From Chryseobacterium aquaeductus (GTDB lineage Bacteria > Bacteroidota > Bacteroidia > Flavobacteriales > Weeksellaceae), in contig NZ_CAJIMS010000001.1 in NCBI RefSeq assembly GCF_905175375.1, forward strand, positions 3,348,001 through 3,412,000: DNA of 64,000 nt, given 5' to 3'. Positions within the stretch are counted from its first letter, which is position 1; each line of letters starts with the position of its first letter. The notes below the pieces were generated by a model that had not been told where the DNA came from, made no database searches, and was given only the letters and a program-made list of their open reading frames with translations. Below are positions 1-64,000 of the stretch, one piece after another. A program made the translations under genes and the position numbers.

Positions 1-1403
1 TTTTTTGCCTGTTCCGATGGGTTGAAAATCACCACCGCAACCGAACCGTCTTGATTTTTAACGGCTGTAATTTTTAAATCGGAATCGGGATTTTCAAAAC
101 CAATTCTTACTGCATCGGGACGAATAAATTTGCTGAAATGCGCCATCGTGTAGTACAAAGGCGTTACATACACTTCATCTTTTTCGGGATCTACCAAAAT
201 CGGTGCGCCACACCAGTTTTTAAACCAATTCGGACCGCCGTTTTTGTCTAAAACCATATTCCAATCGATCCAGCCATCCACTTGATTGTTCAAACAACCA
301 ATAATGTCGCCTGCGTAACGGAAAACCGGAACGTATTTCGGATGCAAGTATTTTTCTTCTTCTTTCGCCCAGTCAAACCCCCAATCTGTCGCTTCTGCGC
401 TCCAATACCACGAATCATCTTTCCATTTCGGAATATCGCCGTCAATGCAGGCTTCAGTTTGAATTAAGTGTTTTGATGGATTTTTTTGATGCGCATATTG
501 CAACTCGTCTTCAAAAATTTTAAACGTGCTGTCATACCAATGAATGGCTGTTCCTGCAAAATATTTGGAAGATTTTTCTGAGCGGTACATTTCGTCTACC
601 CAGTTTTTAAGTTCAGAACGGTTTTGGTCGTAGCCGAAAATTTTCACGTTCCCGTAGCCGTCTTTTTCTAATTTCGGACCTAAGAAATTTTCCACGAAAT
701 CGGTCATTTCTTTTGGGGTAAACAACATACTTTCCCAGTTTCCGCCATTTCCGTGGGGTTCGTTGATTACGGTAATTCCCCAGATCGGAATGCCCAGTTT
801 TTTATATTCGGTTAAGTATTTGGAAAAATAGAGTGCAAACGTTTCGTTATATTGCGGCAATAATTTTCCGTTGATCCACGCATTATTATCCTTCATCCAA
901 GGTGGTGAAGTCCACGGTGAAGCCAGGATTTTAAACCCATTTTTGGAAATTTTTTGTGCTTCTTTAATCATTGGAACCAAATCGTTCATATCTTCTTGTA
1001 CCGAAAAATGCTTCAGTTCTTTATCGTCTGCAACCGGAGCGTAAGTGTAATTTTTCAAAGAAAAATCACAAGAAGCAATAGTGGTTCTGGTTAAAGAATA
1101 ATTCGCACCATCTTCCCCAAAATACAATTGCAAAACTTTTTCACGGTTTGCTTTGCTTAATTTATTAAGCAAATACGCCGAACTTTCGGTGAAAGCACCA
1201 CCAAATCCTGTAATTTTTTGGAATTTCTGTTCGGGATTGAGTTTGATTTTAATTGAATTTTCAACAGGTTTTACCGCATCAATTTTGGTTAATTGATTTC
1301 CACTTGCAGAGGTTTCGTATATGTTGACTTTCCACAATTTTTGAGACTGACAATTCATCATCAAACTGGTTATTAAGGCGATATGTAGAATTTTTGTTTT
1401 CAT
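1..1403 (-). CDS. GH30 family glucan hydrolase lipoprotein (3' end outside window)
   Basis: Reading the minus strand from the ATG at 1403 gives about 467 codons open to the window edge, so the C-terminus is missing. The N-terminus is a lipoprotein-type signal ending in LMMNCQS (Cys18). The body is a clan GH-A retaining glycosidase of family GH30 (glucosylceramidase/beta-1,6-glucanase type): GFGGAFTESSAY near residue 67, ITVINEPHGNGG with the acid/base Glu at 215, and LIQTEACIDG with the nucleophile Glu at 317. GH30 enzymes of Bacteroidota often cut beta-1,6 branches of laminarin-like glucans, which fits the GH17, GH16 and phosphorylase genes upstream. It is the last visible gene of the locus, 134 bp after the GH17 gene. 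The exact linkage specificity is inferred. Confidence 0.9.
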   Translation of the reverse strand, partial: MKTKILHIALITSLMMNCQSQKLWKVNIYETSASGNQLTKIDAVKPVENSIKIKLNPEQKFQKITGFGGAFTESSAYLLNKLSKANREKVLQLYFGEDGANYSLTRTTIASCDFSLKNYTYAPVADDKELKHFSVQEDMNDLVPMIKEAQKISKNGFKILASPWTSPPWMKDNNAWINGKLLPQYNETFALYFSKYLTEYKKLGIPIWGITVINEPHGNGGNWESMLFTPKEMTDFVENFLGPKLEKDGYGNVKIFGYDQNRSELKNWVDEMYRSEKSSKYFAGTAIHWYDSTFKIFEDELQYAHQKNPSKHLIQTEACIDGDIPKWKDDSWYWSAEATDWGFDWAKEEEKYLHPKYVPVFRYAGDIIGCLNNQVDGWIDWNMVLDKNGGPNWFKNWCGAPILVDPEKDEVYVTPLYYTMAHFSKFIRPDAVRIGFENPDSDLKITAVKNQDGSVAVVIFNPSEQAK

Positions 1404-1435
1404 ATTTTTGGATTTGTTTTCCAAATGTTTTTTAT

Positions 1436-1507
1436 CTCGCAGATTATACAGATTTCGCAGATTAAAAAAGTTTAAATAAATCTGCCTAATTAGCTAAATC
1501 TGCGAGA
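1436..1507. repeat. Nested inverted repeat between the GH17 and GH30 genes
   Basis: Perfect 11-bp outer arms TCTCGCAGATT (1436-1446) and AATCTGCGAGA (1497-1507) enclose a second pair, GCAGATT (about 1457-1463) and AATCTGC (about 1478-1484). The element sits in the 134-bp gap. There is no T-run typical of a terminator. It may be an intergenic repeat element or an mRNA processing/stability hairpin. Confidence 0.7.
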
Positions 1508-1537
1508 GCATTACATTTTTAAATCATCTGAAAATCA

Positions 1538-2809
1538 TCATTTCGTTTCCATCAATTGTTTTTCAAATTCCCGGTGTGGTGGCATTTCCACACTGTCCAA
1601 CAATCGTTTCAGATTTCCGTTAAAGGTTTTCTGAATAGTGTTTCCGTCTCGTTTTAGTTTTTTAAAAACGCCTTCATCCACCAAATCCCAAACTGCATAT
1701 TTTGCATTTCCATCTACCGTAAACAATCCGAAATGATTTTCCGAACCGTTCGAATTTCCTGCATCCTTCCAAGGCTCGTCAAAGGCTTCGAAATAGAAAC
1801 ATGAAATTCCCGCTTCGTTCGTCCAATCCCGCATTTTATGGTAAAAAATTCCAGCTTTGTATTCGTCTACTGCTTTAGAATCATTGCTTCCATACAATTC
1901 ATTCGAAAAAGTTGCCCAACCGGTTTCTCCAATGTGAATCGGTTTTTCTACGTCCAAACTCTGCATATACTTTTTTACTGCATTGTACTGTGATTTTGCA
2001 TAATTCACGGAACGATTCATCGCCAAATCCAATTGTTTTTCTTTGGAAAACTGAAATTCATCTTCCGAAATTCCCCAAAAAATCGGGTTGTAATGCGTGT
2101 CGTGCATCGGATAGGTGTGCATCGAAATATAATCAACCGCTTTGATCAATTCATTGAGTTCTTTCGTATGATATTCTTTATCGCCACCGCCCCAACTTGC
2201 AAAATTGTCGGAACTCGTGATCCACAAATCTTTCGGCAACTCGCCTTTTTTCTTTATATCCTGAAGATAATTTACCCATTTTAAAATCACAGAAGGCTGC
2301 ACATAATACGCGGTTGCCCATTTTACCATCGCCTCGTTTCCTACTGCAATGACTTTGATGATTTCCGGATATTCGTTAGCCAATTCAACAGCGTGTGCAA
2401 TTTCGGCTTCGTTTCTTTCGCTTTCCTCGTTGTGGTTGGGTTTAAAACCTGTCCATGCATTTTTACAGTCAATCCACGCTCCAAGCATTACGTACATTTC
2501 AAATTCAGTATTTTCCTGACGCAATTCTTTAATCGTATTCAGCACATTTACAGCTTCCGGAAGATGCACATTGTACGTTCTAATGATTTTCACACCCATT
2601 GCCGAAAGAATTTTCATATCTTCTTTCAACTGCGAAACCGTGGGTTGCACTCTTCTGGAATTGGTTCGGTAACCACCGTAAGACATCGCTAAATAGTTAG
2701 GGTTTCCTAAAATTTCGGCTGCACTTTTATGTTTGATTGTGTTTTGCATACTGTTATAAGTCATTAAAAATGTCAAAAAAAGGGTTGGTATTAAACCGAA
2801 TAATTTCAT
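1538..2809 (-). CDS. GH17 family beta-1,3-glucan hydrolase
   Basis: 423 residues with an N-terminal hydrophobic segment (about residues 4-20) but no lipobox, so probably periplasmic or membrane-anchored by an uncleaved signal. The TIM barrel carries the GH17 signature: acid/base Glu159 in VIAVGNEAM and nucleophile Glu295 in HIGETGWAT, followed by the YFEAFDEPWK strand. GH17 enzymes hydrolyse, or in some bacteria transglycosylate, beta-1,3-glucan. Near residues 125-133 an NHNEESERNE segment precedes the catalytic strand. The gene lies 141 bp downstream of the phosphorylase in the same orientation, so extracellular trimming of glucan chains would feed the cytosolic phosphorolysis step. The ATG at 2809 is the first in frame. 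Confidence 0.9.
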   Translation of the reverse strand: MKLFGLIPTLFLTFLMTYNSMQNTIKHKSAAEILGNPNYLAMSYGGYRTNSRRVQPTVSQLKEDMKILSAMGVKIIRTYNVHLPEAVNVLNTIKELRQENTEFEMYVMLGAWIDCKNAWTGFKPNHNEESERNEAEIAHAVELANEYPEIIKVIAVGNEAMVKWATAYYVQPSVILKWVNYLQDIKKKGELPKDLWITSSDNFASWGGGDKEYHTKELNELIKAVDYISMHTYPMHDTHYNPIFWGISEDEFQFSKEKQLDLAMNRSVNYAKSQYNAVKKYMQSLDVEKPIHIGETGWATFSNELYGSNDSKAVDEYKAGIFYHKMRDWTNEAGISCFYFEAFDEPWKDAGNSNGSENHFGLFTVDGNAKYAVWDLVDEGVFKKLKRDGNTIQKTFNGNLKRLLDSVEMPPHREFEKQLMETK

Positions 2810-2816
2810 TGTTTTG

Positions 2817-2950
2817 TTTTACCACAAAAGCATCAAAAGAAATGATTGAAAAAAAAACTCAAAAGATTGCAAAATGTAGGTCTCAAATTTTGTCTGCTTT
2901 TGAAAATCTTAATTCGTTAATAATGCTTTTGTTTCTTTTGCGGTTAAAAA
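2817..2950. repeat. Intergenic element bounded by imperfect inverted repeats (copy A)
   Basis: The left end reads TTTTACCACAAAAG then CATCAAAAG. The right end, read as its complement, is TTTTTAACCGCAAAAG then AAACAAAAG. The ends therefore form an imperfect inverted repeat of about 24 bp around an AT-rich centre. A related pair of ends occurs at 7388-7518. The right end runs into the last codons of the phosphorylase gene's 3' flank. Confidence 0.6.
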
Positions 2951-5900
2951 TTATTTCAATTGTTCTTTTCTGATTTTCACTTTAATCATAGAGATTTTTC
3001 CGTTTCTTTTGAAGATGTTTTCGGAGTCTCTTTTGTTGATAATTAATTCGTTATATGATGTCGGTTCACATTTTTCATCAAAAATTTCTACGCTTTCATT
3101 TTCCGAAATTTCATAAATCACCGGAACTTCACATTTAGTGAAAAACAAAGAATTTTCGAGTAACTTCACCGATGAAGTATTGGATCTTACATCAAAATAT
3201 TTGATGGTTTTTTCTTCGGTTAAAAATTCTTCCTTTCTTAGTAAATCGGGCTTAAACTGCAATTGTCCGTCTTTTACCACGATTCCCAATTCTCCGAAAC
3301 GGCTCAGCAAATCTTCTTTTACCTGTCCCGTCATTCCCGGTTGTTGTGCGCCTTTTCCGAATGGCGTGTGTGAATACGCATCGGTTGGAAATGCGCCGTA
3401 TAATTCCGGAGATTTGTGAACGCCGATTCCTTCGTTGATTTCATAGAAATGTTCCAATAATCTACCCACCGTTTCTGGCGAAGCATTTTCATTGATGGCT
3501 TTTTGGCAAACTTCCATCACCGCCAACAATAATTTGGAAACCATATGCCAATAAATGGATCCTAAACCTTCGTAACCGTAGAATGTTCCGCTTCTTCCTG
3601 TAAATTCTTTATGATTGAAAACTTCTTCAAAAATTTCTAAAATCAGAGATTTTTCCTGATTTTCTACGTTTAATAAATTTAATCCTGCTTCTAAATCGCC
3701 TGCATTTTTAAAATTTCCGTTGAAATGATAATTTCCTAAGACATCTTTCTCGATGATTTGTGTATTTTTTTCGGAAACTAATTGCTGAAGCAATGCTGAT
3801 TGCTGCACCAGATTTTCCGAAATGCTGTTTCTTTCTAAAAATCCTTTCAGTTGCTTGTTCGGATACAATAAATAACTGTATTGATCTTCACGGAACAACG
3901 CCGAATTTTTCAGCGCATCCAAAACTTTTAAAGCTTCATTAGAACTTAAAAATTGAGAACTCAACACCGCAACCTGTCCTTCCAGCATTTCGCCGAGATA
4001 CGAAACCGCAACAGATTTTTCGTTGGAAGTCATCAAATTATACGCGTGATACAAACCGTCTTTTCTCTCATTGGTTTTGATGGAATGTTCCAAAAATTGG
4101 AGTGAAAGATTGGTAAATCTTCTTAAGCCTTCCAAAGAAATTGTTCGTTTTTTACCCAAAAATCCCTTGGTGTAAATATGATTTCTGTATTCTGAAGCCG
4201 CTTCACTAAAAACATCCAATATTTTTTTGCGGTCTTCGTTGCTGATATTTCCTTCCAGTAAATGAAGATTTTCCTGAAATTCTTCTCTTATTTTTTTGTA
4301 AAAATCTACAAATTCACTGGAGATTTGTACATTTTCCAAAGCCGAATTTTCAAAAATAGCTTGGAATAATTTCATCATTCTTCGCAGATAATACAACGTG
4401 ACCATCGAAACCCCGTTTCCGACCAAAGCGTTGTTGGCGTCGTTCCATTCTGGTCGTTGAGTGTTCATCCATATTCCGCCTTCCAAAATAAAATTTGATA
4501 ATTTGGCGAGAACAGTTGCCAATATTTTTTCCGTGAAATTCACCTTCATAACGTCTCCGTTTTCGTCGCATAGCAATGCGCCGTCTGCTCCGATTTCTTT
4601 TCTTCTTTCGTGGATTTTTTCATCCAAATCGAAATCAAAATCAATGGTATCTTTCGGATTTTTCAGAATTTCGGTGTAGGATTTTATTTTGTACGGAACA
4701 TTTGCATATACAAAATATTCTTTGTCTAAAAGTGTTTCTAAAGAATTTGGGAAATAATTTTCGGCGAATTCTAAAAATTTCAATAGATAAATAATTTGAT
4801 GATCGCCCCAATATCCAATGTAACTCCACGGATCATCTGCTTCTATGGTTTCCCAATCGAAGCCGTCTTTCGTTATTCTGTACGGATTGTAACCGTCAAA
4901 AGTTGTTGCATTGAGGAATTTGAAAATCATTCCTTCGATAAAATACGGGTACGAATGCACCAAAGCTTCCCAATTCTGGAAAATATCTCGCCAATTTCCT
5001 TCGTAATCGAGGATTTTAGAACCATCAACTTCACTGGTTGTATTGATAGAAAATTTGTTCCACGGACGAGAAGGATCGCCGTGACGGCGAGAAAATTTGA
5101 GTGGCAAATATTCTTTAGCCAATCTTATAAAATCTGCATTTTGAGTGTTTTTCAGGGCATCATTCAATTCAAACAAAGAAAATTTATCCGAAAGTTGATT
5201 GATGATTGCTTTTGAATTTTGAAAAACTTCGTGGTTGGCTTTTTCTAAATATTTATAAAAATCCCATTTTTCGATGATGTAATTGTCATCGAAAATTCCA
5301 CCACGCATAATGTTGAATAAGGTATTGGAAAAATGTCGGCTGTCTCGCAAATCGTCATTGGTGAATTGCAATCCGTCAGCGGAAGCGACCAATTTTTTGA
5401 GATTTTCGGTGCCTAAATCAATATCTTTTTGAATATTTTCGGGAAGATTTTTTTCGGTCTTAATTCTTTCTATCCAACCAATTACAGCAGATTGTGACTG
5501 ATTGACATTGGCAACAAACCACCATTCTTTTTCGGTGTCAATTTCTAATTCTTGCTGAATAAAATAAGCTCCTTTTTCGCCTTTAATGTCGTTTTCCTGT
5601 GTGATTTTTTCGCCTTTTCTAAAATTTTTCAACTGAAGTGAAGACAATAAATACGTTGGGTTTTCTGTTCCGATGGAGAAAACGGTGTTCGCTTTTAAAG
5701 CTTCGCTGGGTTCTGCTTTATCAACAATAATGGCGCTAAGAGCAAAAATTCCGAGCCCAGATTTTGGATCAAGTTCGGTACGTTTGTATGCGTCTCCCAA
5801 ATTGCTGACACGGTTTTGTAAATCGCTTCCGATTCCGTAGGGTAAAATATTTTGAAGTCCGTCTAAAACGGTTATAATTTTATTTTCAGATGATAAATTT

Positions 5901-6367
5901 TTGATTTTTGATTTTTTGATGAAACCAAATTCTCTGCTGTTGTTCCATTCGTAGGAAAAAGCGAGTTCTAAATCATGATTGATTTCTTCAAAAATTAATT
6001 TGTTCCCGAATTCGTTTTTATAGACATTTCTCGAAGTATGAAACTGCGCTTCATTGCGAACGGAAAATGGTTCCCAAACAATAGTTTTTTCATTTCTACG
6101 AACCTGAAGTATCGTTTTACTTCCGGTAATTTCTGCCGACTCGGTGATTTTATCATCGGTATAATACGGAAAAAGGGCAAATTCAGAGTTTTTTCTTCCT
6201 GCGGAAAGTCCGCCATTGCTGGAAACGAACATCCAATGATTGGAGTCGCTCACAATGGTCATAAAAAACGGACGCAAACTTTCGGCATCGGAAATTTTAA
6301 AAAAAACTTCGTTGTTGATTTTTACAGTTTCTAGAGAAGATTCGATATGGAAAATCGTGGATTGCAT
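2951..6367 (-). CDS. GH94-like beta-1,3-glucan phosphorylase (GH149 type)
   Basis: 1138 residues without a signal peptide, hence cytosolic. An N-terminal beta-sandwich-like half is followed by an alpha/alpha-barrel half containing RPEWNDANNAL at 638-648. Asp643 of this WND motif matches the general-acid Asp of GH94-clan phosphorylases. A later glycine-rich stretch, GKGAQQPGMTGQVKED, resembles the phosphate-binding end of the site. The length of about 1.1 kb of codons is typical of GH149 (beta-1,3-glucan phosphorylases) and longer than GH94 cellobiose phosphorylase (about 800). Reaction expected: (beta-1,3-Glc)n plus phosphate gives Glc-1-P plus the shortened chain, saving ATP. A terminator at 6463-6493 separates it from GH16, so it may start its own transcript with GH17 and GH30. 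The family assignment is from memory of motifs and length. Confidence 0.8.
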   Translation of the reverse strand: MQSTIFHIESSLETVKINNEVFFKISDAESLRPFFMTIVSDSNHWMFVSSNGGLSAGRKNSEFALFPYYTDDKITESAEITGSKTILQVRRNEKTIVWEPFSVRNEAQFHTSRNVYKNEFGNKLIFEEINHDLELAFSYEWNNSREFGFIKKSKIKNLSSENKIITVLDGLQNILPYGIGSDLQNRVSNLGDAYKRTELDPKSGLGIFALSAIIVDKAEPSEALKANTVFSIGTENPTYLLSSLQLKNFRKGEKITQENDIKGEKGAYFIQQELEIDTEKEWWFVANVNQSQSAVIGWIERIKTEKNLPENIQKDIDLGTENLKKLVASADGLQFTNDDLRDSRHFSNTLFNIMRGGIFDDNYIIEKWDFYKYLEKANHEVFQNSKAIINQLSDKFSLFELNDALKNTQNADFIRLAKEYLPLKFSRRHGDPSRPWNKFSINTTSEVDGSKILDYEGNWRDIFQNWEALVHSYPYFIEGMIFKFLNATTFDGYNPYRITKDGFDWETIEADDPWSYIGYWGDHQIIYLLKFLEFAENYFPNSLETLLDKEYFVYANVPYKIKSYTEILKNPKDTIDFDFDLDEKIHERRKEIGADGALLCDENGDVMKVNFTEKILATVLAKLSNFILEGGIWMNTQRPEWNDANNALVGNGVSMVTLYYLRRMMKLFQAIFENSALENVQISSEFVDFYKKIREEFQENLHLLEGNISNEDRKKILDVFSEAASEYRNHIYTKGFLGKKRTISLEGLRRFTNLSLQFLEHSIKTNERKDGLYHAYNLMTSNEKSVAVSYLGEMLEGQVAVLSSQFLSSNEALKVLDALKNSALFREDQYSYLLYPNKQLKGFLERNSISENLVQQSALLQQLVSEKNTQIIEKDVLGNYHFNGNFKNAGDLEAGLNLLNVENQEKSLILEIFEEVFNHKEFTGRSGTFYGYEGLGSIYWHMVSKLLLAVMEVCQKAINENASPETVGRLLEHFYEINEGIGVHKSPELYGAFPTDAYSHTPFGKGAQQPGMTGQVKEDLLSRFGELGIVVKDGQLQFKPDLLRKEEFLTEEKTIKYFDVRSNTSSVKLLENSLFFTKCEVPVIYEISENESVEIFDEKCEPTSYNELIINKRDSENIFKRNGKISMIKVKIRKEQLK

Positions 6368-6462
6368 TAATGAAATTTAGATGAATTAATTTTAAAATTG
6401 GTTTGTAAAGCCCTTCCGAAGGATAAAATCCAACGGTGAAATGAATATTAGAGTAATGTTTT

Positions 6463-6493
6463 AAAAACCTTACCGATTCGAAAACCGATAAGG
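6463..6493 (-). terminator. Intrinsic terminator after the GH16 gene
   Basis: On the minus strand an 11-bp stem with two G-U pairs (arms 483-493 and 468-478 of the 6000 block) closes a 5-nt loop and is followed by TTTTT. It lies between the GH16 stop (6514) and the phosphorylase start (6367), so it probably separates two transcripts or tunes the downstream dose. Confidence 0.75.
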
Positions 6494-6513
6494 CTCAAGA
6501 GAAACTATATGAA

Positions 6514-7356
6514 TTATTTTGGTTTGTAAACTCTTACATAATCAACCGTCATTTTTTGTGGAAAAGGTGTACCGTCAACAGGAAAACCTACATAATTTCC
6601 CCCAACCGCAACATTCATAATCATAAAAAATGGAGAATTGTAAACCCATTGTCCTTTTTTCTCTACTTCTTCTCTGGATAAGCGTTGGTAGAGGTAATCA
6701 TCCACAAAAAAATCGATTTTATCGGCATCCCATTCTACGGCAAAAATGTGGAAATCGGTATCGAATCTTGCATTTTGCAATCCGTATGCTTTTGTGATGG
6801 CTGCACCACCAGAGTAACCTGGTCCGTGAAGCGTTCCGTTGATAATGTGCGGTTCTTGTCCGCGTAATTCCATAATATCAATTTCGCCACATTGCGGCCA
6901 CGGAACTTGATCGATGTTTGCACCTAACATCCAGAAAGCAGGCCAAATTCCGGGTCCGTAAGGAGTTTTCAAACGGGCTTCGAATCTTCCATATTGTTGA
7001 TCGAACATTCCTTTGGTTTTAATTCTTGCTGATGTAAATGCAGAACCGTTGTAATTTTCCTTTTTAGCCGTAATCACAAGATTTCCGTTACCGTCCAGCG
7101 AAATGTTTTCAGGACGATTGGTGTAATATTGCAATTCGCTATTTCCCCAACCACCGCTTCCGGTACCGATGTCATAAGACCATTTTGAAGCGTCAGGAGA
7201 ACTTCCTGAGTTTCCGGTAAAATCGTCGCTCCAAGTGAGTTCCCAGTTTCTTTCTGGTAATGTTTGAACGGCTTCTTCTTCGCAACTGATTGCTGAAAAA
7301 CACAATGTTGAAGCTGCAAAAAGACTTAGGAAACTATATTTATTGAAAGATTTCAT
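6514..7356 (-). CDS. GH16 family endo-beta-1,3-glucanase (laminarinase) lipoprotein
   Basis: 280 residues. A lipoprotein signal ends at SAISC (Cys25), followed by acidic EEE, which suits surface export of Bacteroidota lipoproteins. Residues about 37-280 are one GH16 beta-jelly-roll domain with the catalytic ExDxxE motif in CGEIDIMELRG (Glu158, Asp160, Glu163), preceded by GIWPAFWMLG and followed by WPQC/HGPGYSGG loops seen in laminarinases. It has no appended CBM. It is an endo-acting enzyme that would make oligosaccharides from beta-1,3-glucan at the cell surface. It lies 166 bp after the surface lipoprotein gene and is followed by a terminator. Confidence 0.95.
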   Translation of the reverse strand: MKSFNKYSFLSLFAASTLCFSAISCEEEAVQTLPERNWELTWSDDFTGNSGSSPDASKWSYDIGTGSGGWGNSELQYYTNRPENISLDGNGNLVITAKKENYNGSAFTSARIKTKGMFDQQYGRFEARLKTPYGPGIWPAFWMLGANIDQVPWPQCGEIDIMELRGQEPHIINGTLHGPGYSGGAAITKAYGLQNARFDTDFHIFAVEWDADKIDFFVDDYLYQRLSREEVEKKGQWVYNSPFFMIMNVAVGGNYVGFPVDGTPFPQKMTVDYVRVYKPK

Positions 7357-7387
7357 TGTATAAAATTTAATTATTGATGAATTTTAA

Positions 7388-7518
7388 TTTAACCACAAAA
7401 GTCACAAAATGCTTTTCCTTGAGAGACGAATGCGTCGTCTTTTTAAAGTTCAAAAAGATTGATGAGTAACATTTTTGCTTTAAAAATTATCATCTCTCGA
7501 TACTTTTGCTGTTAAAAT
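7388..7518. repeat. Intergenic element bounded by imperfect inverted repeats (copy B)
   Basis: The left end is TTTAACCACAAAAGTCAC. The complement of the right end is TTTTAACAGCAAAAGTATC. Both match the ends of the element at 2817-2950. In the centre a 6-bp stem AGACGA/TCGTCT (about 7424-7440) is followed by TTTTT on the plus strand. It fills the gap between the surface lipoprotein gene and GH16. Confidence 0.6.
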
Positions 7519-7522
7519 ATTA

Positions 7523-9406
7523 TTAATTATGGAAATACATATTATCAAAGAAAATATCACCGTTTCCATCTGCTTTGAACTGAATGATGCTGCTTAAATT
7601 CACTCCAGAGAATGCAGATAATGGAATACTGATGCTTTTCCAACCATTGGTATTCGTTCCAATTCCGGAAGGAACGGACAATGCATATACTTTCTCAACA
7701 GGACCAGGACTGATCAAATAAAAGTTCAAACTGGTAGAATTTGCGGTGTAATAATCCAAATGAATGAAACCGTAAGAAGAGACATTGAGCGGAGTTGCGA
7801 ACTGAGTTCCCTGATAATTTAATCCGGCATATTTCAACGTGTTGTTTCCTGCAATCGGCAATTGAGAAACAACAGTATTCTGTCCCCAATTTGGGTTGAA
7901 GTCTGTTCCTGCAACGTTTGTATAAGCATCACTGAAAACAGATAAAACACTTGCAGCAGCATGAGTAGGAACTGGTGCAGCCGCAGTTGGTGTAGTTGGA
8001 ATAATGCTTCCATCATTATAAAAATAAATATTATCTGCATAGAAAGCCGGAACATTGATTCCTTCAAAAACAATTTGTCCCAGTTTGGATCTCGATGTCA
8101 AGCCCGTCATTGTGCTGAAAGGAATGTTTAAACTCACCCAATTCTGACCCTGTAAAGTTGGTGCGGTAATGGTGGTCACATGATTGCTGTCATCACCACC
8201 GCCGTAAACACCATCATTTCCGAAGTTCACAACGTTTACTTTGAAATTGGCTCCTGCAGCTAAAGCATTCGGAAGATAAATATCGGCGTGGAAATGGGAA
8301 GTTGTCGTTGCATTGATAGGATTGGAAGCAAATTCAATTCCTACAAAATTAAAATTGTAATAATTCAATACATTATTTCCGTTCACAGTAAAATCTGCGG
8401 ATTGCGTAGTTTGATAAGGCGCCCAATATCCGTTGTAATAATCTACCGGAACATTGGTGTAAGCATCACTAAAAACCGAAATCACTTTATTAGCAGGAAG
8501 TGTAGGTGTTGGAGCCGGCAAGAAATTTCCCTGAGAATTGATGGTTAAACTTCCCGTTGCCGTTTTTCCGGCTAATATTGCCGTGATTACTGCAGAACCA
8601 CCTGCAACGGTAGAAACTGCTCCTAAATTATTGACTGTAGCTACAGCCGGATTGGAAGAAATAAAATTAAAATAATGAGGAGTAAGGTTGACCACTTGAT
8701 TCATCCCGTTGGGAAGGTTGAAGGTAGAAATAAGTCCATCTATATTTTGATTAACGCCTACAAAAGATGTTACGGTTTTGGTCTCACCGTTTAAGATTCC
8801 AGCGGTTCCTTGTGCGATTCCGGGAACTTTTTCAAATTTCACTTCATCAATCCAGAAAGTATAACCTTTGTTGTTTTCGGGACCTTCAGAATAGAAAAAC
8901 ATTCCTTTTTCTGCGGTTAGTTTTGCTGCATCAGGAATTGGAATGTACACTTTTTTCCAATTGGTGTTTACCGCCAAAGCATTGATGGAAACCTGGTATC
9001 TGTTTTCTCCCAAGTCGTTTCCAAATCCGATGACATCAATATTTGCGGATTGAGTAGCTTTTACCCAAAATGTTAATGCGTTGTAGCCTGACAAATCTCT
9101 GCCAACTGCGGTAAAGAAACTTCCGCCAGCATAAGCTCCTTCCGGGCTACCGTAATCCGGAATTTCGAAACGCATTGATTTTGTTCCGGCGTATTTTACT
9201 TGCGTGTCTACCTGAAATGCTTTTGGAGCAGATCCTCCGAAGGCAGCATAATTAAGTCCTGAACTAAAATCATCTATAAAAACTTCCGGGTTATTGGGAA
9301 AGCTGGCTTGTTCTAATTCGTTCAGGTCTCGTTGACAACCCAAAACCAAAAGCAGGGATAATCCTACTGCCGATTTTATGATTTTATTTTTGAATATATT
9401 TTTCAT
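7523..9406 (-). CDS. Multidomain surface glycan-binding lipoprotein
   Basis: 627 residues with a lipoprotein signal ending at VLGC (Cys24). Visible domains: a beta-sandwich CBM-like region (about 44-193, with the WIDEVKFEK closing strand usual in glycan-binding jelly rolls), an Ig-like BIG2-type domain (about 210-290, SSNPAVATVNNLG), and two related C-terminal modules (about 308-465 and 487-627). Each of the latter starts with VFSDAYTNV (311-319 and 490-498) and ends in a (A/F)DN-type strand, joined by a Pro/Thr/Ala linker. No catalytic motif is recognisable. The position next to the OM barrel gene and the domain architecture suggest a cell-surface glycan-binding protein that holds glucan for the enzymes encoded nearby. 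The tandem modules look like an internal duplication. Confidence 0.8.
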   Translation of the reverse strand: MKNIFKNKIIKSAVGLSLLLVLGCQRDLNELEQASFPNNPEVFIDDFSSGLNYAAFGGSAPKAFQVDTQVKYAGTKSMRFEIPDYGSPEGAYAGGSFFTAVGRDLSGYNALTFWVKATQSANIDVIGFGNDLGENRYQVSINALAVNTNWKKVYIPIPDAAKLTAEKGMFFYSEGPENNKGYTFWIDEVKFEKVPGIAQGTAGILNGETKTVTSFVGVNQNIDGLISTFNLPNGMNQVVNLTPHYFNFISSNPAVATVNNLGAVSTVAGGSAVITAILAGKTATGSLTINSQGNFLPAPTPTLPANKVISVFSDAYTNVPVDYYNGYWAPYQTTQSADFTVNGNNVLNYYNFNFVGIEFASNPINATTTSHFHADIYLPNALAAGANFKVNVVNFGNDGVYGGGDDSNHVTTITAPTLQGQNWVSLNIPFSTMTGLTSRSKLGQIVFEGINVPAFYADNIYFYNDGSIIPTTPTAAAPVPTHAAASVLSVFSDAYTNVAGTDFNPNWGQNTVVSQLPIAGNNTLKYAGLNYQGTQFATPLNVSSYGFIHLDYYTANSTSLNFYLISPGPVEKVYALSVPSGIGTNTNGWKSISIPLSAFSGVNLSSIIQFKADGNGDIFFDNMYFHN

Positions 9407-9512
9407 TTTGAATTTTTTTTAATTCTAAATTTTTTTATTTTGATGCTGTGGATTTTAACACGAAGCACACAAAGTTTTTTTTACCACTATTCTTTTTTAG
9501 GGTTGAATGTTG

Positions 9513-9605
9513 CAGCCCGAGCTGAGTGGAGCTCTTTTTATAATTTTCTCAAAAAATTATAAAAAAGCGGGAGTCCTTCGAGAGGCTCAGGATAAACTCC
9601 AGGCG
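9513..9605. repeat. Composite intergenic hairpin element
   Basis: Several structures follow each other: GAGCT/AGCTC around 9519-9533; a perfect 13-bp stem of TTTTTATAATTTT (9535-9547) with AAAATTATAAAAA (9553-9565); then GGAGT (9570-9574) pairing with ACTCC (9596-9600) around a TCCTTCGAGAGGCTCAGGA core. The core looks like a dispersed non-coding repeat. The second stem could also act as a weak terminator for the barrel-fusion gene on the minus strand. Confidence 0.55.
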
Positions 9606-9625
9606 GATTAAGCTGCCCAAAAAAA

Positions 9626-12600
9626 TTATTTACCTATATTGATTTGAATGTATGTTCTGATTTCCCATTCGTTACCGTCCGGAAAGCCAATTGCTGTAGG
9701 ATTCGGAACAAAAGCACCTGTACCATCAATGGTTTGTGTGGGATTATATCTTGGTGAGTACTGATCTAATGTTCTGTACGTTCCTCTAACTCCGATTCTG
9801 GTTCCCGGAAGAATCCACCAATCTGGCTTTCCGATTTCCAAAGATAAATCGCCCACCAATTGCATTGGGAAAGTAAGGTTATAATCTCTGTGGTAATCGT
9901 AAGGACCCCAATCGTTGAACTTGATTCCTGAGATGAATTTCATTTTTTTGTAAATGGTTCTGATGTCTAATCCCATTCTCTCGATGGTTCTTGCATCACT
10001 ACCATTTGCCTGCGCTGTACCGCCATAAATGTTGGCGATAACGCCAAAATCTGTGGATATTTTTGATACAATTCTTGCGTGTGCTTCCCACAAATCTTTT
10101 GCTGGCGCTGCTCCCGGAAATGCAAAAGTGGTTCTTCCGTTAGGTAAAATTCCGATGGCTGCATCTTGTGTTGTCGGTAAGTGTCTGTAAACAAAACCAG
10201 TAGAGAATGCAAATGGCGCGTCTTCAGTTCTGTCACTATCCCAACTGTGCATCCAAGTTGCAGGAGTCGGATCGTAAGTGAATAAAATTTCTCCTGAAGT
10301 TTGCTCTCTGTTTGCTCTCACTACGAAAGGATCTTCTAAGATATTTCTAGGTCTTCCCGGTGCTGCAACTCCGAAAGGAATTGGTCCTTCAATTGGTTTT
10401 TGCCAAAGGAAATTAGGTGCAACCTGGAAATTTCCAAAGTTAACTGTGAAACCTGATAAAACGTTGTATTGGTTTCCGCTTCCGCTGTCTTTCAATCTCC
10501 AACCTGTAAAAGTTTGTGTTTGATCGAAACCTCCGTTTGCAACCAATCCCATTACAGCTCCTTGTGCATACCAATTGAAATTTCCGCCTGTGTAGGTGAA
10601 TTTTGCTTTACCTCCCCAATTGTCATCGGAATTAATTTGATCTTGGAAGACGTTACCGTCTCTGTATAGCTGGAAATCTCTACCGTTAAGCGGTTGACCT
10701 GCCCAAATTCCTCCTAAATCAACAGCAAAATCACCAAATTTTCTTTGTATTGCCAATGTAACTCTTCTGGTTTTAGGTTGAGGAATTGCAAAAGAACTTT
10801 CGGTAGTTCCTCTTTGATCTAAATCTTCGTGAAAAATTCCTGTAAAATTAATTTTTCCTACTTTTCTTGAATATTTAACCAAAACTGCAGGGTTTGCTCC
10901 CCACCATAATTCGGGTCCAAAGGCGAGTTTTAATCCGTTCAGTTCTTTTTTGCCGGTAAATTCTAATCCGAAAGGTGCTTCACCATTGTAAATGTCCATA
11001 CTTGGACCATAGTTAGCTTCAGGATACAAGCCGAAAATATCACCTTCATATCCCCAATGGTAATGTCCGGTTCTGTAAAATCCATGCAGGTCGAAATATT
11101 TGTGATTCCAGTTATAGCTTGCGTTATACACCTGAATTCTGTTGAGATCGCGCATTTCTGTGGTTGTTCCGTCTGCATTCATTACTTCGATTGGTCTTCC
11201 ACGGTTTTCGTAAAAAATCTGATCGATAGGATTTTCTGCTACATTTCCTAAAATATTGAAATTCACATTGGCTCTCATATTTGCAGTAGGATTGCCTTCT
11301 ACACCAATATAATACGATTGCATGTGATCAAATCCCTGTTTATTTGGATAATCGTTGTAGCCTTCTCTTTTATCTTTCGGTGTGGTAATGAGACTTCCGC
11401 CAGTACTGAACGTGGAGAAATCTGCACGCAGATTACTAATTCTTATTTTATCATTTTTTTCGGAGTTTAAAGCTGCCTTATCGCCTCTTGAACGTAAATT
11501 GGCATCAGCGATATTAATTCCATTAAAATAATTTTTTACCGTATTGATATTTTTATTTTGTACTCCGCTATCATATGGATTAAATTGATGAACTTGTTTT
11601 AAAGTGTAGTATGCAGAGCGTGGGTACAATTGATACCCTCCATTCGCATCGGTTGTTCCTTTTGCACAAATCCCAAACCACTCTTCATTCATATTATTAG
11701 AACCTTTCTGGAAATCTTTGATATATCCACCGTTACTCCAAGAGGCATTAGTGTCGTGTATATCAAGGTTTTCGGTTTGTTTATATTTCCACCAACCGTC
11801 ACTGAACTGAAAAGTATATCCTCCGATCGAGTTCCCTGCTTTCCCCATTCCGGCAGCATTTTCATAAATGTCCTGCCAGTTTCCGATTAAATAATTGGAT
11901 TGTGCATCCTGATCTTCTTTCTGCGACAATTCATTAAAAGCATCTGCTCCAAATTCGGTGAACATTACAGGCTTTCCGTATTCATTTTTTACCCTTTGGA
12001 AAAGATCTCCGAATGAAACACCTCTATATACATTGGTTCCGAAAATATCTACATCTTTACATTCTTTAGCGATAATGTCTAAGAAAAGCAAATCTCCGTT
12101 GCACAGCGATACAGGATGAGCCTGGTCTTCAGATTTTATAACCAATGCAGCTTCATTAAACAATTTATACATCGGTATGGCCTTCTGAGTAGATTTTCTG
12201 TCTTCCATAGGAACATCTTCAGTTTCTGCACCTTCCCAGAATAATCCGTAATTATTTTCGTTTCCTAAAAGATAAAGAAGAAGTCCGGGTGTATTTTTAT
12301 ATTGAACCGCCAAATCTTTAACCTCTTTCAGCAAAAGCTCTCTTGTATCAGGATCTGCATAATCTGTATTGGCCACCCATTTTCCTTTGATGTTTAGTCC
12401 GTATCTTCCAAAAGAGTGATTCAGCATCGTGTAGATACCGTGTTTTTCGTAGATATAGGTGATCCATTTTTTAGGAATACCTGTGTATACACGTATAGAA
12501 TTGACTCCCATGTTTTTCAGCAAAGACATCTCGCTATCGAGCGCTGCTGAAATAAACTGGTCTGACTGGTTCCATAATGAATAATTATAATTAGTTCCTA

Positions 12601-12751
12601 CCGGATAGTAGTCCCAATTCATACCATTAATTATTAAAGGTTTTCCGTCAACGGTAAGCTTTTGTCCCTCGTTACTTTCTGCAATTTTGACCTGACCAAA
12701 AATTTGAGTCGAAAGCAGAATAACCAATAAAGAAGATATTTTTCGTTTCAT
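9626..12751 (-). CDS. TIM-barrel glycosidase fused to an outer-membrane beta-barrel
   Basis: 1041 residues with a Sec signal ending IFGQ (about residue 20). Residues about 25-395 form a clan GH-A TIM barrel: TVDGKPLIINGMNWDYYP, MGVNSIRVY, LYLLGNENNYG with a likely acid/base Glu165, and PVMFTEFGADAF with a likely nucleophile Glu266. The pattern resembles GH2 C-domains and GH72-type glucanosyltransferases. From about residue 435 to the end the protein is a long series of alternating amphipathic strands with short turns (for example FDLHGFYRTGHYHWG), ending EIRTYIQINIGK, as in OM beta-barrels. It is the first gene of the glucan locus and there is no SusC/SusD, so it may combine surface cleavage or transglycosylation with anchoring or passage through the outer membrane. 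Both halves are inferred from motifs. Confidence 0.75.
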   Translation of the reverse strand: MKRKISSLLVILLSTQIFGQVKIAESNEGQKLTVDGKPLIINGMNWDYYPVGTNYNYSLWNQSDQFISAALDSEMSLLKNMGVNSIRVYTGIPKKWITYIYEKHGIYTMLNHSFGRYGLNIKGKWVANTDYADPDTRELLLKEVKDLAVQYKNTPGLLLYLLGNENNYGLFWEGAETEDVPMEDRKSTQKAIPMYKLFNEAALVIKSEDQAHPVSLCNGDLLFLDIIAKECKDVDIFGTNVYRGVSFGDLFQRVKNEYGKPVMFTEFGADAFNELSQKEDQDAQSNYLIGNWQDIYENAAGMGKAGNSIGGYTFQFSDGWWKYKQTENLDIHDTNASWSNGGYIKDFQKGSNNMNEEWFGICAKGTTDANGGYQLYPRSAYYTLKQVHQFNPYDSGVQNKNINTVKNYFNGINIADANLRSRGDKAALNSEKNDKIRISNLRADFSTFSTGGSLITTPKDKREGYNDYPNKQGFDHMQSYYIGVEGNPTANMRANVNFNILGNVAENPIDQIFYENRGRPIEVMNADGTTTEMRDLNRIQVYNASYNWNHKYFDLHGFYRTGHYHWGYEGDIFGLYPEANYGPSMDIYNGEAPFGLEFTGKKELNGLKLAFGPELWWGANPAVLVKYSRKVGKINFTGIFHEDLDQRGTTESSFAIPQPKTRRVTLAIQRKFGDFAVDLGGIWAGQPLNGRDFQLYRDGNVFQDQINSDDNWGGKAKFTYTGGNFNWYAQGAVMGLVANGGFDQTQTFTGWRLKDSGSGNQYNVLSGFTVNFGNFQVAPNFLWQKPIEGPIPFGVAAPGRPRNILEDPFVVRANREQTSGEILFTYDPTPATWMHSWDSDRTEDAPFAFSTGFVYRHLPTTQDAAIGILPNGRTTFAFPGAAPAKDLWEAHARIVSKISTDFGVIANIYGGTAQANGSDARTIERMGLDIRTIYKKMKFISGIKFNDWGPYDYHRDYNLTFPMQLVGDLSLEIGKPDWWILPGTRIGVRGTYRTLDQYSPRYNPTQTIDGTGAFVPNPTAIGFPDGNEWEIRTYIQINIGK

Positions 12752-13228
12752 ACCAAAGTGTTATAAATAAACAATTTAATTATTATGTCTAAATATAATT
12801 CGTGTGATACAAGAATCAGGTCTTTGGTACATATACATTCTATATACAAATGAAAAATTTAAACTAAAGCATTAATTATCAAATAGTTAAAAATTAAAAG
12901 ATCGTAATATGGAGAAAGAAAATATTAGATAATTGATAAAAATCATTTAATTAAATTGATTTAGTATTCAAATTTTCACAAAGAAATTACCCAAATGAGG
13001 TATGAGAAATATGAAATTTAACAAAAAGAGGCAAAAATTATTAAGAATTTAACAGAAAATTTACAGTAAGATAATGTGAGATGAAAATGAGTTTACAGTT
13101 TTAAAGAAAGTAATTTTGAGAAAATCCGAGTCTCATTCCAGAGTTTTATTACATGTTAAATGTCGATCTTTATACTGAACTATTAAAAAAAATTACCGAA
13201 TTGATCTGAAAAATAATAGTAGAAGAAC
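12752..13228. other. Long AT-rich gap upstream of the glucan locus
   Basis: About 480 bp with no convincing ORF on either strand. It must hold the promoter of the minus-strand glucan locus. I could not find a full TTTG-N19-TAnnTTTG promoter; the best -7 candidate on the minus strand is a TATATTTA near 12790. No regulator gene (SusR, HTCS or sigma/anti-sigma) lies here. Confidence 0.5.
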
Positions 13229-13263
13229 AAAAAAACCGTCTCAAAAAATTGAAACGGTTTTTC
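13229..13263 (-). terminator. Intrinsic terminator of the pyrimidine operon after carB
   Basis: On the minus strand ACCGTTTC pairs with GAGACGGT (one G-U) around an AT loop and is followed by seven T. It lies 26 bp past the carB stop. Confidence 0.85.
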
Positions 13264-13289
13264 TTATGTTGATAACTTTTACGAGGCAA

Positions 13290-16200
13290 TTACATCGCTT
13301 CCATCTTAAATGTCATACTTTCAATAACTTTTAGAATTGCTTCTACTGTATCCATTGATGTTAAACAAGGGACACCGTTCTCTACACTCATTCTTCTGAT
13401 CTGGAAACCGTCTCTTTCAGATTGTTTTCCTTTGGTCATCGTGTTCACAACATATTGCACTTTTCCTTTCTGGATCAAGTCGATTAAGTTTACACTTTCC
13501 TCACCTATTTTGTATCCTATTTTACAAGGAATTCCCTGCTCTCCGAAGAATTTTGCAGTTCCTTCCGTTGCCCAGATTCTGAAGCCAACTTCATGGAATC
13601 TTGCCGCCAAATCTGCAGCTTCCTGCTTGTGTTTATCAGCTACTGTGAATAAAATTGAACCGTGCATAGGAACTTTTCTTCCTGCCGCAACCAATCCTTT
13701 GTACAATGCTTTTTCTAAAGTCGTGTCTTTACCCATCACTTCTCCTGTAGACTTCATTTCTGGTCCTAAAGAAATATCAACCTTGGTTAATTTTGAGAAT
13801 GAGAACACAGGAACTTTTACGAAGACACCTTCTTTCTTAGGAACTAAACCATTTTTGTATCCTAAATCTTTCAGTTTCTGACCCAAGATAGCTTTTGTTG
13901 CTAAATTTGCCATTGGAATATCCGTAATTTTTGATAAGAAAGGAACCGTTCTTGAAGATCGGGGATTTACTTCGATTACATATACATTTCCGTCCAATAA
14001 AACATATTGAATATTCATTAATCCAATCACATTCAGACCTTTAGCCAACCTTTCTGTATAATCTACCAAAGTTGCAATCTCGGCTTCGGTAACGTTTTGT
14101 GGCGGATAGACAGCAATTGAATCTCCAGAATGCACTCCTGCTCTTTCAATATGCTCCATAATCCCTGGAATAATCACAGTTTCGCCATCGCAAATCGCAT
14201 CTATTTCCACTTCTTTTCCGGTGATATAACGGTCGATAAGAATTGGGTGTTCCGAACTTTCTTTTACAGCGTTGGTCATGTAATGATCAAGTTCTTTTTC
14301 GTCATAGACAATTTCCATGGCTCTTCCTCCCAAAACATAGCTAGGACGCACCAGGACAGGGAATCCAATCTCTTTAGCAATAACTAAAGCATCTTCTTTT
14401 GTAAAACAAGTTTTTCCTAAAGGTTGAGGAATCTTCATTTCCTGAAGAGCTTTTTCAAATTTATCTCTGTTTTCTGCTCTGTCAAGATCTTCCAATGAAG
14501 TTCCCAAGATTTTCACTCCGTAAGCTGCCAATTTATCGGCTAAGTTGATCGCAGTTTGTCCACCAAATTGTACCACCACTCCTTTTGGCTTTTCGAGATC
14601 GATGATATTCATTACATCTTCCTCCGTCAAAGGCTCAAAGTATAATTTATCTGAAATTGAAAAGTCTGTAGAAACAGTTTCAGGATTATTATTGATAATA
14701 ATGGCTTCGTAACCCATTTCTTTGATTGCCCACACCGAGTGAACGGTTGCATAATCAAACTCAACACCCTGACCAATTCTGATAGGACCAGAACCTAAAA
14801 CAATAATTTTCTCTTTATCTGAAACTATGCTTTCGTTTTCTTCTTCGTAAGTTCCGTAGAAATATGGCGTTTCACTTTCAAATTCTGCAGCACAAGTATC
14901 TACCATTTTGAAAACAGGTATTATTCCGTTTTCTTTTCTGAAGTTGTAAACCTCACGTTGCGTAACTTCCCAAAGATGAGCAATATTTAAATCTGCAAAA
15001 CCTAATTTTTTAGCTTTAATTAAAGTCTCAATATCAAACTTATTATCTGCAATTGTAGTTTCAAAATCAATCAATTTTTTGATTTTCCAGATAAAAAATT
15101 TGTCGATTTTGCTCCATTCTACGATCTTTTCCCAATCGTAGCCTCTTCTTAATGCATCGCCGATGATAAATAATCTCTCATCGTCACAAACTCTGATTCT
15201 TCTTTCGATTTCTTCGTCTGTTAAAGCTTCTGCCTGTTTTTTCTTTAAACCTAAATGTCTGATTCCTGTTTCCAGAGAACGGATGGCTTTCTGTAAAGAC
15301 TCTTCGAAATTTCTTCCGATGGCCATCACTTCACCAGTCGCTTTCATCTGAGTCGACAATCTTCTGTCTGCCGTTTCAAATTTATCGAAAGGAAATCTAG
15401 GGAATTTAGTGACAACATAATCCAAAGCCGGCTCGAAACAAGCGTACGTTTTACCTGTAACAGGATTCATAATTTCATCTAAAGTCAATCCCACAGCGAT
15501 TTTAGCAGCAATCTTCGCAATCGGATAACCAGTTGCTTTTGAAGCTAAAGCTGATGAACGCGAAACTCTCGGGTTCACTTCGATGATGTAATATTCAAAT
15601 GAATTTGGATCTAAAGCCAACTGAACATTGCATCCACCTTCAATTCCTAAAGCTCTGATGATCTTCAATGAAGCATTTCGCAACATCTGATATTCTCTGT
15701 CAGAAAGTGTCTGAGAAGGCGCCACAACGATTGAATCTCCTGTGTGAACTCCCACAGGATCTATATTTTCCATGTTACAAACCACAATTGCATTGTCATT
15801 TGCATCACGCATTACCTCGTATTCTATTTCTTTGAAACCTGCGATTGATCTTTCGATCAGACATTGCGTAACCGGACTATATTTCAGACCTAATTCTGCA
15901 ATCTCTTTTAATTCGATTTCGTTGGCAGCAATTCCACCACCTGTTCCTCCCATTGTGAAGGCAGGACGAACGATCACTGGATAACCGATTTCTTCAGCAA
16001 AGCTAAGCGCTCCTTCCACCGTTGTTACAATGTCTGATTCAGGAACTGGTTCGTTCAATTCTCTCATCAATTCACGGAACAAATCTCTGTCTTCCGCTCT
16101 GTTGATGGCTGAAAGTGTAGTTCCTAAAACTTCCACTTTACATTCTTCAAGAATCCCTGAATTTTCCAATTCTACCGCCATATTCAAACCAGTTTGTCCA

Positions 16201-16469
16201 CCAAGAGTTGGTAAAAGTGCATCTGGACGCTCTTTTCTGATGATGTGACTTACAAACTGAAGTGAAATTGGCTCAATGTAAACCTTGTCAGCGATTTCAA
16301 CATCTGTCATAATCGTTGCTGGGTTTGAGTTGATCAAAATCACCTTGTAGCCTTCTTCTCTCAAGGAAAGACAAGCCTGCGTTCCTGCGTAATCAAATTC
16401 CGCTGCCTGACCGATGATGATGGGTCCGGAACCGATTACTAAAATTGTTTTTATGTCGTTTCTTTTCAT
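13290..16469 (-). CDS. carB: Carbamoyl-phosphate synthase large subunit
   Basis: 1059 residues, the full length of bacterial CarB. The N-terminus [25 protein letters not shown] and the internal copy [20 protein letters not shown] (about residue 560) mark the two homologous ATP-grasp synthetase halves. The C-terminal part (about 940-1059) is the MGS-like allosteric domain that binds UMP/ornithine in other bacteria. The enzyme makes carbamoyl phosphate from ammonia supplied by CarA, bicarbonate and two ATP, for pyrimidines and arginine. It is separated from carA by a Y1 transposase gene and 178 bp containing five hairpins, an unusual split of a normally contiguous carAB pair. Confidence 0.97.
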
Positions 16470-16488
16470 TTTTTTCTTTTTTATTATT

Positions 16489-16639
16489 CCATGGATTGCA
16501 TCCGTGGCTATTATTATTGAACCATTTCATGGTTCTTTTATCTTTTTGGGTAGCCACAAAGTGGCTGAATTTTAATAGCCGTAGGTAAAACCTATGGATT
16601 GGATAATTAAATCATTTCGGCAACCCATGAAATGGGTTG
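16489..16639. repeat. Array of five short hairpins (REP-like) before carB
   Basis: Five palindromes with 6-8 bp arms and 3-nt loops: 16489-16507 (CCATGGAT/ATCCGTGG), 16519-16535 (GAACCAT/ATGGTTC), 16552-16566 (AGCCAC/GTGGCT), 16579-16597 (CCGTAGGT/ACCTATGG) and 16621-16639 (CAACCCAT/ATGGGTTG). Loops are TGC, TTC, AAA, AAA and GAA. Centres are about 29, 32, 29 and 42 bp apart. They lie directly downstream of the Y1 transposase gene, as REP palindromes do near RAYT transposases. Confidence 0.85.
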
Positions 16640-16647
16640 AACATTAT

Positions 16648-17094
16648 TTACCACAGATATTTTTCATCAAATTCAACTCTATTAGATTTTAACAAATTCT
16701 TATATTCAACCTCAAAAGATTCATTTTTATGATGTTCCTTTTGATTTTTAATATAACTCATGATCATATCTTTTTCTCTTTCTGAATAAGTGAATGCTCC
16801 GTAACCAGTTTGCCATTCTTCAAAATCAGGAAATAATCCGCTTTGCTTTATCCACAAGTTGCTTGAAACCTTAATATCTTTTACAAAACTGCTTAAAGAA
16901 ACTGCTGGATGTAAATCAGTAAATAAATGAATATGATCTGGCATTCCATTAATCCTATAAAGTTTGCAATTTTTATTCTTGACAATTCCCCAAATATATT
17001 TATATAATTGATCTTCATGCTCAATACTCAATACTGGTTTTCTGTGCTTAGTACTAAAGACAATGTGATAATATATTTGACGGAACGTTGACAT
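16648..17094 (-). CDS. Y1 (HUH) transposase of the IS200/RAYT type
   Basis: 148 residues. The single-domain Y1 fold is shown by YHIVFSTKHRKPVL at the start, the HUH motif PDHIHLF (His54 and His56) and the catalytic-Tyr helix MSYIKNQKEHH (Tyr114, Gln118). The enzyme family nicks and rejoins single-stranded DNA at hairpins. The ATG lies only 2 nt after the carA stop codon, so it is probably co-translated with carA as part of the pyr operon. No TnpB and no clear IS ends are present. Together with the hairpin array on its 3' side this favours a REP-associated (RAYT) domesticated transposase rather than a recent insertion. All key residues are intact. Confidence 0.88.
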   Translation of the reverse strand: MSTFRQIYYHIVFSTKHRKPVLSIEHEDQLYKYIWGIVKNKNCKLYRINGMPDHIHLFTDLHPAVSLSSFVKDIKVSSNLWIKQSGLFPDFEEWQTGYGAFTYSEREKDMIMSYIKNQKEHHKNESFEVEYKNLLKSNRVEFDEKYLW

Positions 17095-17096
17095 TT

Positions 17097-18173
17097 CTAT
17101 CTAATTTTAAAATCCTCCATTAACGTGATGAAATCATCAAACAAGTAATTTGCATCTTCAGGTCCAGGGCTCGCTTCCGGGTGATACTGAACTGAAAAGC
17201 AAGGATGGATTTTATGCTTCAGACCTTCGTTTGTTCTGTCATTCAATGCGATATGAGTCTCTATTAAATCTGTTCCTTTAAGGCTCTCCTGATCAACTGC
17301 GTAACCGTGGTTTTGAGAAGTAATCGCCACTTTATTTTTTTCTAAATCTAAAACCGGATGATTTCCTCCTCTGTGTCCGAATTTTAACTTGAAAGTTTTT
17401 GCACCGCAAGCCAATCCAATCAACTGATGCCCAAGACAAATCCCGAAAATTGGAACTTTTCCTAACAATCCGCGAATCATTTCCAAAGCCTTTTGATTAT
17501 CTTCAGGATCTCCGGGACCGTTGGATAACATGATTCCGTCCGGATCCATTAACAAGATTTCCTCTGCTGTTGTATCTTGTGAAACTACAATAATATCACA
17601 ATTTCTTTGAGATAACTCTCTGATTATTCCTAATTTAGAACCATAATCTACAAGCACTACTTTAAGACCTCTACCCGGATTTGCATAAGAAGTTTTTGTA
17701 GAAACCTGCTCCACCTGATTGGTTGGGAAAGTAGTTGATTTTAATTCTTCAACAATTTTGTTTTCGTCTGCATCTGCGTTTACGATTTTTCCTTTTACAA
17801 CACCTGAGTTACGAAGAATTCTTGTCAGTCTTCTGGTGTCAATCCCTGAAATTCCCGAAAGATTTTTCTTTTTAAACAATTCTTGTAAAGTAATCTGTGT
17901 TCTGAAATTGGAAGGCAGATCGCAAATTTCTTTTACAATAAGACCTTTGATTGCAGGCTCGATGCTTTCGTAGTCATCACGGTTGATCCCGTAATTTCCA
18001 ATCAGTGGATACGTCATGCAAACAATCTGACCACAATAAGATGGGTCAGAAATCAATTCCTGATATCCCGTCATTCCGGTATTGAAAACCACCTCTCCTG
18101 CTGTTTCCAAATCTGCTCCGAAACCTTCTCCATGAAATACTTCACCGGACTCCAGTATTAATTTTTTCTTCAT
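17097..18173 (-). CDS. carA: Carbamoyl-phosphate synthase small (glutaminase) subunit
   Basis: 358 residues. The N-terminal CarA domain (about 1-130, GEVVFNTGMTGYQE) is followed by a class I glutamine amidotransferase domain with catalytic Cys in PIFGICLGHQL and the His/Glu pair in VQYHPEASPGPED. It hydrolyses glutamine and channels ammonia to CarB. It sits 253 bp after pyrB and 2 nt before the transposase gene in one minus-strand operon, so pyrimidine control from the pyrB leader would reach it. The length and motifs are standard. Confidence 0.97.
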   Translation of the reverse strand: MKKKLILESGEVFHGEGFGADLETAGEVVFNTGMTGYQELISDPSYCGQIVCMTYPLIGNYGINRDDYESIEPAIKGLIVKEICDLPSNFRTQITLQELFKKKNLSGISGIDTRRLTRILRNSGVVKGKIVNADADENKIVEELKSTTFPTNQVEQVSTKTSYANPGRGLKVVLVDYGSKLGIIRELSQRNCDIIVVSQDTTAEEILLMDPDGIMLSNGPGDPEDNQKALEMIRGLLGKVPIFGICLGHQLIGLACGAKTFKLKFGHRGGNHPVLDLEKNKVAITSQNHGYAVDQESLKGTDLIETHIALNDRTNEGLKHKIHPCFSVQYHPEASPGPEDANYLFDDFITLMEDFKIR

Positions 18174-18238
18174 TTTAACTTTTTATCTTTATTTCTATTT
18201 TATTTACTTTTTTTCTAACCTATCAGATTTTTGATTCC

Positions 18239-18324
18239 GCCCTTTCAGGGCTCACGGACACCAATTTTTCCCTCTAACTCCATGGGCTTCACCCATTGCT
18301 ATTGAAAGGTCGCCCTTTCAGGGT
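18239..18324. repeat. Second REP-like hairpin group between pyrB and carA
   Basis: GCCCT-TTC-AGGGC at 18239-18251, ATGGG-CTTCA-CCCAT at 18282-18296 and GCCCT-TTC-AGGGT at 18312-18324 (followed by T8 on the plus strand). Arms of 5 bp and TTC loops match the style of the array at 16489-16639. It lies in the 253-bp pyrB-carA gap, on the 5' side of carA and the transposase gene. Confidence 0.75.
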
Positions 18325-18426
18325 TTTTTTTAGCATTATTACTTTTTTAGCGATTTTTAAACGATTTCAAATTAAATTTTTAAATCCCAAAAGCATTCAC
18401 ACTTGGCACTTCTAACTCTTGCTTGT

Positions 18427-19317
18427 TTACTTAAACGAAAACCCTTTTTCTTCCAAAGCATTTTTCAGAATCGCCATTCTTGCGAAAACACCGTTTTGCA
18501 TTTGCTTGAAGATTCTTGAGCGTTCACATTCCACCAAATGAGTATCGATTTCTACACCTCTGTTGATCGGTGCGGGATGCATAATGATCGCTTCCTTTTT
18601 CATGGTTTTTTCTCTTTCTTTCGTTAAACCATATTTTCTATGATATTCTGAAGCTGAGAAACTCATTTTTGAATCGTGTCTTTCGTGCTGGATTCTCAAT
18701 AACATCAAAACATCTACATCGTGAATCATCTCATCTACAGCGAGATATGTTCCATTAATTAAAGCTCCTTCATCAAACCATTGTTCAGGTCCTGAAAAGT
18801 AAACTTTAGCTCCCAATCTTCTTAATGCCTCTGCATTGGAGTTGGCAACACGGCTGTGTTTTACATCGCCTACAATTCCAATTTTTAAACCTTCAAATTT
18901 CCCGAACTCCTGATAAATAGTCAGCAAGTCGAGCATACATTGTGAAGGGTGATTTCCCGTACCGTCGCCTCCATTGATCACCGGAATGTTGATGTTTTTT
19001 AGTTCATCAAAATATCTGTCTTTCTTATCCCTGATTACGACAAGATTTACACCAATACTTTCAATCGTTTTTACTGTATCATATAAACTTTCACCTTTGT
19101 TTACAGAACTGTTGGAAGCATCAAACGGGACAACCTGCAAACCCAGCTTTCTTTCGGCAACATCGAAGCTTGTTTTAGTTCTTGTGCTGTCCTCAAAAAA
19201 AAGATTTGAGCAGAAAACTTCGCCCTCAATTTTTGCTGTTTTTCCGTTGGCAAAAGCTAAAGCTTCCGTCAGTATCTTGTTGATTTTGTCTGTACTTAGT
19301 TCGGTAATCGTAAACAT
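18427..19317 (-). CDS. pyrB: Aspartate carbamoyltransferase catalytic subunit
   Basis: 296 residues, slightly shorter than the usual 305-310. Carbamoyl-phosphate loop [11 protein letters not shown] (about 42-52), the [12 protein letters not shown] loop, [11 protein letters not shown], and the C-terminal [12 protein letters not shown] are all present, so it should be active. It condenses carbamoyl phosphate and aspartate to N-carbamoylaspartate, the first committed pyrimidine step. No pyrI regulatory subunit follows. It heads the pyrB-carA-tnp-carB operon and is preceded by a roughly 120-nt leader with a leader ORF and terminator, so control is probably at transcription elongation rather than by PyrI. 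Confidence 0.96.
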
Positions 19318-19343
19318 AATATCTTAATTTTTGAACATAAAAA

Positions 19344-19366
19344 AAGCGAAGAAAATATCTTCGCTT
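19344..19366 (-). terminator. Attenuator terminator in the pyrB leader
   Basis: Minus strand: perfect 9-bp stem AAGCGAAGA (19366-19358) / TCTTCGCTT (19352-19344), 5-nt loop, followed by a run of T. It lies 27 nt upstream of the pyrB ATG and downstream of the operon promoter, so it can only act as a conditional (attenuator) terminator. The leader ORF stop codon overlaps its 5' arm. Confidence 0.85.
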
Positions 19367-19436
19367 AAAATAAATAAATATCGTAAAGGGCGTCTACGCC
19401 CGGTAATTCTAATGATATAAATACTGTGTTATTCAT
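19365..19436 (-). CDS. Putative pyrB leader peptide (23 aa)
   Basis: A 24-codon ORF from ATG at 19436 to TAA at 19365-19367, beginning MNNTVFISLE and ending YDIYLF. Its stop overlaps the first bases of the terminator 5' arm, and its last codons lie in a U-rich tract (ATTTATTTATTTT). This is the geometry of the enterobacterial pyrBI attenuator: with low UTP the polymerase pauses in the U-rich stretch, the following ribosome catches up and prevents the terminator hairpin. The start lies only about 6 nt after the -7 box, so the transcript would be almost leaderless. Too short for ordinary gene callers. The role is inferred from layout. Confidence 0.65.
   Translation of the reverse strand: MNNTVFISLELPGVDALYDIYLF
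19388..19401 (-). promoter_or_regulatory. Possible pause hairpin in the pyrB leader
   Basis: GGGCGT/ACGCCC with a 2-nt loop lies inside the leader ORF, just before the U-rich tract and about 20 nt upstream of the terminator. In pyrBI-type attenuators a hairpin here promotes polymerase pausing. A further 7-bp inverted repeat, CTAATGA/TCATTAG (19409-19415 and 19433-19439), covers the leader start codon. Confidence 0.5.
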
Positions 19437-19442
19437 TAGGTG

Positions 19443-19473
19443 CAAAGATATAACATTTGGGTAACATGACAAA
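19443..19473 (-). promoter_or_regulatory. Bacteroidota-type promoter of the pyr operon
   Basis: On the minus strand TTTG (19473-19470), a 19-nt spacer, then TATCTTTG (19450-19443), an exact fit to the -33 TTTG / -7 TAnnTTTG consensus. Transcription should begin near 19437-19440, giving a leader of about 120 nt before pyrB. Confidence 0.85.
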
Positions 19474-19531
19474 GCGAAACTCTAAAAAAATTAAAAAACT
19501 TCAATCACTGGTAATTCTCATTTATTCTTAA

Positions 19532-19539
19532 TATTTTTG
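19532..19539 (+). promoter_or_regulatory. -7 box of the lrp-like gene
   Basis: TATTTTTG matches TAnnTTTG exactly and lies 20 nt before the ATG at 19560. No clear -33 TTTG is seen. Confidence 0.5.
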
Positions 19540-19559
19540 TTAGAATTCAAATACACTTT

Positions 19560-20021
19560 ATGGACGCAAAAGACAGGATGATTCTCAGCATAATTCAGGA
19601 AGATTCTACTTTCTCGGTGAAAGAAATTTCAGAGAAAATAGGCTTGACCTTTACTCCAACCTATGAGCGTATCAAACAGCTGGAGAAACAAGGAATTATT
19701 GAGAAATATGTCGGTCTTCTGAATCGTGAAAAATTGGGTTTAAATATTGTCGTTTACTGTAACGTCCGTCTGAAAGAGCAATCTAAAAAAGTTTTAGAAA
19801 CTTTTGAAAAAAACATCATGCAACACGATGAAGTTCAGGAAATCATCAGTCTCTCGGGAGAATACGATTATATGTTGAAAATCATTGCTAAAGATATTAA
19901 TTCTTATAATGATTTTACTGTCAATGTCATTTCAAATATTCCCAGTATCGGGCAATATCACAGTTCTATTGTGCTTCATGAGGTAAAGAAGTCGACTAAG
20001 TTTAAGATTGATTTGGGATAG
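19560..20021 (+). CDS. Lrp/AsnC family transcriptional regulator
   Basis: 153 residues. An N-terminal winged HTH (about 4-60, FSVKEISEKIGLTFTPTYERIKQLEKQGII) is followed by the RAM/AsnC ligand-binding domain (about 65-145) with the GEYDYMLKI strand. Such proteins form dimers to octamers and sense amino acids. It diverges from the pyr operon across a 240-bp gap, but the pyr leader has its own attenuator, so a role there is not implied. The target is unknown; the neighbouring arginine-gene remnant is one possible historical link. Confidence 0.92.
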   Translation: MDAKDRMILSIIQEDSTFSVKEISEKIGLTFTPTYERIKQLEKQGIIEKYVGLLNREKLGLNIVVYCNVRLKEQSKKVLETFEKNIMQHDEVQEIISLSGEYDYMLKIIAKDINSYNDFTVNVISNIPSIGQYHSSIVLHEVKKSTKFKIDLG

Positions 20022-20027
20022 TTTTAG

Positions 20028-20438
20028 ATGAGAATTTTCCTACTATTTTTAATATTCATTTTAGTAAATTGTTCTGATAAGAACATTAATAATGAAATAC
20101 ATTCTTACTTTCTGAATAATTTTACTTTATTTCATATTAAATGCGAGGATGAAATTTATTTTACGACACAAAAATGTGACTGCAATAATATATCAAAATC
20201 AAATCTTAAAATAATTGGTGATAATGAAAGTTATTATATAGTAAGCGCTCGATATAGTAAAGAACTAAATAAGATTCAATTTTATTCCCTTTTTAATAAA
20301 GTTATTAAAAATGGTGAAATAAATAACAAAATTGAAGTCATCGAATATAGAGATTATGTAGATAATGTATTTAATAATGATTCAATTATTGGAAATCCAA
20401 AATTCTTGACCTTTAGTGGAAGAGCTTCTCAATATTAA
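20028..20438 (+). CDS. Small lipoprotein of unknown function
   Basis: 136 residues with signal sequence MRIFLLFLIFILVNC and a lipobox Cys15, followed by an Asn/Ile/Lys-rich mature part with two more Cys close together (QKCDC near residue 49). No family recognised. It starts 6 nt after the Lrp gene stop, so it is probably co-transcribed. It is notably more AT-rich than its neighbours, which may indicate recent acquisition or loose constraint. Its end lies 6 bp from the end of the convergent argH remnant, with no terminator between. Confidence 0.7.
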   Translation: MRIFLLFLIFILVNCSDKNINNEIHSYFLNNFTLFHIKCEDEIYFTTQKCDCNNISKSNLKIIGDNESYYIVSARYSKELNKIQFYSLFNKVIKNGEINNKIEVIEYRDYVDNVFNNDSIIGNPKFLTFSGRASQY

Positions 20439-20444
20439 TTACAA

Positions 20445-21075
20445 TCACCCCAACAACTTATTTCTCAATTTATTAAACTGATATTCAATCTTATCCAAAC
20501 ACAAATTCCCAATGCTTCCCTGATGAGTATGACTTAAATTTTTAATTTCAAAATCAAACTCATTATTTTCAATCTCCTGACCTACTTTTACGTAGGCATC
20601 ACGGAATGAACTTCCGTTTTTTACCTCTTCATTAATTTTTTCTACACTGAAAAGATATTGATACTTATCATCTTCCAAAATTCCGTCTTTCACCTGAATA
20701 TTCGGTAAAGTATAGCTTAAAATTTCAAGACATTCTTTCAAAGAATTAATGGCTGGGAAAAGAATTTCCTTCGTCAACTGCATATCTCTGTGATAGCCCG
20801 AAGGAAGATTATTCGTCAATAAAATAAACTCATTTGGCAAGGACTGAATTCTGTTGCAACGCGCACGAACCACTTCAAAAAATATCCGGATTTTCTTGTG
20901 TGGCATAATGCTGCTTCCCGTTGTAAACTCTTTTGGAAAGCTTATAAAATCAAAGTTTTGACTTAAATAAAGGCAGACATCATACGCAAATTTCCCCAAC
21001 GTTCCCGCCAATATCGCCATTGCCATCGACAAAATTTTCTCTGATTTTTCCGCGCGTCATTTGAGCATACACCGA
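20445..21075 (-). pseudogene. argH: argH remnant (C-terminal half of argininosuccinate lyase, frameshifted)
   Basis: The reading frame 20445-21032 encodes the C-terminal half of argininosuccinate lyase, including the TGSSIMPHKK signature. Reading on into another frame upstream recovers SVYAQMTRGK then SEKIL, so one extra A in the A5 run at 21045-21049 breaks the frame. Within the signature, KKNPDIFEVV is replaced by KKIRIFFEVV because one base is missing in the run at 20891-20894 and one is extra in the run at 20877-20882; the two indels cancel. About 200 residues of the N-terminal half are absent. The remainder joins in-frame to a GNAT gene remnant. A working lyase is not possible from this locus alone. 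Confidence 0.85.
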
Positions 21076-21517
21076 GCTTTGGCAGCCGCTCCAGAATTCT
21101 TCGTCCTGTGTCAATTCAGAATAAATTACAGGTTTGTATCCTAAATCACTGTTGATTTTCATCACAGCAAGACCAGTTGTTAAACCAAAAATTTTTGCAC
21201 TTGGAATTTCTATCTCGATAATGCAAACACTCTGTCTTTGATCAAAGTTGCAAAACCTCCATGCCTGAATTTGGGAGAGACGATCAGTCCGGAGTTTGCT
21301 ACAAACTGACCATGTGACCAAGTTTCTATGTAACAGAAACCCACCCATTCAACATTTTCGGTGGCGACAACAGCATTGCCTTCCGAAATCTTTTTGCTTA
21401 AATATTCGATGGAACGCTTTGCAATCCCCGTTCCTCGTCGCTGCGCAGAATCATACATTTCCTACTGTATTCATGTACATACATTAAATGTTGATCAGAA
21501 GAAATCTTTATTTCCAT
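21076..21517 (-). pseudogene. GNAT acetyltransferase remnant of an arginine gene cluster
   Basis: Minus-strand frames from ATG 21517 (MEIKISSDQHLMYVHE), then EMYDSAQRRGTGIAKRS (frame of 21210-21458), then AKIFGLTTGLAVMKINSDLG and DEEFWSGCQS (frame of 20980-21348) together rebuild the GNAT-fold acetyltransferase that in Bacteroidota usually precedes argG in arginine operons. The gene is broken by a TAG at 21462-21464 with a frameshift and by a TAG at 21210-21212 with a one-base loss. The C-terminus is cut after CQS and continues into argH sequence. A deletion that removed argG and neighbours would produce this join. Sequence errors cannot explain the missing halves. Confidence 0.8.
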
Positions 21518-21607
21518 TTATTTATCTAAATTTTTTGGCAAATTTAAAGAATAATACCTTTAAAAACAAAATCAAGAAGATAATTTTAGTGTAATAGTTA
21601 TAATTTA

Positions 21608-21676
21608 AAGATATAATATCTTATAAGTAAAAATATATTTTGCTAAATTATTATATATTTGCTAAAATAGTATATA
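21608..21676 (+). repeat. Palindrome and tandem 19-bp repeats upstream of the zinc-ribbon gene
   Basis: A perfect palindrome AAGATAT-A-ATATCTT at 21608-21622 is followed by two abutting 19-bp direct repeats, 21639-21657 and 21658-21676, each starting TTTGCTAAA and ending TATATA, differing at two positions. The second ends on the A of the ATG. TATATTTG at 21654-21661 also fits a -7 box. Likely operator sites. Confidence 0.6.
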
Positions 21677-22092
21677 TGACCAATCTTTGTCCCAAATGCA
21701 AAAGCGAAAAAGTAGTAAAAAGCGGAATCATTAATGAGAAACAGAGATTCCGTTGTAAAGACTGTAATTATTATTTTACTGTAAAGAAATTAGGTAAAAA
21801 AATAGATGATTACTATGTTACAAAAGCACTCCAACTATACCTAGAAGGTCTCAGTTTCCGCGAAATAGAAAGAATTATTGGAGTTTCTCATGTTACTATT
21901 AGTTCATGGATAAAAAAATACAATATCACCAGACCACCACACTCTGACTTCCATCCGGTCTATAAAATTTTAAAGCAAAATGAGTTGATCGATTACATTT
22001 CAAGAGAAGAAAATATAAAAGATTCCGGATTGATCATCACTCAGTTTGCAGATAAATATATGTTGATTAAATGGGAAAGATTCAAAAAATAG
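21676..22092 (+). CDS. Zinc-ribbon/HTH protein related to IS1-type InsA
   Basis: 138 residues from the ATG at 21676; an in-frame ATG at 21640 is less likely because the conserved CPKCKSEK motif directly follows the second start. Residues 4-30 form a zinc ribbon (CPKC and CKDC), residues about 45-80 an HTH (LQLYLEGLSFREIERIIGVSHVTISSWIKKY) as in InsA/IS1-family N-termini. The C-terminal part (about 85-138) is short and lacks a DDE catalytic domain. It is not followed by a transposase frame. It may be a domesticated regulator derived from a transposase. Tandem repeats at its start suggest autoregulation. The function is unknown. Confidence 0.75.
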   Translation: MTNLCPKCKSEKVVKSGIINEKQRFRCKDCNYYFTVKKLGKKIDDYYVTKALQLYLEGLSFREIERIIGVSHVTISSWIKKYNITRPPHSDFHPVYKILKQNELIDYISREENIKDSGLIITQFADKYMLIKWERFKK

Positions 22093-22096
22093 GTTT

Positions 22097-22259
22097 TATA
22101 GTTTTGAGTTATTAATTATAAGTTTTGAGTTTTATTAAGAGAAAATCAATTTATTTAAATAACTAGTAATCAAAATATTAATTAATAATTTAATCAAGAA
22201 TTTAATTTAACAATAATGATTTTCCGCTCATATTTCATAATTTAAAACTCAAAACTATA
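22097..22259. repeat. Inverted repeat flanking a non-coding AT-rich block
   Basis: TATAGTTTTGAGTT (22097-22110) and AGTTTTGAGTTTTA (22121-22134) on the left are matched exactly, as complement, by overlapping 14-mers at 22246-22259 and 22243-22256. The block between has no ORF. It lies between the zinc-ribbon gene and the porin gene and could be a non-autonomous element. Confidence 0.6.
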
Positions 22260-22350
22260 TAGTTTCCATAAATATATATTAAATTTTAATAACTAAATTA
22301 TTAATTCCAATTTGGCTTTCACAAAATAACAGCTAAAAAATTAATAATTT

Positions 22351-23730
22351 ATGAAGAAAATATTAAGTTTTATTGGATTAGCATTAATCAGCAGTTCTCT
22401 ATATTCTCAAGGTTCTCCCGATTACGGAAATGGTTTAAAAATAAATCTAAATCCTGAAGGAGACAAGTATATAAGATTTATATTATGGGATCAGTTTTGG
22501 ATAAGGAATACAGAAATGAACCCAGGAAGTATGGTTGGCGGTGAACCCACCGATAACACTTGGAACTTAGGTAACCGAAGAGCTCGTGCTTTGGCATACG
22601 CACAAATCAGTAAACGATACATGATTCTCGCACATTTCGGAATCAACAATCAAACTTTCATTAATGGCGGAGCCACAGGTACAACCGGAACAGGTGGTTA
22701 CGGAAACGGAAAAAAACCTCAACTTTTCTTTCATGATGCATGGAATGAGTATGCAGTTGTACTACCAGGTGAAGCAGGAAAATTCAGTTTGACATTAGGA
22801 GGCGGTCTTCATTATTACATGGGATTATCTAGGATGACGATGGCTTCTACTTTAAATTTTTTAACGGTAGATTCACCGATTTTCAGCTGGCCTTTAATAG
22901 ACAATTCGGATCAGTTTGCAAGACAAATGGGAGTTTTCGCTAAAGGTAAATACGGAAAATTTGAATACCGAATGAGTTTAAACAAACCATTCGCCACAGA
23001 TCTCACTCCTACAAACTCTTTAGTTTCCGGAAATGAAGTTGCGGTTGACAATAATGGAAATCCAAATTGGTCTAAAGCAGGATATTTTGAATACCAATTT
23101 CTGGATACAGAATCTAATGTTCTTCCCTTCAAAGTAGGTTCTTACTTGGGAACCAAAAAAGTTTTTAATCTTGGTGCAGGTTTTTATCATCAGGCTGAAG
23201 GCACTAGAACTTCACTCAATTCAAACATAGAAAAACACGATATTACTTTACTTTCGGTAGATGCTTTCGCAGATATTCCTTTGGGAAATGCTAAACATAA
23301 AATGGCAGTTTCGGCATATGCAGGATATTTTAATTATAATTTCGGACCAAACTATATAAGAAATCTGGGTATCATGAACATTGCAGCCAACGATCCAAAC
23401 TTTGTAGGACAACGAGCAATAGCAGGACCAGGAAATCTACAGCCAATGATCGGTACGGGTGATATTATCTACGCTCAGGCTGGATTATTACTTCCAAGCC
23501 AAGCTGACAAACCAAAAATCAGAATTCAACCGTTTGCAGCTTACACTCACAAAAATTTTGATGCTTATGAGAAACCTTCTTCTCAGTTTGATGTGGGAGC
23601 CAACTGGTTTTTGGATGGTCATCATGCCAAGATAACTACACAGTATTCCACAAGACCTGTCTACACCAGCCCTACTGAAAGCCCAACCTCTAAGGGCGAA
23701 TTTATCGTGCAGCTTCAAATTTATCTATAA
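22351..23730 (+). CDS. Outer-membrane porin
   Basis: 459 residues with a clear signal peptide (MKKILSFIGLALISSSLYSQ, about 20). The mature part is a succession of amphipathic beta strands with Gly/Asn-rich turns, ending EFIVQLQIYL, so an outer-membrane beta-barrel with about 16 or more strands. It is 54 bp upstream of a metabolite:H+ symporter and in the same orientation as the acyl-CoA synthetases. It probably lets small organic acids through the outer membrane. Substrate inferred from the neighbourhood only. A 260-bp AT-rich gap before it carries an inverted repeat but no recognisable promoter. Confidence 0.8.
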   Translation: MKKILSFIGLALISSSLYSQGSPDYGNGLKINLNPEGDKYIRFILWDQFWIRNTEMNPGSMVGGEPTDNTWNLGNRRARALAYAQISKRYMILAHFGINNQTFINGGATGTTGTGGYGNGKKPQLFFHDAWNEYAVVLPGEAGKFSLTLGGGLHYYMGLSRMTMASTLNFLTVDSPIFSWPLIDNSDQFARQMGVFAKGKYGKFEYRMSLNKPFATDLTPTNSLVSGNEVAVDNNGNPNWSKAGYFEYQFLDTESNVLPFKVGSYLGTKKVFNLGAGFYHQAEGTRTSLNSNIEKHDITLLSVDAFADIPLGNAKHKMAVSAYAGYFNYNFGPNYIRNLGIMNIAANDPNFVGQRAIAGPGNLQPMIGTGDIIYAQAGLLLPSQADKPKIRIQPFAAYTHKNFDAYEKPSSQFDVGANWFLDGHHAKITTQYSTRPVYTSPTESPTSKGEFIVQLQIYL

Positions 23731-23784
23731 ATATGATTTGATTTTTAGAAATAATTTTATTTAATAACAAAAAAAAACAATAAT

Positions 23785-25371
23785 ATGAGCAATCAACAAG
23801 TTGAAACCTCCTTTGAGGATATGACTGAGAAACAAAAAAACAAAACCATCTGGGGCGTTATTACCGCTTCCTCTCTGGGTACATTGATTGAGTGGTATGA
23901 TTTTTATCTGTTTGGAAGTTTGGCAGTGGTTTTGGCAACAAAATTTTTCCCTTCGGATAATCCTACAGCAGCATTTCTGTCTACTTTAGCAACTTTTGCG
24001 GCAGGTTTTGTAGTGAGACCGTTTGGAGCATTATTTTTCGGAAGACTGGGAGATATTATCGGAAGAAAATACACTTTTCTTGTTACTCTGTTAATCATGG
24101 GATTTTCTACATTTTTAATAGGATGTATTCCGGGTTATGAAACGATTGGCTTTCTTGCACCAGTATTAGTTTTAATTTTAAGATTACTACAAGGTTTAGC
24201 TTTAGGTGGAGAATATGGCGGTGCTGCAACCTATGTCGCAGAATACGCACAACCACACAGAAGAGGTTACTGGACTTCATGGATTCAGACAACAGCTACC
24301 GCTGGACTTTTTATCTCTTTGATTGTCATCTTATTAACCAAAAGTTCTCTTTCCGCAGAACAGTTTGATAGTTGGGGATGGAGAGTTCCTTTCTGGATCT
24401 CAATTTTAATGGTCGGAGTATCTTATGTCATCAGAAAAAACATGAAAGAATCTCCTTTATTTGCTAAAGCTAAAGCAGAAGGAAAAACTTCAAAAAATCC
24501 TTTAAAAGAAAGTTTCGGAAACAAATATAACTTTAAGTTTGTTTTATTAGCATTGTTCGGTGCTGCCATGGGACAAGGGGTAATTTGGTACACAGGACAG
24601 TTCTACGCCATGAGTTTTCTTCAAAAAGTAATGAATGTAGAATCTACACAGGTTGATTACCTGATGGCAACTGCTTTACTGATGGGAACACCTTTCTTTG
24701 TATTTTTTGGTTGGCTTTCGGATAAAATTGGCAGAAAAGCCATTATGATGACAGGTATGCTGGTTGCAATTTTAGCGTACAGACCTATTTATGACACGAT
24801 GTATAAAAGCATTGATTTAGAAAGTAAAACCGAAGCCGTAAACGGAATTACAGAACAAAGAAGTGCAAAAATACACAAAACCATTGCAGCAGACAGTCTG
24901 ATCACATTCCATAAAGAAACTTTGTACACAGACGGAACTTTATTGAAAAAAGACAGCATCATACATTGGTCTGCAGCAGGTCCGGTAATGATCGAAGGCA
25001 AAGCTGAAGCACCAAAAGTATCACAATCTGTAATACTAAACGACGACACAAGATGGTATTTGGTGTTCCTTGTATTTATTCAGGTAATTTTTGTAACGAT
25101 GGTTTATGGTCCGATTGCAGCATTTTTGGTTGAGATGTTCCCGGTAAGAATACGATACACCTCAATGTCTCTTCCTTACCATATTGGAAACGGTGTTTTC
25201 GGCGGATTGCTTCCTGCTGTTGCAACCTACTTAGTCACATCAGGTAAAGACGCAGGACATCCTACATGGTATCTGGAAGGACTTTGGTATCCAATTGGTG
25301 TTGCGACAGTCTGTTTGATCATCGGATTATTTTATATAAAAAACAAGAACAATAATATTCATGATAAATAG
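23785..25371 (+). CDS. MFS metabolite:H+ symporter (MHS family)
   Basis: 528 residues with 12 predicted TM segments. MHS-family marks: LIEWYDFYLFG in TM1, GRLGDIIGRKYTF loop 2-3, RLLQGLALGGEYGGA in TM4 and GWLSDKIGRKAIM loop 8-9. A polar insert of about 80 residues (341-423) replaces the usual short loop before the WYLVFLV helix, making the protein longer than the usual 430-450. MHS carriers take up propionate, ketoglutarate, proline and similar acids with H+. Position beside PrpE-like and Acs synthetases points to acetate/propionate or another short acid. Located between the porin gene and a small membrane protein gene. Confidence 0.88.
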   Translation: MSNQQVETSFEDMTEKQKNKTIWGVITASSLGTLIEWYDFYLFGSLAVVLATKFFPSDNPTAAFLSTLATFAAGFVVRPFGALFFGRLGDIIGRKYTFLVTLLIMGFSTFLIGCIPGYETIGFLAPVLVLILRLLQGLALGGEYGGAATYVAEYAQPHRRGYWTSWIQTTATAGLFISLIVILLTKSSLSAEQFDSWGWRVPFWISILMVGVSYVIRKNMKESPLFAKAKAEGKTSKNPLKESFGNKYNFKFVLLALFGAAMGQGVIWYTGQFYAMSFLQKVMNVESTQVDYLMATALLMGTPFFVFFGWLSDKIGRKAIMMTGMLVAILAYRPIYDTMYKSIDLESKTEAVNGITEQRSAKIHKTIAADSLITFHKETLYTDGTLLKKDSIIHWSAAGPVMIEGKAEAPKVSQSVILNDDTRWYLVFLVFIQVIFVTMVYGPIAAFLVEMFPVRIRYTSMSLPYHIGNGVFGGLLPAVATYLVTSGKDAGHPTWYLEGLWYPIGVATVCLIIGLFYIKNKNNNIHDK

Positions 25372-25410
25372 CTTATTTACTCAAAATTCACTAATTTTAA
25401 AACTACGAAA

Positions 25411-25638
25411 ATGGACGGAATAAAAAAAATATTAGGCTTTGTTTGGATCTTGGTTGCCTTGGTTGTTGCCTACTTTGGTATAACCGTAATGGGAATTCCT
25501 AAACTTGCATCCGGAAAACAGGAAGATCTTGTATTTGGGATCATTATACTCTTTGTATTGGTACCCATAGTCTCCGGCGGAATGGCAATCTTTGGCTACT
25601 ATTCAATCATAGGAGAATACTCTGACGACAAACAATAA
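25411..25638 (+). CDS. Small inner-membrane protein (two TM segments)
   Basis: 75 residues with two hydrophobic helices (about 5-29 and 42-66) and a short polar loop GIPKLASGKQEDL. It resembles small proteins encoded next to MHS symporters in other Bacteroidota (DUF6814-like, from memory). It may be a symporter partner. 39 bp after the symporter stop. Confidence 0.7.
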   Translation: MDGIKKILGFVWILVALVVAYFGITVMGIPKLASGKQEDLVFGIIILFVLVPIVSGGMAIFGYYSIIGEYSDDKQ

Positions 25639-25654
25639 TTTATAAAAGATATTT

Positions 25655-25691
25655 GATAATTGATGAATGATTGACCTCTTCATCAATTATC
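25655..25691 (+). terminator. 12-bp perfect hairpin, possible weak terminator
   Basis: GATAATTGATGA (25655-25666) and TCATCAATTATC (25680-25691) form a perfect stem with a 13-nt loop, followed by TTTTATT. It separates the uptake genes from the kinase genes and could be a partial terminator or processing site. Confidence 0.6.
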
Positions 25692-25711
25692 TTTTATTGA
25701 TTAAATCATTT

Positions 25712-25906
25712 ATGAAAAAAAGACACGAACAAAAACTGATTATCCTGAGCGTCGCATTGGTGATTGCTTTCAGTATTCCGATTTCTTTGCTGTTTAATAG
25801 TGAGAAAGAAGTTTTTGGGTACCCGATGATTTTAGTTTACCTGTTCGCCGTTTGGATGATTTCTATCTTGATCTCATTTGTAATCGTAAAAAAATATGGT
25901 GAGTAG
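25712..25906 (+). CDS. Small inner-membrane protein before the SSS kinase
   Basis: 64 residues from the ATG at 25712. An in-frame ATG at 25667 would lie in the loop of the 12-bp hairpin and add an unrelated hydrophobic stretch, so the later start is preferred. MKKRHEQK is followed by two TM helices (about 8-27 and 37-60). Its last codons overlap the kinase gene start (25896) by 11 bp, showing translational coupling. Small two-TM proteins of this kind commonly accompany sodium:solute symporters; here it may assist the SSS part of the kinase. Function not known. Confidence 0.7.
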   Translation: MKKRHEQKLIILSVALVIAFSIPISLLFNSEKEVFGYPMILVYLFAVWMISILISFVIVKKYGE

Positions 25907-28589
25907 TTTCGCATTATTTATCGTTGTTTTAATTTACCTCGCACTTTTGTTCTTAGTTGCTCATTTGGCAGAGAAGAAGAAGAGCAAGATGTGGATTAAT
26001 AACCCATACATCTACGCATTGTCTCTTGCCGTGTATTGCACTGCATGGACGTACTACGGAAGTATCGGTGTAGCGGCAACCAGCGGGCTCAATTATTTAC
26101 CGATATACATCGGACCCATCATGGTGATTCCTGCATGGATCTACATTAACACCAGAATTGTACGCATTGCAAGAGTAAATAAAATCAGCAGCTTAGCAGA
26201 TTTCATCTCATTACGATACGGTAACAGCAGAAGCTTTAGCGCCATCATCACTTTGGTGTGCCTTTTGGCGATAATTCCCTACATCGGATTGCAGATAAGA
26301 GCTATTTCCGAAACTTTTCATTTGGTGACAGAAACTACTGTATCTAAAAATATCTTAACCGACAGTGCAACCTTTGTGGTCATTTTAATAGCTGTATTCT
26401 CATCGTATTATGGGACAAAATATGTAGATGCTTCAGAAAAACGTTTAGGCATAGTATCAGCCATTGCTTTGGAAAGTTTTCTTAAATTATTTTTCATCAT
26501 CATTTTAGGATTATTCGTCATTTATTATGCATTTGACGGCTTTTCAGATCTTTATCAGAAGGCGAGTAAATTTCCAGATTTTAAAGCAAAAAATACTTTT
26601 AACGGAATTGAAGGCGCATTGAATTGGATGATCCTCTGTATGATTTCCGGAACGGCAATTTGTATTTTACCAAGACAATTTCACACGGCAATCGTAGAAA
26701 ACAGACAGGAAAAACACATCAAAACGGCAATCTGGTTTTTTCCGCTTTACCTTTTAATCTTTACCGTTTTTATATTTCCGATTGCTTGGGGCGGAAGACT
26801 TATTTTTGAAGGACAAAACGTAAATCCGGAATTCTACTCTATCTTAATTCCGCAGCATTTTGACAATACCTTAATAACCGTTTTGGTGTTTTTAGGAGGT
26901 TTGAGTTCTTCAATTTCGATGATTATCATTTCAGCCATTACATTATCAATCATGCTTTCAAATAACCTGATTATTCCTTATGGTTTATTGGGAAAATTTA
27001 AAGCAGAAAATGAAACGCAAAACACAAGAAATATTACCATCATCAGAAAATTTTCTATTTTCGGATTAATTATTCTGGCATTTTGTTTTTATAAATATTT
27101 CATACTCAAAACTTCTTTAGATTCTGTAGGACTTATTTCATTTGTTGTCATTGGACAGCTGGCTCCTGCATTTTTCGGGGCGCTTTTCTGGAGACGAGGA
27201 AGCTATAAAGGAGCTGTCACAGGACTTTTGGCAGGTTTAGTAATTTGTTATTTCGGTTTGATCATTCCTCAGTATTACTTTTCGTACAATTCTGAATTAA
27301 AAGGAGTTTTAAGAGATCTTTATAATGTATTTGATTTTTTCACGATTCCATATTTAAGTAGAATTCCACAGATTTTCTTTTGGTCTATCTTAGTAAATAC
27401 CGGTCTTTTCACCATACTTTCTGTAAGCATGAAAGGTAATTATCGTGAAAGAAATTTTGCGGAATTATATGTAGATATAGACCGATACATACAAAACCAC
27501 GAAAATGCCTTTATCTGGCGAGGAACGGCTTATGTGTCAGATATTCAAAACATTCTGGAACGTTTCTTAGGCAAAAAGAAAACAGAGCAAGCAATGCGTA
27601 TTTTTAATATTAAATACAATATAGATTCTCAGACAGAAACTGCAGATTCCAGATTTATAAAATTTTCTGAAAACCTTTTAGCTGGGAGAATTGGTACCGC
27701 TTCTGCAAAAATTTTGATTGAAGGAGTTACTCAGGAAGATAAAATTTCTTTAAAGGAAGTTTTAAATATTTTGGAAGAATCAAAAGAGAATATTATTTTA
27801 AATAAAAAACTGACCGATAAGTCCGAAGAACTCAAACAACTTTCCAATGATCTTACGACTGCCAACGAAACGTTGATTATCAAAGACCGACAAAAAGATG
27901 ATTTTCTAGATTCTGTAGCGCACGAACTAAGAACTCCAATCACCGCAATACGTTCTGCAGGGGAAATTTTGGCAGATGATGACGATATACCTTTAGACAT
28001 CAAAAAGGAATTTTTAAATAATATCATCACAGAATCTGATCGTCTGAATGAAATCATCAACGATATTCTTTATTTGGATAAACTGCAGTATGGCGAGATT
28101 GCTTTGAACATACAGGAAAATAATATTATTGAAACCTACAAAAAAGCATTGAATCCAATTCTGCATTTGATTAAGAGAGACATTCACATAAGCGAAGTTG
28201 ATCTTCTTGACCAACATATTTTTGAGTATGATGAGGCGAGAATGATACAATTGTTTCAAAATATTTTGGGAAATGCACTGAAATTCACTGATGAACACGG
28301 GATGATACAAACTAAATTTTATCAGAAAGAAGATAAATTAATCATTACCATCTTCAATACCGGAAAAAATATTGCACAAGAAGATCTGGAAAGGATTTTT
28401 GATAAATTTTATCAGTCAAAAAATCAAAATATTATAAAACCCACGGGAAGCGGTCTCGGTTTGGCTATATCAAAACGGATTGTAGAAGCTCACCAAGGAA
28501 CTATAAAAGCTGAAAACAGTGAATTGGGTGTGATTTTCACCATCACTTTACCCAAGATAATTATAAAAGAAAATGAAGTTGAACAATAA
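25896..28589 (+). CDS. SSS-transporter/histidine kinase fusion (CrbS/CbrA-like)
   Basis: 897 residues. About 1-510 is a sodium:solute symporter (SLC5) unit with 13 or so TM helices (YIGPIMVIPAWIY, FLGGLSSSISMIIISAITLS, GALFWRRGSYKGA). About 520-610 is a STAC-like linker with LLAGRIGTASAKILIEG. After a coiled coil (about 625-665) comes the HisKA domain with DSVAHELRTP (phospho-acceptor His676) and the HATPase with QNILGNALKFTD, IFDKFYQ and GSGLGLAISKRIVEAH. The same plan is found in CbrA and CrbS; CrbS controls acs and acetate use. The two synthetase genes downstream support this. Unlike CrbS, its partner regulator is receiver-only. Confidence 0.93.
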   Translation: MVSSFALFIVVLIYLALLFLVAHLAEKKKSKMWINNPYIYALSLAVYCTAWTYYGSIGVAATSGLNYLPIYIGPIMVIPAWIYINTRIVRIARVNKISSLADFISLRYGNSRSFSAIITLVCLLAIIPYIGLQIRAISETFHLVTETTVSKNILTDSATFVVILIAVFSSYYGTKYVDASEKRLGIVSAIALESFLKLFFIIILGLFVIYYAFDGFSDLYQKASKFPDFKAKNTFNGIEGALNWMILCMISGTAICILPRQFHTAIVENRQEKHIKTAIWFFPLYLLIFTVFIFPIAWGGRLIFEGQNVNPEFYSILIPQHFDNTLITVLVFLGGLSSSISMIIISAITLSIMLSNNLIIPYGLLGKFKAENETQNTRNITIIRKFSIFGLIILAFCFYKYFILKTSLDSVGLISFVVIGQLAPAFFGALFWRRGSYKGAVTGLLAGLVICYFGLIIPQYYFSYNSELKGVLRDLYNVFDFFTIPYLSRIPQIFFWSILVNTGLFTILSVSMKGNYRERNFAELYVDIDRYIQNHENAFIWRGTAYVSDIQNILERFLGKKKTEQAMRIFNIKYNIDSQTETADSRFIKFSENLLAGRIGTASAKILIEGVTQEDKISLKEVLNILEESKENIILNKKLTDKSEELKQLSNDLTTANETLIIKDRQKDDFLDSVAHELRTPITAIRSAGEILADDDDIPLDIKKEFLNNIITESDRLNEIINDILYLDKLQYGEIALNIQENNIIETYKKALNPILHLIKRDIHISEVDLLDQHIFEYDEARMIQLFQNILGNALKFTDEHGMIQTKFYQKEDKLIITIFNTGKNIAQEDLERIFDKFYQSKNQNIIKPTGSGLGLAISKRIVEAHQGTIKAENSELGVIFTITLPKIIIKENEVEQ

Positions 28590-28600
28590 AGATACACCGC

Positions 28601-28963
28601 ATGAAAAAGATACTCATTGCAGATGATGAACACAAAATATTAATGTCGCTGGAATATAGTTTCCGGAAAATTGGCTACGAAGTTTATATCGCAAGAGATG
28701 GAACTGAAGTTTTAGAATTCTTGAAAACACTCACTCCTGATGTTATTTTGCTGGATATTATGATGCCAAATCTTGACGGATACAGCACGCTTGAGGAAAT
28801 CAAAAAAAATGAAGCATTAAACAATACAAAAGTTCTTTTCCTGAGTGCCAAAAACAACCCAAAAGATATAGAAAAAGGTCTGGAAATGGGCGCAGATGCA
28901 TACATCACAAAACCCTATTCGATTAAAAAACTTATTCAGCAAATCGAAGAATTGTTTGAATAA
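28601..28963 (+). CDS. Single-domain response regulator
   Basis: 120 residues forming one CheY-like receiver: acidic pocket ADDE (8-9), phospho-acceptor Asp52 in LLDIMMPNLDG, Ser/Thr in LFLSAKN and Lys in YITKPYS. The sequence stops after helix 5, with no DNA-binding domain. It starts 11 bp after the SSS kinase, so it is its cognate partner. Output must go through protein interaction, a phosphorelay or another regulator, unlike the LuxR-type CrbR and NtrC-type CbrB of Proteobacteria. Confidence 0.93.
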   Translation: MKKILIADDEHKILMSLEYSFRKIGYEVYIARDGTEVLEFLKTLTPDVILLDIMMPNLDGYSTLEEIKKNEALNNTKVLFLSAKNNPKDIEKGLEMGADAYITKPYSIKKLIQQIEELFE

Positions 28964-29020
28964 ATTTTTTAAGAATAAATTAAAAACGAAGATTAAAAAA
29001 ACACATAACTAAAAACCAAT

Positions 29021-30910
29021 ATGAAAGCGAAAGATTTATTCTACAGAAGTATAGAAGATCACGAGACCTTTTGGAAAGAGCAGGCTAAGGAAATCAGCTG
29101 GTTTCATTTTCCGGGGCAGATCATATCTAAAGATGAAAATGATTATACACAATGGTTCGCAGATGGGAAGCTGAATATGTGTTATCTGTGCATAGACAAG
29201 CATATTGAAGATGGTTTTGGAGAAGAAATTGCCATTATTTATGATTCTCCAGTTACCAACCAAAAGTTGAAATACACCTACCATCAGGCAAAAGAAGAAA
29301 TTTCGAAATTAGCAGGTGGATTATTGTCTTTAGGCTTAAAAAAAGGTGATACTGCCGTAATTTATATGCCGATGATTCCGCAGACGCTCTTTTCAATGTT
29401 GGCGTGTGCAAGAATTGGTGTGATTCATAATGTAGTTTTTGGTGGCTTTGCTCCTCACGAATTGGTTGTGAGAATTGATGATTGCAAACCAAAAGCTCTC
29501 ATCACAGCAACCGCTGGAGTAGAAATAGCCAAGCGAATTCCCTATTTACCTTTGGTTGAAAAAGCAATTGAACTAGCTCAGGATAAAGTGGAAAACATTA
29601 TTGTTTTCAACCGAAAACTAGTCGAAAACCAACATGAAATGTTTGATGGATTGATTGATTATGAAGAATTAGTTCAAAATTCAAAACCCGCAGATTGCGT
29701 TTCGGTAGAATCTAATCATCCGCTTTATCTGCTTTATACTTCCGGCACTACCGGAAAACCAAAAGGAATTACGCGTGACTCAGGAGGTTACGCCACAGCA
29801 CTCAAGTTTTCTATGAAATACATCTACGGAATTGAGCCTGGAGAAACTTTCTGGGCGGCATCAGATTTTGGTTGGGCAGTCGGACACAGTTACACTGTTT
29901 ATGGTCCATTGATCAATAGAAATACTACGATTATTTTTGAAGGAAAACCTATCATGACGCCTGATGCAGGAACTTTTTGGAGAATCATTTCTGAATATAA
30001 AGTTGCAGCCATGTTTACGGCTCCTACGGCAATTCGAGCTATAAAAAAAGAAGATCCAAATGGCGAATTGGTTAAAAAATATGATCTTTCAAACTTTAAA
30101 AAACAGTTTTTAGCGGGCGAAAGATGTGATGTATCTACATTAGATTGGTTTGCAGAACATATTGGAGTTCCTGCAATCGATCATTGGTGGCAGACAGAAT
30201 CCGGCTCGCCGATGTTGGGTTTAATGACTTTTGATAACGATTATAAAATTAAAAGAGCTTCTGCCGGAAAACCTATTCCCGGTTACGATATTAAAATTTT
30301 TGATGAAAACGGCTACGAACTTGACGAGCATAAAGAAGGTTACTTGGTCATCAAATTACCGCTTCCTCCGGGAGCAATGTTAGGAATTTGGAATGATTAC
30401 GATCGATTTGAAAAAAGCTATTTGTCACAATACAAAGGTTATTATTTTTCCGGAGACGGAGCAATAAAAGATGAGGACGGCTATATTTTTATCACAGGTC
30501 GTGTAGACGATGTCATCAACGTTGCAGGACACCGACTTTCAACTTCCGAAATGGAAGAAGTTGTTTCTTCACATCCCGATGTTGCAGAGTGCGCGGTGGT
30601 AGGAATTGATGACAATTTGAGAGGCCAGGTTCCTTTTGCTACAGTAGTTCTGAAAAACGGATCTCAAATTTCTGAAATAGATGTAGAAAAGCAAATCGTC
30701 TCAAGTATCAGAGAAAAAATAGGAGCAGTAGCTGTTTTGAAAAGCGTGATGGTCGTCAAAAGGCTTCCCAAAACACGATCGGGAAAGATTTTGAGAAAAC
30801 TGATCAGAACGATAATTGATGGTAGAGATTTTCAGATACCGTCTACAATTGATGATGAGAAAATTATTGATGAATTGAAAGAAAAAATCGAGCAGTATAA
30901 AACTAATTAG
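29021..30910 (+). CDS. prpE: PrpE/ACSS3-like acyl-CoA synthetase
   Basis: 629 residues, AMP-forming. P-loop YTSGTTGKPKGITRDSGGYA is the PrpE/ACSS3 version of the motif. ATP/adenylate motif DHWWQTESGSP, hinge ITGRVDDVINVAGHR and C-terminal RSGKILR with the catalytic, acetylation-prone Lys are intact. It activates propionate or other short acids to CoA esters. 58 bp after the response regulator. Distinct enough from the Acs at 31514 that it is not a recent duplicate. Propionate preference is inferred from the RDSGGYA motif. Confidence 0.88.
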   Translation: MKAKDLFYRSIEDHETFWKEQAKEISWFHFPGQIISKDENDYTQWFADGKLNMCYLCIDKHIEDGFGEEIAIIYDSPVTNQKLKYTYHQAKEEISKLAGGLLSLGLKKGDTAVIYMPMIPQTLFSMLACARIGVIHNVVFGGFAPHELVVRIDDCKPKALITATAGVEIAKRIPYLPLVEKAIELAQDKVENIIVFNRKLVENQHEMFDGLIDYEELVQNSKPADCVSVESNHPLYLLYTSGTTGKPKGITRDSGGYATALKFSMKYIYGIEPGETFWAASDFGWAVGHSYTVYGPLINRNTTIIFEGKPIMTPDAGTFWRIISEYKVAAMFTAPTAIRAIKKEDPNGELVKKYDLSNFKKQFLAGERCDVSTLDWFAEHIGVPAIDHWWQTESGSPMLGLMTFDNDYKIKRASAGKPIPGYDIKIFDENGYELDEHKEGYLVIKLPLPPGAMLGIWNDYDRFEKSYLSQYKGYYFSGDGAIKDEDGYIFITGRVDDVINVAGHRLSTSEMEEVVSSHPDVAECAVVGIDDNLRGQVPFATVVLKNGSQISEIDVEKQIVSSIREKIGAVAVLKSVMVVKRLPKTRSGKILRKLIRTIIDGRDFQIPSTIDDEKIIDELKEKIEQYKTN

Positions 30911-30919
30911 TAAATCGTT

Positions 30920-31372
30920 ATGGTAGAAATCATTCAAGCAAATACTGATGACCACAAGATTCTGACCGATATTACAAAAAAGTCAAAAGCGTATTGGGGG
31001 TATTCAGAACAGCAGATGAATGAATGGTCAGATTTGCTTACCGTTAGTTCAGAATACATCCAAAATAATAAGGTGTTTAAGTTGATCGTCAATGAATCAA
31101 TTGTAGGATATTTTTCATATATGAACATAGAAAATAACTTAGTAAGACTTGATAATCTTTTCGTGTTACCGGAATATATTGGAAAAGGTTACGGTAAATT
31201 ATTATTAAATCATTTCATTTTAAATATAAGACAAAGCGGAATAACAAGAATAATTCTGGACGCCGATCCAAACGCAGAGAAGTTTTACGAAAGTTTCGGA
31301 TTTATAAAAACCGGACAAATTAAAACCTCAATAAAAGATAGATTTCTGCCTATTATGGAGTTAGTATTATAG
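30920..31372 (+). CDS. GNAT family N-acetyltransferase
   Basis: 150 residues. GNAT motif A LFVLPEYIGKGYGKLLLNH (about 85-105) and motif B AEKFYESFGF (about 125) are clear. It starts 9 bp after the PrpE-like gene and precedes acs, so it lies inside the CoA-synthetase group. GNATs of the AcuA/Pat type inactivate Acs by acetylating the Lys in the SGK motif; this one could have that role, though it could equally act on a small molecule. Substrate unknown. Confidence 0.85.
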   Translation: MVEIIQANTDDHKILTDITKKSKAYWGYSEQQMNEWSDLLTVSSEYIQNNKVFKLIVNESIVGYFSYMNIENNLVRLDNLFVLPEYIGKGYGKLLLNHFILNIRQSGITRIILDADPNAEKFYESFGFIKTGQIKTSIKDRFLPIMELVL

Positions 31373-31513
31373 CTTAAATCAAATTTAAACTTATATAAGT
31401 GAAACGGCTTGGTGAACTTAAAAACAGTAACGAGTAAAAAAAAACTTTGTGAACTTCGTGTTCAAATTATAGAACCAAAATATTTAAAATAAAAAATTGT
31501 AAAGATAAAAAGT

Positions 31514-33424
31514 ATGAGAAATTACGTAATAGAAGATTTACCACACTACTTTGAAGAGTATAAAAAATCAATAAAAAATCCTAAAAAATTCTGGGATGAA
31601 GTTGCCGACCAGAACTTCGTATGGTATCAAAGATGGAGCAAAGTTGTGAAATACGATATGCACGAAGCAAAAATTATCTGGTTTAAAAATGCTAAATTAA
31701 ATATCACAAAAAACTGTCTGGACAGGCATCTTTCTGTGAGAGGTGAGAAAACTGCCATTATTTGGGAACCAAACGATCCGAAAGAAGAAGCACAACATAT
31801 TTCTTATAATGAATTGTACACGAGAGTAAATAAGACAGCCAATATTTTAAGGGAAATGGGTATAGAGAAAGGCGACAGAGTCTGCATTTATCTTCCTATG
31901 ATCCCGGAATTGGCAGTTACAATGCTGGCTTGTGCAAAATTAGGTGCCGTGCATTCTGTAATTTTTGCAGGATTTTCATCTTCTGCTGTGGTCTCCAGAG
32001 TGAATGATTGTGGTGCAAAAATGATGATTACATCCGATGGTAGTTATCGCGGAAGTAAGGTTTTAGACTTAAAGAGCATCATTGATGAAGCAATGGAGAA
32101 ATGCCCAACTGTCGAAAAGGTTTTGGTAGTAAAAAGAACCAACAACGAAGTAAAAATAAAAGAAGGAAGAGACTTCTGGATGGATGATTTGCTGGAAAAT
32201 GCTTCCGCAGATTTCGTAACCCAGATTATGGATGCCGAAGATCCTTTATTCATTTTGTATACTTCAGGATCCACAGGAAAGCCAAAAGGAATGCTTCATA
32301 CTTGCGCCGGATACATGGTTTACAGTGCATACACTTTCAAAAATGTATTCAATTATAAAGAAAATGATATATATTGGTGTACCGCTGATATTGGCTGGAT
32401 TACGGGGCATTCTTACATACTTTACGGACCACTTCTCAATGGAGCAACAACCGTCATTTTTGAAGGAATTCCTACATATCCTGAGCCAGACAGATTTTGG
32501 GAAGTTATTGAAAAGCATAAAGTTACCCAATTCTACACCGCGCCAACAGCCATCCGTTCTCTGGCAAAAGAAAATGCAGAATGGGTAGATAAGCATGATT
32601 TAAGCTCGTTAAGAGTGATAGGATCTGTCGGAGAACCTATTAATGACGAAGCATGGCATTGGTTTAACGATCATGTTGGAAGAAAAAAATGTCCGATCGT
32701 TGATACGTGGTGGCAAACCGAAACGGGTGGAATTATGATCTCACCGATACCTTTTGTAACACCCACAAAACCTACGTACGCCACTCTTCCGTTACCGGGA
32801 ATTCAGCCTGTTTTGATGGATGACAAGCGCAACGAGATTACAGGAAATCAAGTGACAGGAAATCTCTGCATCCGTTTTCCATGGCCGGGAATTGCAAGAA
32901 CAATTTGGGGAGATCATCAAAGATATAAAGAAACTTACTTTTCCGCATTTCCGGGGAAATATTTTACAGGTGATGGTGCTTTGAGAGATGAAGTTGGCTA
33001 CTACAGAATCACAGGTCGTGTAGATGATGTGGTGATTGTTTCCGGACACAATTTAGGAACGGCTCCAATTGAAGACAGCATCAACGAGCATCCTGCTGTA
33101 GCAGAATCTGCGATTGTAGGTTTTCCGCATGACATCAAAGGAAGTGCTTTGTATGGTTTTGTAATTTTAAAAGATAGTGGCGCAGGCCGTCAGAAAGACA
33201 ATCTGAAAAAAGAAATTAATCAGTTGATTGCTGACCAGATTGGTCCTATTGCTAAATTAGATAAAATACAGTTTGTCTCAGGTTTACCAAAAACCCGCTC
33301 AGGAAAGATCATGCGTAGAATTTTAAGAAAAATTGCAGAAGGTGATTTCAGTAATTTTGGAGACACCTCTACCCTTTTGAATCCTGAAATCGTGGAAGAA
33401 ATCAAAAATGAAAGACTAGAATAA
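31514..33424 (+). CDS. acsA: Acetyl-CoA synthetase
   Basis: 636 residues, the normal Acs length. YTSGSTGKPKGMLHT P-loop, VDTWWQTETGG, ITGRVDDVVIVSGHNLGTAPIED hinge and TRSGKIMRRILRK C-terminal Lys are all present. It converts acetate, CoA and ATP to acetyl-CoA, AMP and PPi in two steps with an acetyl-adenylate. It is the last gene of the acetate module and is followed by a strong terminator. 141 bp separates it from the GNAT, enough for its own promoter. The SSS kinase upstream is the likely regulator. Confidence 0.95.
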   Translation: MRNYVIEDLPHYFEEYKKSIKNPKKFWDEVADQNFVWYQRWSKVVKYDMHEAKIIWFKNAKLNITKNCLDRHLSVRGEKTAIIWEPNDPKEEAQHISYNELYTRVNKTANILREMGIEKGDRVCIYLPMIPELAVTMLACAKLGAVHSVIFAGFSSSAVVSRVNDCGAKMMITSDGSYRGSKVLDLKSIIDEAMEKCPTVEKVLVVKRTNNEVKIKEGRDFWMDDLLENASADFVTQIMDAEDPLFILYTSGSTGKPKGMLHTCAGYMVYSAYTFKNVFNYKENDIYWCTADIGWITGHSYILYGPLLNGATTVIFEGIPTYPEPDRFWEVIEKHKVTQFYTAPTAIRSLAKENAEWVDKHDLSSLRVIGSVGEPINDEAWHWFNDHVGRKKCPIVDTWWQTETGGIMISPIPFVTPTKPTYATLPLPGIQPVLMDDKRNEITGNQVTGNLCIRFPWPGIARTIWGDHQRYKETYFSAFPGKYFTGDGALRDEVGYYRITGRVDDVVIVSGHNLGTAPIEDSINEHPAVAESAIVGFPHDIKGSALYGFVILKDSGAGRQKDNLKKEINQLIADQIGPIAKLDKIQFVSGLPKTRSGKIMRRILRKIAEGDFSNFGDTSTLLNPEIVEEIKNERLE

Positions 33425-33447
33425 AAAGTTTTAGAAAGATCAAACAG

Positions 33448-33478
33448 ACTCTACACTTAATTGTGTAGAGTTTTTTTT
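33448..33478 (+). terminator. Intrinsic terminator after acsA
   Basis: Perfect 9-bp stem ACTCTACAC (33448-33456) / GTGTAGAGT (33463-33471) with a 6-nt loop, followed by eight T. 24 bp past the acsA stop. Confidence 0.92.
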
Positions 33479-33583
33479 GTCAAAAGTAATAATTATATAT
33501 AAGTAAGAGTAAAATAGATACTTTCTTAAATTTTACTAATTTAACATAGATAAAATAAAATATATTTAATTTGTTTAAATTTT

Positions 33584-33615
33584 TTGCAATCATATTAAAT
33601 AAATTCTTATCTTTA
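33584..33615 (+). promoter_or_regulatory. Promoter of the 33630 gene
   Basis: TTG at 33584-33586, 21-nt spacer, TATCTTTA at 33608-33615 (seven of eight to TAnnTTTG). Predicted start near 33620, about 10-15 nt before the ATG. Confidence 0.55.
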
Positions 33616-33629
33616 GACAACAAAATTAG

Positions 33630-34001
33630 ATGATTATGTCAAACATATTAGCAGGAATATTCGATCGACACAGCGACTATAAGCGTTTGGAAACCGAACT
33701 GGAAGCTTCTGGTTTTGAAAACTCTGATTATATTGTCTACATTACGGATGAACATCATCGTTCGCAATATTTGGTGAGTGTAGAAATAAAAGATGTAGAA
33801 AAAGGAAAAACAGCACAGGATATATTTCTTCAAAATTCTGTTCTTAAGACGTATCTATTTGAAAACATGGGCATCGCTCAAGCATCCTATAGCACAGTGA
33901 AAAAATACATTGATGCAAGAAGCAAAGCTGAAATTCATAACAGCCCGGATGTAAGAATCAAAGTACAACACGACGGAATAAATTCTGAAGTAAAGGCTTA
34001 A
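33630..34001 (+). CDS. Conserved small cytosolic protein of unknown function
   Basis: 123 residues, no signal or TM. The ATG at 33630 or the one at 33636 (MSNILAGIF) could start it. ILAGIFDRHSDYKRLETELEASGFENSDYIVYI has the look of the alpha/beta half found in general-stress proteins of the YflT type (a short beta strand, an amphipathic helix and a second strand), but the similarity is weak. The C-terminal half (YIDARSKAEIHNSPDVRIKVQHDG) is charged. It is monocistronic: promoter before it and terminator after it. A stress role is only a guess. Confidence 0.7.
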   Translation: MIMSNILAGIFDRHSDYKRLETELEASGFENSDYIVYITDEHHRSQYLVSVEIKDVEKGKTAQDIFLQNSVLKTYLFENMGIAQASYSTVKKYIDARSKAEIHNSPDVRIKVQHDGINSEVKA

Positions 34002-34026
34002 ATTAAAACTAAAAACTATTAACCAT

Positions 34027-34057
34027 AATCCGTAGAATTTATTTCTGCGGATTTTTT
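34027..34057 (+). terminator. Intrinsic terminator after the 33630 gene
   Basis: AATCCGTAGAA (34027-34037) pairs with TTCTGCGGATT (34043-34053) with one G-U, followed by a T-run. 26 bp past the stop. Confidence 0.85.
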
Positions 34058-34068
34058 CGTTTTAGAAA

Positions 34069-34099
34069 TTGACCAGTAGCTTTATTTTTCGTATTTTCG
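34069..34099 (+). promoter_or_regulatory. Promoter of the Rel/SpoT gene
   Basis: TTG at 34069-34071, 20-nt spacer, TATTTTCG at 34092-34099 (seven of eight to TAnnTTTG). It lies 24 nt before the ATG at 34123. Confidence 0.6.
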
Positions 34100-34122
34100 T
34101 TTAAACAAAGCCTTTCACAGAG

Positions 34123-36327
34123 ATGAGTTACGACTTAGAACAAGAAAATAAAGAAATTTCAGCTAGATATAAAGACCTGATTTCTAACACATATAGAACT
34201 TTGGATGAAGAAAATAACAAACTCATCCGAAAGGCTTTTGATATTGCATTAGATGCACACAAAGACCAAAGAAGAAAATCTGGTGAACCGTACATTTACC
34301 ACCCTATTGCTGTTGCAAAAATTGTAGCAAAAGAAATCGGTCTTGGAGCTACCTCAATTGCCTGTGGATTATTACACGACGTGATTGAAGATTCTGATTA
34401 TACTTTTGAAGATTTAAAGAAAATTTTCGGAGAAAGAATTGCCGTGATCGTAAATGGATTAACTAAAATATCCATCATGAATCATCAGAACATCTCTGTG
34501 CAATCTGAAAATTATCGAAAACTCCTTCTTACGCTATCTGAGGATTTCCGTGTGATCTTAATAAAGATTGCCGACCGTCTTCACAACATGAGAACATTGG
34601 AAAGTATGGCTCCGGACAAGCAGAAAAAAATTGCTTCCGAAACAGTTTACATTTATGCTCCGATGGCGCACCGTTTAGGTTTATATAATATTAAATCTGA
34701 ACTTGAAGATCTTTCTTTGAAATATAACAATCCTGATATTTTCAACGAGATTACTCAAAAATTAGAACTTGCCAAAGAAAGTAGAGAGCGATATATTGAA
34801 GAATTTAAAAAAGAAGTTTCTGAACGTTTACAAGATGAAGGTCTGAATGTGACTATAAAAGGTCGTGCAAAAGCAATTTCCTCCATTTATAGAAAAATGC
34901 TGAAGCAAGGGGTTTCTTTTGAGGAAGTTTTTGACAATTATGCGATAAGAATTATTTATAAATCCGATGCTAAGAATGAGAAATTTCTTGCATGGAAAAT
35001 TTATTCTATCGTTACGGACGTCTATCACAGTAATCCTTCCAGAATGCGCGACTGGATCACACAACCTCGTTCTACAGGCTACGAGAGTTTACATTTAACC
35101 GTTCTTGGTCCTGATAAAAAGTGGATTGAAGTACAGATTCGATCTGATAGAATGGATGATATTGCCGAAAAAGGTGTTGCTGCTCATTACAAATACAAAG
35201 AAGGATACAAACAGAGCAGCGATGACCGGAATTTTGAAAAATGGGTAACAGAAATCCGTGATGTACTAGAACAACAGCAAAATCTGACAACTTCTGAGCT
35301 TTTAGATAATATTAAACTCAATTTATATTCAAAGGAAGTTTTTGTATTTACTCCGAAAGGTGAAATTAAAATTTTACCGACCAATGCAACGGCTCTGGAT
35401 TTTGCATTTTCGGTTCACTCAGATTTGGGAATGAAATGTCTTGGTGCAAAAATCAATGGTAAATTGGTTCCTATTTCGTACGTTTTGCAAAATGGCGATC
35501 AGGTTGACATACTCTCGTCTCAAAACCAAAAACCGAAGTCAGACTGGCTCGATTTTGTAATCACTTCAAAAGCAAAATCAAAAATAAAAGGTTACCTGAA
35601 TTCTGAAAAAAATTCTTTGGTAGATGAAGGAAAAGAAATTCTGCAGAGGAAACTGAGACACGCAAAAATAAATTTCAATGATGAAGAAATAAATAAACTT
35701 CAAAAGTTTTTCAATCTAAAAACTTCGCAGGAATTGTTTTTGAAATTCCAGACTAATGAGTTGGATGCAAGCAGTCTGAGAAAATACTTTGAAAGTAAGA
35801 ATGTATTTAATAATTTGCTTTCAAGATTCAGGAAATCGCCAACAAAAAACCAACATTATATCGAGCCCAAAGAAATTAATCTCGACATGATTGTCTTTGG
35901 AAAGGATGAGGAAAAACTAAATTACAGCTATGCAAAATGCTGTACCGTGATTCCTGGTGATAAAATTTTTGGATTTATTACGATTTCTGAAGGAATAAAA
36001 GTGCACAGTGATAATTGTCCGAATGCTATTAATCTGAGAGCTCAATATGATTACCGTGTGATCCCAGCAAAATGGGTGAACGAAGAAAGTTTCAAAAACC
36101 GTATCAAAATTGAAATTGAAGGACTAGACAGAATGGGAATGATCAACGATATTACAACAGTAATCAGTGGTGCAATGGGAATGGATATGAAAAGTATGTC
36201 GATAGAATCTAATAACGGAATTTTCACCGGAAACATCAATTTAGAAGTAAAAAATAGAAGTCAACTAGACGAAACCTTCAAAAAACTAAAAGATATTGAT
36301 GGAGTTTCTAAAGTTGTAAGAATTTAA
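34123..36327 (+). CDS. Bifunctional (p)ppGpp synthetase/hydrolase
   Basis: 734 residues with the long Rel/SpoT architecture. An HD hydrolase domain (about 45-190: YHPIAVAKIV, CGLLHDVIED, KIADRLHNMRTL) keeps the HD pair and the downstream ED, so hydrolysis should be active. The synthetase domain (about 235-350) has DNYAIRIIY and RSTGYESLHLTV. TGS domain about 395-455 (VFVFTPKGEIKILP), helical/zinc-finger-like part with YAKCCTVIPGD, and C-terminal ACT domain about 655-734. It makes and destroys (p)ppGpp in the stringent response. As in most Bacteroidota it is probably the single long Rel. nhaA follows after 6 bp. Confidence 0.95.
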   Translation: MSYDLEQENKEISARYKDLISNTYRTLDEENNKLIRKAFDIALDAHKDQRRKSGEPYIYHPIAVAKIVAKEIGLGATSIACGLLHDVIEDSDYTFEDLKKIFGERIAVIVNGLTKISIMNHQNISVQSENYRKLLLTLSEDFRVILIKIADRLHNMRTLESMAPDKQKKIASETVYIYAPMAHRLGLYNIKSELEDLSLKYNNPDIFNEITQKLELAKESRERYIEEFKKEVSERLQDEGLNVTIKGRAKAISSIYRKMLKQGVSFEEVFDNYAIRIIYKSDAKNEKFLAWKIYSIVTDVYHSNPSRMRDWITQPRSTGYESLHLTVLGPDKKWIEVQIRSDRMDDIAEKGVAAHYKYKEGYKQSSDDRNFEKWVTEIRDVLEQQQNLTTSELLDNIKLNLYSKEVFVFTPKGEIKILPTNATALDFAFSVHSDLGMKCLGAKINGKLVPISYVLQNGDQVDILSSQNQKPKSDWLDFVITSKAKSKIKGYLNSEKNSLVDEGKEILQRKLRHAKINFNDEEINKLQKFFNLKTSQELFLKFQTNELDASSLRKYFESKNVFNNLLSRFRKSPTKNQHYIEPKEINLDMIVFGKDEEKLNYSYAKCCTVIPGDKIFGFITISEGIKVHSDNCPNAINLRAQYDYRVIPAKWVNEESFKNRIKIEIEGLDRMGMINDITTVISGAMGMDMKSMSIESNNGIFTGNINLEVKNRSQLDETFKKLKDIDGVSKVVRI

Positions 36328-36333
36328 TAAAAA

Positions 36334-37521
36334 ATGAAATTAAGCATCTACTTTAAAAAGTTTTTTGAAAGCAGCCAGTCATCAGGAATTTTATTGATCG
36401 TATGCGTTGGGCTTGCACTAGGAATCGCCAACTCTTCTATGGCAGAAAACTTTCAAAATTTTTTAGATCAGGAAATCGGTGTCAATCTTTTTCATCTGAA
36501 ATATCCTGTAAGTATCTGGATTAATGACGGATTGATGGCAATTTTCTTCCTTTTGGTAGGACTCGAAATAAAAAGAGAAGTCGTAGAAGGCGAGTTGTCT
36601 TCCTTCAAAAATGCTTCACTCCCTATATTTGCAGCAGTTGGCGGAATGCTGGTTCCGGCTGGCATCTACGCACTGTTCAACTACGGAACCAAATACAGCA
36701 ACGGTTGGGGAATTCCTATGGCTACAGACATTGCATTTTCGCTGGCAATTATCTCAATGCTTGGGAAAAGAGTTCCCAATTCTATCAAAATATTTTTGGC
36801 TGCTTTGGCAATTGTAGATGATCTGGGTGCTATTTTGGTGATTGCAATTTTCTATACCAATCAGATTGACTGGATCAATCTCACCTTATCTTTTGGAATT
36901 GTAGGTCTTCTTTTCACTCTAAATTATTTAAAATTTAAGAAACTAATTTTTTATATTATTCCGGGGATATTTTTGTGGTATTTTTTACATCATTCTGGTA
37001 TTCATGCTACAATTGCCGGTGTTTTGCTGGCGTTTAGCATTCCCACAAATATTTCGAAAATTAAAATTTCACCATTAGAAAAACTGGAGCATCAGCTTCA
37101 CTTTCCGGTAAGTTTTATCATTATGCCGATTTTTGCATTAACTAATACGAACATCACTTTTACAAACGGAATGGTAGACGGAATATTCAGCGGACTGGGT
37201 CTGGGAATCATTTTCGGGTTGATTTTTGGAAAACTTATAGGAATCAATCTTTTCTCATTGATTGCGATAAAACTCAAAATCAGTTCTCTTCCTCAAAATT
37301 CATCATGGTCACAGATGCTTGGTGTTGGTCTTCTGGCAGGAATTGGTTTTACGATGTCAATTTTCATTGCACTCCTTTCATTCAAAAATCAACTTCAGAT
37401 TCAGGATGAGGCAAAATTTGCGATTTTAATTGCTTCTTTTATAGCTGCAGTTTCAGGATTTGTGGTCTTAAATTTATGCTCTAAAAAGATTGAAGAAGCG
37501 GAGGAAACTGATGAAGATTAG
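36334..37521 (+). CDS. nhaA: Na+/H+ antiporter NhaA
   Basis: 395 residues, about 12 TM helices. The NhaA signature MATDIAFSLAIISMLGKRVP and the ion-site pair of Asp in AIVDDLGAILVIAIFYT are present, as is GIGFTMSIFIALL near the end. It exchanges Na+ for H+ for pH and salt homeostasis. It starts 6 bp after the Rel gene, so the two are co-transcribed, linking ion homeostasis to the stringent-response gene in this organism. The acidic C-terminus EEAEETDED is typical of the cytoplasmic tail. Confidence 0.95.
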   Translation: MKLSIYFKKFFESSQSSGILLIVCVGLALGIANSSMAENFQNFLDQEIGVNLFHLKYPVSIWINDGLMAIFFLLVGLEIKREVVEGELSSFKNASLPIFAAVGGMLVPAGIYALFNYGTKYSNGWGIPMATDIAFSLAIISMLGKRVPNSIKIFLAALAIVDDLGAILVIAIFYTNQIDWINLTLSFGIVGLLFTLNYLKFKKLIFYIIPGIFLWYFLHHSGIHATIAGVLLAFSIPTNISKIKISPLEKLEHQLHFPVSFIIMPIFALTNTNITFTNGMVDGIFSGLGLGIIFGLIFGKLIGINLFSLIAIKLKISSLPQNSSWSQMLGVGLLAGIGFTMSIFIALLSFKNQLQIQDEAKFAILIASFIAAVSGFVVLNLCSKKIEEAEETDED

Positions 37522-37545
37522 TCATCAAAATTTTATAAGAAAGGA

Positions 37546-38580
37546 TTAGATTTTATGCTCATCATCTTTTTTATTTAGCTTATTTTCAATGCTTCGTGTA
37601 TGTTCTTCGTCGCATTCAAAACTTGGTTCCTGATTCTTTGATTGATAATGCAAAGCCTCTTTCTTGATCTCGTCTGATAATAGTTTTTCAACCCGTAATT
37701 TTCTGAGAGCCATATTGAGCTCATTTCCGAATAATAGAAGATAAACATTGACATTTACCCATACCATCAATAAAATCATACTCCCGATGGAGCCGTATAA
37801 CACATTGTAACGTGCTACATTTTTCATATAAAGTGTAAAGAGATAGGTCGTTAAAATAAATAAAATAGTGGTGAGAATTGCTCCCGGAACAGCCTGTCTG
37901 AATCTGATAATTTTCACGGTGCCCAACCAATAAAACATTGCCAAAAGCAAAAAGAAAAACAAAGGAAAAGATACAAAACCTATAATTTTTGAAAGGTTGT
38001 TTACCAGCCACGAAATATTATCAGAAGGTGTGAAAAGCTTAAGAACAACTTCGGAATAGTATACTCCAAAAAGCGCTAAAAATACAATGGTTACAAAACC
38101 TATGGTGATAAAAAACGATAGAATAAACTCTTTTACATCAGGCAGTTTTTCTTTAGAATTTTCATTAAAACCATTGATGATAGAAAATGTTCCGTTTGTT
38201 GCGAATACTAGTGCGATAAGAATCGTTAAATTACTTATTCCCTTCATATTGGGGATTATATTATCTTCAATGTAACCTCTCACATCACTTTCTATATTAG
38301 AAGGAAAAATATTGTGCATCAATACTTCAAAAATGTAAAACTGTAGCTTATCATAATGCGGCATGTAGGGAATTACAGATAGTAAAAAAAGAATAAACGG
38401 AAATAGGCTCAGCGTAAAACTCCACGAGATTGCTGCAGCTTTTTTACCGATTTTACCTTTAAAAACACCTGCAAAATAAATTTGAAACAACTGCCAAAGT
38501 GATATTCCCAAAAGCGGAATATGTATATCATCTAGAAAATCTTGAACCTTCAAAAGAAAACCCGGAACCTTAATACCCAT
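37546..38580 (-). CDS. YihY/BrkB family membrane protein
   Basis: 344 residues with six TM helices. KAAAISWSFTLSLFPFILFLLSVIPY near residue 45 and the GSIGSMILLMVWVNVNVYLLLFGNELN segment near residue 265 are YihY/UPF0761 hallmarks. The charged C-terminal tail of about 50 residues is cytosolic. Family members were once called RNase BN or BrkB; their molecular role is not settled. It is 3 bp downstream of a beta-barrel protein gene in the same orientation and converges on nhaA. Confidence 0.9.
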   Translation of the reverse strand: MGIKVPGFLLKVQDFLDDIHIPLLGISLWQLFQIYFAGVFKGKIGKKAAAISWSFTLSLFPFILFLLSVIPYMPHYDKLQFYIFEVLMHNIFPSNIESDVRGYIEDNIIPNMKGISNLTILIALVFATNGTFSIINGFNENSKEKLPDVKEFILSFFITIGFVTIVFLALFGVYYSEVVLKLFTPSDNISWLVNNLSKIIGFVSFPLFFFLLLAMFYWLGTVKIIRFRQAVPGAILTTILFILTTYLFTLYMKNVARYNVLYGSIGSMILLMVWVNVNVYLLLFGNELNMALRKLRVEKLLSDEIKKEALHYQSKNQEPSFECDEEHTRSIENKLNKKDDEHKI

Positions 38581-38583
38581 TTT

Positions 38584-39618
38584 TTATTTTAAAATTTGAT
38601 CAATTTTATCAAACTGTTTGTCTACAAATTTAGGGGATTTTATTCTAAATCCAATTCCAAAACGAAATAACCAATTGGTAGTTGAATAAAAATTATCATT
38701 ATTGCTATTAATCCAGTTCAGTTGTGCACCGCCACCGAAAAACCATTTTCCGTTATCGAATCCTATTCTGGAGTAAGAATTGAGACCAACATTAAATTCA
38801 TTATAATTTTCATCTGTTAAATAACCGTAGTGAATTTGCGGGTAAATTTCTACAATTGCATACCAGTTCTTCCCGATTATCTTTTGCATTCCGCCACCTG
38901 TTCTCAAGGTCAGTCTTATATCCTTGGTGACAGAATTTCCATTTTCGGTATCGTTTATTTCCAAACCTTGATACTTTGCCCGATTCGTGTTTTTCATCAA
39001 GTTGTATTGATAGACCAAACCTGTGAGCAAAACAAAATCATTTTTCAGCGGTTTATATGTCATATTAGTGTACGTTCTGTAATTCTCTTTTTTTCCAAAC
39101 CACAAATAACTTGTGTCACCTGTAAAGGATTGATATTTAGCATCCAGAAACTGCATGAAGTCATCACTTAGTTCCTGCGTAAATTCATCATTTAAGACAG
39201 TTTCAAAAAATCTTTTAGTATCTTCTAAATAAAGACCTTTTACCTGATTAAAGTTGACGTACTGTCTGAGTTTCGGACTGATAAAAAAAGCAAATCCGAG
39301 ATTGAAATATTTGGTTTTTCCTTTCATATCGTTGTCATTATTTATCCTCACAAACTTTGGCGCAAAAGATATACTGGCGTCCACCCATCGATATCGAAGA
39401 AAAAATTCTGTGTAAAAAGAATCATTGGGTTTCAGCCTAAAAGTTTCACCTTCGTAAAACAACCCGAAAGAATTATTGACATAGCTTATTCCGCCTACAA
39501 GTGAAATTTTGTGACGGTCATCTTCAAGATATTTTTTCTCATCAGAAACACTGATTTCCTGACTGTTTACAATTGCCGAAAAGCCAAAAAATAATGCAAA
39601 AAACACCGAAGATTTCAT
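38584..39618 (-). CDS. Outer-membrane beta-barrel protein (DUF4421-like)
   Basis: 344 residues from the ATG at 39618, chosen because it gives a proper signal peptide (MKSSVFFALFFGFSAIVNSQ); the frame extends 16 codons further upstream. The mature part has many amphipathic strands (FYTEFFLRYRWVDASISFAPKF, LLTGLVYQYNLM, WYAIVEIYPQIHYGY) and ends in a strand-rich FRFGIGFRIKSP region. The layout fits the DUF4421 outer-membrane family of Bacteroidota, recalled from memory. Function unknown. It precedes the YihY gene by 3 bp. Confidence 0.65.
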   Translation of the reverse strand: MKSSVFFALFFGFSAIVNSQEISVSDEKKYLEDDRHKISLVGGISYVNNSFGLFYEGETFRLKPNDSFYTEFFLRYRWVDASISFAPKFVRINNDNDMKGKTKYFNLGFAFFISPKLRQYVNFNQVKGLYLEDTKRFFETVLNDEFTQELSDDFMQFLDAKYQSFTGDTSYLWFGKKENYRTYTNMTYKPLKNDFVLLTGLVYQYNLMKNTNRAKYQGLEINDTENGNSVTKDIRLTLRTGGGMQKIIGKNWYAIVEIYPQIHYGYLTDENYNEFNVGLNSYSRIGFDNGKWFFGGGAQLNWINSNNDNFYSTTNWLFRFGIGFRIKSPKFVDKQFDKIDQILK

Positions 39619-39686
39619 ATTGTCTTTGCTGATTACTGTAAAAGTACAGATTTTAATAATAATCATTAATTTTTTTTAATTATAAG

Positions 39687-39694
39687 TATCTTTG
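39687..39694 (+). promoter_or_regulatory. -7 box of rlmH
   Basis: TATCTTTG is an exact TAnnTTTG match, 24 nt before the rlmH ATG. No clear -33 TTTG. Confidence 0.55.
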
Positions 39695-39718
39695 TTCTTT
39701 CTATTTTAAAGCTAAAAA

Positions 39719-40192
39719 ATGCGCATTAATCTACTTTGCATTGGAAAAACAGATGATAAAGAAATCAATTCTCTCATCAGTTATTATCTCACCCGACTTC
39801 CCAAACACTGGAATTTTGAAATTGTAGAGATTCCCGACATTAAAAATGCTAAAAATCTTTCGCCAGATCTTTTAAAAAAAGAAGAAGCTAAATTATTTCA
39901 GAATTACATTGATAAAAATGACTGGGTTGCTATTTTAGACGAAAAGGGGAAACAGTTTACAAGCAGGGAATTTTCTGAGAAAATCGACAACTGGATGAAT
40001 TCTTCTGTAAAAAAAATTCATATTTTGGTAGGCGGAGCTTATGGTTTTTCAGACGAAATATATACAAGAGCCAACGAAAAAATGTCACTTTCTAAAATGA
40101 CATTTACTCACCAGATGATCCGGTTATTTATCGTTGAACAATTATATCGTGCTGACCAGATTTTGCAGGGAAAACCTTATCACAATGATTAA
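39719..40192 (+). CDS. rlmH: 23S rRNA (pseudouridine-1915 N3)-methyltransferase
   Basis: 157 residues, the normal RlmH length. SPOUT-fold features: WVAILDEKGKQFTSREFSEKI, the SAM-loop HILVGGAYGFSDEIY and the C-terminal knot MTFTHQMIRLFIVEQLYRADQILQGKPYHND, which is nearly invariant in the family. It methylates pseudouridine 1915 of helix 69 in 70S ribosomes. It stands alone on the plus strand between minus-strand genes and ends 12 bp from the end of trmL, the other SPOUT enzyme here. Confidence 0.96.
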   Translation: MRINLLCIGKTDDKEINSLISYYLTRLPKHWNFEIVEIPDIKNAKNLSPDLLKKEEAKLFQNYIDKNDWVAILDEKGKQFTSREFSEKIDNWMNSSVKKIHILVGGAYGFSDEIYTRANEKMSLSKMTFTHQMIRLFIVEQLYRADQILQGKPYHND

Positions 40193-40203
40193 TTTATCTG
40201 AAA

Positions 40204-40659
40204 CTAAATTTTTAGATTAATCTGTCTTTTCGCTTCTCCTACTACAAATGCCACAGAATTTGCAATATTAAAACTCCTGATCAGTTTCGACATCGGTATC
40301 GTTAAATGGTTTTCAAATAGATTTAAAACTTCCTTGCTCAAACCCACACTTTCTTTCCCGAAAACCAGCCAGTCGCCGTCCTGAAAATCAGTTTCCAAAT
40401 ACGATTTTTCAGCATGAGAACTCAACAGAAAAACTCGTGATTGATCAGGAATTACTTTCATCCATTCTTCAATATTGGCATATTCTGTCACATCAAGATG
40501 CACCCAGTAATCTAAACCGGAACGTTTGAGGTTTTTATCATCTATCACAAATCCGAACGGATGGATAAGATGTAATCTGCTTTCGGTTCCTACACACAAT
40601 CTTCCTATATTACCTGTGTTGTTGGGGATTTCCGGCTCTACAAGAACAATGTTTAACAT
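40204..40659 (-). CDS. trmL: tRNA (cytidine/uridine-34 2'-O)-methyltransferase
   Basis: 151 residues, TrmL (YibK) length. SPOUT motifs: VEPEIPNNTGNIGRLC at the start, LVFGKESVGLSKEVL in the middle and the IPMSKLIRSFNIANSVAFVVGEA knot at the end. It methylates the ribose of the wobble base in tRNA-Leu isoacceptors. It is 24 bp downstream of a TPR protein gene in the minus-strand tat-PAP2-TPR-trmL group. Confidence 0.94.
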   Translation of the reverse strand: MLNIVLVEPEIPNNTGNIGRLCVGTESRLHLIHPFGFVIDDKNLKRSGLDYWVHLDVTEYANIEEWMKVIPDQSRVFLLSSHAEKSYLETDFQDGDWLVFGKESVGLSKEVLNLFENHLTIPMSKLIRSFNIANSVAFVVGEAKRQINLKI

Positions 40660-40683
40660 GAATTATTAATAAAATTGAATGTA

Positions 40684-41499
40684 TTATTTTTTGACGCACT
40701 TCGCATACTGATCCGTCAAAGCACCTTTTTCATATCCTGTCGCAACAGCCTTATCAAGACTTGCACACGCTTCTTTATCCTTTGCTGTATCAAATAAAAT
40801 CATTGCTTTTGTAACATAAGATGTTGAAAATTTAGGATCGATCGAGATCGCTTTATTGACGTCAGCCAATGCCTCTTTATGTTTTTTCAGTTTCAGATAA
40901 ACATCAGCTCTGCCGTTGTATAGCAAAGATTCTGGTTTTTCTGAAAGTAACTGATTGTAATCTTTTAATGAACCTTCCAGATCGCCGTTTCTTTTTTTAA
41001 GATTGGCTAAACCTGTTCTTGCAAAAATATTATCGGGAGCAAAACTCAAAATCTGGTTCAAATCTTTTTCAGCTAAATCTTTCTTGCCTAAATTTTCATA
41101 CACTTTTGAACGCGTCAGATACATTTCTATATTTTCTTCATCGATCTGCAAGCCTTTGTTGAGATAATCTAAAGCTTTGGTTTTGTTTCCTTTCTGATTG
41201 TGTAAAGAGCCTAAATTAGCATAGACCGCAGCCGAAAGCGGATTTGATTTTAAAGCTGATTCATAAGATTTAAAAGATGCTGGTATCTTGCCCAATCGTC
41301 TTTGCGCCGTTCCTAAATTATTGAAATATTCAGATTGATACTTTTGAATCTGTTCTTTGTCAGCAAGTTTGGTGTACTGTTCTTCTGCACATTTGTAATC
41401 AGCTTTTTGCATACATTCTTCAGCCATTTTTTTATCCTGAGCCGAGAAAAATTGAAGCGAAGTAGCCGCTAATGTAAGAATGAGTAAATGTTTTTTCAT
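40684..41499 (-). CDS. Periplasmic TPR protein
   Basis: 271 residues from the ATG at 41499, which gives the signal peptide MKKHLLILTLAATSLQFFSAQ; the open frame further upstream overlaps the PAP2 gene and is not used. The mature part is about six TPR units (for example AAVYANLGSLHNQKGNKTKALDYLNKG and similar), with Cys at the start (ECMQKADYKCAEEQY) and end (YAKCVKK). It is probably a scaffold in the periplasm. It starts 1 nt after the PAP2 stop, so translation is coupled. No specific partner is known. Confidence 0.85.
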   Translation of the reverse strand: MKKHLLILTLAATSLQFFSAQDKKMAEECMQKADYKCAEEQYTKLADKEQIQKYQSEYFNNLGTAQRRLGKIPASFKSYESALKSNPLSAAVYANLGSLHNQKGNKTKALDYLNKGLQIDEENIEMYLTRSKVYENLGKKDLAEKDLNQILSFAPDNIFARTGLANLKKRNGDLEGSLKDYNQLLSEKPESLLYNGRADVYLKLKKHKEALADVNKAISIDPKFSTSYVTKAMILFDTAKDKEACASLDKAVATGYEKGALTDQYAKCVKK

Positions 41500-41500
41500 T

Positions 41501-42061
41501 TTATATAGTTTGTTTGTTGATGACTTTTTTTGCGAGCATAGAGAATACCACTCCCAATAAAATTCCAACAAACGCACCCACCAAAATATCTATCGGGAAA
41601 TGTACTCCTAAATATATGCGACTGTATGCTACGACAGCAGCCCATACAAATATAACATAAGGAAACCACTTCAGCCTATCTTTTAGGAGAAAACTTAGAT
41701 AACTTGCTAAAAAGAAAGTATTTGAAGCATGAGCAGAGTAAAAACCAAACTTACCGCCACATTTTACAATTCTCATGTAAGACTGCAAACTTGGGTCGTG
41801 GCAAGGTCTTAATCTAGCGACTCCGTATTTGAAAATCCCTGATAGCTGATCAGAAATTGTAACACCGATTGCAACAAAAAGGAGTATGTAAAGTAAAGAT
41901 TTAAGTTTAAAATTCTTGTAAAGAAAATAACAGAAAATAATGTAGAGTGGAACCCAAATGAATGTTCCGGAAATCAACATCCAAAATTGATCAAACGGCG
42001 TATCTCCTAAATTATTTAGATAGAGAAACACTTTTTTGTCTTCAAGAATGATTTCTTCCAT
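41501..42061 (-). CDS. PAP2 family membrane phosphatase
   Basis: 186 residues from the ATG at 42061 (a GTG one codon upstream is less likely). PAP2 motifs: KYGVARLRPCHDPSL (KX6RP), FYSAHASNTFFLASY (PSGH-like, with SAH in place of PSGH) and SRIYLGVHFPIDILVGA (SRX5HX3D). Five to six TM helices. Such enzymes dephosphorylate undecaprenyl-PP or phosphatidyl-phosphates. It lies 6 nt after tatA and 1 nt before the TPR gene. Substrate not determinable. Confidence 0.9.
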   Translation of the reverse strand: MEEIILEDKKVFLYLNNLGDTPFDQFWMLISGTFIWVPLYIIFCYFLYKNFKLKSLLYILLFVAIGVTISDQLSGIFKYGVARLRPCHDPSLQSYMRIVKCGGKFGFYSAHASNTFFLASYLSFLLKDRLKWFPYVIFVWAAVVAYSRIYLGVHFPIDILVGAFVGILLGVVFSMLAKKVINKQTI

Positions 42062-42067
42062 CACAAA

Positions 42068-42400
42068 CTACCTGCTTACTGGCCCTTCGTAAGTTTCATC
42101 GTCAGAAGGTTTTAGCTTTAGAGTTTCATCAACTAATGGTGCACCAATAATCTCTTTTTGGATGTTTTTTGTAGGATCAAATTCTTTTGCAGCGTCTTTC
42201 ACTTTCTCAATCTCACGTTTGATCTCAGACACAGGATTATCTGTTTCTTTCATGATTTCGGTTTTGATATCTTCCACTGCGCCACGCATTTTTCTCACTC
42301 CGGATCCTAGATCTCGGGCAATCTGAGGGAGCTTATCCGGTCCGAATAATACTACAATCGCAATGGCGATCAATGCCATTTCTCCAATGCTTAATTCCAT
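42068..42400 (-). CDS. tatA: Sec-independent translocase protein TatA/TatB
   Basis: 110 residues: short N-terminal TM helix (MELSIGEMALIAIAIVVLFGPDKLP), the FGPDKLP hinge, an amphipathic helix (IARDLGSGVRKMRGAVEDIK) and a charged tail. The length and the Glu at position 8 rather than a Gln are compatible with a TatA-type or TatB-type subunit. TatC is not in the window. Forms the Tat pore for folded proteins. First gene of the tat-PAP2-TPR-trmL group. Confidence 0.88.
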   Translation of the reverse strand: MELSIGEMALIAIAIVVLFGPDKLPQIARDLGSGVRKMRGAVEDIKTEIMKETDNPVSEIKREIEKVKDAAKEFDPTKNIQKEIIGAPLVDETLKLKPSDDETYEGPVSR

Positions 42401-42462
42401 GATGCTAAATTACAAAAGATTATACATAAATGATGACTTGAGGCTTAATTTTAAATAATTTT

Positions 42463-43680
42463 TTAAGACTGTTTACCCTGAAAAGCGTAATAGGTGATTG
42501 CAACACTCACCGTCATCAAAACAAAAGCCAAAAAGAAAGGCGCTCCTGAAAATTTAAATGGTGCTTCATCGTGGGTAAAATAATAAAAAAGATGCGTCAT
42601 CAATGGCGGTCCGATAATAGAAGTCGCACTCATTAAACTCGTTAATGCTCCCTGAAGTTCGCCTTGCTCATTTCCGGGAACACTCTTGGTTATTACCGAT
42701 TGTAAAGCAGGCCCACAAATTCCACCAAGACAGTATGGCACCAGAAAAACAAACATCATCCAGCCTTCTGTTGCAAAAGAAAACAGTAACATTCCCAATG
42801 CGTATAAAGCTAAACCGTAATAAATACTTTTTTGCTCCCCCAGCTTTGGAGTTGTCCATCTGATCAGAACACCCTGCACCAAACCTACTAAAAGTCCCAC
42901 AACACCTAGAGAAATACCAACCATTCTTTCTGTCCAGTCAAATTCATACATCGTGAAGAAATTCCAATTGCTTTGAACGGCATGACCTGCAATATAAATT
43001 AAAATCAAAGCCACGATCAAACCCGAAATTTCAGGATGTTTCCCTAAAAATTTAAACGAACCTACAGGATTTGCACGTTTCCAGCTAAATTCTCTTCTTT
43101 TATCTTTATCTAAACTTTCCGGAAGAATAAAGTATCCGTAAATGAAATTAATCAGACATAAAACTGCCGCAGCATAGAACGGAACTCTCGCTCCGTAATG
43201 CCCCAAAACACCTCCGATTACTGGCCCAATAATAAAACCTATACCAAATGCTGCGCCAATCAATCCAAAGTTTTTGGCGCGGTCCTCATCCGTCGATATG
43301 TCAGCAATGTAGGCACTTGCAGTCGTTACACTTGCTCCTGTGATACCAGCAATGATTCTACCTGCAAAAAGCCAAATAATAGTAGGTGACAGAGCCAAAA
43401 GAATATAGTCGATCGCAAAACCGAAAAGCGAAATCAGAATAATAGGTCTTCGTCCGAATTTATCACTCAGATTCCCTACAATTGGTGAGAAAATAAATTG
43501 GGTGAAAGCATAAGCGAAACCTAGCCATCCGCCATATTTTGCAGCCTCACTGATGTCAGCATGAATCAATTCTTTGATTAATGCCGGAACCACCGGAATG
43601 ATAATTCCCCACCCTGTAATATCGATCAGCAAGGTGATGAAAATAAAGCTCATCGCGGCTTTCTTTTTCGACTTTTCCAT
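42463..43680 (-). CDS. MFS efflux transporter, TetA-like (DHA1)
   Basis: 405 residues with 12 TM helices. DHA1 drug-antiporter motifs: [35 protein letters not shown] (motif A) and [20 protein letters not shown] (motif B) and GPVIGGVLG (motif C). Closest in layout to tetracycline-type antiporters and to homologues common as chromosomal genes in Flavobacteriia. A promoter TTTG-N17-TACTTTTG lies directly upstream. Substrate not predictable from sequence; no resistance phenotype should be assumed. Confidence 0.88.
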
Positions 43681-43687
43681 AATGGTG

Positions 43688-43716
43688 CAAAAGTAAGTAA
43701 ATATTGGGAATGCAAA
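43688..43716 (-). promoter_or_regulatory. Promoter of the TetA-like gene, very close to the ATG
   Basis: On the minus strand TTTG (43716-43713), 17-nt spacer and TACTTTTG (43695-43688). The ATG at 43680 is 7 nt further, so the mRNA would have almost no 5' leader. The TTTGCACC following the box also occurs at the pyrB leader promoter. Confidence 0.75.
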
Positions 43717-43814
43717 TGTTTAGGGTCAAAATTTAATTCCAAAAATTTGAAATTTAATATTGGTATTTTTGATCCTTTTGGTAAGATTAAAATTCTAAAA
43801 GAAATTTTTAAACC

Positions 43815-43850
43815 AAAAAAAAGAGCCTTTCGTTTGAAAGACTCTTTTTA
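43815..43850 (-). terminator. Intrinsic terminator after secDF
   Basis: On the minus strand AAGAG-CTTTC and GAAAG-CTCTT arms form a stem with one internal mismatch and a 4-nt loop, followed by a run of T (plus strand A-run 43815-43822). 20 bp past the secDF stop. Confidence 0.85.
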
Positions 43851-43869
43851 TGTTTAAAGTAGTTTAAAT

Positions 43870-46764
43870 CTATTTTGAAACGATAACTTCTTTGCTGGTA
43901 GTTGTTTTACCTTCTACCTTATCTTCCTTACCGGTTTTTAAGAAGTCATAAGCAATTGCAGATGCAATAAAGATTGAGGAGTAAGCACCAAATCCTATTC
44001 CTATCAACAATGCAAACATGAATCCTCTCAGATTATCACCTCCGAAAATAAAGATTGCAAGGATAACCAACAAAACAGTGAAAGTCGTGTTGAACGTTCT
44101 TCCTAATGTGCTAGAGATTGAATCATCAAATAATCCGGCCAATGTGATGGATTTCTTTTCTCTTAAATATTCTCTGATTCTGTCGAAAATAATCACCGTA
44201 TCATTAATTGAATAACCTAAAACAGTCAGAATAGCAGCAACGAAATCCTGATTAATTTCCATGTTAAATGGCATAATTGTATGAAGAAGCGAATAAGCTC
44301 CTAAAATAATCACGGCATCATGGAATAGAGCGACAACAGCTCCTAAAGAGAATTGCCATTTTCTAAATCTTACAAGGATGTAAATAAATATACCTCCTAA
44401 TGCAGCTGCTACAGCAAGAATACCATGTGTTTTGATATCATCTGCCACTGTAGGACCTACTTTTTCGGAAGAAACAATACCTGAACTTCCAACATCTGCA
44501 GATTTAAAATCCTGAATCGTTGTATTTGCAGGCAGATTAGATTTCAAACCTTCAAATAATTTTTGCTCAACAGTTTGGTCAGCTCTCAAAGATTCGTCGT
44601 CAATCAAATAATCTGTAGAAATTTTAAGCTGTCTGTCGTTACCGAAAGTTTTGGCTTCTACAGAAGAGTTTTTACCATCTGCAGTAGAGAATACTTTAAT
44701 CAAATTCTTTTCAATATCTTCTGCCTGAACTTCTTTGTCGAATCTTACAACATAATTTCTACCTCCTGTAAAATCTATTCCGTATTTGAAGCCATTGGTA
44801 AAGATCGAGATCAGACATACAATTGTCAATACAGCAGAAATCCCGTAAGCAATTTTTCTTTTTCCAATAAAGTCAATCCAAGTATTTCTGAAAAGGTTTT
44901 TTGTAGGTGCTGTCCAAACTGAAAGGCCTTTCCCTTTTTCTAATCTTGAGAAAATCATTACTCTGGAAAGTGCTACCGAAGTAAACAATGTCATTACGAT
45001 ACCGATCATCAAAGTCAAAGCAAATCCTTTGATAGGACCTGTTCCGAAGAAGAATAGCACAACTGCAGTAAGCAACGTGGTAAGGTGACCATCAATAATT
45101 GCATTTAAGGCGTGTTTAAATCCGTCTCTATATGCTTCAAAGATATTTTTACCTGCGAACAGTTCTTCTTTAGTTCTTTCATAAATAATTACATTGGTAT
45201 CGACCGCCATCGCCATGGTAAGTACAATACCTGCAATACCCGGAAGCGTTAAAGTAAAGTCTCCGGAATCCATAATTCCGAATATGTAGAATAAGTTGAT
45301 AATCATTGCGATTACAGCGTACACTCCTGCACCACCGTAGTAGAAAATGATGTAAACTATAATAATTAAAAATGCAATAGCAAAAGAAATTGCACCAGCG
45401 TCAATAGATTCCTGACCTAATGAAGGACCTACCTGTGTCGCCTGTACTACTTTTGCACCTGCTGGCAATTTACCAGCTCCCAATACGTCAACCAATTCTT
45501 TAGCTTCCTCTTGAGAGAAGTTACCAGAAATCTGAGTTCTACCATTTGGTATAGCGTTGACAACATTGGGTGCTGTGTATACTCTGTTATCTAAAGTTAC
45601 TGCAACCGGTTTATTAACATTCTTTTCAGTAAGAGTCTTCCAGTCTTTTGCACCTTTAGAATCCATCTGCATATCTACAACTACTCTACTTAGTTCGTCG
45701 TAACCGATGCTTGCTGTTTCTACAGCGCCATCTACAGGAGCTTTTTGGTTGATATTACCTCTTACAGCATACAATACCAAACTTTCTGTATCTGTAGCTT
45801 CTGGTTTGTAACCCCAAAGAAACTGAGTATATTTAATATTTGCAGGACGTAATGACTTAGCAATCTTGCTGTTCAATATTTTGTTAACCTTTGCTGTGTC
45901 AGATAATTTTACACTTGCAACACCATTGGTTCTTAATTTGTCTAGCTGAAGAAGACTCATAAAATTCAGATTCTTCGCAACTCCAATAGAATCACCTTTT
46001 GTAGCTACAGTCGACGCTACAGTCTGGAAATATGATGCTACCTCAGGAATTTGCTGTACTTCCCAAAACTGAAGTTTTGCAGAAGTCTGAAGCATCTTTT
46101 TAACCTTATCAATATCTTTCATCCCAGGCATTTCCACAGAAATTCTTGCAGTACCGGGAACTCTTTGAATATTTGGCTGAATGGCTCCAAGCTTATCAAT
46201 TCTTGTTCTGATCACTTCAAAAGCAGTACCTACAGAAAGATCGATTCTTCTTTTAATGATACTCCTTACCTGATCATCAGTGGTATTAAATTTAATTTCA
46301 GAAAGATTGGTATTCCCGAAAATATCCGGATCCGCAAGCTTAAGATTAGTACCTTTTGCTTTGTTTACAGCATCAAACTCAGTAAAAAAGTTATCAATAT
46401 AAGATTTTGTAGAGTTTTTCTGAGCTTCGTCAGTCTTGTTTAAAGCCTCTATAAGAACCGGATTTGTAGAATAATTGGTTAAATCATTTACCAAATCTCT
46501 CTGGTTGATCTCCAATAGAACATTGATCCCACCCTTAAGGTCTAGACCAAGTTTCATCTCTTTGTCTTTAGCTTTAGCATAAGAAAGTTCTGTAAACCCA
46601 AGATTGAGAGTCTCTCCTTTTAATCTTTTGATTTCTTTCTCGTTTCCATTCGCAGCTTCGATTTGCGATTCAATCTTACTTGCGTACCAGGTTGGTAATA
46701 GCTCATTTAAGCAAATTAACCCTAGTACAATAGCAACAATTGTAATAAGTCCTTTTCCTTGCAT
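43870..46764 (-). CDS. secDF: Fused protein-export membrane protein SecDF
   Basis: 964 residues: SecD and SecF joined in one chain, the usual form in Bacteroidota. N-terminal TM helix, LGLDLKGGINVLLEI (SecD D1), a periplasmic P1 domain (about 100-420), five TM helices with GIAGIVLTMAMAVDTNVIIYERTKEEL (D4/D5), then a second set starting near residue 640 (YGIDFTGGRNYVVRFD) and ending FNTTFTVLLVILAIFIFGG. It uses the proton gradient to pull translocated proteins out of SecYEG. Standing alone, with -7 box TATATTTG at 46794-46801 and a terminator behind it. Confidence 0.96.
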   Translation of the reverse strand: MQGKGLITIVAIVLGLICLNELLPTWYASKIESQIEAANGNEKEIKRLKGETLNLGFTELSYAKAKDKEMKLGLDLKGGINVLLEINQRDLVNDLTNYSTNPVLIEALNKTDEAQKNSTKSYIDNFFTEFDAVNKAKGTNLKLADPDIFGNTNLSEIKFNTTDDQVRSIIKRRIDLSVGTAFEVIRTRIDKLGAIQPNIQRVPGTARISVEMPGMKDIDKVKKMLQTSAKLQFWEVQQIPEVASYFQTVASTVATKGDSIGVAKNLNFMSLLQLDKLRTNGVASVKLSDTAKVNKILNSKIAKSLRPANIKYTQFLWGYKPEATDTESLVLYAVRGNINQKAPVDGAVETASIGYDELSRVVVDMQMDSKGAKDWKTLTEKNVNKPVAVTLDNRVYTAPNVVNAIPNGRTQISGNFSQEEAKELVDVLGAGKLPAGAKVVQATQVGPSLGQESIDAGAISFAIAFLIIIVYIIFYYGGAGVYAVIAMIINLFYIFGIMDSGDFTLTLPGIAGIVLTMAMAVDTNVIIYERTKEELFAGKNIFEAYRDGFKHALNAIIDGHLTTLLTAVVLFFFGTGPIKGFALTLMIGIVMTLFTSVALSRVMIFSRLEKGKGLSVWTAPTKNLFRNTWIDFIGKRKIAYGISAVLTIVCLISIFTNGFKYGIDFTGGRNYVVRFDKEVQAEDIEKNLIKVFSTADGKNSSVEAKTFGNDRQLKISTDYLIDDESLRADQTVEQKLFEGLKSNLPANTTIQDFKSADVGSSGIVSSEKVGPTVADDIKTHGILAVAAALGGIFIYILVRFRKWQFSLGAVVALFHDAVIILGAYSLLHTIMPFNMEINQDFVAAILTVLGYSINDTVIIFDRIREYLREKKSITLAGLFDDSISSTLGRTFNTTFTVLLVILAIFIFGGDNLRGFMFALLIGIGFGAYSSIFIASAIAYDFLKTGKEDKVEGKTTTSKEVIVSK

Positions 46765-46793
46765 TTTGTTATAACTACGTTAAATTAAGTCGG

Positions 46794-46801
46794 CAAATAT
46801 A
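46794..46801 (-). promoter_or_regulatory. -7 box of secDF
   Basis: On the minus strand TATATTTG, an exact TAnnTTTG match, 29 nt before the secDF ATG. No -33 TTTG at the expected distance. Confidence 0.55.
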
Positions 46802-46977
46802 ATGATTTTATTGATATTTTATGAATTTTTAAGAGCAGAAATCGTTTATTTTCAGACATATCTGCTTTTACCTCTCATCGAAAATTTAATAGTTTTCGGG
46901 ATCCATGATAATGAAATATAAAATGTCTTTTGGTATGAAATTTTCATTAAACATAATGCACTAAATATCAAAATATT

Positions 46978-48348
46978 ATGAAAAAACTACTACTCTCGGC
47001 AATTTTATTATCTGCCATATGTTTTAACGCACAAAGTTTTACACTTACGCAGTTTGCAACAGGTTTATCAAGTCCTGTTGAGATTACTCACGCAAACGAT
47101 AGCCGTTTGTTTGTAGTACAGCAAAACGGAATCATTAAAATCATTCAGCCAAACGGTACGGTGAATGCAGCTGACTTCCTGAATATCAGTTCTAAAGTGA
47201 ATTTCGGAGGAGAAAGAGGTCTCTTAGGTCTAGCCTTCCACCCACAATATGCAACCAACGGATATTTTTTTGTTTACTATAACAATTCTGCAGGAAACAT
47301 CATTGTAGCAAGATATTCGGTGAGCACTACCAACCCAAATGTGGCAAATGATACAACGGAAAAAATAATTCTGAATATTCCTAAGCCATTTGATAATCAC
47401 AACGGAGGAAGTATGCATTTTGCTCCAGATGGAAATTTGTGGGTCGTGACGGGTGATGGCGGAAGCGGCGGTGACCCTAATAATAACGGTCAGAATAAAA
47501 ATTCTCTTTTAGGAAAAATGCTAAGAATTGACATCAACTCTACTGGTCCGTATAATATTCCTACAGGAAATCCCTTTGTAGGAGCAGGAATTGACGGCGC
47601 AGACGAAGTGTGGTCTTACGGTTTACGAAATGCCTGGAAGTTTTCGTTTGACCGTACGGTAGGAAATGTCATGATCGCAGATGTGGGTCAAAATGCAATA
47701 GAAGAAATTAACAATATGCCTGTAGCTACAGCTGGTCTTAATTATGGTTGGCGTTGCTACGAAGGAAATAACGCTTACAATACAGCTGGCTGTGCACCTT
47801 CTTCATCAATGACTTTCCCGGTTTCTGTCTATGATCATTCAGGAGGAAAATGCTCTGTTACTGGTGGTTATGTTTACCGAGGAACTGTATCTCCGGGTCT
47901 TCAGGGAAAATACTTCTTTGCAGATTTTTGTTCTCAGCAGATCGGAACATTAGATTTAGCTTCCAATGTAATTACTTGGACGCCAGCTTTTACTAATAAT
48001 AGTTTTTCTACGTTTGGAGAAGATAACCAAAAGGAATTATATGTTGCGGCTATAAATAATGGTACCATTTACAAAATTACATCTTCTACTCTTGGTGTGC
48101 AGGATAGTACATTTAAAGAATTCAGAATTCATCCAAATCCTGCTCATGAAAGAGTTTTTGTGGAAGGATTACTGACTAAGAATGCCCAAGTAGAACTGAT
48201 AAGTACAGAAGGCAAAAAAGTGATCGACAGTGTAAAGTTGGATAGCGAAAACAGCTTCGATGTAACAGGAATTACACCCGGAGTTTATTACATCAACATA
48301 AAATCTCAAGATTTAAAAGAATTTAGTCAGAAATTAATAATTAAATAA
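46978..48348 (+). CDS. Secreted PQQ-dependent sugar dehydrogenase-like protein with T9SS sorting domain
   Basis: 456 residues. Signal peptide to about residue 19 (SAICFNAQS). Residues about 25-365 form a six-bladed beta-propeller of the soluble glucose/sorbosone dehydrogenase family (GERGLLGLAFHPQYATNGYFFVYY, NHNGGSMHFAPDGNLWVVTGDGG, GLRNAWKFSFD, with the catalytic His in the NHNGG motif). From about 375 the type A sorting domain of the type IX secretion system follows (FRIHPNPAHERVFVEG, then GVYYINIKS and KLIIK). So the protein is exported through T9SS and released or anchored on the surface. Sugar or hedgehog-interacting-like specificity is not known. Confidence 0.92.
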   Translation: MKKLLLSAILLSAICFNAQSFTLTQFATGLSSPVEITHANDSRLFVVQQNGIIKIIQPNGTVNAADFLNISSKVNFGGERGLLGLAFHPQYATNGYFFVYYNNSAGNIIVARYSVSTTNPNVANDTTEKIILNIPKPFDNHNGGSMHFAPDGNLWVVTGDGGSGGDPNNNGQNKNSLLGKMLRIDINSTGPYNIPTGNPFVGAGIDGADEVWSYGLRNAWKFSFDRTVGNVMIADVGQNAIEEINNMPVATAGLNYGWRCYEGNNAYNTAGCAPSSSMTFPVSVYDHSGGKCSVTGGYVYRGTVSPGLQGKYFFADFCSQQIGTLDLASNVITWTPAFTNNSFSTFGEDNQKELYVAAINNGTIYKITSSTLGVQDSTFKEFRIHPNPAHERVFVEGLLTKNAQVELISTEGKKVIDSVKLDSENSFDVTGITPGVYYINIKSQDLKEFSQKLIIK

Positions 48349-48368
48349 TTTCGTAAAATAAATTTGTT

Positions 48369-49580
48369 CTAAGCCTCAAAATTCTTTTTGGGGCTTTTTA
48401 AATAAAATACGATTAAACAGGAAAACGGAATCAATAGTAATAATCTTTGCTGCCATGAAAATCGTTCTTCTTCAATATGCAATAACGGATTAGGAATCAT
48501 TGATACCAATAAGAAAGAAATTACAAAAAAAGGTAAGATCCAAAACGGTATTTTTTCTGTCGAAATTTGTTGCTTAAATTCTGAGTTTAAGATCCAATTT
48601 CCAAGAAATAAAATCATATAAGGGAAAGACCAGATTCTGTAGGTATCCCAGGCAATCGCATGAAGCAATAATGGAATTAAAGTGCAGATTATTAATAAAA
48701 TAAGTATATAAAAATTGACCTTGATGAATTTTTTAAATATCAAAATCATCATTAAAAATAAAGGAATCCCATACAAAATAGTACATCTTGAAATAAAAAG
48801 TCTCTGAAAAAAACGACCACTTTCTTCTTTTAAATAATAGGTAAATTTTGAAGTATAAGCATTTGCGACCGAATCGGCAGTCACATCACTTATAAAGTTG
48901 ATACTTTGCAAATAATTTAAAATCTCTGCGTACTGTGAGCCGCCAATTTCCTGATAATAAGAGATCGAAAATATTGTAACAAATGGAAGAAATAAAAAAA
49001 GACCTATTTTTTTGATAAATTGACTTTCAAAAAGATTTTTGAAGTTATGATTTTGATCTTTAAATTCAATCACCACTAGCGTAAATAAAGAGATTGGAAG
49101 CATCAGAAAAAATGACAATTCATGAATCAAGAGGGCAACAGAAATTAAAATAGAAGACAAAAAAATCAATTTCTTTTTAATAAAATAAACTGACAGAAAA
49201 GTCATTAAGAAGATCAAATGGTCAAAATAAGCAATCAAATCAGCGGTAAAAACAACGTATTGCGACAGAAAGAAAATTGTATAAAACAGTACATCGTAGT
49301 TGAATCTTTCTTTAGAAACATTTGTATATTTTATGGCTGTAAAAAGCACAACAACGTACAAACCTGCGAGAATGACAGCAGTTAACACCAAAATACTGAA
49401 CTCGTTTTTCTCAAAAAAAAATCCGAAAATTTCTCCTGCAAGACCTCTTTTGATGAAACCTAATCTGTAATCGAGCATCCAATGTGCTTCTGACCATTCA
49501 TTCGGAAGTCTAATTGATTTTAAAACACTGAAAACAAGTGCATAAAAATAGATGAGAATGATGAGAAGCTTTCGATTCAT
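48369..49580 (-). CDS. Polytopic membrane protein of unknown function
   Basis: 403 residues with about ten TM helices. Features include MLDYRLGFIKRGLAGEIFGFF near residue 35, an HELSFFLMLPISL segment and an Asp/Trp motif HAIAWDTYRIWSFPYMILF near residue 320. The overall plan is like that of EpsG/PMT-type polysaccharide membrane proteins, but no signature is decisive. It begins 3 bp after hemN and is co-transcribed with it. Function not known. Confidence 0.75.
   Translation of the reverse strand: MNRKLLIILIYFYALVFSVLKSIRLPNEWSEAHWMLDYRLGFIKRGLAGEIFGFFFEKNEFSILVLTAVILAGLYVVVLFTAIKYTNVSKERFNYDVLFYTIFFLSQYVVFTADLIAYFDHLIFLMTFLSVYFIKKKLIFLSSILISVALLIHELSFFLMLPISLFTLVVIEFKDQNHNFKNLFESQFIKKIGLFLFLPFVTIFSISYYQEIGGSQYAEILNYLQSINFISDVTADSVANAYTSKFTYYLKEESGRFFQRLFISRCTILYGIPLFLMMILIFKKFIKVNFYILILLIICTLIPLLLHAIAWDTYRIWSFPYMILFLGNWILNSEFKQQISTEKIPFWILPFFVISFLLVSMIPNPLLHIEEERFSWQQRLLLLIPFSCLIVFYLKSPKKNFEA
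48371..48399 (+). terminator. Terminator encoded within the end of the convergent gene
   Basis: AAGCCTCAAAA (48371-48381) and TTTTGGGGCTT (48386-48396) form a stem with one wobble, followed by TTTTT on the plus strand. It terminates the dehydrogenase gene. Its sequence also encodes the last codons and stop of the minus-strand membrane protein (stop at 48369-48371). Confidence 0.8.
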
Positions 49581-49583
49581 ACA

Positions 49584-50942
49584 CTAGATCGTCATTGAGA
49601 AAATTCTCGTTTCCGGTTTGTTTCTCATCATTCTGAGATCAAAAACCATAGCAACATTTCTGGTAAAAGCTCTCCCCTTTTCAGTGATTTTTATTTGATT
49701 ATCATAAATTTCCACCAACCCATCTTTCTCCATTTCTTTCAGCATTTCAAAAGCATTTTCAAGCTCCGGAAAAGTATTTTGATTATCAAAAGTCGTTTCA
49801 AGCTGACACATTAAATTTAAAATATGTCTTCTTACAATCAAATCTTCTTCACTCAAAATATGACCTTTCACAACCGGAATTACACCTTCTTCTACCGTTT
49901 TTTGATATTCTTCCACCGTTTTTACATTCTGCGCAAAAGCATACCAAGAATCTGAAATTGCAGACATTCCCAAACCTACCATTAGCTGCGTATTGCTCGA
50001 AGTATATCCCATGAAATTTCTGTGAAGCTTTTTGTGAATCAAAGATTGATACAAATCATCGTGTTCCAGAGAAAAATGATCCATACCTACTTCAATATAA
50101 CCAAGTTCTTCCAAAAGTCTTTTTCCGTCTTCGTAAAGGCGGCGTTTTTCTTCGCCACTTGGCAGATCATTTTCATCAAAACCTCTTTGTCCAACACCTT
50201 TTATCCAAGGGACATGAGCGTAAGAATAGAATGCCAAACGATCAGGTTTCAGTTCCATCGTTTTTCTGATGGTGTGTTCCATTGCTTCCCAACTTTGATG
50301 CGGAAGTCCGAACACCAAATCATGACTTACGCCTGTGTATCCTATTTCCCTTGCAATTTCGGTAACTTCTTTTACTTTTTCAAAAGGCTGAATTCTGTTA
50401 ATTGCTTTCTGTACCTTCAAATCATAATCCTGAACACCAAAACTCGCTCTTCTGAAACCTAAATCATACAAAGTCTGCAAATGCTCTCTGGTTGTATTGT
50501 TCGGATGTCCTTCGAACGAAAACTCAGGATGTTCGGCAATTTCAACCGTTGAAAAAATTCCTTCCAACAAAGTTTTCAGATTCTGTGGAGAAAAAAATGT
50601 TGGAGTTCCTCCTCCCAAATGAAGTTCCTTTAATTTAGGCTTTTCATTAAAAAGCTGAAGATAAAGATTCCATTCTTTCAACACACTTTCCAGATACGGA
50701 ATTTCTACGCTGTGCTGTTTTGTGATTCGTTTGTGGCAGGCACAAAAAGTGCATAATGCCTCGCAAAAAGGCAAATGAATGTAGATAGAAATTCCTTCTT
50801 TTGAATTTGTTTCTTTGAAAGACCTGATCACTGTTTCTTTCCATTTTTCAGGCAAAAAAGTGCTTTCATCCCAGTAAGGAACGGTAGGATAAGAAGTGTA
50901 ACGAGGTCCGGGAATATTGTATTTATCGATTAAAGAGTTCAT
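49584..50942 (-). CDS. hemN: Oxygen-independent coproporphyrinogen III oxidase
   Basis: 452 residues, HemN length. Radical-SAM cluster motif in YIHLPFCEALCTFCACHKR with Cys60, Cys64, Cys67 and the additional Cys69. GGGTPTFFSP binds SAM. PRYTSYPT at the start is the HemN-specific N-terminal trip. It decarboxylates coproporphyrinogen III in haem synthesis without oxygen. A -7 box TAATTTTG at 50987-50994 (minus) and a perfect 7-bp hairpin at 50964-50980 lie in the leader. Membrane-protein gene follows in the same transcript. Confidence 0.95.
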   Translation of the reverse strand: MNSLIDKYNIPGPRYTSYPTVPYWDESTFLPEKWKETVIRSFKETNSKEGISIYIHLPFCEALCTFCACHKRITKQHSVEIPYLESVLKEWNLYLQLFNEKPKLKELHLGGGTPTFFSPQNLKTLLEGIFSTVEIAEHPEFSFEGHPNNTTREHLQTLYDLGFRRASFGVQDYDLKVQKAINRIQPFEKVKEVTEIAREIGYTGVSHDLVFGLPHQSWEAMEHTIRKTMELKPDRLAFYSYAHVPWIKGVGQRGFDENDLPSGEEKRRLYEDGKRLLEELGYIEVGMDHFSLEHDDLYQSLIHKKLHRNFMGYTSSNTQLMVGLGMSAISDSWYAFAQNVKTVEEYQKTVEEGVIPVVKGHILSEEDLIVRRHILNLMCQLETTFDNQNTFPELENAFEMLKEMEKDGLVEIYDNQIKITEKGRAFTRNVAMVFDLRMMRNKPETRIFSMTI

Positions 50943-50963
50943 TCAGAAAATTTAAATAAAATT

Positions 50964-50980
50964 AAATCCTTGAAGGATTT
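50964..50980. repeat. Isolated REP-like hairpin upstream of hemN
   Basis: Perfect 7-bp arms AAATCCT/AGGATTT with a 3-nt TGA loop, the same design as the hairpins in the carAB region. It lies between the -7 box and the hemN ATG. Confidence 0.6.
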
Positions 50981-51059
50981 GAACTGCAAAATTAACCATT
51001 ACAGATGACTTTTTACTTATGAATTATATTAGGTCTAATTTTTATAATGAATCTAAATA

Positions 51060-52079
51060 CTATGGCTTCAAATTCATTTTTACAATTCGGTCTTTTCCTG
51101 CAAAAACAACTGTATTATTGTCAATCCATTCACATACATAAAGACCTTTTTCATCAGAGATTTTCTTCCAGGTTTTTCCAAAATCTGAAGAGTAGCTGAT
51201 GTGTCGATCTCCAACTGTAATAATTTCTTTTCCTTTTGAATTTGGTTTTATTTTCACACAAGTCGTATATCCGGCGTTTTTTCCGGAAGCCTGATTTTCC
51301 CAGGTTTCGCCACCATTGTGAGTAGTTGCAAGATTATTGATATTGGCGTCTTGTTTTGTGTAATCGCCACCGACTGCAATGCCGAATCTAGTTTTACTAT
51401 CTAAATCCATACTATAAATCCCTGTGGAGGTTGTCCCGTTAACGAAATTCAATTCTTTTCCAAATAACTTTTCACCCATGTTATACGAATAAAATTGTCT
51501 TGATTTTTTACCGCCTGTTACAAACCAAAATTCTTTGTTGTTGAGATAAATATTAGTATTACTCGCTGCAAAAGCTGCTTCCTCATTTCCAATCTCATAT
51601 TCCTTTTTACAGGGTAGAGTTACCCAATCTTTTCCACTGTTTGTAGTGACAAGAATATTCATGCATTTTCCATAAGGGTCTCCCAAAGCAACGCCATTTT
51701 CTCCGTCAAATGCAAGTGCATCATAAAAAGCGGTTTTCACTGTATCAGTATAAATAACTTCATGATTTAAAGTTTTTTTATCAACCTTAAAAAAATAAGC
51801 TGGACTTTCAATGTTAATTGCATAAAACGATTTTTTATCCTGCGCCAAAGTTCTGAATTGCAATTTCTTGTCAGATAATTTGATCTGCTTTTGCTTCTTT
51901 GGATTTTTTAAACCTACATATCCGAATTTTGAATCAGTTCCGCTGTACCAAACTTTGCCATCCCAGATTTCTATAGCTCTGATGCTGATTTTATCATTTA
52001 ACAAGGTTTCAAAACTCACCTTTTGGGCAAGAAGAAAGGATCCAAAAAATAAAAAAAGGGTTGGTAAAAGTTTTGTCAT
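51060..52079 (-). CDS. Secreted beta-propeller (BNR/Ycf48-like) protein
   Basis: 339 residues from the ATG at 52079; a TTG three codons upstream is not preferred. Signal peptide MTKLLPTLFLFFGSFLLAQ. Mature part has Asp-box-like repeats (TNSGKDWVTL, THNGGETWEN, SSDFGKTWKKIS), the mark of BNR/sialidase-like and Ycf48-type propellers. No sialidase active-site Arg triad or catalytic Glu was found, so it is probably a binding or assembly protein rather than a hydrolase. It follows the APC permease gene after a terminator. Confidence 0.8.
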   Translation of the reverse strand: MTKLLPTLFLFFGSFLLAQKVSFETLLNDKISIRAIEIWDGKVWYSGTDSKFGYVGLKNPKKQKQIKLSDKKLQFRTLAQDKKSFYAINIESPAYFFKVDKKTLNHEVIYTDTVKTAFYDALAFDGENGVALGDPYGKCMNILVTTNSGKDWVTLPCKKEYEIGNEEAAFAASNTNIYLNNKEFWFVTGGKKSRQFYSYNMGEKLFGKELNFVNGTTSTGIYSMDLDSKTRFGIAVGGDYTKQDANINNLATTHNGGETWENQASGKNAGYTTCVKIKPNSKGKEIITVGDRHISYSSDFGKTWKKISDEKGLYVCEWIDNNTVVFAGKDRIVKMNLKP

Positions 52080-52096
52080 AATAGTCAAATTTAATC

Positions 52097-52124
52097 AAAA
52101 AAAATTCCGCACGAAGCGGAATTT
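52097..52124 (-). terminator. Intrinsic terminator after the APC permease
   Basis: On the minus strand AAATTCCGC (52124-52116) pairs with GCGGAATTT (52110-52102) around a 5-nt loop, then T-run. 5 bp past the permease stop, and it separates this gene from the propeller gene. Confidence 0.9.
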
Positions 52125-52128
52125 AAAT

Positions 52129-53772
52129 TTATTCTTTATTGTCAATATTAATATCAACGTCTTCCAAAGGTTGTTGTTCAGCTTTGAACGTTTCACCATA
52201 ACCACCGTTTTGCAGTTTTGAATTTCGCTTGCTGTAAAGGAAATAAATGATAAACCCAATAGCCAACCAACCCAAAGAGTACATTTGTGCTTCTTTGCTT
52301 AAGTTGAAAATTAAATATACGTTGATCGTTATTCCCAGACAAGCAATTACTGGCAAGGCAGGAACTCTGAAACTTCTCACTAAGTTTGGTTCTTTTACTC
52401 TCAAAACCCATACCGCAACACATACCATTGTAAATGCGAATAAAGTTCCGAAGCTCGTCATGTGTGCCAAATCGTTGATTGGCGTAAGTGACGCTACAAC
52501 AGCGATGATAGCTCCCAAAATCATTAAGTTTTTTCTTGGTACTCCAGATGTAGGATTAACTTTTGAAAATGTTGCCGGAATCAATCCGTCTTTAGACATT
52601 CCAAGGAAAATTCTAGATTGTCCCATGATCATTACCATCAAAACTGAAATCAAACCAATTGTAGCTGCAATAGTGATAATATAGCCAGCCCAAGCTTGAC
52701 CTGCAATGTCGAACGCATAGGCAACTGGTGCTTTTATAGCATCAGGATATTTACCCAATGGATTGAAATCGCTGTAATGCATCATTCCCGTCAGTACAAG
52801 AGACACCAAAATGTATAAAACTGTACAGATAATCAATGAGGTGATAATAGCAAAAGGAACGTCTTTCTTAGGGTTGATTGCCTCACCAGCCTGTGTAGAC
52901 ACCGCATCAAATCCTACGTATGCGAAGAAGATAGCAGACGCTCCGGCAACAATTCCCGCAACACCATACGCTTTGTGGGTAACTCCGTTTTCTGTAATTG
53001 TCGTAGCTTCAGGGATAAAAGGCGTCCAGTTAGCAGTATCTATGAAGAATAGTCCGGCAATGATAACAAATATAATTGCTGAAACTTTTAAAATTACAAT
53101 AAAGTTATTAGCTTTTGCAGCGCCTTTTGTTCCTCTTAATAAAATCCAGATTACAAATAAAACGATTAGTAATGCAGGTAAATTTAAGAAAAGTTTAAAA
53201 TCCATCAGTTCAGGAGCAGCATTGAAATTACTGATAGTATCCTGAAAACCTTGTAATTTATCTGCAGGTAATTTTCCTTCTGCAAGCTGTTTTGTAGCCT
53301 CTCCGAAAGCTTTGTGAGCTGTTCCGGGATCTGTAGTCATCCAATAAGGTAAATGCAGACCAAACATTTTGAGGAGTTTTGCAAAATATCCTGACCAGGA
53401 AACGGCGACCGTCATTGATCCCATGGCATATTCCAAAATCAAACCCCATCCGATGATCCATGCAAAGATTTCTCCTACGGTTCCGTAAGCATAAGCATAA
53501 GCAGACCCTTCTACCGGAAGTATGGATGCAAACTCAGCATAACACAATGCGGCAAATACACAGGCAATTCCTGCAATCACAAAAGACAGTGCCAAAGCTG
53601 GTCCTGCGTTGTAATATGCACCAGTACCCGTAAGTACAAAAATTCCTCCTCCTATAATAGCTCCGATTCCGATTGCAGTAAGGCTCCATTTTCCCAAAAC
53701 ACGTTTCAGTTCGCTTTTCTGTATATCGGCTTCGTAAGCGCTCATTGGCTTTTTAGCCCAAATTTTAGACAT
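52129..53772 (-). CDS. APC family amino acid permease
   Basis: 547 residues with about 14 TM helices. The start LGKWSLTAIGIGAIIGGGIFVLTG is the GIGA...GGGIFV motif of cationic amino acid (CAT-type) permeases, and GFDAVSTQAGEAINPKKDVPFAI in the middle is the CAT signature. C-terminal domain ends in a short hydrophilic tail. It imports amino acids or organic cations with H+. A long loop of about 50 residues (about 140-190) between TM helices is typical of this Bacteroidota subtype. -7 box TATTTTCG at 53798-53805 on the minus strand. Substrate not fixed. Confidence 0.92.
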   Translation of the reverse strand: MSKIWAKKPMSAYEADIQKSELKRVLGKWSLTAIGIGAIIGGGIFVLTGTGAYYNAGPALALSFVIAGIACVFAALCYAEFASILPVEGSAYAYAYGTVGEIFAWIIGWGLILEYAMGSMTVAVSWSGYFAKLLKMFGLHLPYWMTTDPGTAHKAFGEATKQLAEGKLPADKLQGFQDTISNFNAAPELMDFKLFLNLPALLIVLFVIWILLRGTKGAAKANNFIVILKVSAIIFVIIAGLFFIDTANWTPFIPEATTITENGVTHKAYGVAGIVAGASAIFFAYVGFDAVSTQAGEAINPKKDVPFAIITSLIICTVLYILVSLVLTGMMHYSDFNPLGKYPDAIKAPVAYAFDIAGQAWAGYIITIAATIGLISVLMVMIMGQSRIFLGMSKDGLIPATFSKVNPTSGVPRKNLMILGAIIAVVASLTPINDLAHMTSFGTLFAFTMVCVAVWVLRVKEPNLVRSFRVPALPVIACLGITINVYLIFNLSKEAQMYSLGWLAIGFIIYFLYSKRNSKLQNGGYGETFKAEQQPLEDVDINIDNKE

Positions 53773-53937
53773 ATTTTATTTGTTTATTAAAGATTTACGA
53801 AAATATAAAAATTTTAATGATATTAACATTTATTAATAAAATTTCGTGATTTAATTTACATTAAAAAATATAAAAATCTGATTTTCACTTGTTTTAAACA
53901 TTTCAAAATGACCTATTTTTCACTTATTTTTGAACTT

Positions 53938-54616
53938 ATGAATTTATATGATCTCTTTGTAAAACCCTATGAAACCTATACTTACCTGCAAATTTTTCTT
54001 GAAGCTAGCGGAGCTCTCTTCGGAATCTTAAGTGTATACTTTTCTATTAAAAAAAATATTTGGGTTTATCCTACCGGAATTGTTTCAACCATAATTTATG
54101 TATACATCCTTTTCAATTTCGGATTGTTGGGAGACTGCATGATAAATCTATATTACACAGCGATGAGTATTTACGGATGGGTTTTATGGTCAAAAAACTC
54201 AAAAGATCAAATTCATGTAGAAGTTTCTTGGGCAACAAAAAAAGAATGGATCTTTGCAAGTATTCTTTTTATAATAAGCACAGTTGCAGTAACTCTACTC
54301 TATTATTACAAACCTTTTATCGATAATCATTTTTCTTTTGATGGTGCCAACTTAGGTTTGCAACATCTTGATTGGGCAAATTGGCTCGATGTAATGATCA
54401 CTTCTATCTTTTTGGTCGGTATGTGGCTGATGGCGAAACAGCGTATTGATAACTGGTTTTTCTGGATTGTAGGAGATTTAGTTTGCATTCCTAATGTTAA
54501 TTTATAAGGAACTCGGGATCACTTCGGTTCAATATTTGGTATTTACTGTTATGGCGATCATAGGATACGTCAACTGGAAGAAAAGTTTCAGACAAAAAAG
54601 TAAAGTAAAATTATAA
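53938..54616 (+). pseudogene. pnuC: Nicotinamide riboside transporter PnuC, frameshifted
   Basis: PnuC from the ATG at 53938 (MNLYDLFVKPYETYTYLQ; an in-frame ATG at 53908 adds ten residues). Features: VYPTGIVSTIIYVYILFNFGLLGD, YYTAMSIYGWVLWS and WFFWIVGDLVCIP. The frame stops at 54507 after IPNVNL. Removing one A from CCTAATG at 54490-54496 restores MLIYKELGITSVQYLVFTV and about 40 residues to a stop at 54616, the expected last TM and tail. So one extra base truncates the protein by one helix. It could be a true mutation or a sequencing/assembly slip in an otherwise intact gene. Confidence 0.85.
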
Positions 54617-54685
54617 ATTCAAATATTTTCAAAATAAGAAATTTTGAATTAAATGATTTTAAGAAACCAACATAAACCGAGCAAA

Positions 54686-55249
54686 ATGAAAAATTTAATA
54701 AAAATAACATTCGCAGTACTCGTTGCCTTTAGTTTGACATCTTGTATGTCATACAATAATGGAAGTGCTCAGACTTATGGAGATCCGTATTATAATGATG
54801 GATATTATTATGCACCTCAGGGATATTACAACACCGGAGGATACTATGGTAATGATGGATATTATTACAGAAATGATATGAGATATTACTATGACAATGG
54901 AGTTCCTTACTATTACGGAAGCAACCGGACGAAAGTGTATGTAGAAAAAAACAATACTACACAGGGACCTTCCAACGGATTTACAGATACACCGAATAAC
55001 AACAATGGTAATTATACAAATCCGAGAAACAACAACAATACCACCAATCCGCGAAACAATGGATTTAGAAATCAGGGAACCAATACTAACGGACAAAGAC
55101 CGGTAAGGCAGGCTACTCCGAGATCAAACAGAAACAGCGGTTTCCGAAACACTACTCCTGCACCAAATACTCAAAACAGTACACCAGCGACTCCTCCTGC
55201 CAACACGCAAGATAACTCTTCAAGATCTGGAGGCGGATTCAGAAAATAA
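54686..55249 (+). CDS. Low-complexity Tyr/Gly- and Asn-rich lipoprotein
   Basis: 187 residues from the ATG at 54686, chosen for its lipoprotein signal MKNLIKITFAVLVAFSLTSC (Cys20). Then a Tyr/Gly/Asp-rich stretch (about 30-80, repeats of the type DGYYY, YYNTGGYYGN), an Asn/Thr-rich part (about 90-125, NNNNG and NPRNN) and a Pro/Thr/Asn C-terminus ending RSGGGFRK. It is an intrinsically disordered, surface-exposed lipoprotein. No enzyme motif. It might be adhesive or a spacer in the envelope. It precedes dapF but is separated by a terminator. Confidence 0.75.
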   Translation: MKNLIKITFAVLVAFSLTSCMSYNNGSAQTYGDPYYNDGYYYAPQGYYNTGGYYGNDGYYYRNDMRYYYDNGVPYYYGSNRTKVYVEKNNTTQGPSNGFTDTPNNNNGNYTNPRNNNNTTNPRNNGFRNQGTNTNGQRPVRQATPRSNRNSGFRNTTPAPNTQNSTPATPPANTQDNSSRSGGGFRK

Positions 55250-55264
55250 TTATTCTAAATAAGT

Positions 55265-55294
55265 AAACGGACAGCATCCACTGTTCGTTTTTTT
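55265..55294 (+). terminator. Intrinsic terminator after the Tyr/Gly-rich lipoprotein
   Basis: AAACGGACAG (55265-55274) pairs with CTGTTCGTTT (55281-55290), one wobble, 6-nt loop, T-run. It overlaps the region that precedes the dapF -7 box. Confidence 0.85.
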
Positions 55295-55307
55295 ATTTAA
55301 ATTATAG

Positions 55308-55315
55308 TAATTTTG
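55308..55315 (+). promoter_or_regulatory. -7 box of dapF
   Basis: TAATTTTG is an exact TAnnTTTG match, 28 nt before the ATG. TTCG at 55284-55287 is a weak -33 with 20-nt spacing, inside the preceding terminator. Confidence 0.55.
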
Positions 55316-55343
55316 CGAGTTAGTTTTTTAGAGAAAATAGAGT

Positions 55344-56111
55344 ATGGAATTTTACAAATATCAGGGCACAGGAAACGACTTTGTAATGATCGACAACAGA
55401 GATTTACAGTTTCCAAAAGACAAAAAAATCATTGCCAAAATGTGCGACAGACGCTTCGGTATCGGTGCTGACGGATTAATCTTATTAGAAAATGACGAAA
55501 ACTATGATTTTAAGATGGTTTATTACAATTCTGACGGCGGCGAAAGTACAATGTGTGGGAACGGAGGAAGATGTTTGGTAGCCTTTGCTTTTTTTCTTGA
55601 TATTTTTGAAAATAAATGCACTTTCATCGCAATTGATGGCGAACATAAAGCTGAAATCCACAACGGAATCGTAAAATTGAAAATGATTGATGTGGATATG
55701 ATTCAAAATGACGGAAATGATTCAGTTTTAAATACTGGCTCGCCACACTATGTAAAATACGTAGAAGACATCGCCAATTTTAATGTATTTGCAGAAGGAA
55801 ACAGCATCAGAAATTCTGAGAATTACCAAGAAAATGGCATCAATGTCAACTTTGTTGAAAATATTTCCGATGATGAAATTTTCGTAAGAACCTATGAACG
55901 AGGAGTTGAGGACGAAACTTTCAGTTGTGGGACTGGAGTTACAGCTTCTGCTTTAACTTTTCTTCAAAAAACCAATCTAACCTCCATAAAAGTTAAAACA
56001 TTGGGCGGCGATCTTAAAGTTTACGCCGAAAAAAATGGAAATTCTTTTCAGGAAATTTGGCTGGAAGGTCCGGCAAAACAGGTTTTCAAAGGTAAGATAG
56101 ATCTTATATAA
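55344..56111 (+). CDS. dapF: Diaminopimelate epimerase
   Basis: 255 residues. Both active-site Cys motifs are present: STMCGNGGRCLVAF (about residue 70) and ETFSCGTGVTASAL (about residue 195). GTGNDFVMID at the N-terminus is also characteristic. It interconverts LL- and meso-diaminopimelate for lysine and peptidoglycan. mltG, another peptidoglycan gene, follows after 35 bp. Confidence 0.95.
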   Translation: MEFYKYQGTGNDFVMIDNRDLQFPKDKKIIAKMCDRRFGIGADGLILLENDENYDFKMVYYNSDGGESTMCGNGGRCLVAFAFFLDIFENKCTFIAIDGEHKAEIHNGIVKLKMIDVDMIQNDGNDSVLNTGSPHYVKYVEDIANFNVFAEGNSIRNSENYQENGINVNFVENISDDEIFVRTYERGVEDETFSCGTGVTASALTFLQKTNLTSIKVKTLGGDLKVYAEKNGNSFQEIWLEGPAKQVFKGKIDLI

Positions 56112-56146
56112 GCAATCAAAAAACTTTTAATCAATTTTCATCTGTA

Positions 56147-57172
56147 ATGAAAAAAGCTATTCTCATTATCGTAATTCTTATTCTTGCTGTGGCAGGATTT
56201 TTTGGTTTTAAATTTTATAAAAAATATTACGCTAACAACATAAAAAAGGAAGGTTTTGTTTTAATTCCGCATGGTGCAGAATTTAAGCAGATCTTGGATT
56301 CAATAACTCCTTACGTTAACAATAAAGAATCTTTTACAGATGTTGCAAAAGATAAAAAGATGGATCAATTTTTCAAACCCGGACGTTACCATTTCAAAAA
56401 AGGATCGAGCAATACAATCTTAGTCAATATGATCAAAGCTGGAAATCAAACTGAAAATTCTTTCAGAATCGGAGACTTCGGAGATGTTTATCAAATGGTT
56501 GGAAAAGTTTCAAAGAAAACTGAATTAGATTCTTTACAATTTGTGAATGATTTAAATAAAATTGCTTCTGAAAAAGGTTACAGTAATGCTGAAGATCTTA
56601 AAAAATATTTTTTCATTGACACTTACAATTTTTTCTGGACGGTAACTCCGAAAGAATTTTTCAAAAAATTTGAAGATCAGTATAATGAATTCTGGACTGC
56701 TGATAGAAAATTAAAAGAACAGAAATCCGGATTGTCAAGAGAGCAGATTTACTCACTAGCATCAATTGTTTACAAAGAATCTGGCGGAAAAACAGACGAA
56801 ATGAAAACAATTGCAGGACTATATCTAAACCGTTACAGAAAAGGAATGAAGTTGCAGTCTGATCCCACGGTAATCTACGCCATCAACAAACAAACCAACT
56901 TTAAAGAACCTATTAAGAGAGTTTTTTATAAGCATTTAACCACACCATCACCATACAACACTTATGCAAATGCCGGAATTCCTCCGGGACCAATTTGCGT
57001 AGTTGATAAAAACTCTGTAGATGCAGTTTTGGATGCAGAAAAAAACTCCTATATTTTTATGTGTGCAGATCCTGCAAGAATGGGATATCATAAATTTACT
57101 GCAAGTGCAGAAGAGCATATCATCAACGCCAAAGAATATCAGGATTGGTTAAATTCAAAAAATATCAAATAG
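56147..57172 (+). CDS. mltG: Endolytic murein transglycosylase
   Basis: 341 residues. One N-terminal TM helix (about 3-22), a LysM-like region, then the YceG domain with SLASIVYKESG (conserved Glu211) and LQSDPTVIYAINKQ, GPICVVDKNSVDAVLD. It cuts glycan strands near the membrane and sets their length. The usual EKE is YKE here; the second Glu, taken to be catalytic, is retained. Co-transcribed with dapF. Confidence 0.94.
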   Translation: MKKAILIIVILILAVAGFFGFKFYKKYYANNIKKEGFVLIPHGAEFKQILDSITPYVNNKESFTDVAKDKKMDQFFKPGRYHFKKGSSNTILVNMIKAGNQTENSFRIGDFGDVYQMVGKVSKKTELDSLQFVNDLNKIASEKGYSNAEDLKKYFFIDTYNFFWTVTPKEFFKKFEDQYNEFWTADRKLKEQKSGLSREQIYSLASIVYKESGGKTDEMKTIAGLYLNRYRKGMKLQSDPTVIYAINKQTNFKEPIKRVFYKHLTTPSPYNTYANAGIPPGPICVVDKNSVDAVLDAEKNSYIFMCADPARMGYHKFTASAEEHIINAKEYQDWLNSKNIK

Positions 57173-57337
57173 CAAACATATTTAACTAAATTTTAACAAT
57201 TTAGCAATTAACAAATCGCAGTAAAAAGCGACCTATCTATTAAAAATAATAAACAAAATCTAAAAAACATTAAATTAAACTTTTAATAATTTAATAATTA
57301 TAAAAGTGTTTTTGTGATTTTATTTAAAAAGTATATT
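57173..57337. other. AT-rich gap upstream of the TonB-dependent receptor
   Basis: About 165 bp, nearly all A/T, no ORF and no recognisable operator or hairpin. No full promoter match was found. Confidence 0.5.
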
Positions 57338-59845
57338 ATGAATCAGACGGAAATAATCAGCATTATTACAAAGAAAACTCTTGGGCTTACTTTTGTACTA
57401 TCTGCAGCAGCTTTTGCTTTCGGACAAGAAAAAGTTGGGGTCACAGGAACCATCGTAGACAAAAGTAATCAGCCTGTACCTTACGCATCGGTTGCCTTCA
57501 GCCATAAAGAAAACAAACTCTTCAGTGACGCAACGTTGACTGACGAAAAAGGTCAGTACAGTCTTGAGCTGACTCCGGGAAATTACGATATTTCGATTGA
57601 AGCAATCGATTACAAAAAAAGTATAATCAACAAACAGATTTCCGCAGCCGGGAACATTGGAGCATTATCGATTGAAACAGAAACTTCAGCTACCAATCTG
57701 AAAACTCAGGATATACAAGGAGTAACTATAACAGTAGCTCAAAAACCTTACAAGGTTGAATTGGATAAAAGAACTTACGATCCTTCTCAAGACATTGTGA
57801 GCAAAGGTGGTAACCTGCAAGATGTATTATCAAATGTACCTTCGGTTTCTGTAGACACAGACGGTACAGTATCGATGAGAGGAAGTTCAAACGTAAGATT
57901 CTTGATTAATGGAAAACCTTCTGCCCTTTTGGGAATTGATGATGGTGCAAATGCTTTGCAAAGTATTCCTGCAGATCAAATCGAGAGAATTGAGGTGATC
58001 ACCAACCCGTCTTCAAAATTTGAAGCAAGCGGAACAGCAGGTATATTAAATATTATTTTAAAGAAATCTAAGAAAACAGGTTTTAATGGGAGCGTTATCG
58101 GAACTTTAGGATATTTGCCTCAAAGCAATTTAAATACAAATTTGAGTTGGAGAAAAGGAAATCTTACATGGTTTCTAAATGGTGGTGGTGGTTATAGAGA
58201 ATCTAAGAATACAAACAGAAATAATGCGAGATTTTTTAATTCTGTTTTAGATAGCGATAGAATTTCTACAGATCAGGAATCTATCACAAATAGTAACAAT
58301 AGCAATTATAATGCGTCTTCTGGTATTGTTTATGATATTTCAGATAAAACATCGATTAACGCTTCCGCAACTGTGAGAACTTACGAGAGTGAAAATATTG
58401 GAAATATCACCTACGATTATCGTTTTCTGAGAAATCCGAATTCATTTGTTACTAGAGTTAATACAGGTTCTAACGATAATCTTGCATTTCAGGGAGATTT
58501 AGGTTTAGATCACAAGTTTGATGATAAGGGTCAGAACCTTTCGTTATCGCTTAGTTTACAAAGCAATAGATCTTATAATGATACAGGCGTAAATCAAACA
58601 GAGAACGATATCCTTCAATTACAGAATCTGATTAATCAGACTACTAAAAATAAAACATTGATAGGTAAGGCAGATTATGAACTTCCGATTGGTGAAAACT
58701 CTAAAATTGAGGCAGGATACCGACTAGATATCAATCAGAACGTATATGATAATGATGTATTAGAAAAAACAATTGCAAATCCTGAATTCCACTTTCTGAA
58801 TAATTTCACTTATAATGCTTATTACAGAGAGATTTTCAATGCCGGATATTTACAGTTCAGAAGTAAAGTTGGTAAGTTGGGATATCAGTTAGGACTTAGA
58901 AACGAATATTCTCAGGTTGATATAAAATATTCTAACTTAGACTTTTATACTGTAGATATTAACAGCAAGAAGACTTATAATAATTTATTTCCTTCTATTT
59001 TCCTAAGCTACGAAATTTCAAAAGACAATCAATTTTTGGTTAATTATTCAAGAAGAATTGACAGACCAAGATCATGGTTTCTGATTCCAAATCCTAGTTA
59101 CACAGATAATCAGAATATCTTTGACGGAAATATAGATTTAAATCCCTCTTATGTAGATTCTTACGAATTTGGATATAGTATTTCTAAAGGTAAATTTACA
59201 GTAAATCCGACCTTATATTACAGACATTCTACAGATGATGTAAAAATGCTGGTATACTCTGATTTTGCAGGAGCTTTTCACACAAAACCAATTAATCTGG
59301 GTACTGATGACCGTTATGGTTTAGATCTTAACTTCAATTGGGATGCTACAAAATGGTTAAAATTTTTAGGGAACGTTGATTTATTTGGCTATAAGACAAC
59401 AGGAATTTCTAATGCTCCAGAATTACAAGGCAGACCTTTATCTTTCGAAGGGACTGGTTTTTCTACCAGAGCGAGACTAACTTCCACTTTCAAGATTGAC
59501 AAAACATTCAGCTTCCAGCTACAAGGATTTTACAGAGGTGCTCAGAAAACTGAAAACCAGACCAGAAATGATATGTATGCTTTAAATTTTGGAGCATCGA
59601 AAACAATCTGGGACGGTAACGGAACAGTGAGTTTCAATATTCAGGATATTTTCAATACCCGCGCAATGAGAAGTAGTACCAATACTGCAGACTTTACCAG
59701 AGAATCTTATATGCAATGGCAACCAAGACAATTTGCGGTTTCTTTAACATACCGATTTAAGCAAGGTGATAAAATAGAGCAACCAAAGAAAAAGAAAGAT
59801 GTAAATGCTAATGATGCAGGAGACGATCAGCAAGGTCCGATGTAA
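57338..59845 (+). CDS. TonB-dependent outer-membrane receptor
   Basis: 835 residues from the ATG at 57338; the open frame reaches a GTG at 57314 that would precede the signal peptide (ITKKTLGLTFVLSAAAFAFGQ). Residues about 30-115 are a CarboxypepD_reg-like domain (TGTIVDKSNQPVPYASVAF). Plug about 120-240 (LQDVLSNVPSVSVDTDGTVSMRGSSNVRFLINGKPS, EVITNPSSKFEASGTAGILNIIL). Then a 22-strand barrel ending FAVSLTYRFKQGDK, with a charged tail. No SusD partner. It imports a large or chelated nutrient across the outer membrane; ligand not predictable. A bidirectional terminator follows. Confidence 0.92.
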   Translation: MNQTEIISIITKKTLGLTFVLSAAAFAFGQEKVGVTGTIVDKSNQPVPYASVAFSHKENKLFSDATLTDEKGQYSLELTPGNYDISIEAIDYKKSIINKQISAAGNIGALSIETETSATNLKTQDIQGVTITVAQKPYKVELDKRTYDPSQDIVSKGGNLQDVLSNVPSVSVDTDGTVSMRGSSNVRFLINGKPSALLGIDDGANALQSIPADQIERIEVITNPSSKFEASGTAGILNIILKKSKKTGFNGSVIGTLGYLPQSNLNTNLSWRKGNLTWFLNGGGGYRESKNTNRNNARFFNSVLDSDRISTDQESITNSNNSNYNASSGIVYDISDKTSINASATVRTYESENIGNITYDYRFLRNPNSFVTRVNTGSNDNLAFQGDLGLDHKFDDKGQNLSLSLSLQSNRSYNDTGVNQTENDILQLQNLINQTTKNKTLIGKADYELPIGENSKIEAGYRLDINQNVYDNDVLEKTIANPEFHFLNNFTYNAYYREIFNAGYLQFRSKVGKLGYQLGLRNEYSQVDIKYSNLDFYTVDINSKKTYNNLFPSIFLSYEISKDNQFLVNYSRRIDRPRSWFLIPNPSYTDNQNIFDGNIDLNPSYVDSYEFGYSISKGKFTVNPTLYYRHSTDDVKMLVYSDFAGAFHTKPINLGTDDRYGLDLNFNWDATKWLKFLGNVDLFGYKTTGISNAPELQGRPLSFEGTGFSTRARLTSTFKIDKTFSFQLQGFYRGAQKTENQTRNDMYALNFGASKTIWDGNGTVSFNIQDIFNTRAMRSSTNTADFTRESYMQWQPRQFAVSLTYRFKQGDKIEQPKKKKDVNANDAGDDQQGPM

Positions 59846-59863
59846 TCAAGATTTATTGAACAT

Positions 59864-59900
59864 AAAAAGTCCCGAAAATTTATATTTCGGGACTTTTTTT
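59864..59900. terminator. Bidirectional terminator
   Basis: Perfect 14-bp stem AAAAAGTCCCGAAA (59864-59877) / TTTCGGGACTTTTT (59885-59898), with A-runs and T-runs on both sides. It ends the TonB receptor gene (plus) and the cytidylyltransferase operon (minus) between convergent units. Confidence 0.95.
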
Positions 59901-60333
59901 ATTTTAATTTTGACATCTCGGCTTCGTAAATTCTTTTTCGTAAGTCGCTGGATGAAAAGCGATGATCTCTTTTATTATAAAATATTTCGATACCTTTCTC
60001 TTCGCAATACCTTTTTCCGGTGAAATCTCTGTCCATATAATCGTCTCCGATAATTCTGACATCAATTACAAAAGATTTTAAAATATCTTCCAGATCTTCT
60101 TCCGTATAATAAGGGATAATCTCGTCTACTGCATTTACTGCTTTCAACTGAATATATCTTTCCACAATAGTTTGTGTAGGTTTGTTTTTTGTAGGACGGT
60201 CGTGTGAGGGATCAATTTGTAATCCTACAATCAGGTAATCACAAACAGTTTTTGCCTCTTCCAGCATCTTGATATGACCTGCGTGAAGCAAATCAAATGA
60301 GGAAAATGTAATTCCTATTCTATCTGTTTTCAT
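59899..60333 (-). CDS. Cytidylyltransferase-like protein
   Basis: 144 residues, the size of TagD-type nucleotidyltransferases. FSSFDLLHAGHIKMLEEAK carries the HxGH motif, and RFSSSDLRKRI matches the ISTTxIR end motif. It transfers CMP (or AMP) to a small phosphate such as glycerol-3-phosphate. It is the last gene of a minus-strand operon with degT and galE, so it probably makes a CDP-activated unit for surface polysaccharide. Exact substrate unknown. Confidence 0.88.
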   Translation of the reverse strand: MKTDRIGITFSSFDLLHAGHIKMLEEAKTVCDYLIVGLQIDPSHDRPTKNKPTQTIVERYIQLKAVNAVDEIIPYYTEEDLEDILKSFVIDVRIIGDDYMDRDFTGKRYCEEKGIEIFYNKRDHRFSSSDLRKRIYEAEMSKLK

Positions 60334-60364
60334 TGTATTTTATATGTGTAATTTTAAGTTAAAA

Positions 60365-61387
60365 TTAATTTTTTCTTGATTCTAAATATTTTTGCCATTC
60401 CCAGACAGTTTTCAAGGCTTCTTCCAGTGAAGTTTCAGATTTCCATTTGAGTTCTTTTTCCGCTTTATCTGCGTTTGCGTAAGCTATTGTAATATCACCT
60501 TCTCTCCGATCACAAATTTTGTAAGGAACTGCAACATTGTTTGCAGATTCAAAAGCCTGAACAACTTCCAAAACCGATGAACCTTTCCCAGTTCCAAGGT
60601 TGTAAATATCAATTACAGTTTCTTCCGTATTTTTGTTGATCAAACTTTTCAAAGCTGCCACGTGAGCTTTTGCCAAATCTACCACATAAATATAATCACG
60701 CACTGCCGTACCGTCTTCTGTCGGATAATCATTTCCCCAAACACTCAATTTCTCACGAATTCCGGCTGCTGTCTGCATTACATAAGGAACAAGATTATTG
60801 GGAACACCGATTGGTAATTCGCCCAACAATGATGAAGGATGAGCTCCGATCGGATTAAAATATCTTAATAAACAAATTTTACTTTGATAAGCCTGAGCGA
60901 AATCTTTTAAAATTTCCTCGCCCATTTGTTTTGTTTTTCCGTAAACGCTTTCCGGCATTTTTAGCGGAGTATTTTCGTCAATTGGCATTTCATCTGCCTG
61001 TCCGTAAACGGTACAAGATGAACTAAAAATAAAGTTTGAAATTTTTCTTGCTTTAAATTCCTGCAAAATATTGATTAATGAAAATAAATTATTTTCATAA
61101 TAATCCACCGGTTTTTCCTGACTTTCACCAACTGCTTTGAAAGCTGCAAAATTGATGCAGCCTTCGATATTATGTGCGTCGAAAACCTGATTGAGAAGTT
61201 CTTTTCTCTTTAAATCAAAAGGATAAAAAATAGGTCGCTTACCTGTAATTTCCTCGATATTATTTAGAATAAATTTTTCCGAATTGGATAAGTCATCTAC
61301 AATAACCACTTCAAAGTTATTATTGATCAGTTCAACCACGGTGTGAGAACCGATGTATCCAAGTCCGCCTGTTACAAGTATTGCCAT
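60365..61387 (-). CDS. galE: UDP-glucose 4-epimerase
   Basis: 340 residues. Rossmann motif GGLGYIGSHTVVELI, SSSCTVYGQ with the catalytic Ser, and YGKTKQMGEE with the catalytic Tyr/Lys pair. RYFNPIGAHPSSLLGELP is a GalE substrate loop. It interconverts UDP-glucose and UDP-galactose (possibly the N-acetyl forms). In operon with degT and the cytidylyltransferase for glycan biosynthesis. Confidence 0.95.
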   Translation of the reverse strand: MAILVTGGLGYIGSHTVVELINNNFEVVIVDDLSNSEKFILNNIEEITGKRPIFYPFDLKRKELLNQVFDAHNIEGCINFAAFKAVGESQEKPVDYYENNLFSLINILQEFKARKISNFIFSSSCTVYGQADEMPIDENTPLKMPESVYGKTKQMGEEILKDFAQAYQSKICLLRYFNPIGAHPSSLLGELPIGVPNNLVPYVMQTAAGIREKLSVWGNDYPTEDGTAVRDYIYVVDLAKAHVAALKSLINKNTEETVIDIYNLGTGKGSSVLEVVQAFESANNVAVPYKICDRREGDITIAYANADKAEKELKWKSETSLEEALKTVWEWQKYLESRKN

Positions 61388-61427
61388 TTGTTTTATACGT
61401 AATTTGTGATTGATTATTAGTAAATTC

Positions 61428-61856
61428 TTATTCTTCTTTTTGTCCTATTTGATCAATTTCTAATTGAAAATAATCATTTTTAGATTTAAATTTTATAATT
61501 AAAAAAAGTAGACTAAACAATATTGAGTAGATAATTGAAGGCATAATATAATCTAAAGAGCCATTTCCATAATGTCCCTCAAAAATTGCTTTAATAATAC
61601 TGAATGCAATCGTTAAAGAAATCAAAACTAAGGATATTGAAAAAGTTAAAATTGATAATTTATTTTTCTTAATTAATAATATAAAGGATAAAACTGAAAG
61701 CACTGCAATTATAAATATTATTATTGAGTAGATGTCAAAAACAGAATTAAGAAATACTCTATTGTAAATCCCAAATCCGAATGCGATTAAAAAAATTACA
61801 TTGACTAAAAGAGCAACCCAATAAACAAATTTATATTTGAAAACCTTTTTTTTCAT
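61428..61856 (-). CDS. Small four-TM membrane protein of unknown function
   Basis: 142 residues, four hydrophobic helices (about 12-30, 40-60, 70-90, 105-125) with Lys-rich ends. Its ATG directly follows the TAA of the degT gene, so it is translationally coupled. No family recognised. It lies between degT and galE, and its Ile/Phe richness and AT content exceed those of its neighbours. Confidence 0.7.
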   Translation of the reverse strand: MKKKVFKYKFVYWVALLVNVIFLIAFGFGIYNRVFLNSVFDIYSIIIFIIAVLSVLSFILLIKKNKLSILTFSISLVLISLTIAFSIIKAIFEGHYGNGSLDYIMPSIIYSILFSLLFLIIKFKSKNDYFQLEIDQIGQKEE

Positions 61857-62984
61857 TTATTTAGCCATAAACTCCAACACAGCATCAGTAATATACTTCA
61901 ACTGTTCTTCGTCTAATTCTGTATGCATCGGAAGCGAAATCACCTGATCCAAAAGTTTATCTGTATTTACAAAATCTGCATCATTACTTTCCTGGAAATA
62001 AGCTTTTTGCTTTCTCAAAGCTACAGGATAGTAAATCATCGCTGGAACTTCTTTTTCAGTTAAAAACTTCTGTAGTTCATTACGTTTTCCATTAAGAATT
62101 CTTAAAGTATATTGGTGGAAAACGTGAGTTGAATATTCAGCTCTTTTTGGTGTTAAAATATTTTCGTTTCCGGCAAAAGCTTCGTCGTAATAGTCAGCTG
62201 CTTTTCTTCTGGCATCATTGTAAGAATCAAGATTAGGAAGTTTTTTCCTTAAAATCGCTGCCTGAATACTGTCTAACCGAGAGTTTACTCCAACTTCATC
62301 ATGATAATATCTTTCATACATTCCGTGATTGACGATTCCTCTTAAACGATGAGCTAACTCATCATTATTTGTGAAAATTGCTCCACCATCTCCGTAACAG
62401 CCTAGATTTTTAGACGGAAAAAAAGATGTTGTTCCTACTGTTGACATCGTTCCGGCGAATCTTATATTACCATCAGAGAAAGTAAATTGAGAACCAATCG
62501 CCTGAGCATTGTCTTCGATAACGAATAAATTATGTTCTTCAGCAATTTTTAAAATTTCTTCCATATTTGCACACTGTCCGAAAATATGAACCGGAATTAT
62601 CGCTTTAGTTTTTGGAGTAATTGCCTTTCTGATTTGGTCGGTAGAGATCGTAAAAGTATCGTAATCTACATCTACCAAAACAGATTTCAATTTAAGCAAA
62701 TGAATTACCTCTACGGTTGCTGCAAAAGTAAAATCAGCTGTAATTACCTCATCGCCTTCCTGCAAGTCTAGACCCATCAATGCAATCTGGAGAGCATCTG
62801 TACCGTTTGCACACGGAATCACGTGTTTTACGTCAAGATACGTTTCCATTTCGTTTTGGAAAGATTTTACTTCAGGACCATTGATGAATGCTGCAGAATC
62901 CATCACATTCAAAACTGCATTATCTACATCATTTTTTATTTTGTAATACTGACTTTGCAAGTCAACCATCTGTATTTTTTTCAT
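61857..62984 (-). CDS. DegT/DnrJ/EryC1 family sugar aminotransferase
   Basis: 375 residues. PLP Lys in TTSFFPSKNLGCYGDGGAIF, HIFGQCANMEEI and GVNSRLDSIQAAIL are DegT hallmarks. Such enzymes add an amino group to a keto sugar nucleotide during synthesis of surface sugars. Upstream promoter TTTG-N19-AAACTTTG (63074-63044, minus). It opens a group that also includes galE and a cytidylyltransferase. Which sugar is made cannot be told from this part of the cluster. Confidence 0.93.
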   Translation of the reverse strand: MKKIQMVDLQSQYYKIKNDVDNAVLNVMDSAAFINGPEVKSFQNEMETYLDVKHVIPCANGTDALQIALMGLDLQEGDEVITADFTFAATVEVIHLLKLKSVLVDVDYDTFTISTDQIRKAITPKTKAIIPVHIFGQCANMEEILKIAEEHNLFVIEDNAQAIGSQFTFSDGNIRFAGTMSTVGTTSFFPSKNLGCYGDGGAIFTNNDELAHRLRGIVNHGMYERYYHDEVGVNSRLDSIQAAILRKKLPNLDSYNDARRKAADYYDEAFAGNENILTPKRAEYSTHVFHQYTLRILNGKRNELQKFLTEKEVPAMIYYPVALRKQKAYFQESNDADFVNTDKLLDQVISLPMHTELDEEQLKYITDAVLEFMAK

Positions 62985-63043
62985 ACGTCAATTTTATTTT
63001 TCTAAGTTCAATGCAACCACTTTACCTTAAGTACTCTTCTACG

Positions 63044-63074
63044 CAAAGTTTTGAACAGCGGTTTCATAAACAAA
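63044..63074 (-). promoter_or_regulatory. Promoter of the degT operon
   Basis: Minus strand TTTG (63074-63071), 19-nt spacer, AAACTTTG (63051-63044), seven of eight to TAnnTTTG. Leader of about 55 nt to the ATG at 62984. Confidence 0.65.
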
Positions 63075-63153
63075 TATTTCCGTAAAAATAAGGAATTTAA
63101 AATCCTATCAAAAATTTTATTGAATTTGTTTTATCTTTATACAAAATAAATCA

Positions 63154-64000
63154 ATGAAAAAACTTTTATTATTTTGTTTTTTAGCAGGTTACAGTGTTGC
63201 TTATTCGCAAAGCGAATTGGTTTTTATATATTTTAATGACAAGCCAAATAAAGCTGCATTTTATGCCAATCCTTTATCAGAATTAACTCAGAAAGCACTC
63301 AACAGACGTACGGCTTTAGGAATTCCTTTAAATGATCAAGATGCTCCTATCGAACAATCATTTATTCAAAATATTCAGAATTTAGGATTTATCGTTACAG
63401 ATTATTCAAAATGGTTGAATGGAGTTGCCGTAACAGCCAATCAGACTCAGGTAAATTTGATCAAAGCTCAACCTTTCGTACAATCGGTTGAAAGTTTTGC
63501 TAAAAATTCTTCCCTTGTTTTAAAAACTCAAAATACTAACAAGTGGGAAAGTTTTGAACAATCTCAAAAGATTTTAACAACATTTGATTATGGTTCCGGC
63601 TCGGCTCAAATTGACCAGATCAACCTACGCCCACTTCATCTTGCAGGATTTACCGGAACTGGTGTCACAATCGCAGTGATCGACACAGGTTTCCCAACCG
63701 TCAACACAGGTTCTGCATTTTCGAGATTGTGGACAAACAATAAAATTAAAGGCGGCTATGATTTTGTTGCGAAGAATACGAATATTTACGAACCGACTAT
63801 GAACAGTCACGGAACAGTTGTTTTGGGAGCAATTGGCGGATATATTCAGAATACTTTTGTAGGTTCGGCGCCTGATGCAGATTTTTATTTGTACCGAAGT
63901 GAAAACACTGCCGTAGAGATTCCCGAAGAGGAATTATATTGGATTGAAGCAGCAGAAGAAGCAGACAGAAAAGGTGTCGACATTATTACGGCATCTCTTG
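63154..64000 (+). CDS. Secreted subtilisin-like serine protease (3' end outside window)
   Basis: 282 codons are visible. Signal peptide MKKLLLFCFLAGYSVAYSQ; pro-region about 20-150; then the S8 catalytic domain with VTIAVIDTGFP (catalytic Asp, about 173) and NSHGTVVLGAIGG (catalytic His, about 226). The catalytic Ser lies beyond the window. It stands alone on the plus strand; a TATCTTTA -7-like box is at 63132-63139. The family in Flavobacteriia usually ends in a T9SS sorting domain, which cannot be seen here. Confidence 0.9.
   Translation, partial: MKKLLLFCFLAGYSVAYSQSELVFIYFNDKPNKAAFYANPLSELTQKALNRRTALGIPLNDQDAPIEQSFIQNIQNLGFIVTDYSKWLNGVAVTANQTQVNLIKAQPFVQSVESFAKNSSLVLKTQNTNKWESFEQSQKILTTFDYGSGSAQIDQINLRPLHLAGFTGTGVTIAVIDTGFPTVNTGSAFSRLWTNNKIKGGYDFVAKNTNIYEPTMNSHGTVVLGAIGGYIQNTFVGSAPDADFYLYRSENTAVEIPEEELYWIEAAEEADRKGVDIITASL

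Follow-up and report, generated by a model that had tools for sequence, protein, structure and literature searches.

Bacillus pyr operons are controlled by PyrR-dependent attenuation, whereas E. coli pyrC and pyrD rely on start-site switching, with a hairpin that forms at the very 5' end of the RNA and can hide the translation start. The E. coli pyrBI operon, with its leader gene pyrL, uses another mechanism: a shortage of UTP makes the polymerase pause on its U-rich leader, and the coupled ribosome then keeps the terminator from folding (PMC10135430). The pyrL ORF (4472399-4472533 in E. coli) is 44 codons long, is preceded by a GGAGG shortly before its ATG, includes the terminator within its length and ends 3 nt before pyrB, which starts at 4472395. 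When the leader stop was moved in E. coli from 28 to 5 bp before the terminator, termination fell from ~90% to under 10%, while amino-acid attenuators leave over 20 bp between leader gene and terminator (PMC4824070). According to PMC9723704, leader-peptide attenuation has been proposed for amino-acid operons of Flavobacterium psychrophilum, where a TAnnTTTG box occupies -12 to -5 and leaderless mRNAs make up 5.5% of those examined, and translation in Bacteroidota is mostly initiated without Shine-Dalgarno sequences. No pyrB leader peptide was found for this group in the literature titles and abstracts searched; this is weak evidence of novelty, since subscription journals lay mostly outside the scope of the search.

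The locus described here lies on the minus strand, directly upstream of pyrB, in a 64,000-nucleotide stretch of Chryseobacterium aquaeductus DNA (the window). The features of this region and of the genes downstream are collected in the table. The initial annotation had listed an exact promoter, a leader ORF whose TAA overlaps a perfect 9-bp terminator, a pause-like hairpin and a U-rich tract, and all of them are present. Its ORF of 24 codons is indeed there, with 23 codons plus a stop (the figure of 24 includes the stop), and the terminator, placed 27 nt upstream of pyrB, does lie close before the gene, the spacing between the end of its stem and the pyrB ATG being 26 nt.

Features of the pyrB leader and of the pyrB-carA-carB genes in the window
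Feature	Position	Strand	Basis
-33 promoter element, TTTG	19470..19473	-	seen directly in the sequence
-7 promoter element, TATCTTTG	19443..19450	-	seen directly in the sequence
Leader ORF, 23 codons plus TAA, MNNTVFISLELPGVDALYDIYLF, near-leaderless	19365..19436	-	sequence; stop position kept across the family
Hairpin 1, contains the start codon, CUAAUGA/UCAUUAG	19409..19439	-	predicted fold
Hairpin 2, GGGCG-UAGA-CGCCC, pause-like	19388..19401	-	predicted fold
U-rich tract closing the leader ORF, UUUACGAUAUUUAUUUAUUUU	19367..19387	-	sequence; T enrichment
Intrinsic terminator, 9-bp stem and T-run	19339..19366	-	sequence; compensatory changes
pyrB, aspartate carbamoyltransferase catalytic subunit, 296 aa	18427..19317	-	NF002032, 358.9 bits, cut-off 263
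carA, downstream of pyrB	17097..18173	-	NF009475, 483.2 bits
carB, downstream of carA	13290..16469	-	NF003671, 1623.3 bits

The TTTG and TATCTTTG elements, separated by a 19-nt spacer, form an exact promoter of the Bacteroidota type. The TATCTTTG box is followed by CACCTA and then by the leader ATG (19436-19434, minus strand), so that the ORF begins 7 nt past the -7 box. At the other end, the leader TAA (19367-19365, minus strand) provides with its last two bases the first two bases of the terminator stem, AAGCGAAGA/TCTTCGCTT, which is a perfect 9-bp stem spanning 19366-19344 (minus strand) and followed by a T-run that reaches 19339. The predicted fold of 19318-19448 has an energy of -28.9 kcal/mol, compared with -15.3 (sd 2.85) for 200 dinucleotide shuffles, none of which folds as well (0/200; z -4.8). 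One match to an Rfam family, obtained among 12 loci in a search allowing E values up to 0.1, scored 25 bits against a gathering threshold of 114 and was taken as chance.

The neighbourhood shows several other features. An IS200/IS605-type transposase gene (16648-17094, minus strand) lies between carA and carB, and the transposase is matched in 12 of 80 closely related loci. Small palindromes with a REP-like look are found in both intergenic gaps of pyrB-carA-carB (16470-16647 and 18174-18426). Beyond the leader, an Lrp/AsnC-like regulator gene (19560-20021, plus strand; best NCBIfam match below its cut-off) is divergent from pyrB, and the overlapping reading frames at 20445-21348 (minus strand) have the look of an argininosuccinate lyase in pieces, judging from a motif.

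The arrangement resembles that of E. coli pyrBI in its leader ORF, its U-rich leader and an intrinsic terminator shortly before pyrB, whose hairpin a trailing ribosome could block. Contrary to what the initial annotation had stated, however, it is not exactly the same arrangement: unlike pyrL, which runs through the terminator nearly to pyrB, the leader of the window has only 23 codons, starts near the predicted 5' end of the RNA, has its stop on the terminator's 5' arm and does not span the terminator. This difference is taken as variation, and spanning of the terminator is not regarded as required for its masking by a ribosome.

The initial annotation had proposed to look for the leader in close relatives, a lack of conservation there counting against its reading, and the leader was found in all 80 closely related loci and at 105 of the 115 pyrB places of the family sample described below. 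The closely related set consists of the best 80 of 279 related stretches, with PyrB identity of 90-98%, 79 of them titled Chryseobacterium and one Weeksellaceae bacterium. When the related sets are pooled into 110 loci (the window, L002, which is the same place again, 29 other loci and 79 of the 80 closely related ones, these sources overlapping in species), the leader anchor motif is found in 110/110 and the stop lies 3-7 nt ahead of the terminator core in 106. Among the remaining four, two were mis-scored because the pattern matched hairpin 2 and two read into or past the terminator. In the 22 distinct ORFs of equal length (out of 29 distinct ones), 3, 9 and 6 of 22 columns are variable at codon positions 1, 2 and 3, respectively. 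As there is no excess of variation at third positions, it is the nucleotides of the Chryseobacterium leader, rather than the peptide, that seem to be under conservation.

The wider sample comprises 148 genomes of one family, which we infer to be the Weeksellaceae. PyrB was matched at E <= 1e-40 in 114 of them, at 115 places; at this threshold 34 genomes, many of them near complete, gave no match (e.g. G106, G115 and G117). One genome, G109, carries pyrB in two copies with a leader before each (L126 and L127). Upstream regions were taken from 60 family loci, six of them from Chryseobacterium, and 56 of these together with the window make up a 57-locus set, the four g17 loci, devoid of the terminator core, being left out. 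TAnnTTTG is found in 57/57 loci, which had been chosen with a looser form of this motif, and an ATG follows 5-7 nt later in all of them (exactly 6 nt in 51). The TTTG element at a spacing of 18-20 nt is present in only 22/57.

In 48 of the 57 loci, no more than 12 nt separate the end of the ORF from the terminator core that follows. With one locus per genus, this holds for 19 of 25 genera, compared with 1.76 expected from dinucleotide shuffles, although the probability attached to this count overstates independence since the genera share descent. Among the nine loci with an off-position stop, the stop comes early in L128 and L140, falls within the terminator in L115, L137 and L148 and past it in L133 and L149, while L129 and L134 have no stop before pyrB. 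The stop of L128 is too early for easy cover of the terminator arm; this leader, from genus g4, stands ~120 nt from pyrB and is perhaps decaying. The leader peptides are strongly divergent from genus to genus, yet the stop remains at the terminator. The conservation of frame and stop position, together with the divergence of the peptides, fits and supports a translation-coupled attenuator similar to that of pyrBI.

The segment between 25 and 4 nt before the terminator core has a T fraction of 0.50, compared with 0.27 elsewhere in the ORF, and is richer in T than the rest in 56/57 loci. An ATATTT within this tract is present in 46 of the 57 loci, 17 or 18 nt ahead of the core in 33 of these 46, its reading frame being 1 in 39 loci, 0 in five and 2 in two. 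Since the motif is kept while being read in three frames, nucleotides rather than residues appear to be maintained; a U-tract that stays while its translation can change favours a role towards the polymerase and argues against a stalling peptide. In the window, the U residues 8-12 nt past hairpin 2 are at the spacing expected for a hairpin-stabilised pause.

The tract also bears on the possibility that the leader mediates ribosome-dependent attenuation in response to another signal, scarce charged tRNA or general translation stress slowing the ribosome instead of scarce UTP slowing the polymerase. The anatomy of an ORF followed by a terminator names no signal by itself, and the final leader codons are often those of Ile, Tyr, Phe or Leu. 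However, these codons shift with the frame between some genera whereas the U-tract remains constant, and the family peptides share no run of regulatory codons. The minimum-energy folds of complete leaders contain no competing antiterminator pairing with the terminator arm, and a ribosome stalled early would, by reasoning, free the terminator, which is the wrong sign for a starvation response. Furthermore, the stop overlaps the terminator arm here, at variance with the distance of more than 20 bp reported for amino-acid attenuators (PMC4824070). Such an alternative signal is thus improbable. The attenuation proposed for F. psychrophilum amino-acid operons shares with this leader the use of a leader peptide and the control of elongation (PMC9723704); it differs from the present case, in which the target is a pyrimidine gene, no regulatory codon run is shared and the stop overlaps the terminator.

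In the terminator, 5 of the 9 consensus pairs carry compensatory changes (54 sequences), and RNAalifold on the mixed family alignment recovered this structure alone. Hairpins 1 and 2 were perhaps missed because they shift in position between genera. Compared with shuffles, hairpin 2 gives a summed z of -8.8 over 25 genera and is significant on its own (p < 0.05) in 10 of them; for hairpin 1 the summed z is -5.0, with 7/25 genera at p < 0.05, both sums overstating independence because the genera are related by descent. Hairpin 1 of the window had p 0.20 in this comparison, on a shortened segment. In 16 of 25 genera, the predicted 5' hairpin holds at least two of the three AUG bases in pairs. 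A partner motif, CATTR or CGTTR, follows the AUG, at several distances, in 36/57 loci (21 being without it) and in 11 of 25 genera compared with 2.8 expected. The base at -2 pairs with the R of this motif in 34 of the 36 loci (24 T-A and 10 C-G, two being unpaired); as this table counts related loci, it reduces to 13 distinct genus variants, six C-G, five T-A and two unpaired (p 0.02). Hairpin 1 is therefore probably real without being universal, and is found in about half of the genera.

The recurrence in place of hairpin 2 and, in part, of hairpin 1, together with the high nucleotide conservation inside Chryseobacterium, could also be expected if the leader RNA were bound by a protein or small molecule, in the manner of Bacillus PyrR, the ORF being secondary. 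The sequences and loops of the hairpins nevertheless vary between genera, with no common loop motif recognizable by eye, whereas the stop position is constant; the whole window has no Rfam match at gathering thresholds, and no PyrR was detected in any of the 148 family genomes at E <= 1e-15 (in the control, 6 of 14 genomes were over the cut-off). A leader governed by RNA binding is hence very unlikely. The genome of C. aquaeductus itself has no PyrR over the cut-off of 138 bits, its best match reaching 30.

The leader was described by a covariance model (R1) trained on 54 sequences; about half of its 105 matches at pyrB are therefore there by construction. The model was searched with stricter filters, which lose weak matches. 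It matches 109 of the 148 family genomes, with 134 matches in total, of which 105 are directly upstream of pyrB; of the ten pyrB places without a match, nine belong to g17 genomes and the tenth is a gene match whose start is missing. The other 29 family matches are weak (at most 45.3 bits). Among 99 genomes of the phylum, strong matches are limited to three, all Chryseobacterium, the others reaching at most 40.7 bits. The weak matches were considered as candidates for further attenuators and rejected: the 12 that were read by eye (11 of the 29 family matches away from pyrB and one from the phylum) resemble gene ends with a terminator.

Genes ending just before similar terminators are thus common here, and it may be asked whether the structure upstream of pyrB is a plain terminator of stray upstream transcription, accompanied by a chance ORF or by a small functional protein. 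Against this, the terminator core is preceded by a same-strand -7 box at a distance of only ~84-101 nt throughout the 57-locus set (selection allowed 60-125 nt), the peptide shows no protein-like conservation and the association with pyrB is near-complete, which makes this explanation extremely improbable.

The genomes of genus g17 depart from the common plan. In the four of their nine loci that were examined (L154-L157), pyrB is divergent, the terminator is different and is traversed by a frame of 69-82 codons, its first TTG being taken as the start since ATG and GTG starts are absent. In two loci this frame ends 18 and 8 nt short of pyrB, and in the two others it stays open to the pyrB start. 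These loci, as well as L129, L133, L134 and L149, resemble E. coli pyrL in having an ORF that runs through the terminator, and ORFs reading into or through the terminator, in these g17 loci and in some others, also fit masking by a ribosome.

The leader is thus probably a transcription attenuator of the pyrBI type, which would sense UTP through coupled translation before pyrB. Within this type, the family leader is best read as a variant with a near-leaderless start, an AUG often located in a hairpin and a stop at the terminator. The pyrBI-like attenuator put forward in the initial annotation is upheld by the conserved frame and stop, the U-tract read in three frames, the covariation of the terminator, the restriction to pyrB and the failure to find PyrR, with UTP as its presumed signal. 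Points that weigh against this reading are the nine loci with an off-position stop, the presence of hairpin 1 in about half of the genera and an exact -33 TTTG in only 22 of the 57 loci.

The comparison shows the ORF, the stop position, the U-tract, hairpin 2, the terminator, the restriction to pyrB and the lack of a detected PyrR; from these, we infer the transcription start, the translation of the leader ORF, the pausing, the signal and the readthrough in the following scheme. Transcription would start a few bases before the leader AUG (~2 nt if the box rule of F. psychrophilum applies), allowing immediate loading of a ribosome without a Shine-Dalgarno sequence. At high UTP, the polymerase would outrun the ribosome past the U-rich tract, the terminator would fold and transcription would stop before pyrB. 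At low UTP, the polymerase would pause in the U-tract after hairpin 2 and the ribosome would catch up. As the stop codon overlaps the 5' arm of the terminator, a ribosome positioned there would mask this arm, leading to readthrough into pyrB and perhaps into carA-carB.

A further, rather unlikely possibility is a gate with two stages that has no equivalent in pyrL. Hairpin 1 would close over the AUG when the RNA reaches ~30 nt, and only a ribosome loaded early could follow the polymerase, a pause of which would then let it reach the terminator. Initiation would thereby be timed against transcription, perhaps against a nucleotide-dependent choice of the start base, and a coupled attenuation on leaderless mRNA would have arisen in place of PyrR. 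Hairpin 1 is similar to the hairpin of E. coli pyrC and pyrD in that it lies at the extreme 5' end and could hide a translation start; it differs in covering the AUG of the leader instead of the Shine-Dalgarno sequence of the enzyme gene.

With regard to origin, the rest of the order provides a contrast. PyrR is over the cut-off in 76 of the 119 genomes of the order sample and in none of its 14 family members; outside the family, its gene is directly upstream of 76 of the 77 pyrB places in order genomes with a PyrB match. By eye, no leader ORF of this kind was seen before PyrR at seven loci from other families. PyrR attenuation shares with the family leader its target gene and, in other Flavobacteriales, its position before pyrB, and differs from it in relying on an RNA-binding protein where the family, in which no PyrR was found, has a leader ORF. 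The family PyrB is itself divergent, with 35-46% identity to PyrB outside the family.

Because the rest of the order sample has PyrR beside pyrB, the attenuator looks derived within the family, and the leader apparently took the place of PyrR family-wide. The three strong R1 matches in the phylum, confined to Chryseobacterium, point to an origin probably separate from that of enterobacterial pyrL, the E. coli region having been compared by eye. The initial annotation had left the choice between an independent and an ancestral origin: the former is probable, and the attenuator looks derived within the family rather than ancestral.

The Lrp/AsnC-like gene was also considered as the regulator. 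It is found in 78 of the 80 closely related loci and in 12 of 60 further loci (1.5 kb each), namely 5 of 6 further Chryseobacterium and 7 of 54 from other genera. As the leader occurs more widely than this gene, it is independent of it, and the candidate was rejected.

Globally, the leader is real and general in the family, and it most likely works like pyrBI attenuation. No PyrI was matched in the 40 family genomes searched, and the control of enzyme synthesis may therefore carry more weight in these bacteria. The data point to an exchange of pyrimidine controls at the scale of a family, PyrR adjoining pyrB elsewhere in the order sample and a ribosome-coupled leader apparently taking its place here. 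Tight coupling between ribosome and polymerase has, to our knowledge, not been established for Bacteroidota, which also weighs against the proposed scheme; with this leader, it can be tested directly whether RNA polymerase is closely trailed by ribosomes in this phylum.
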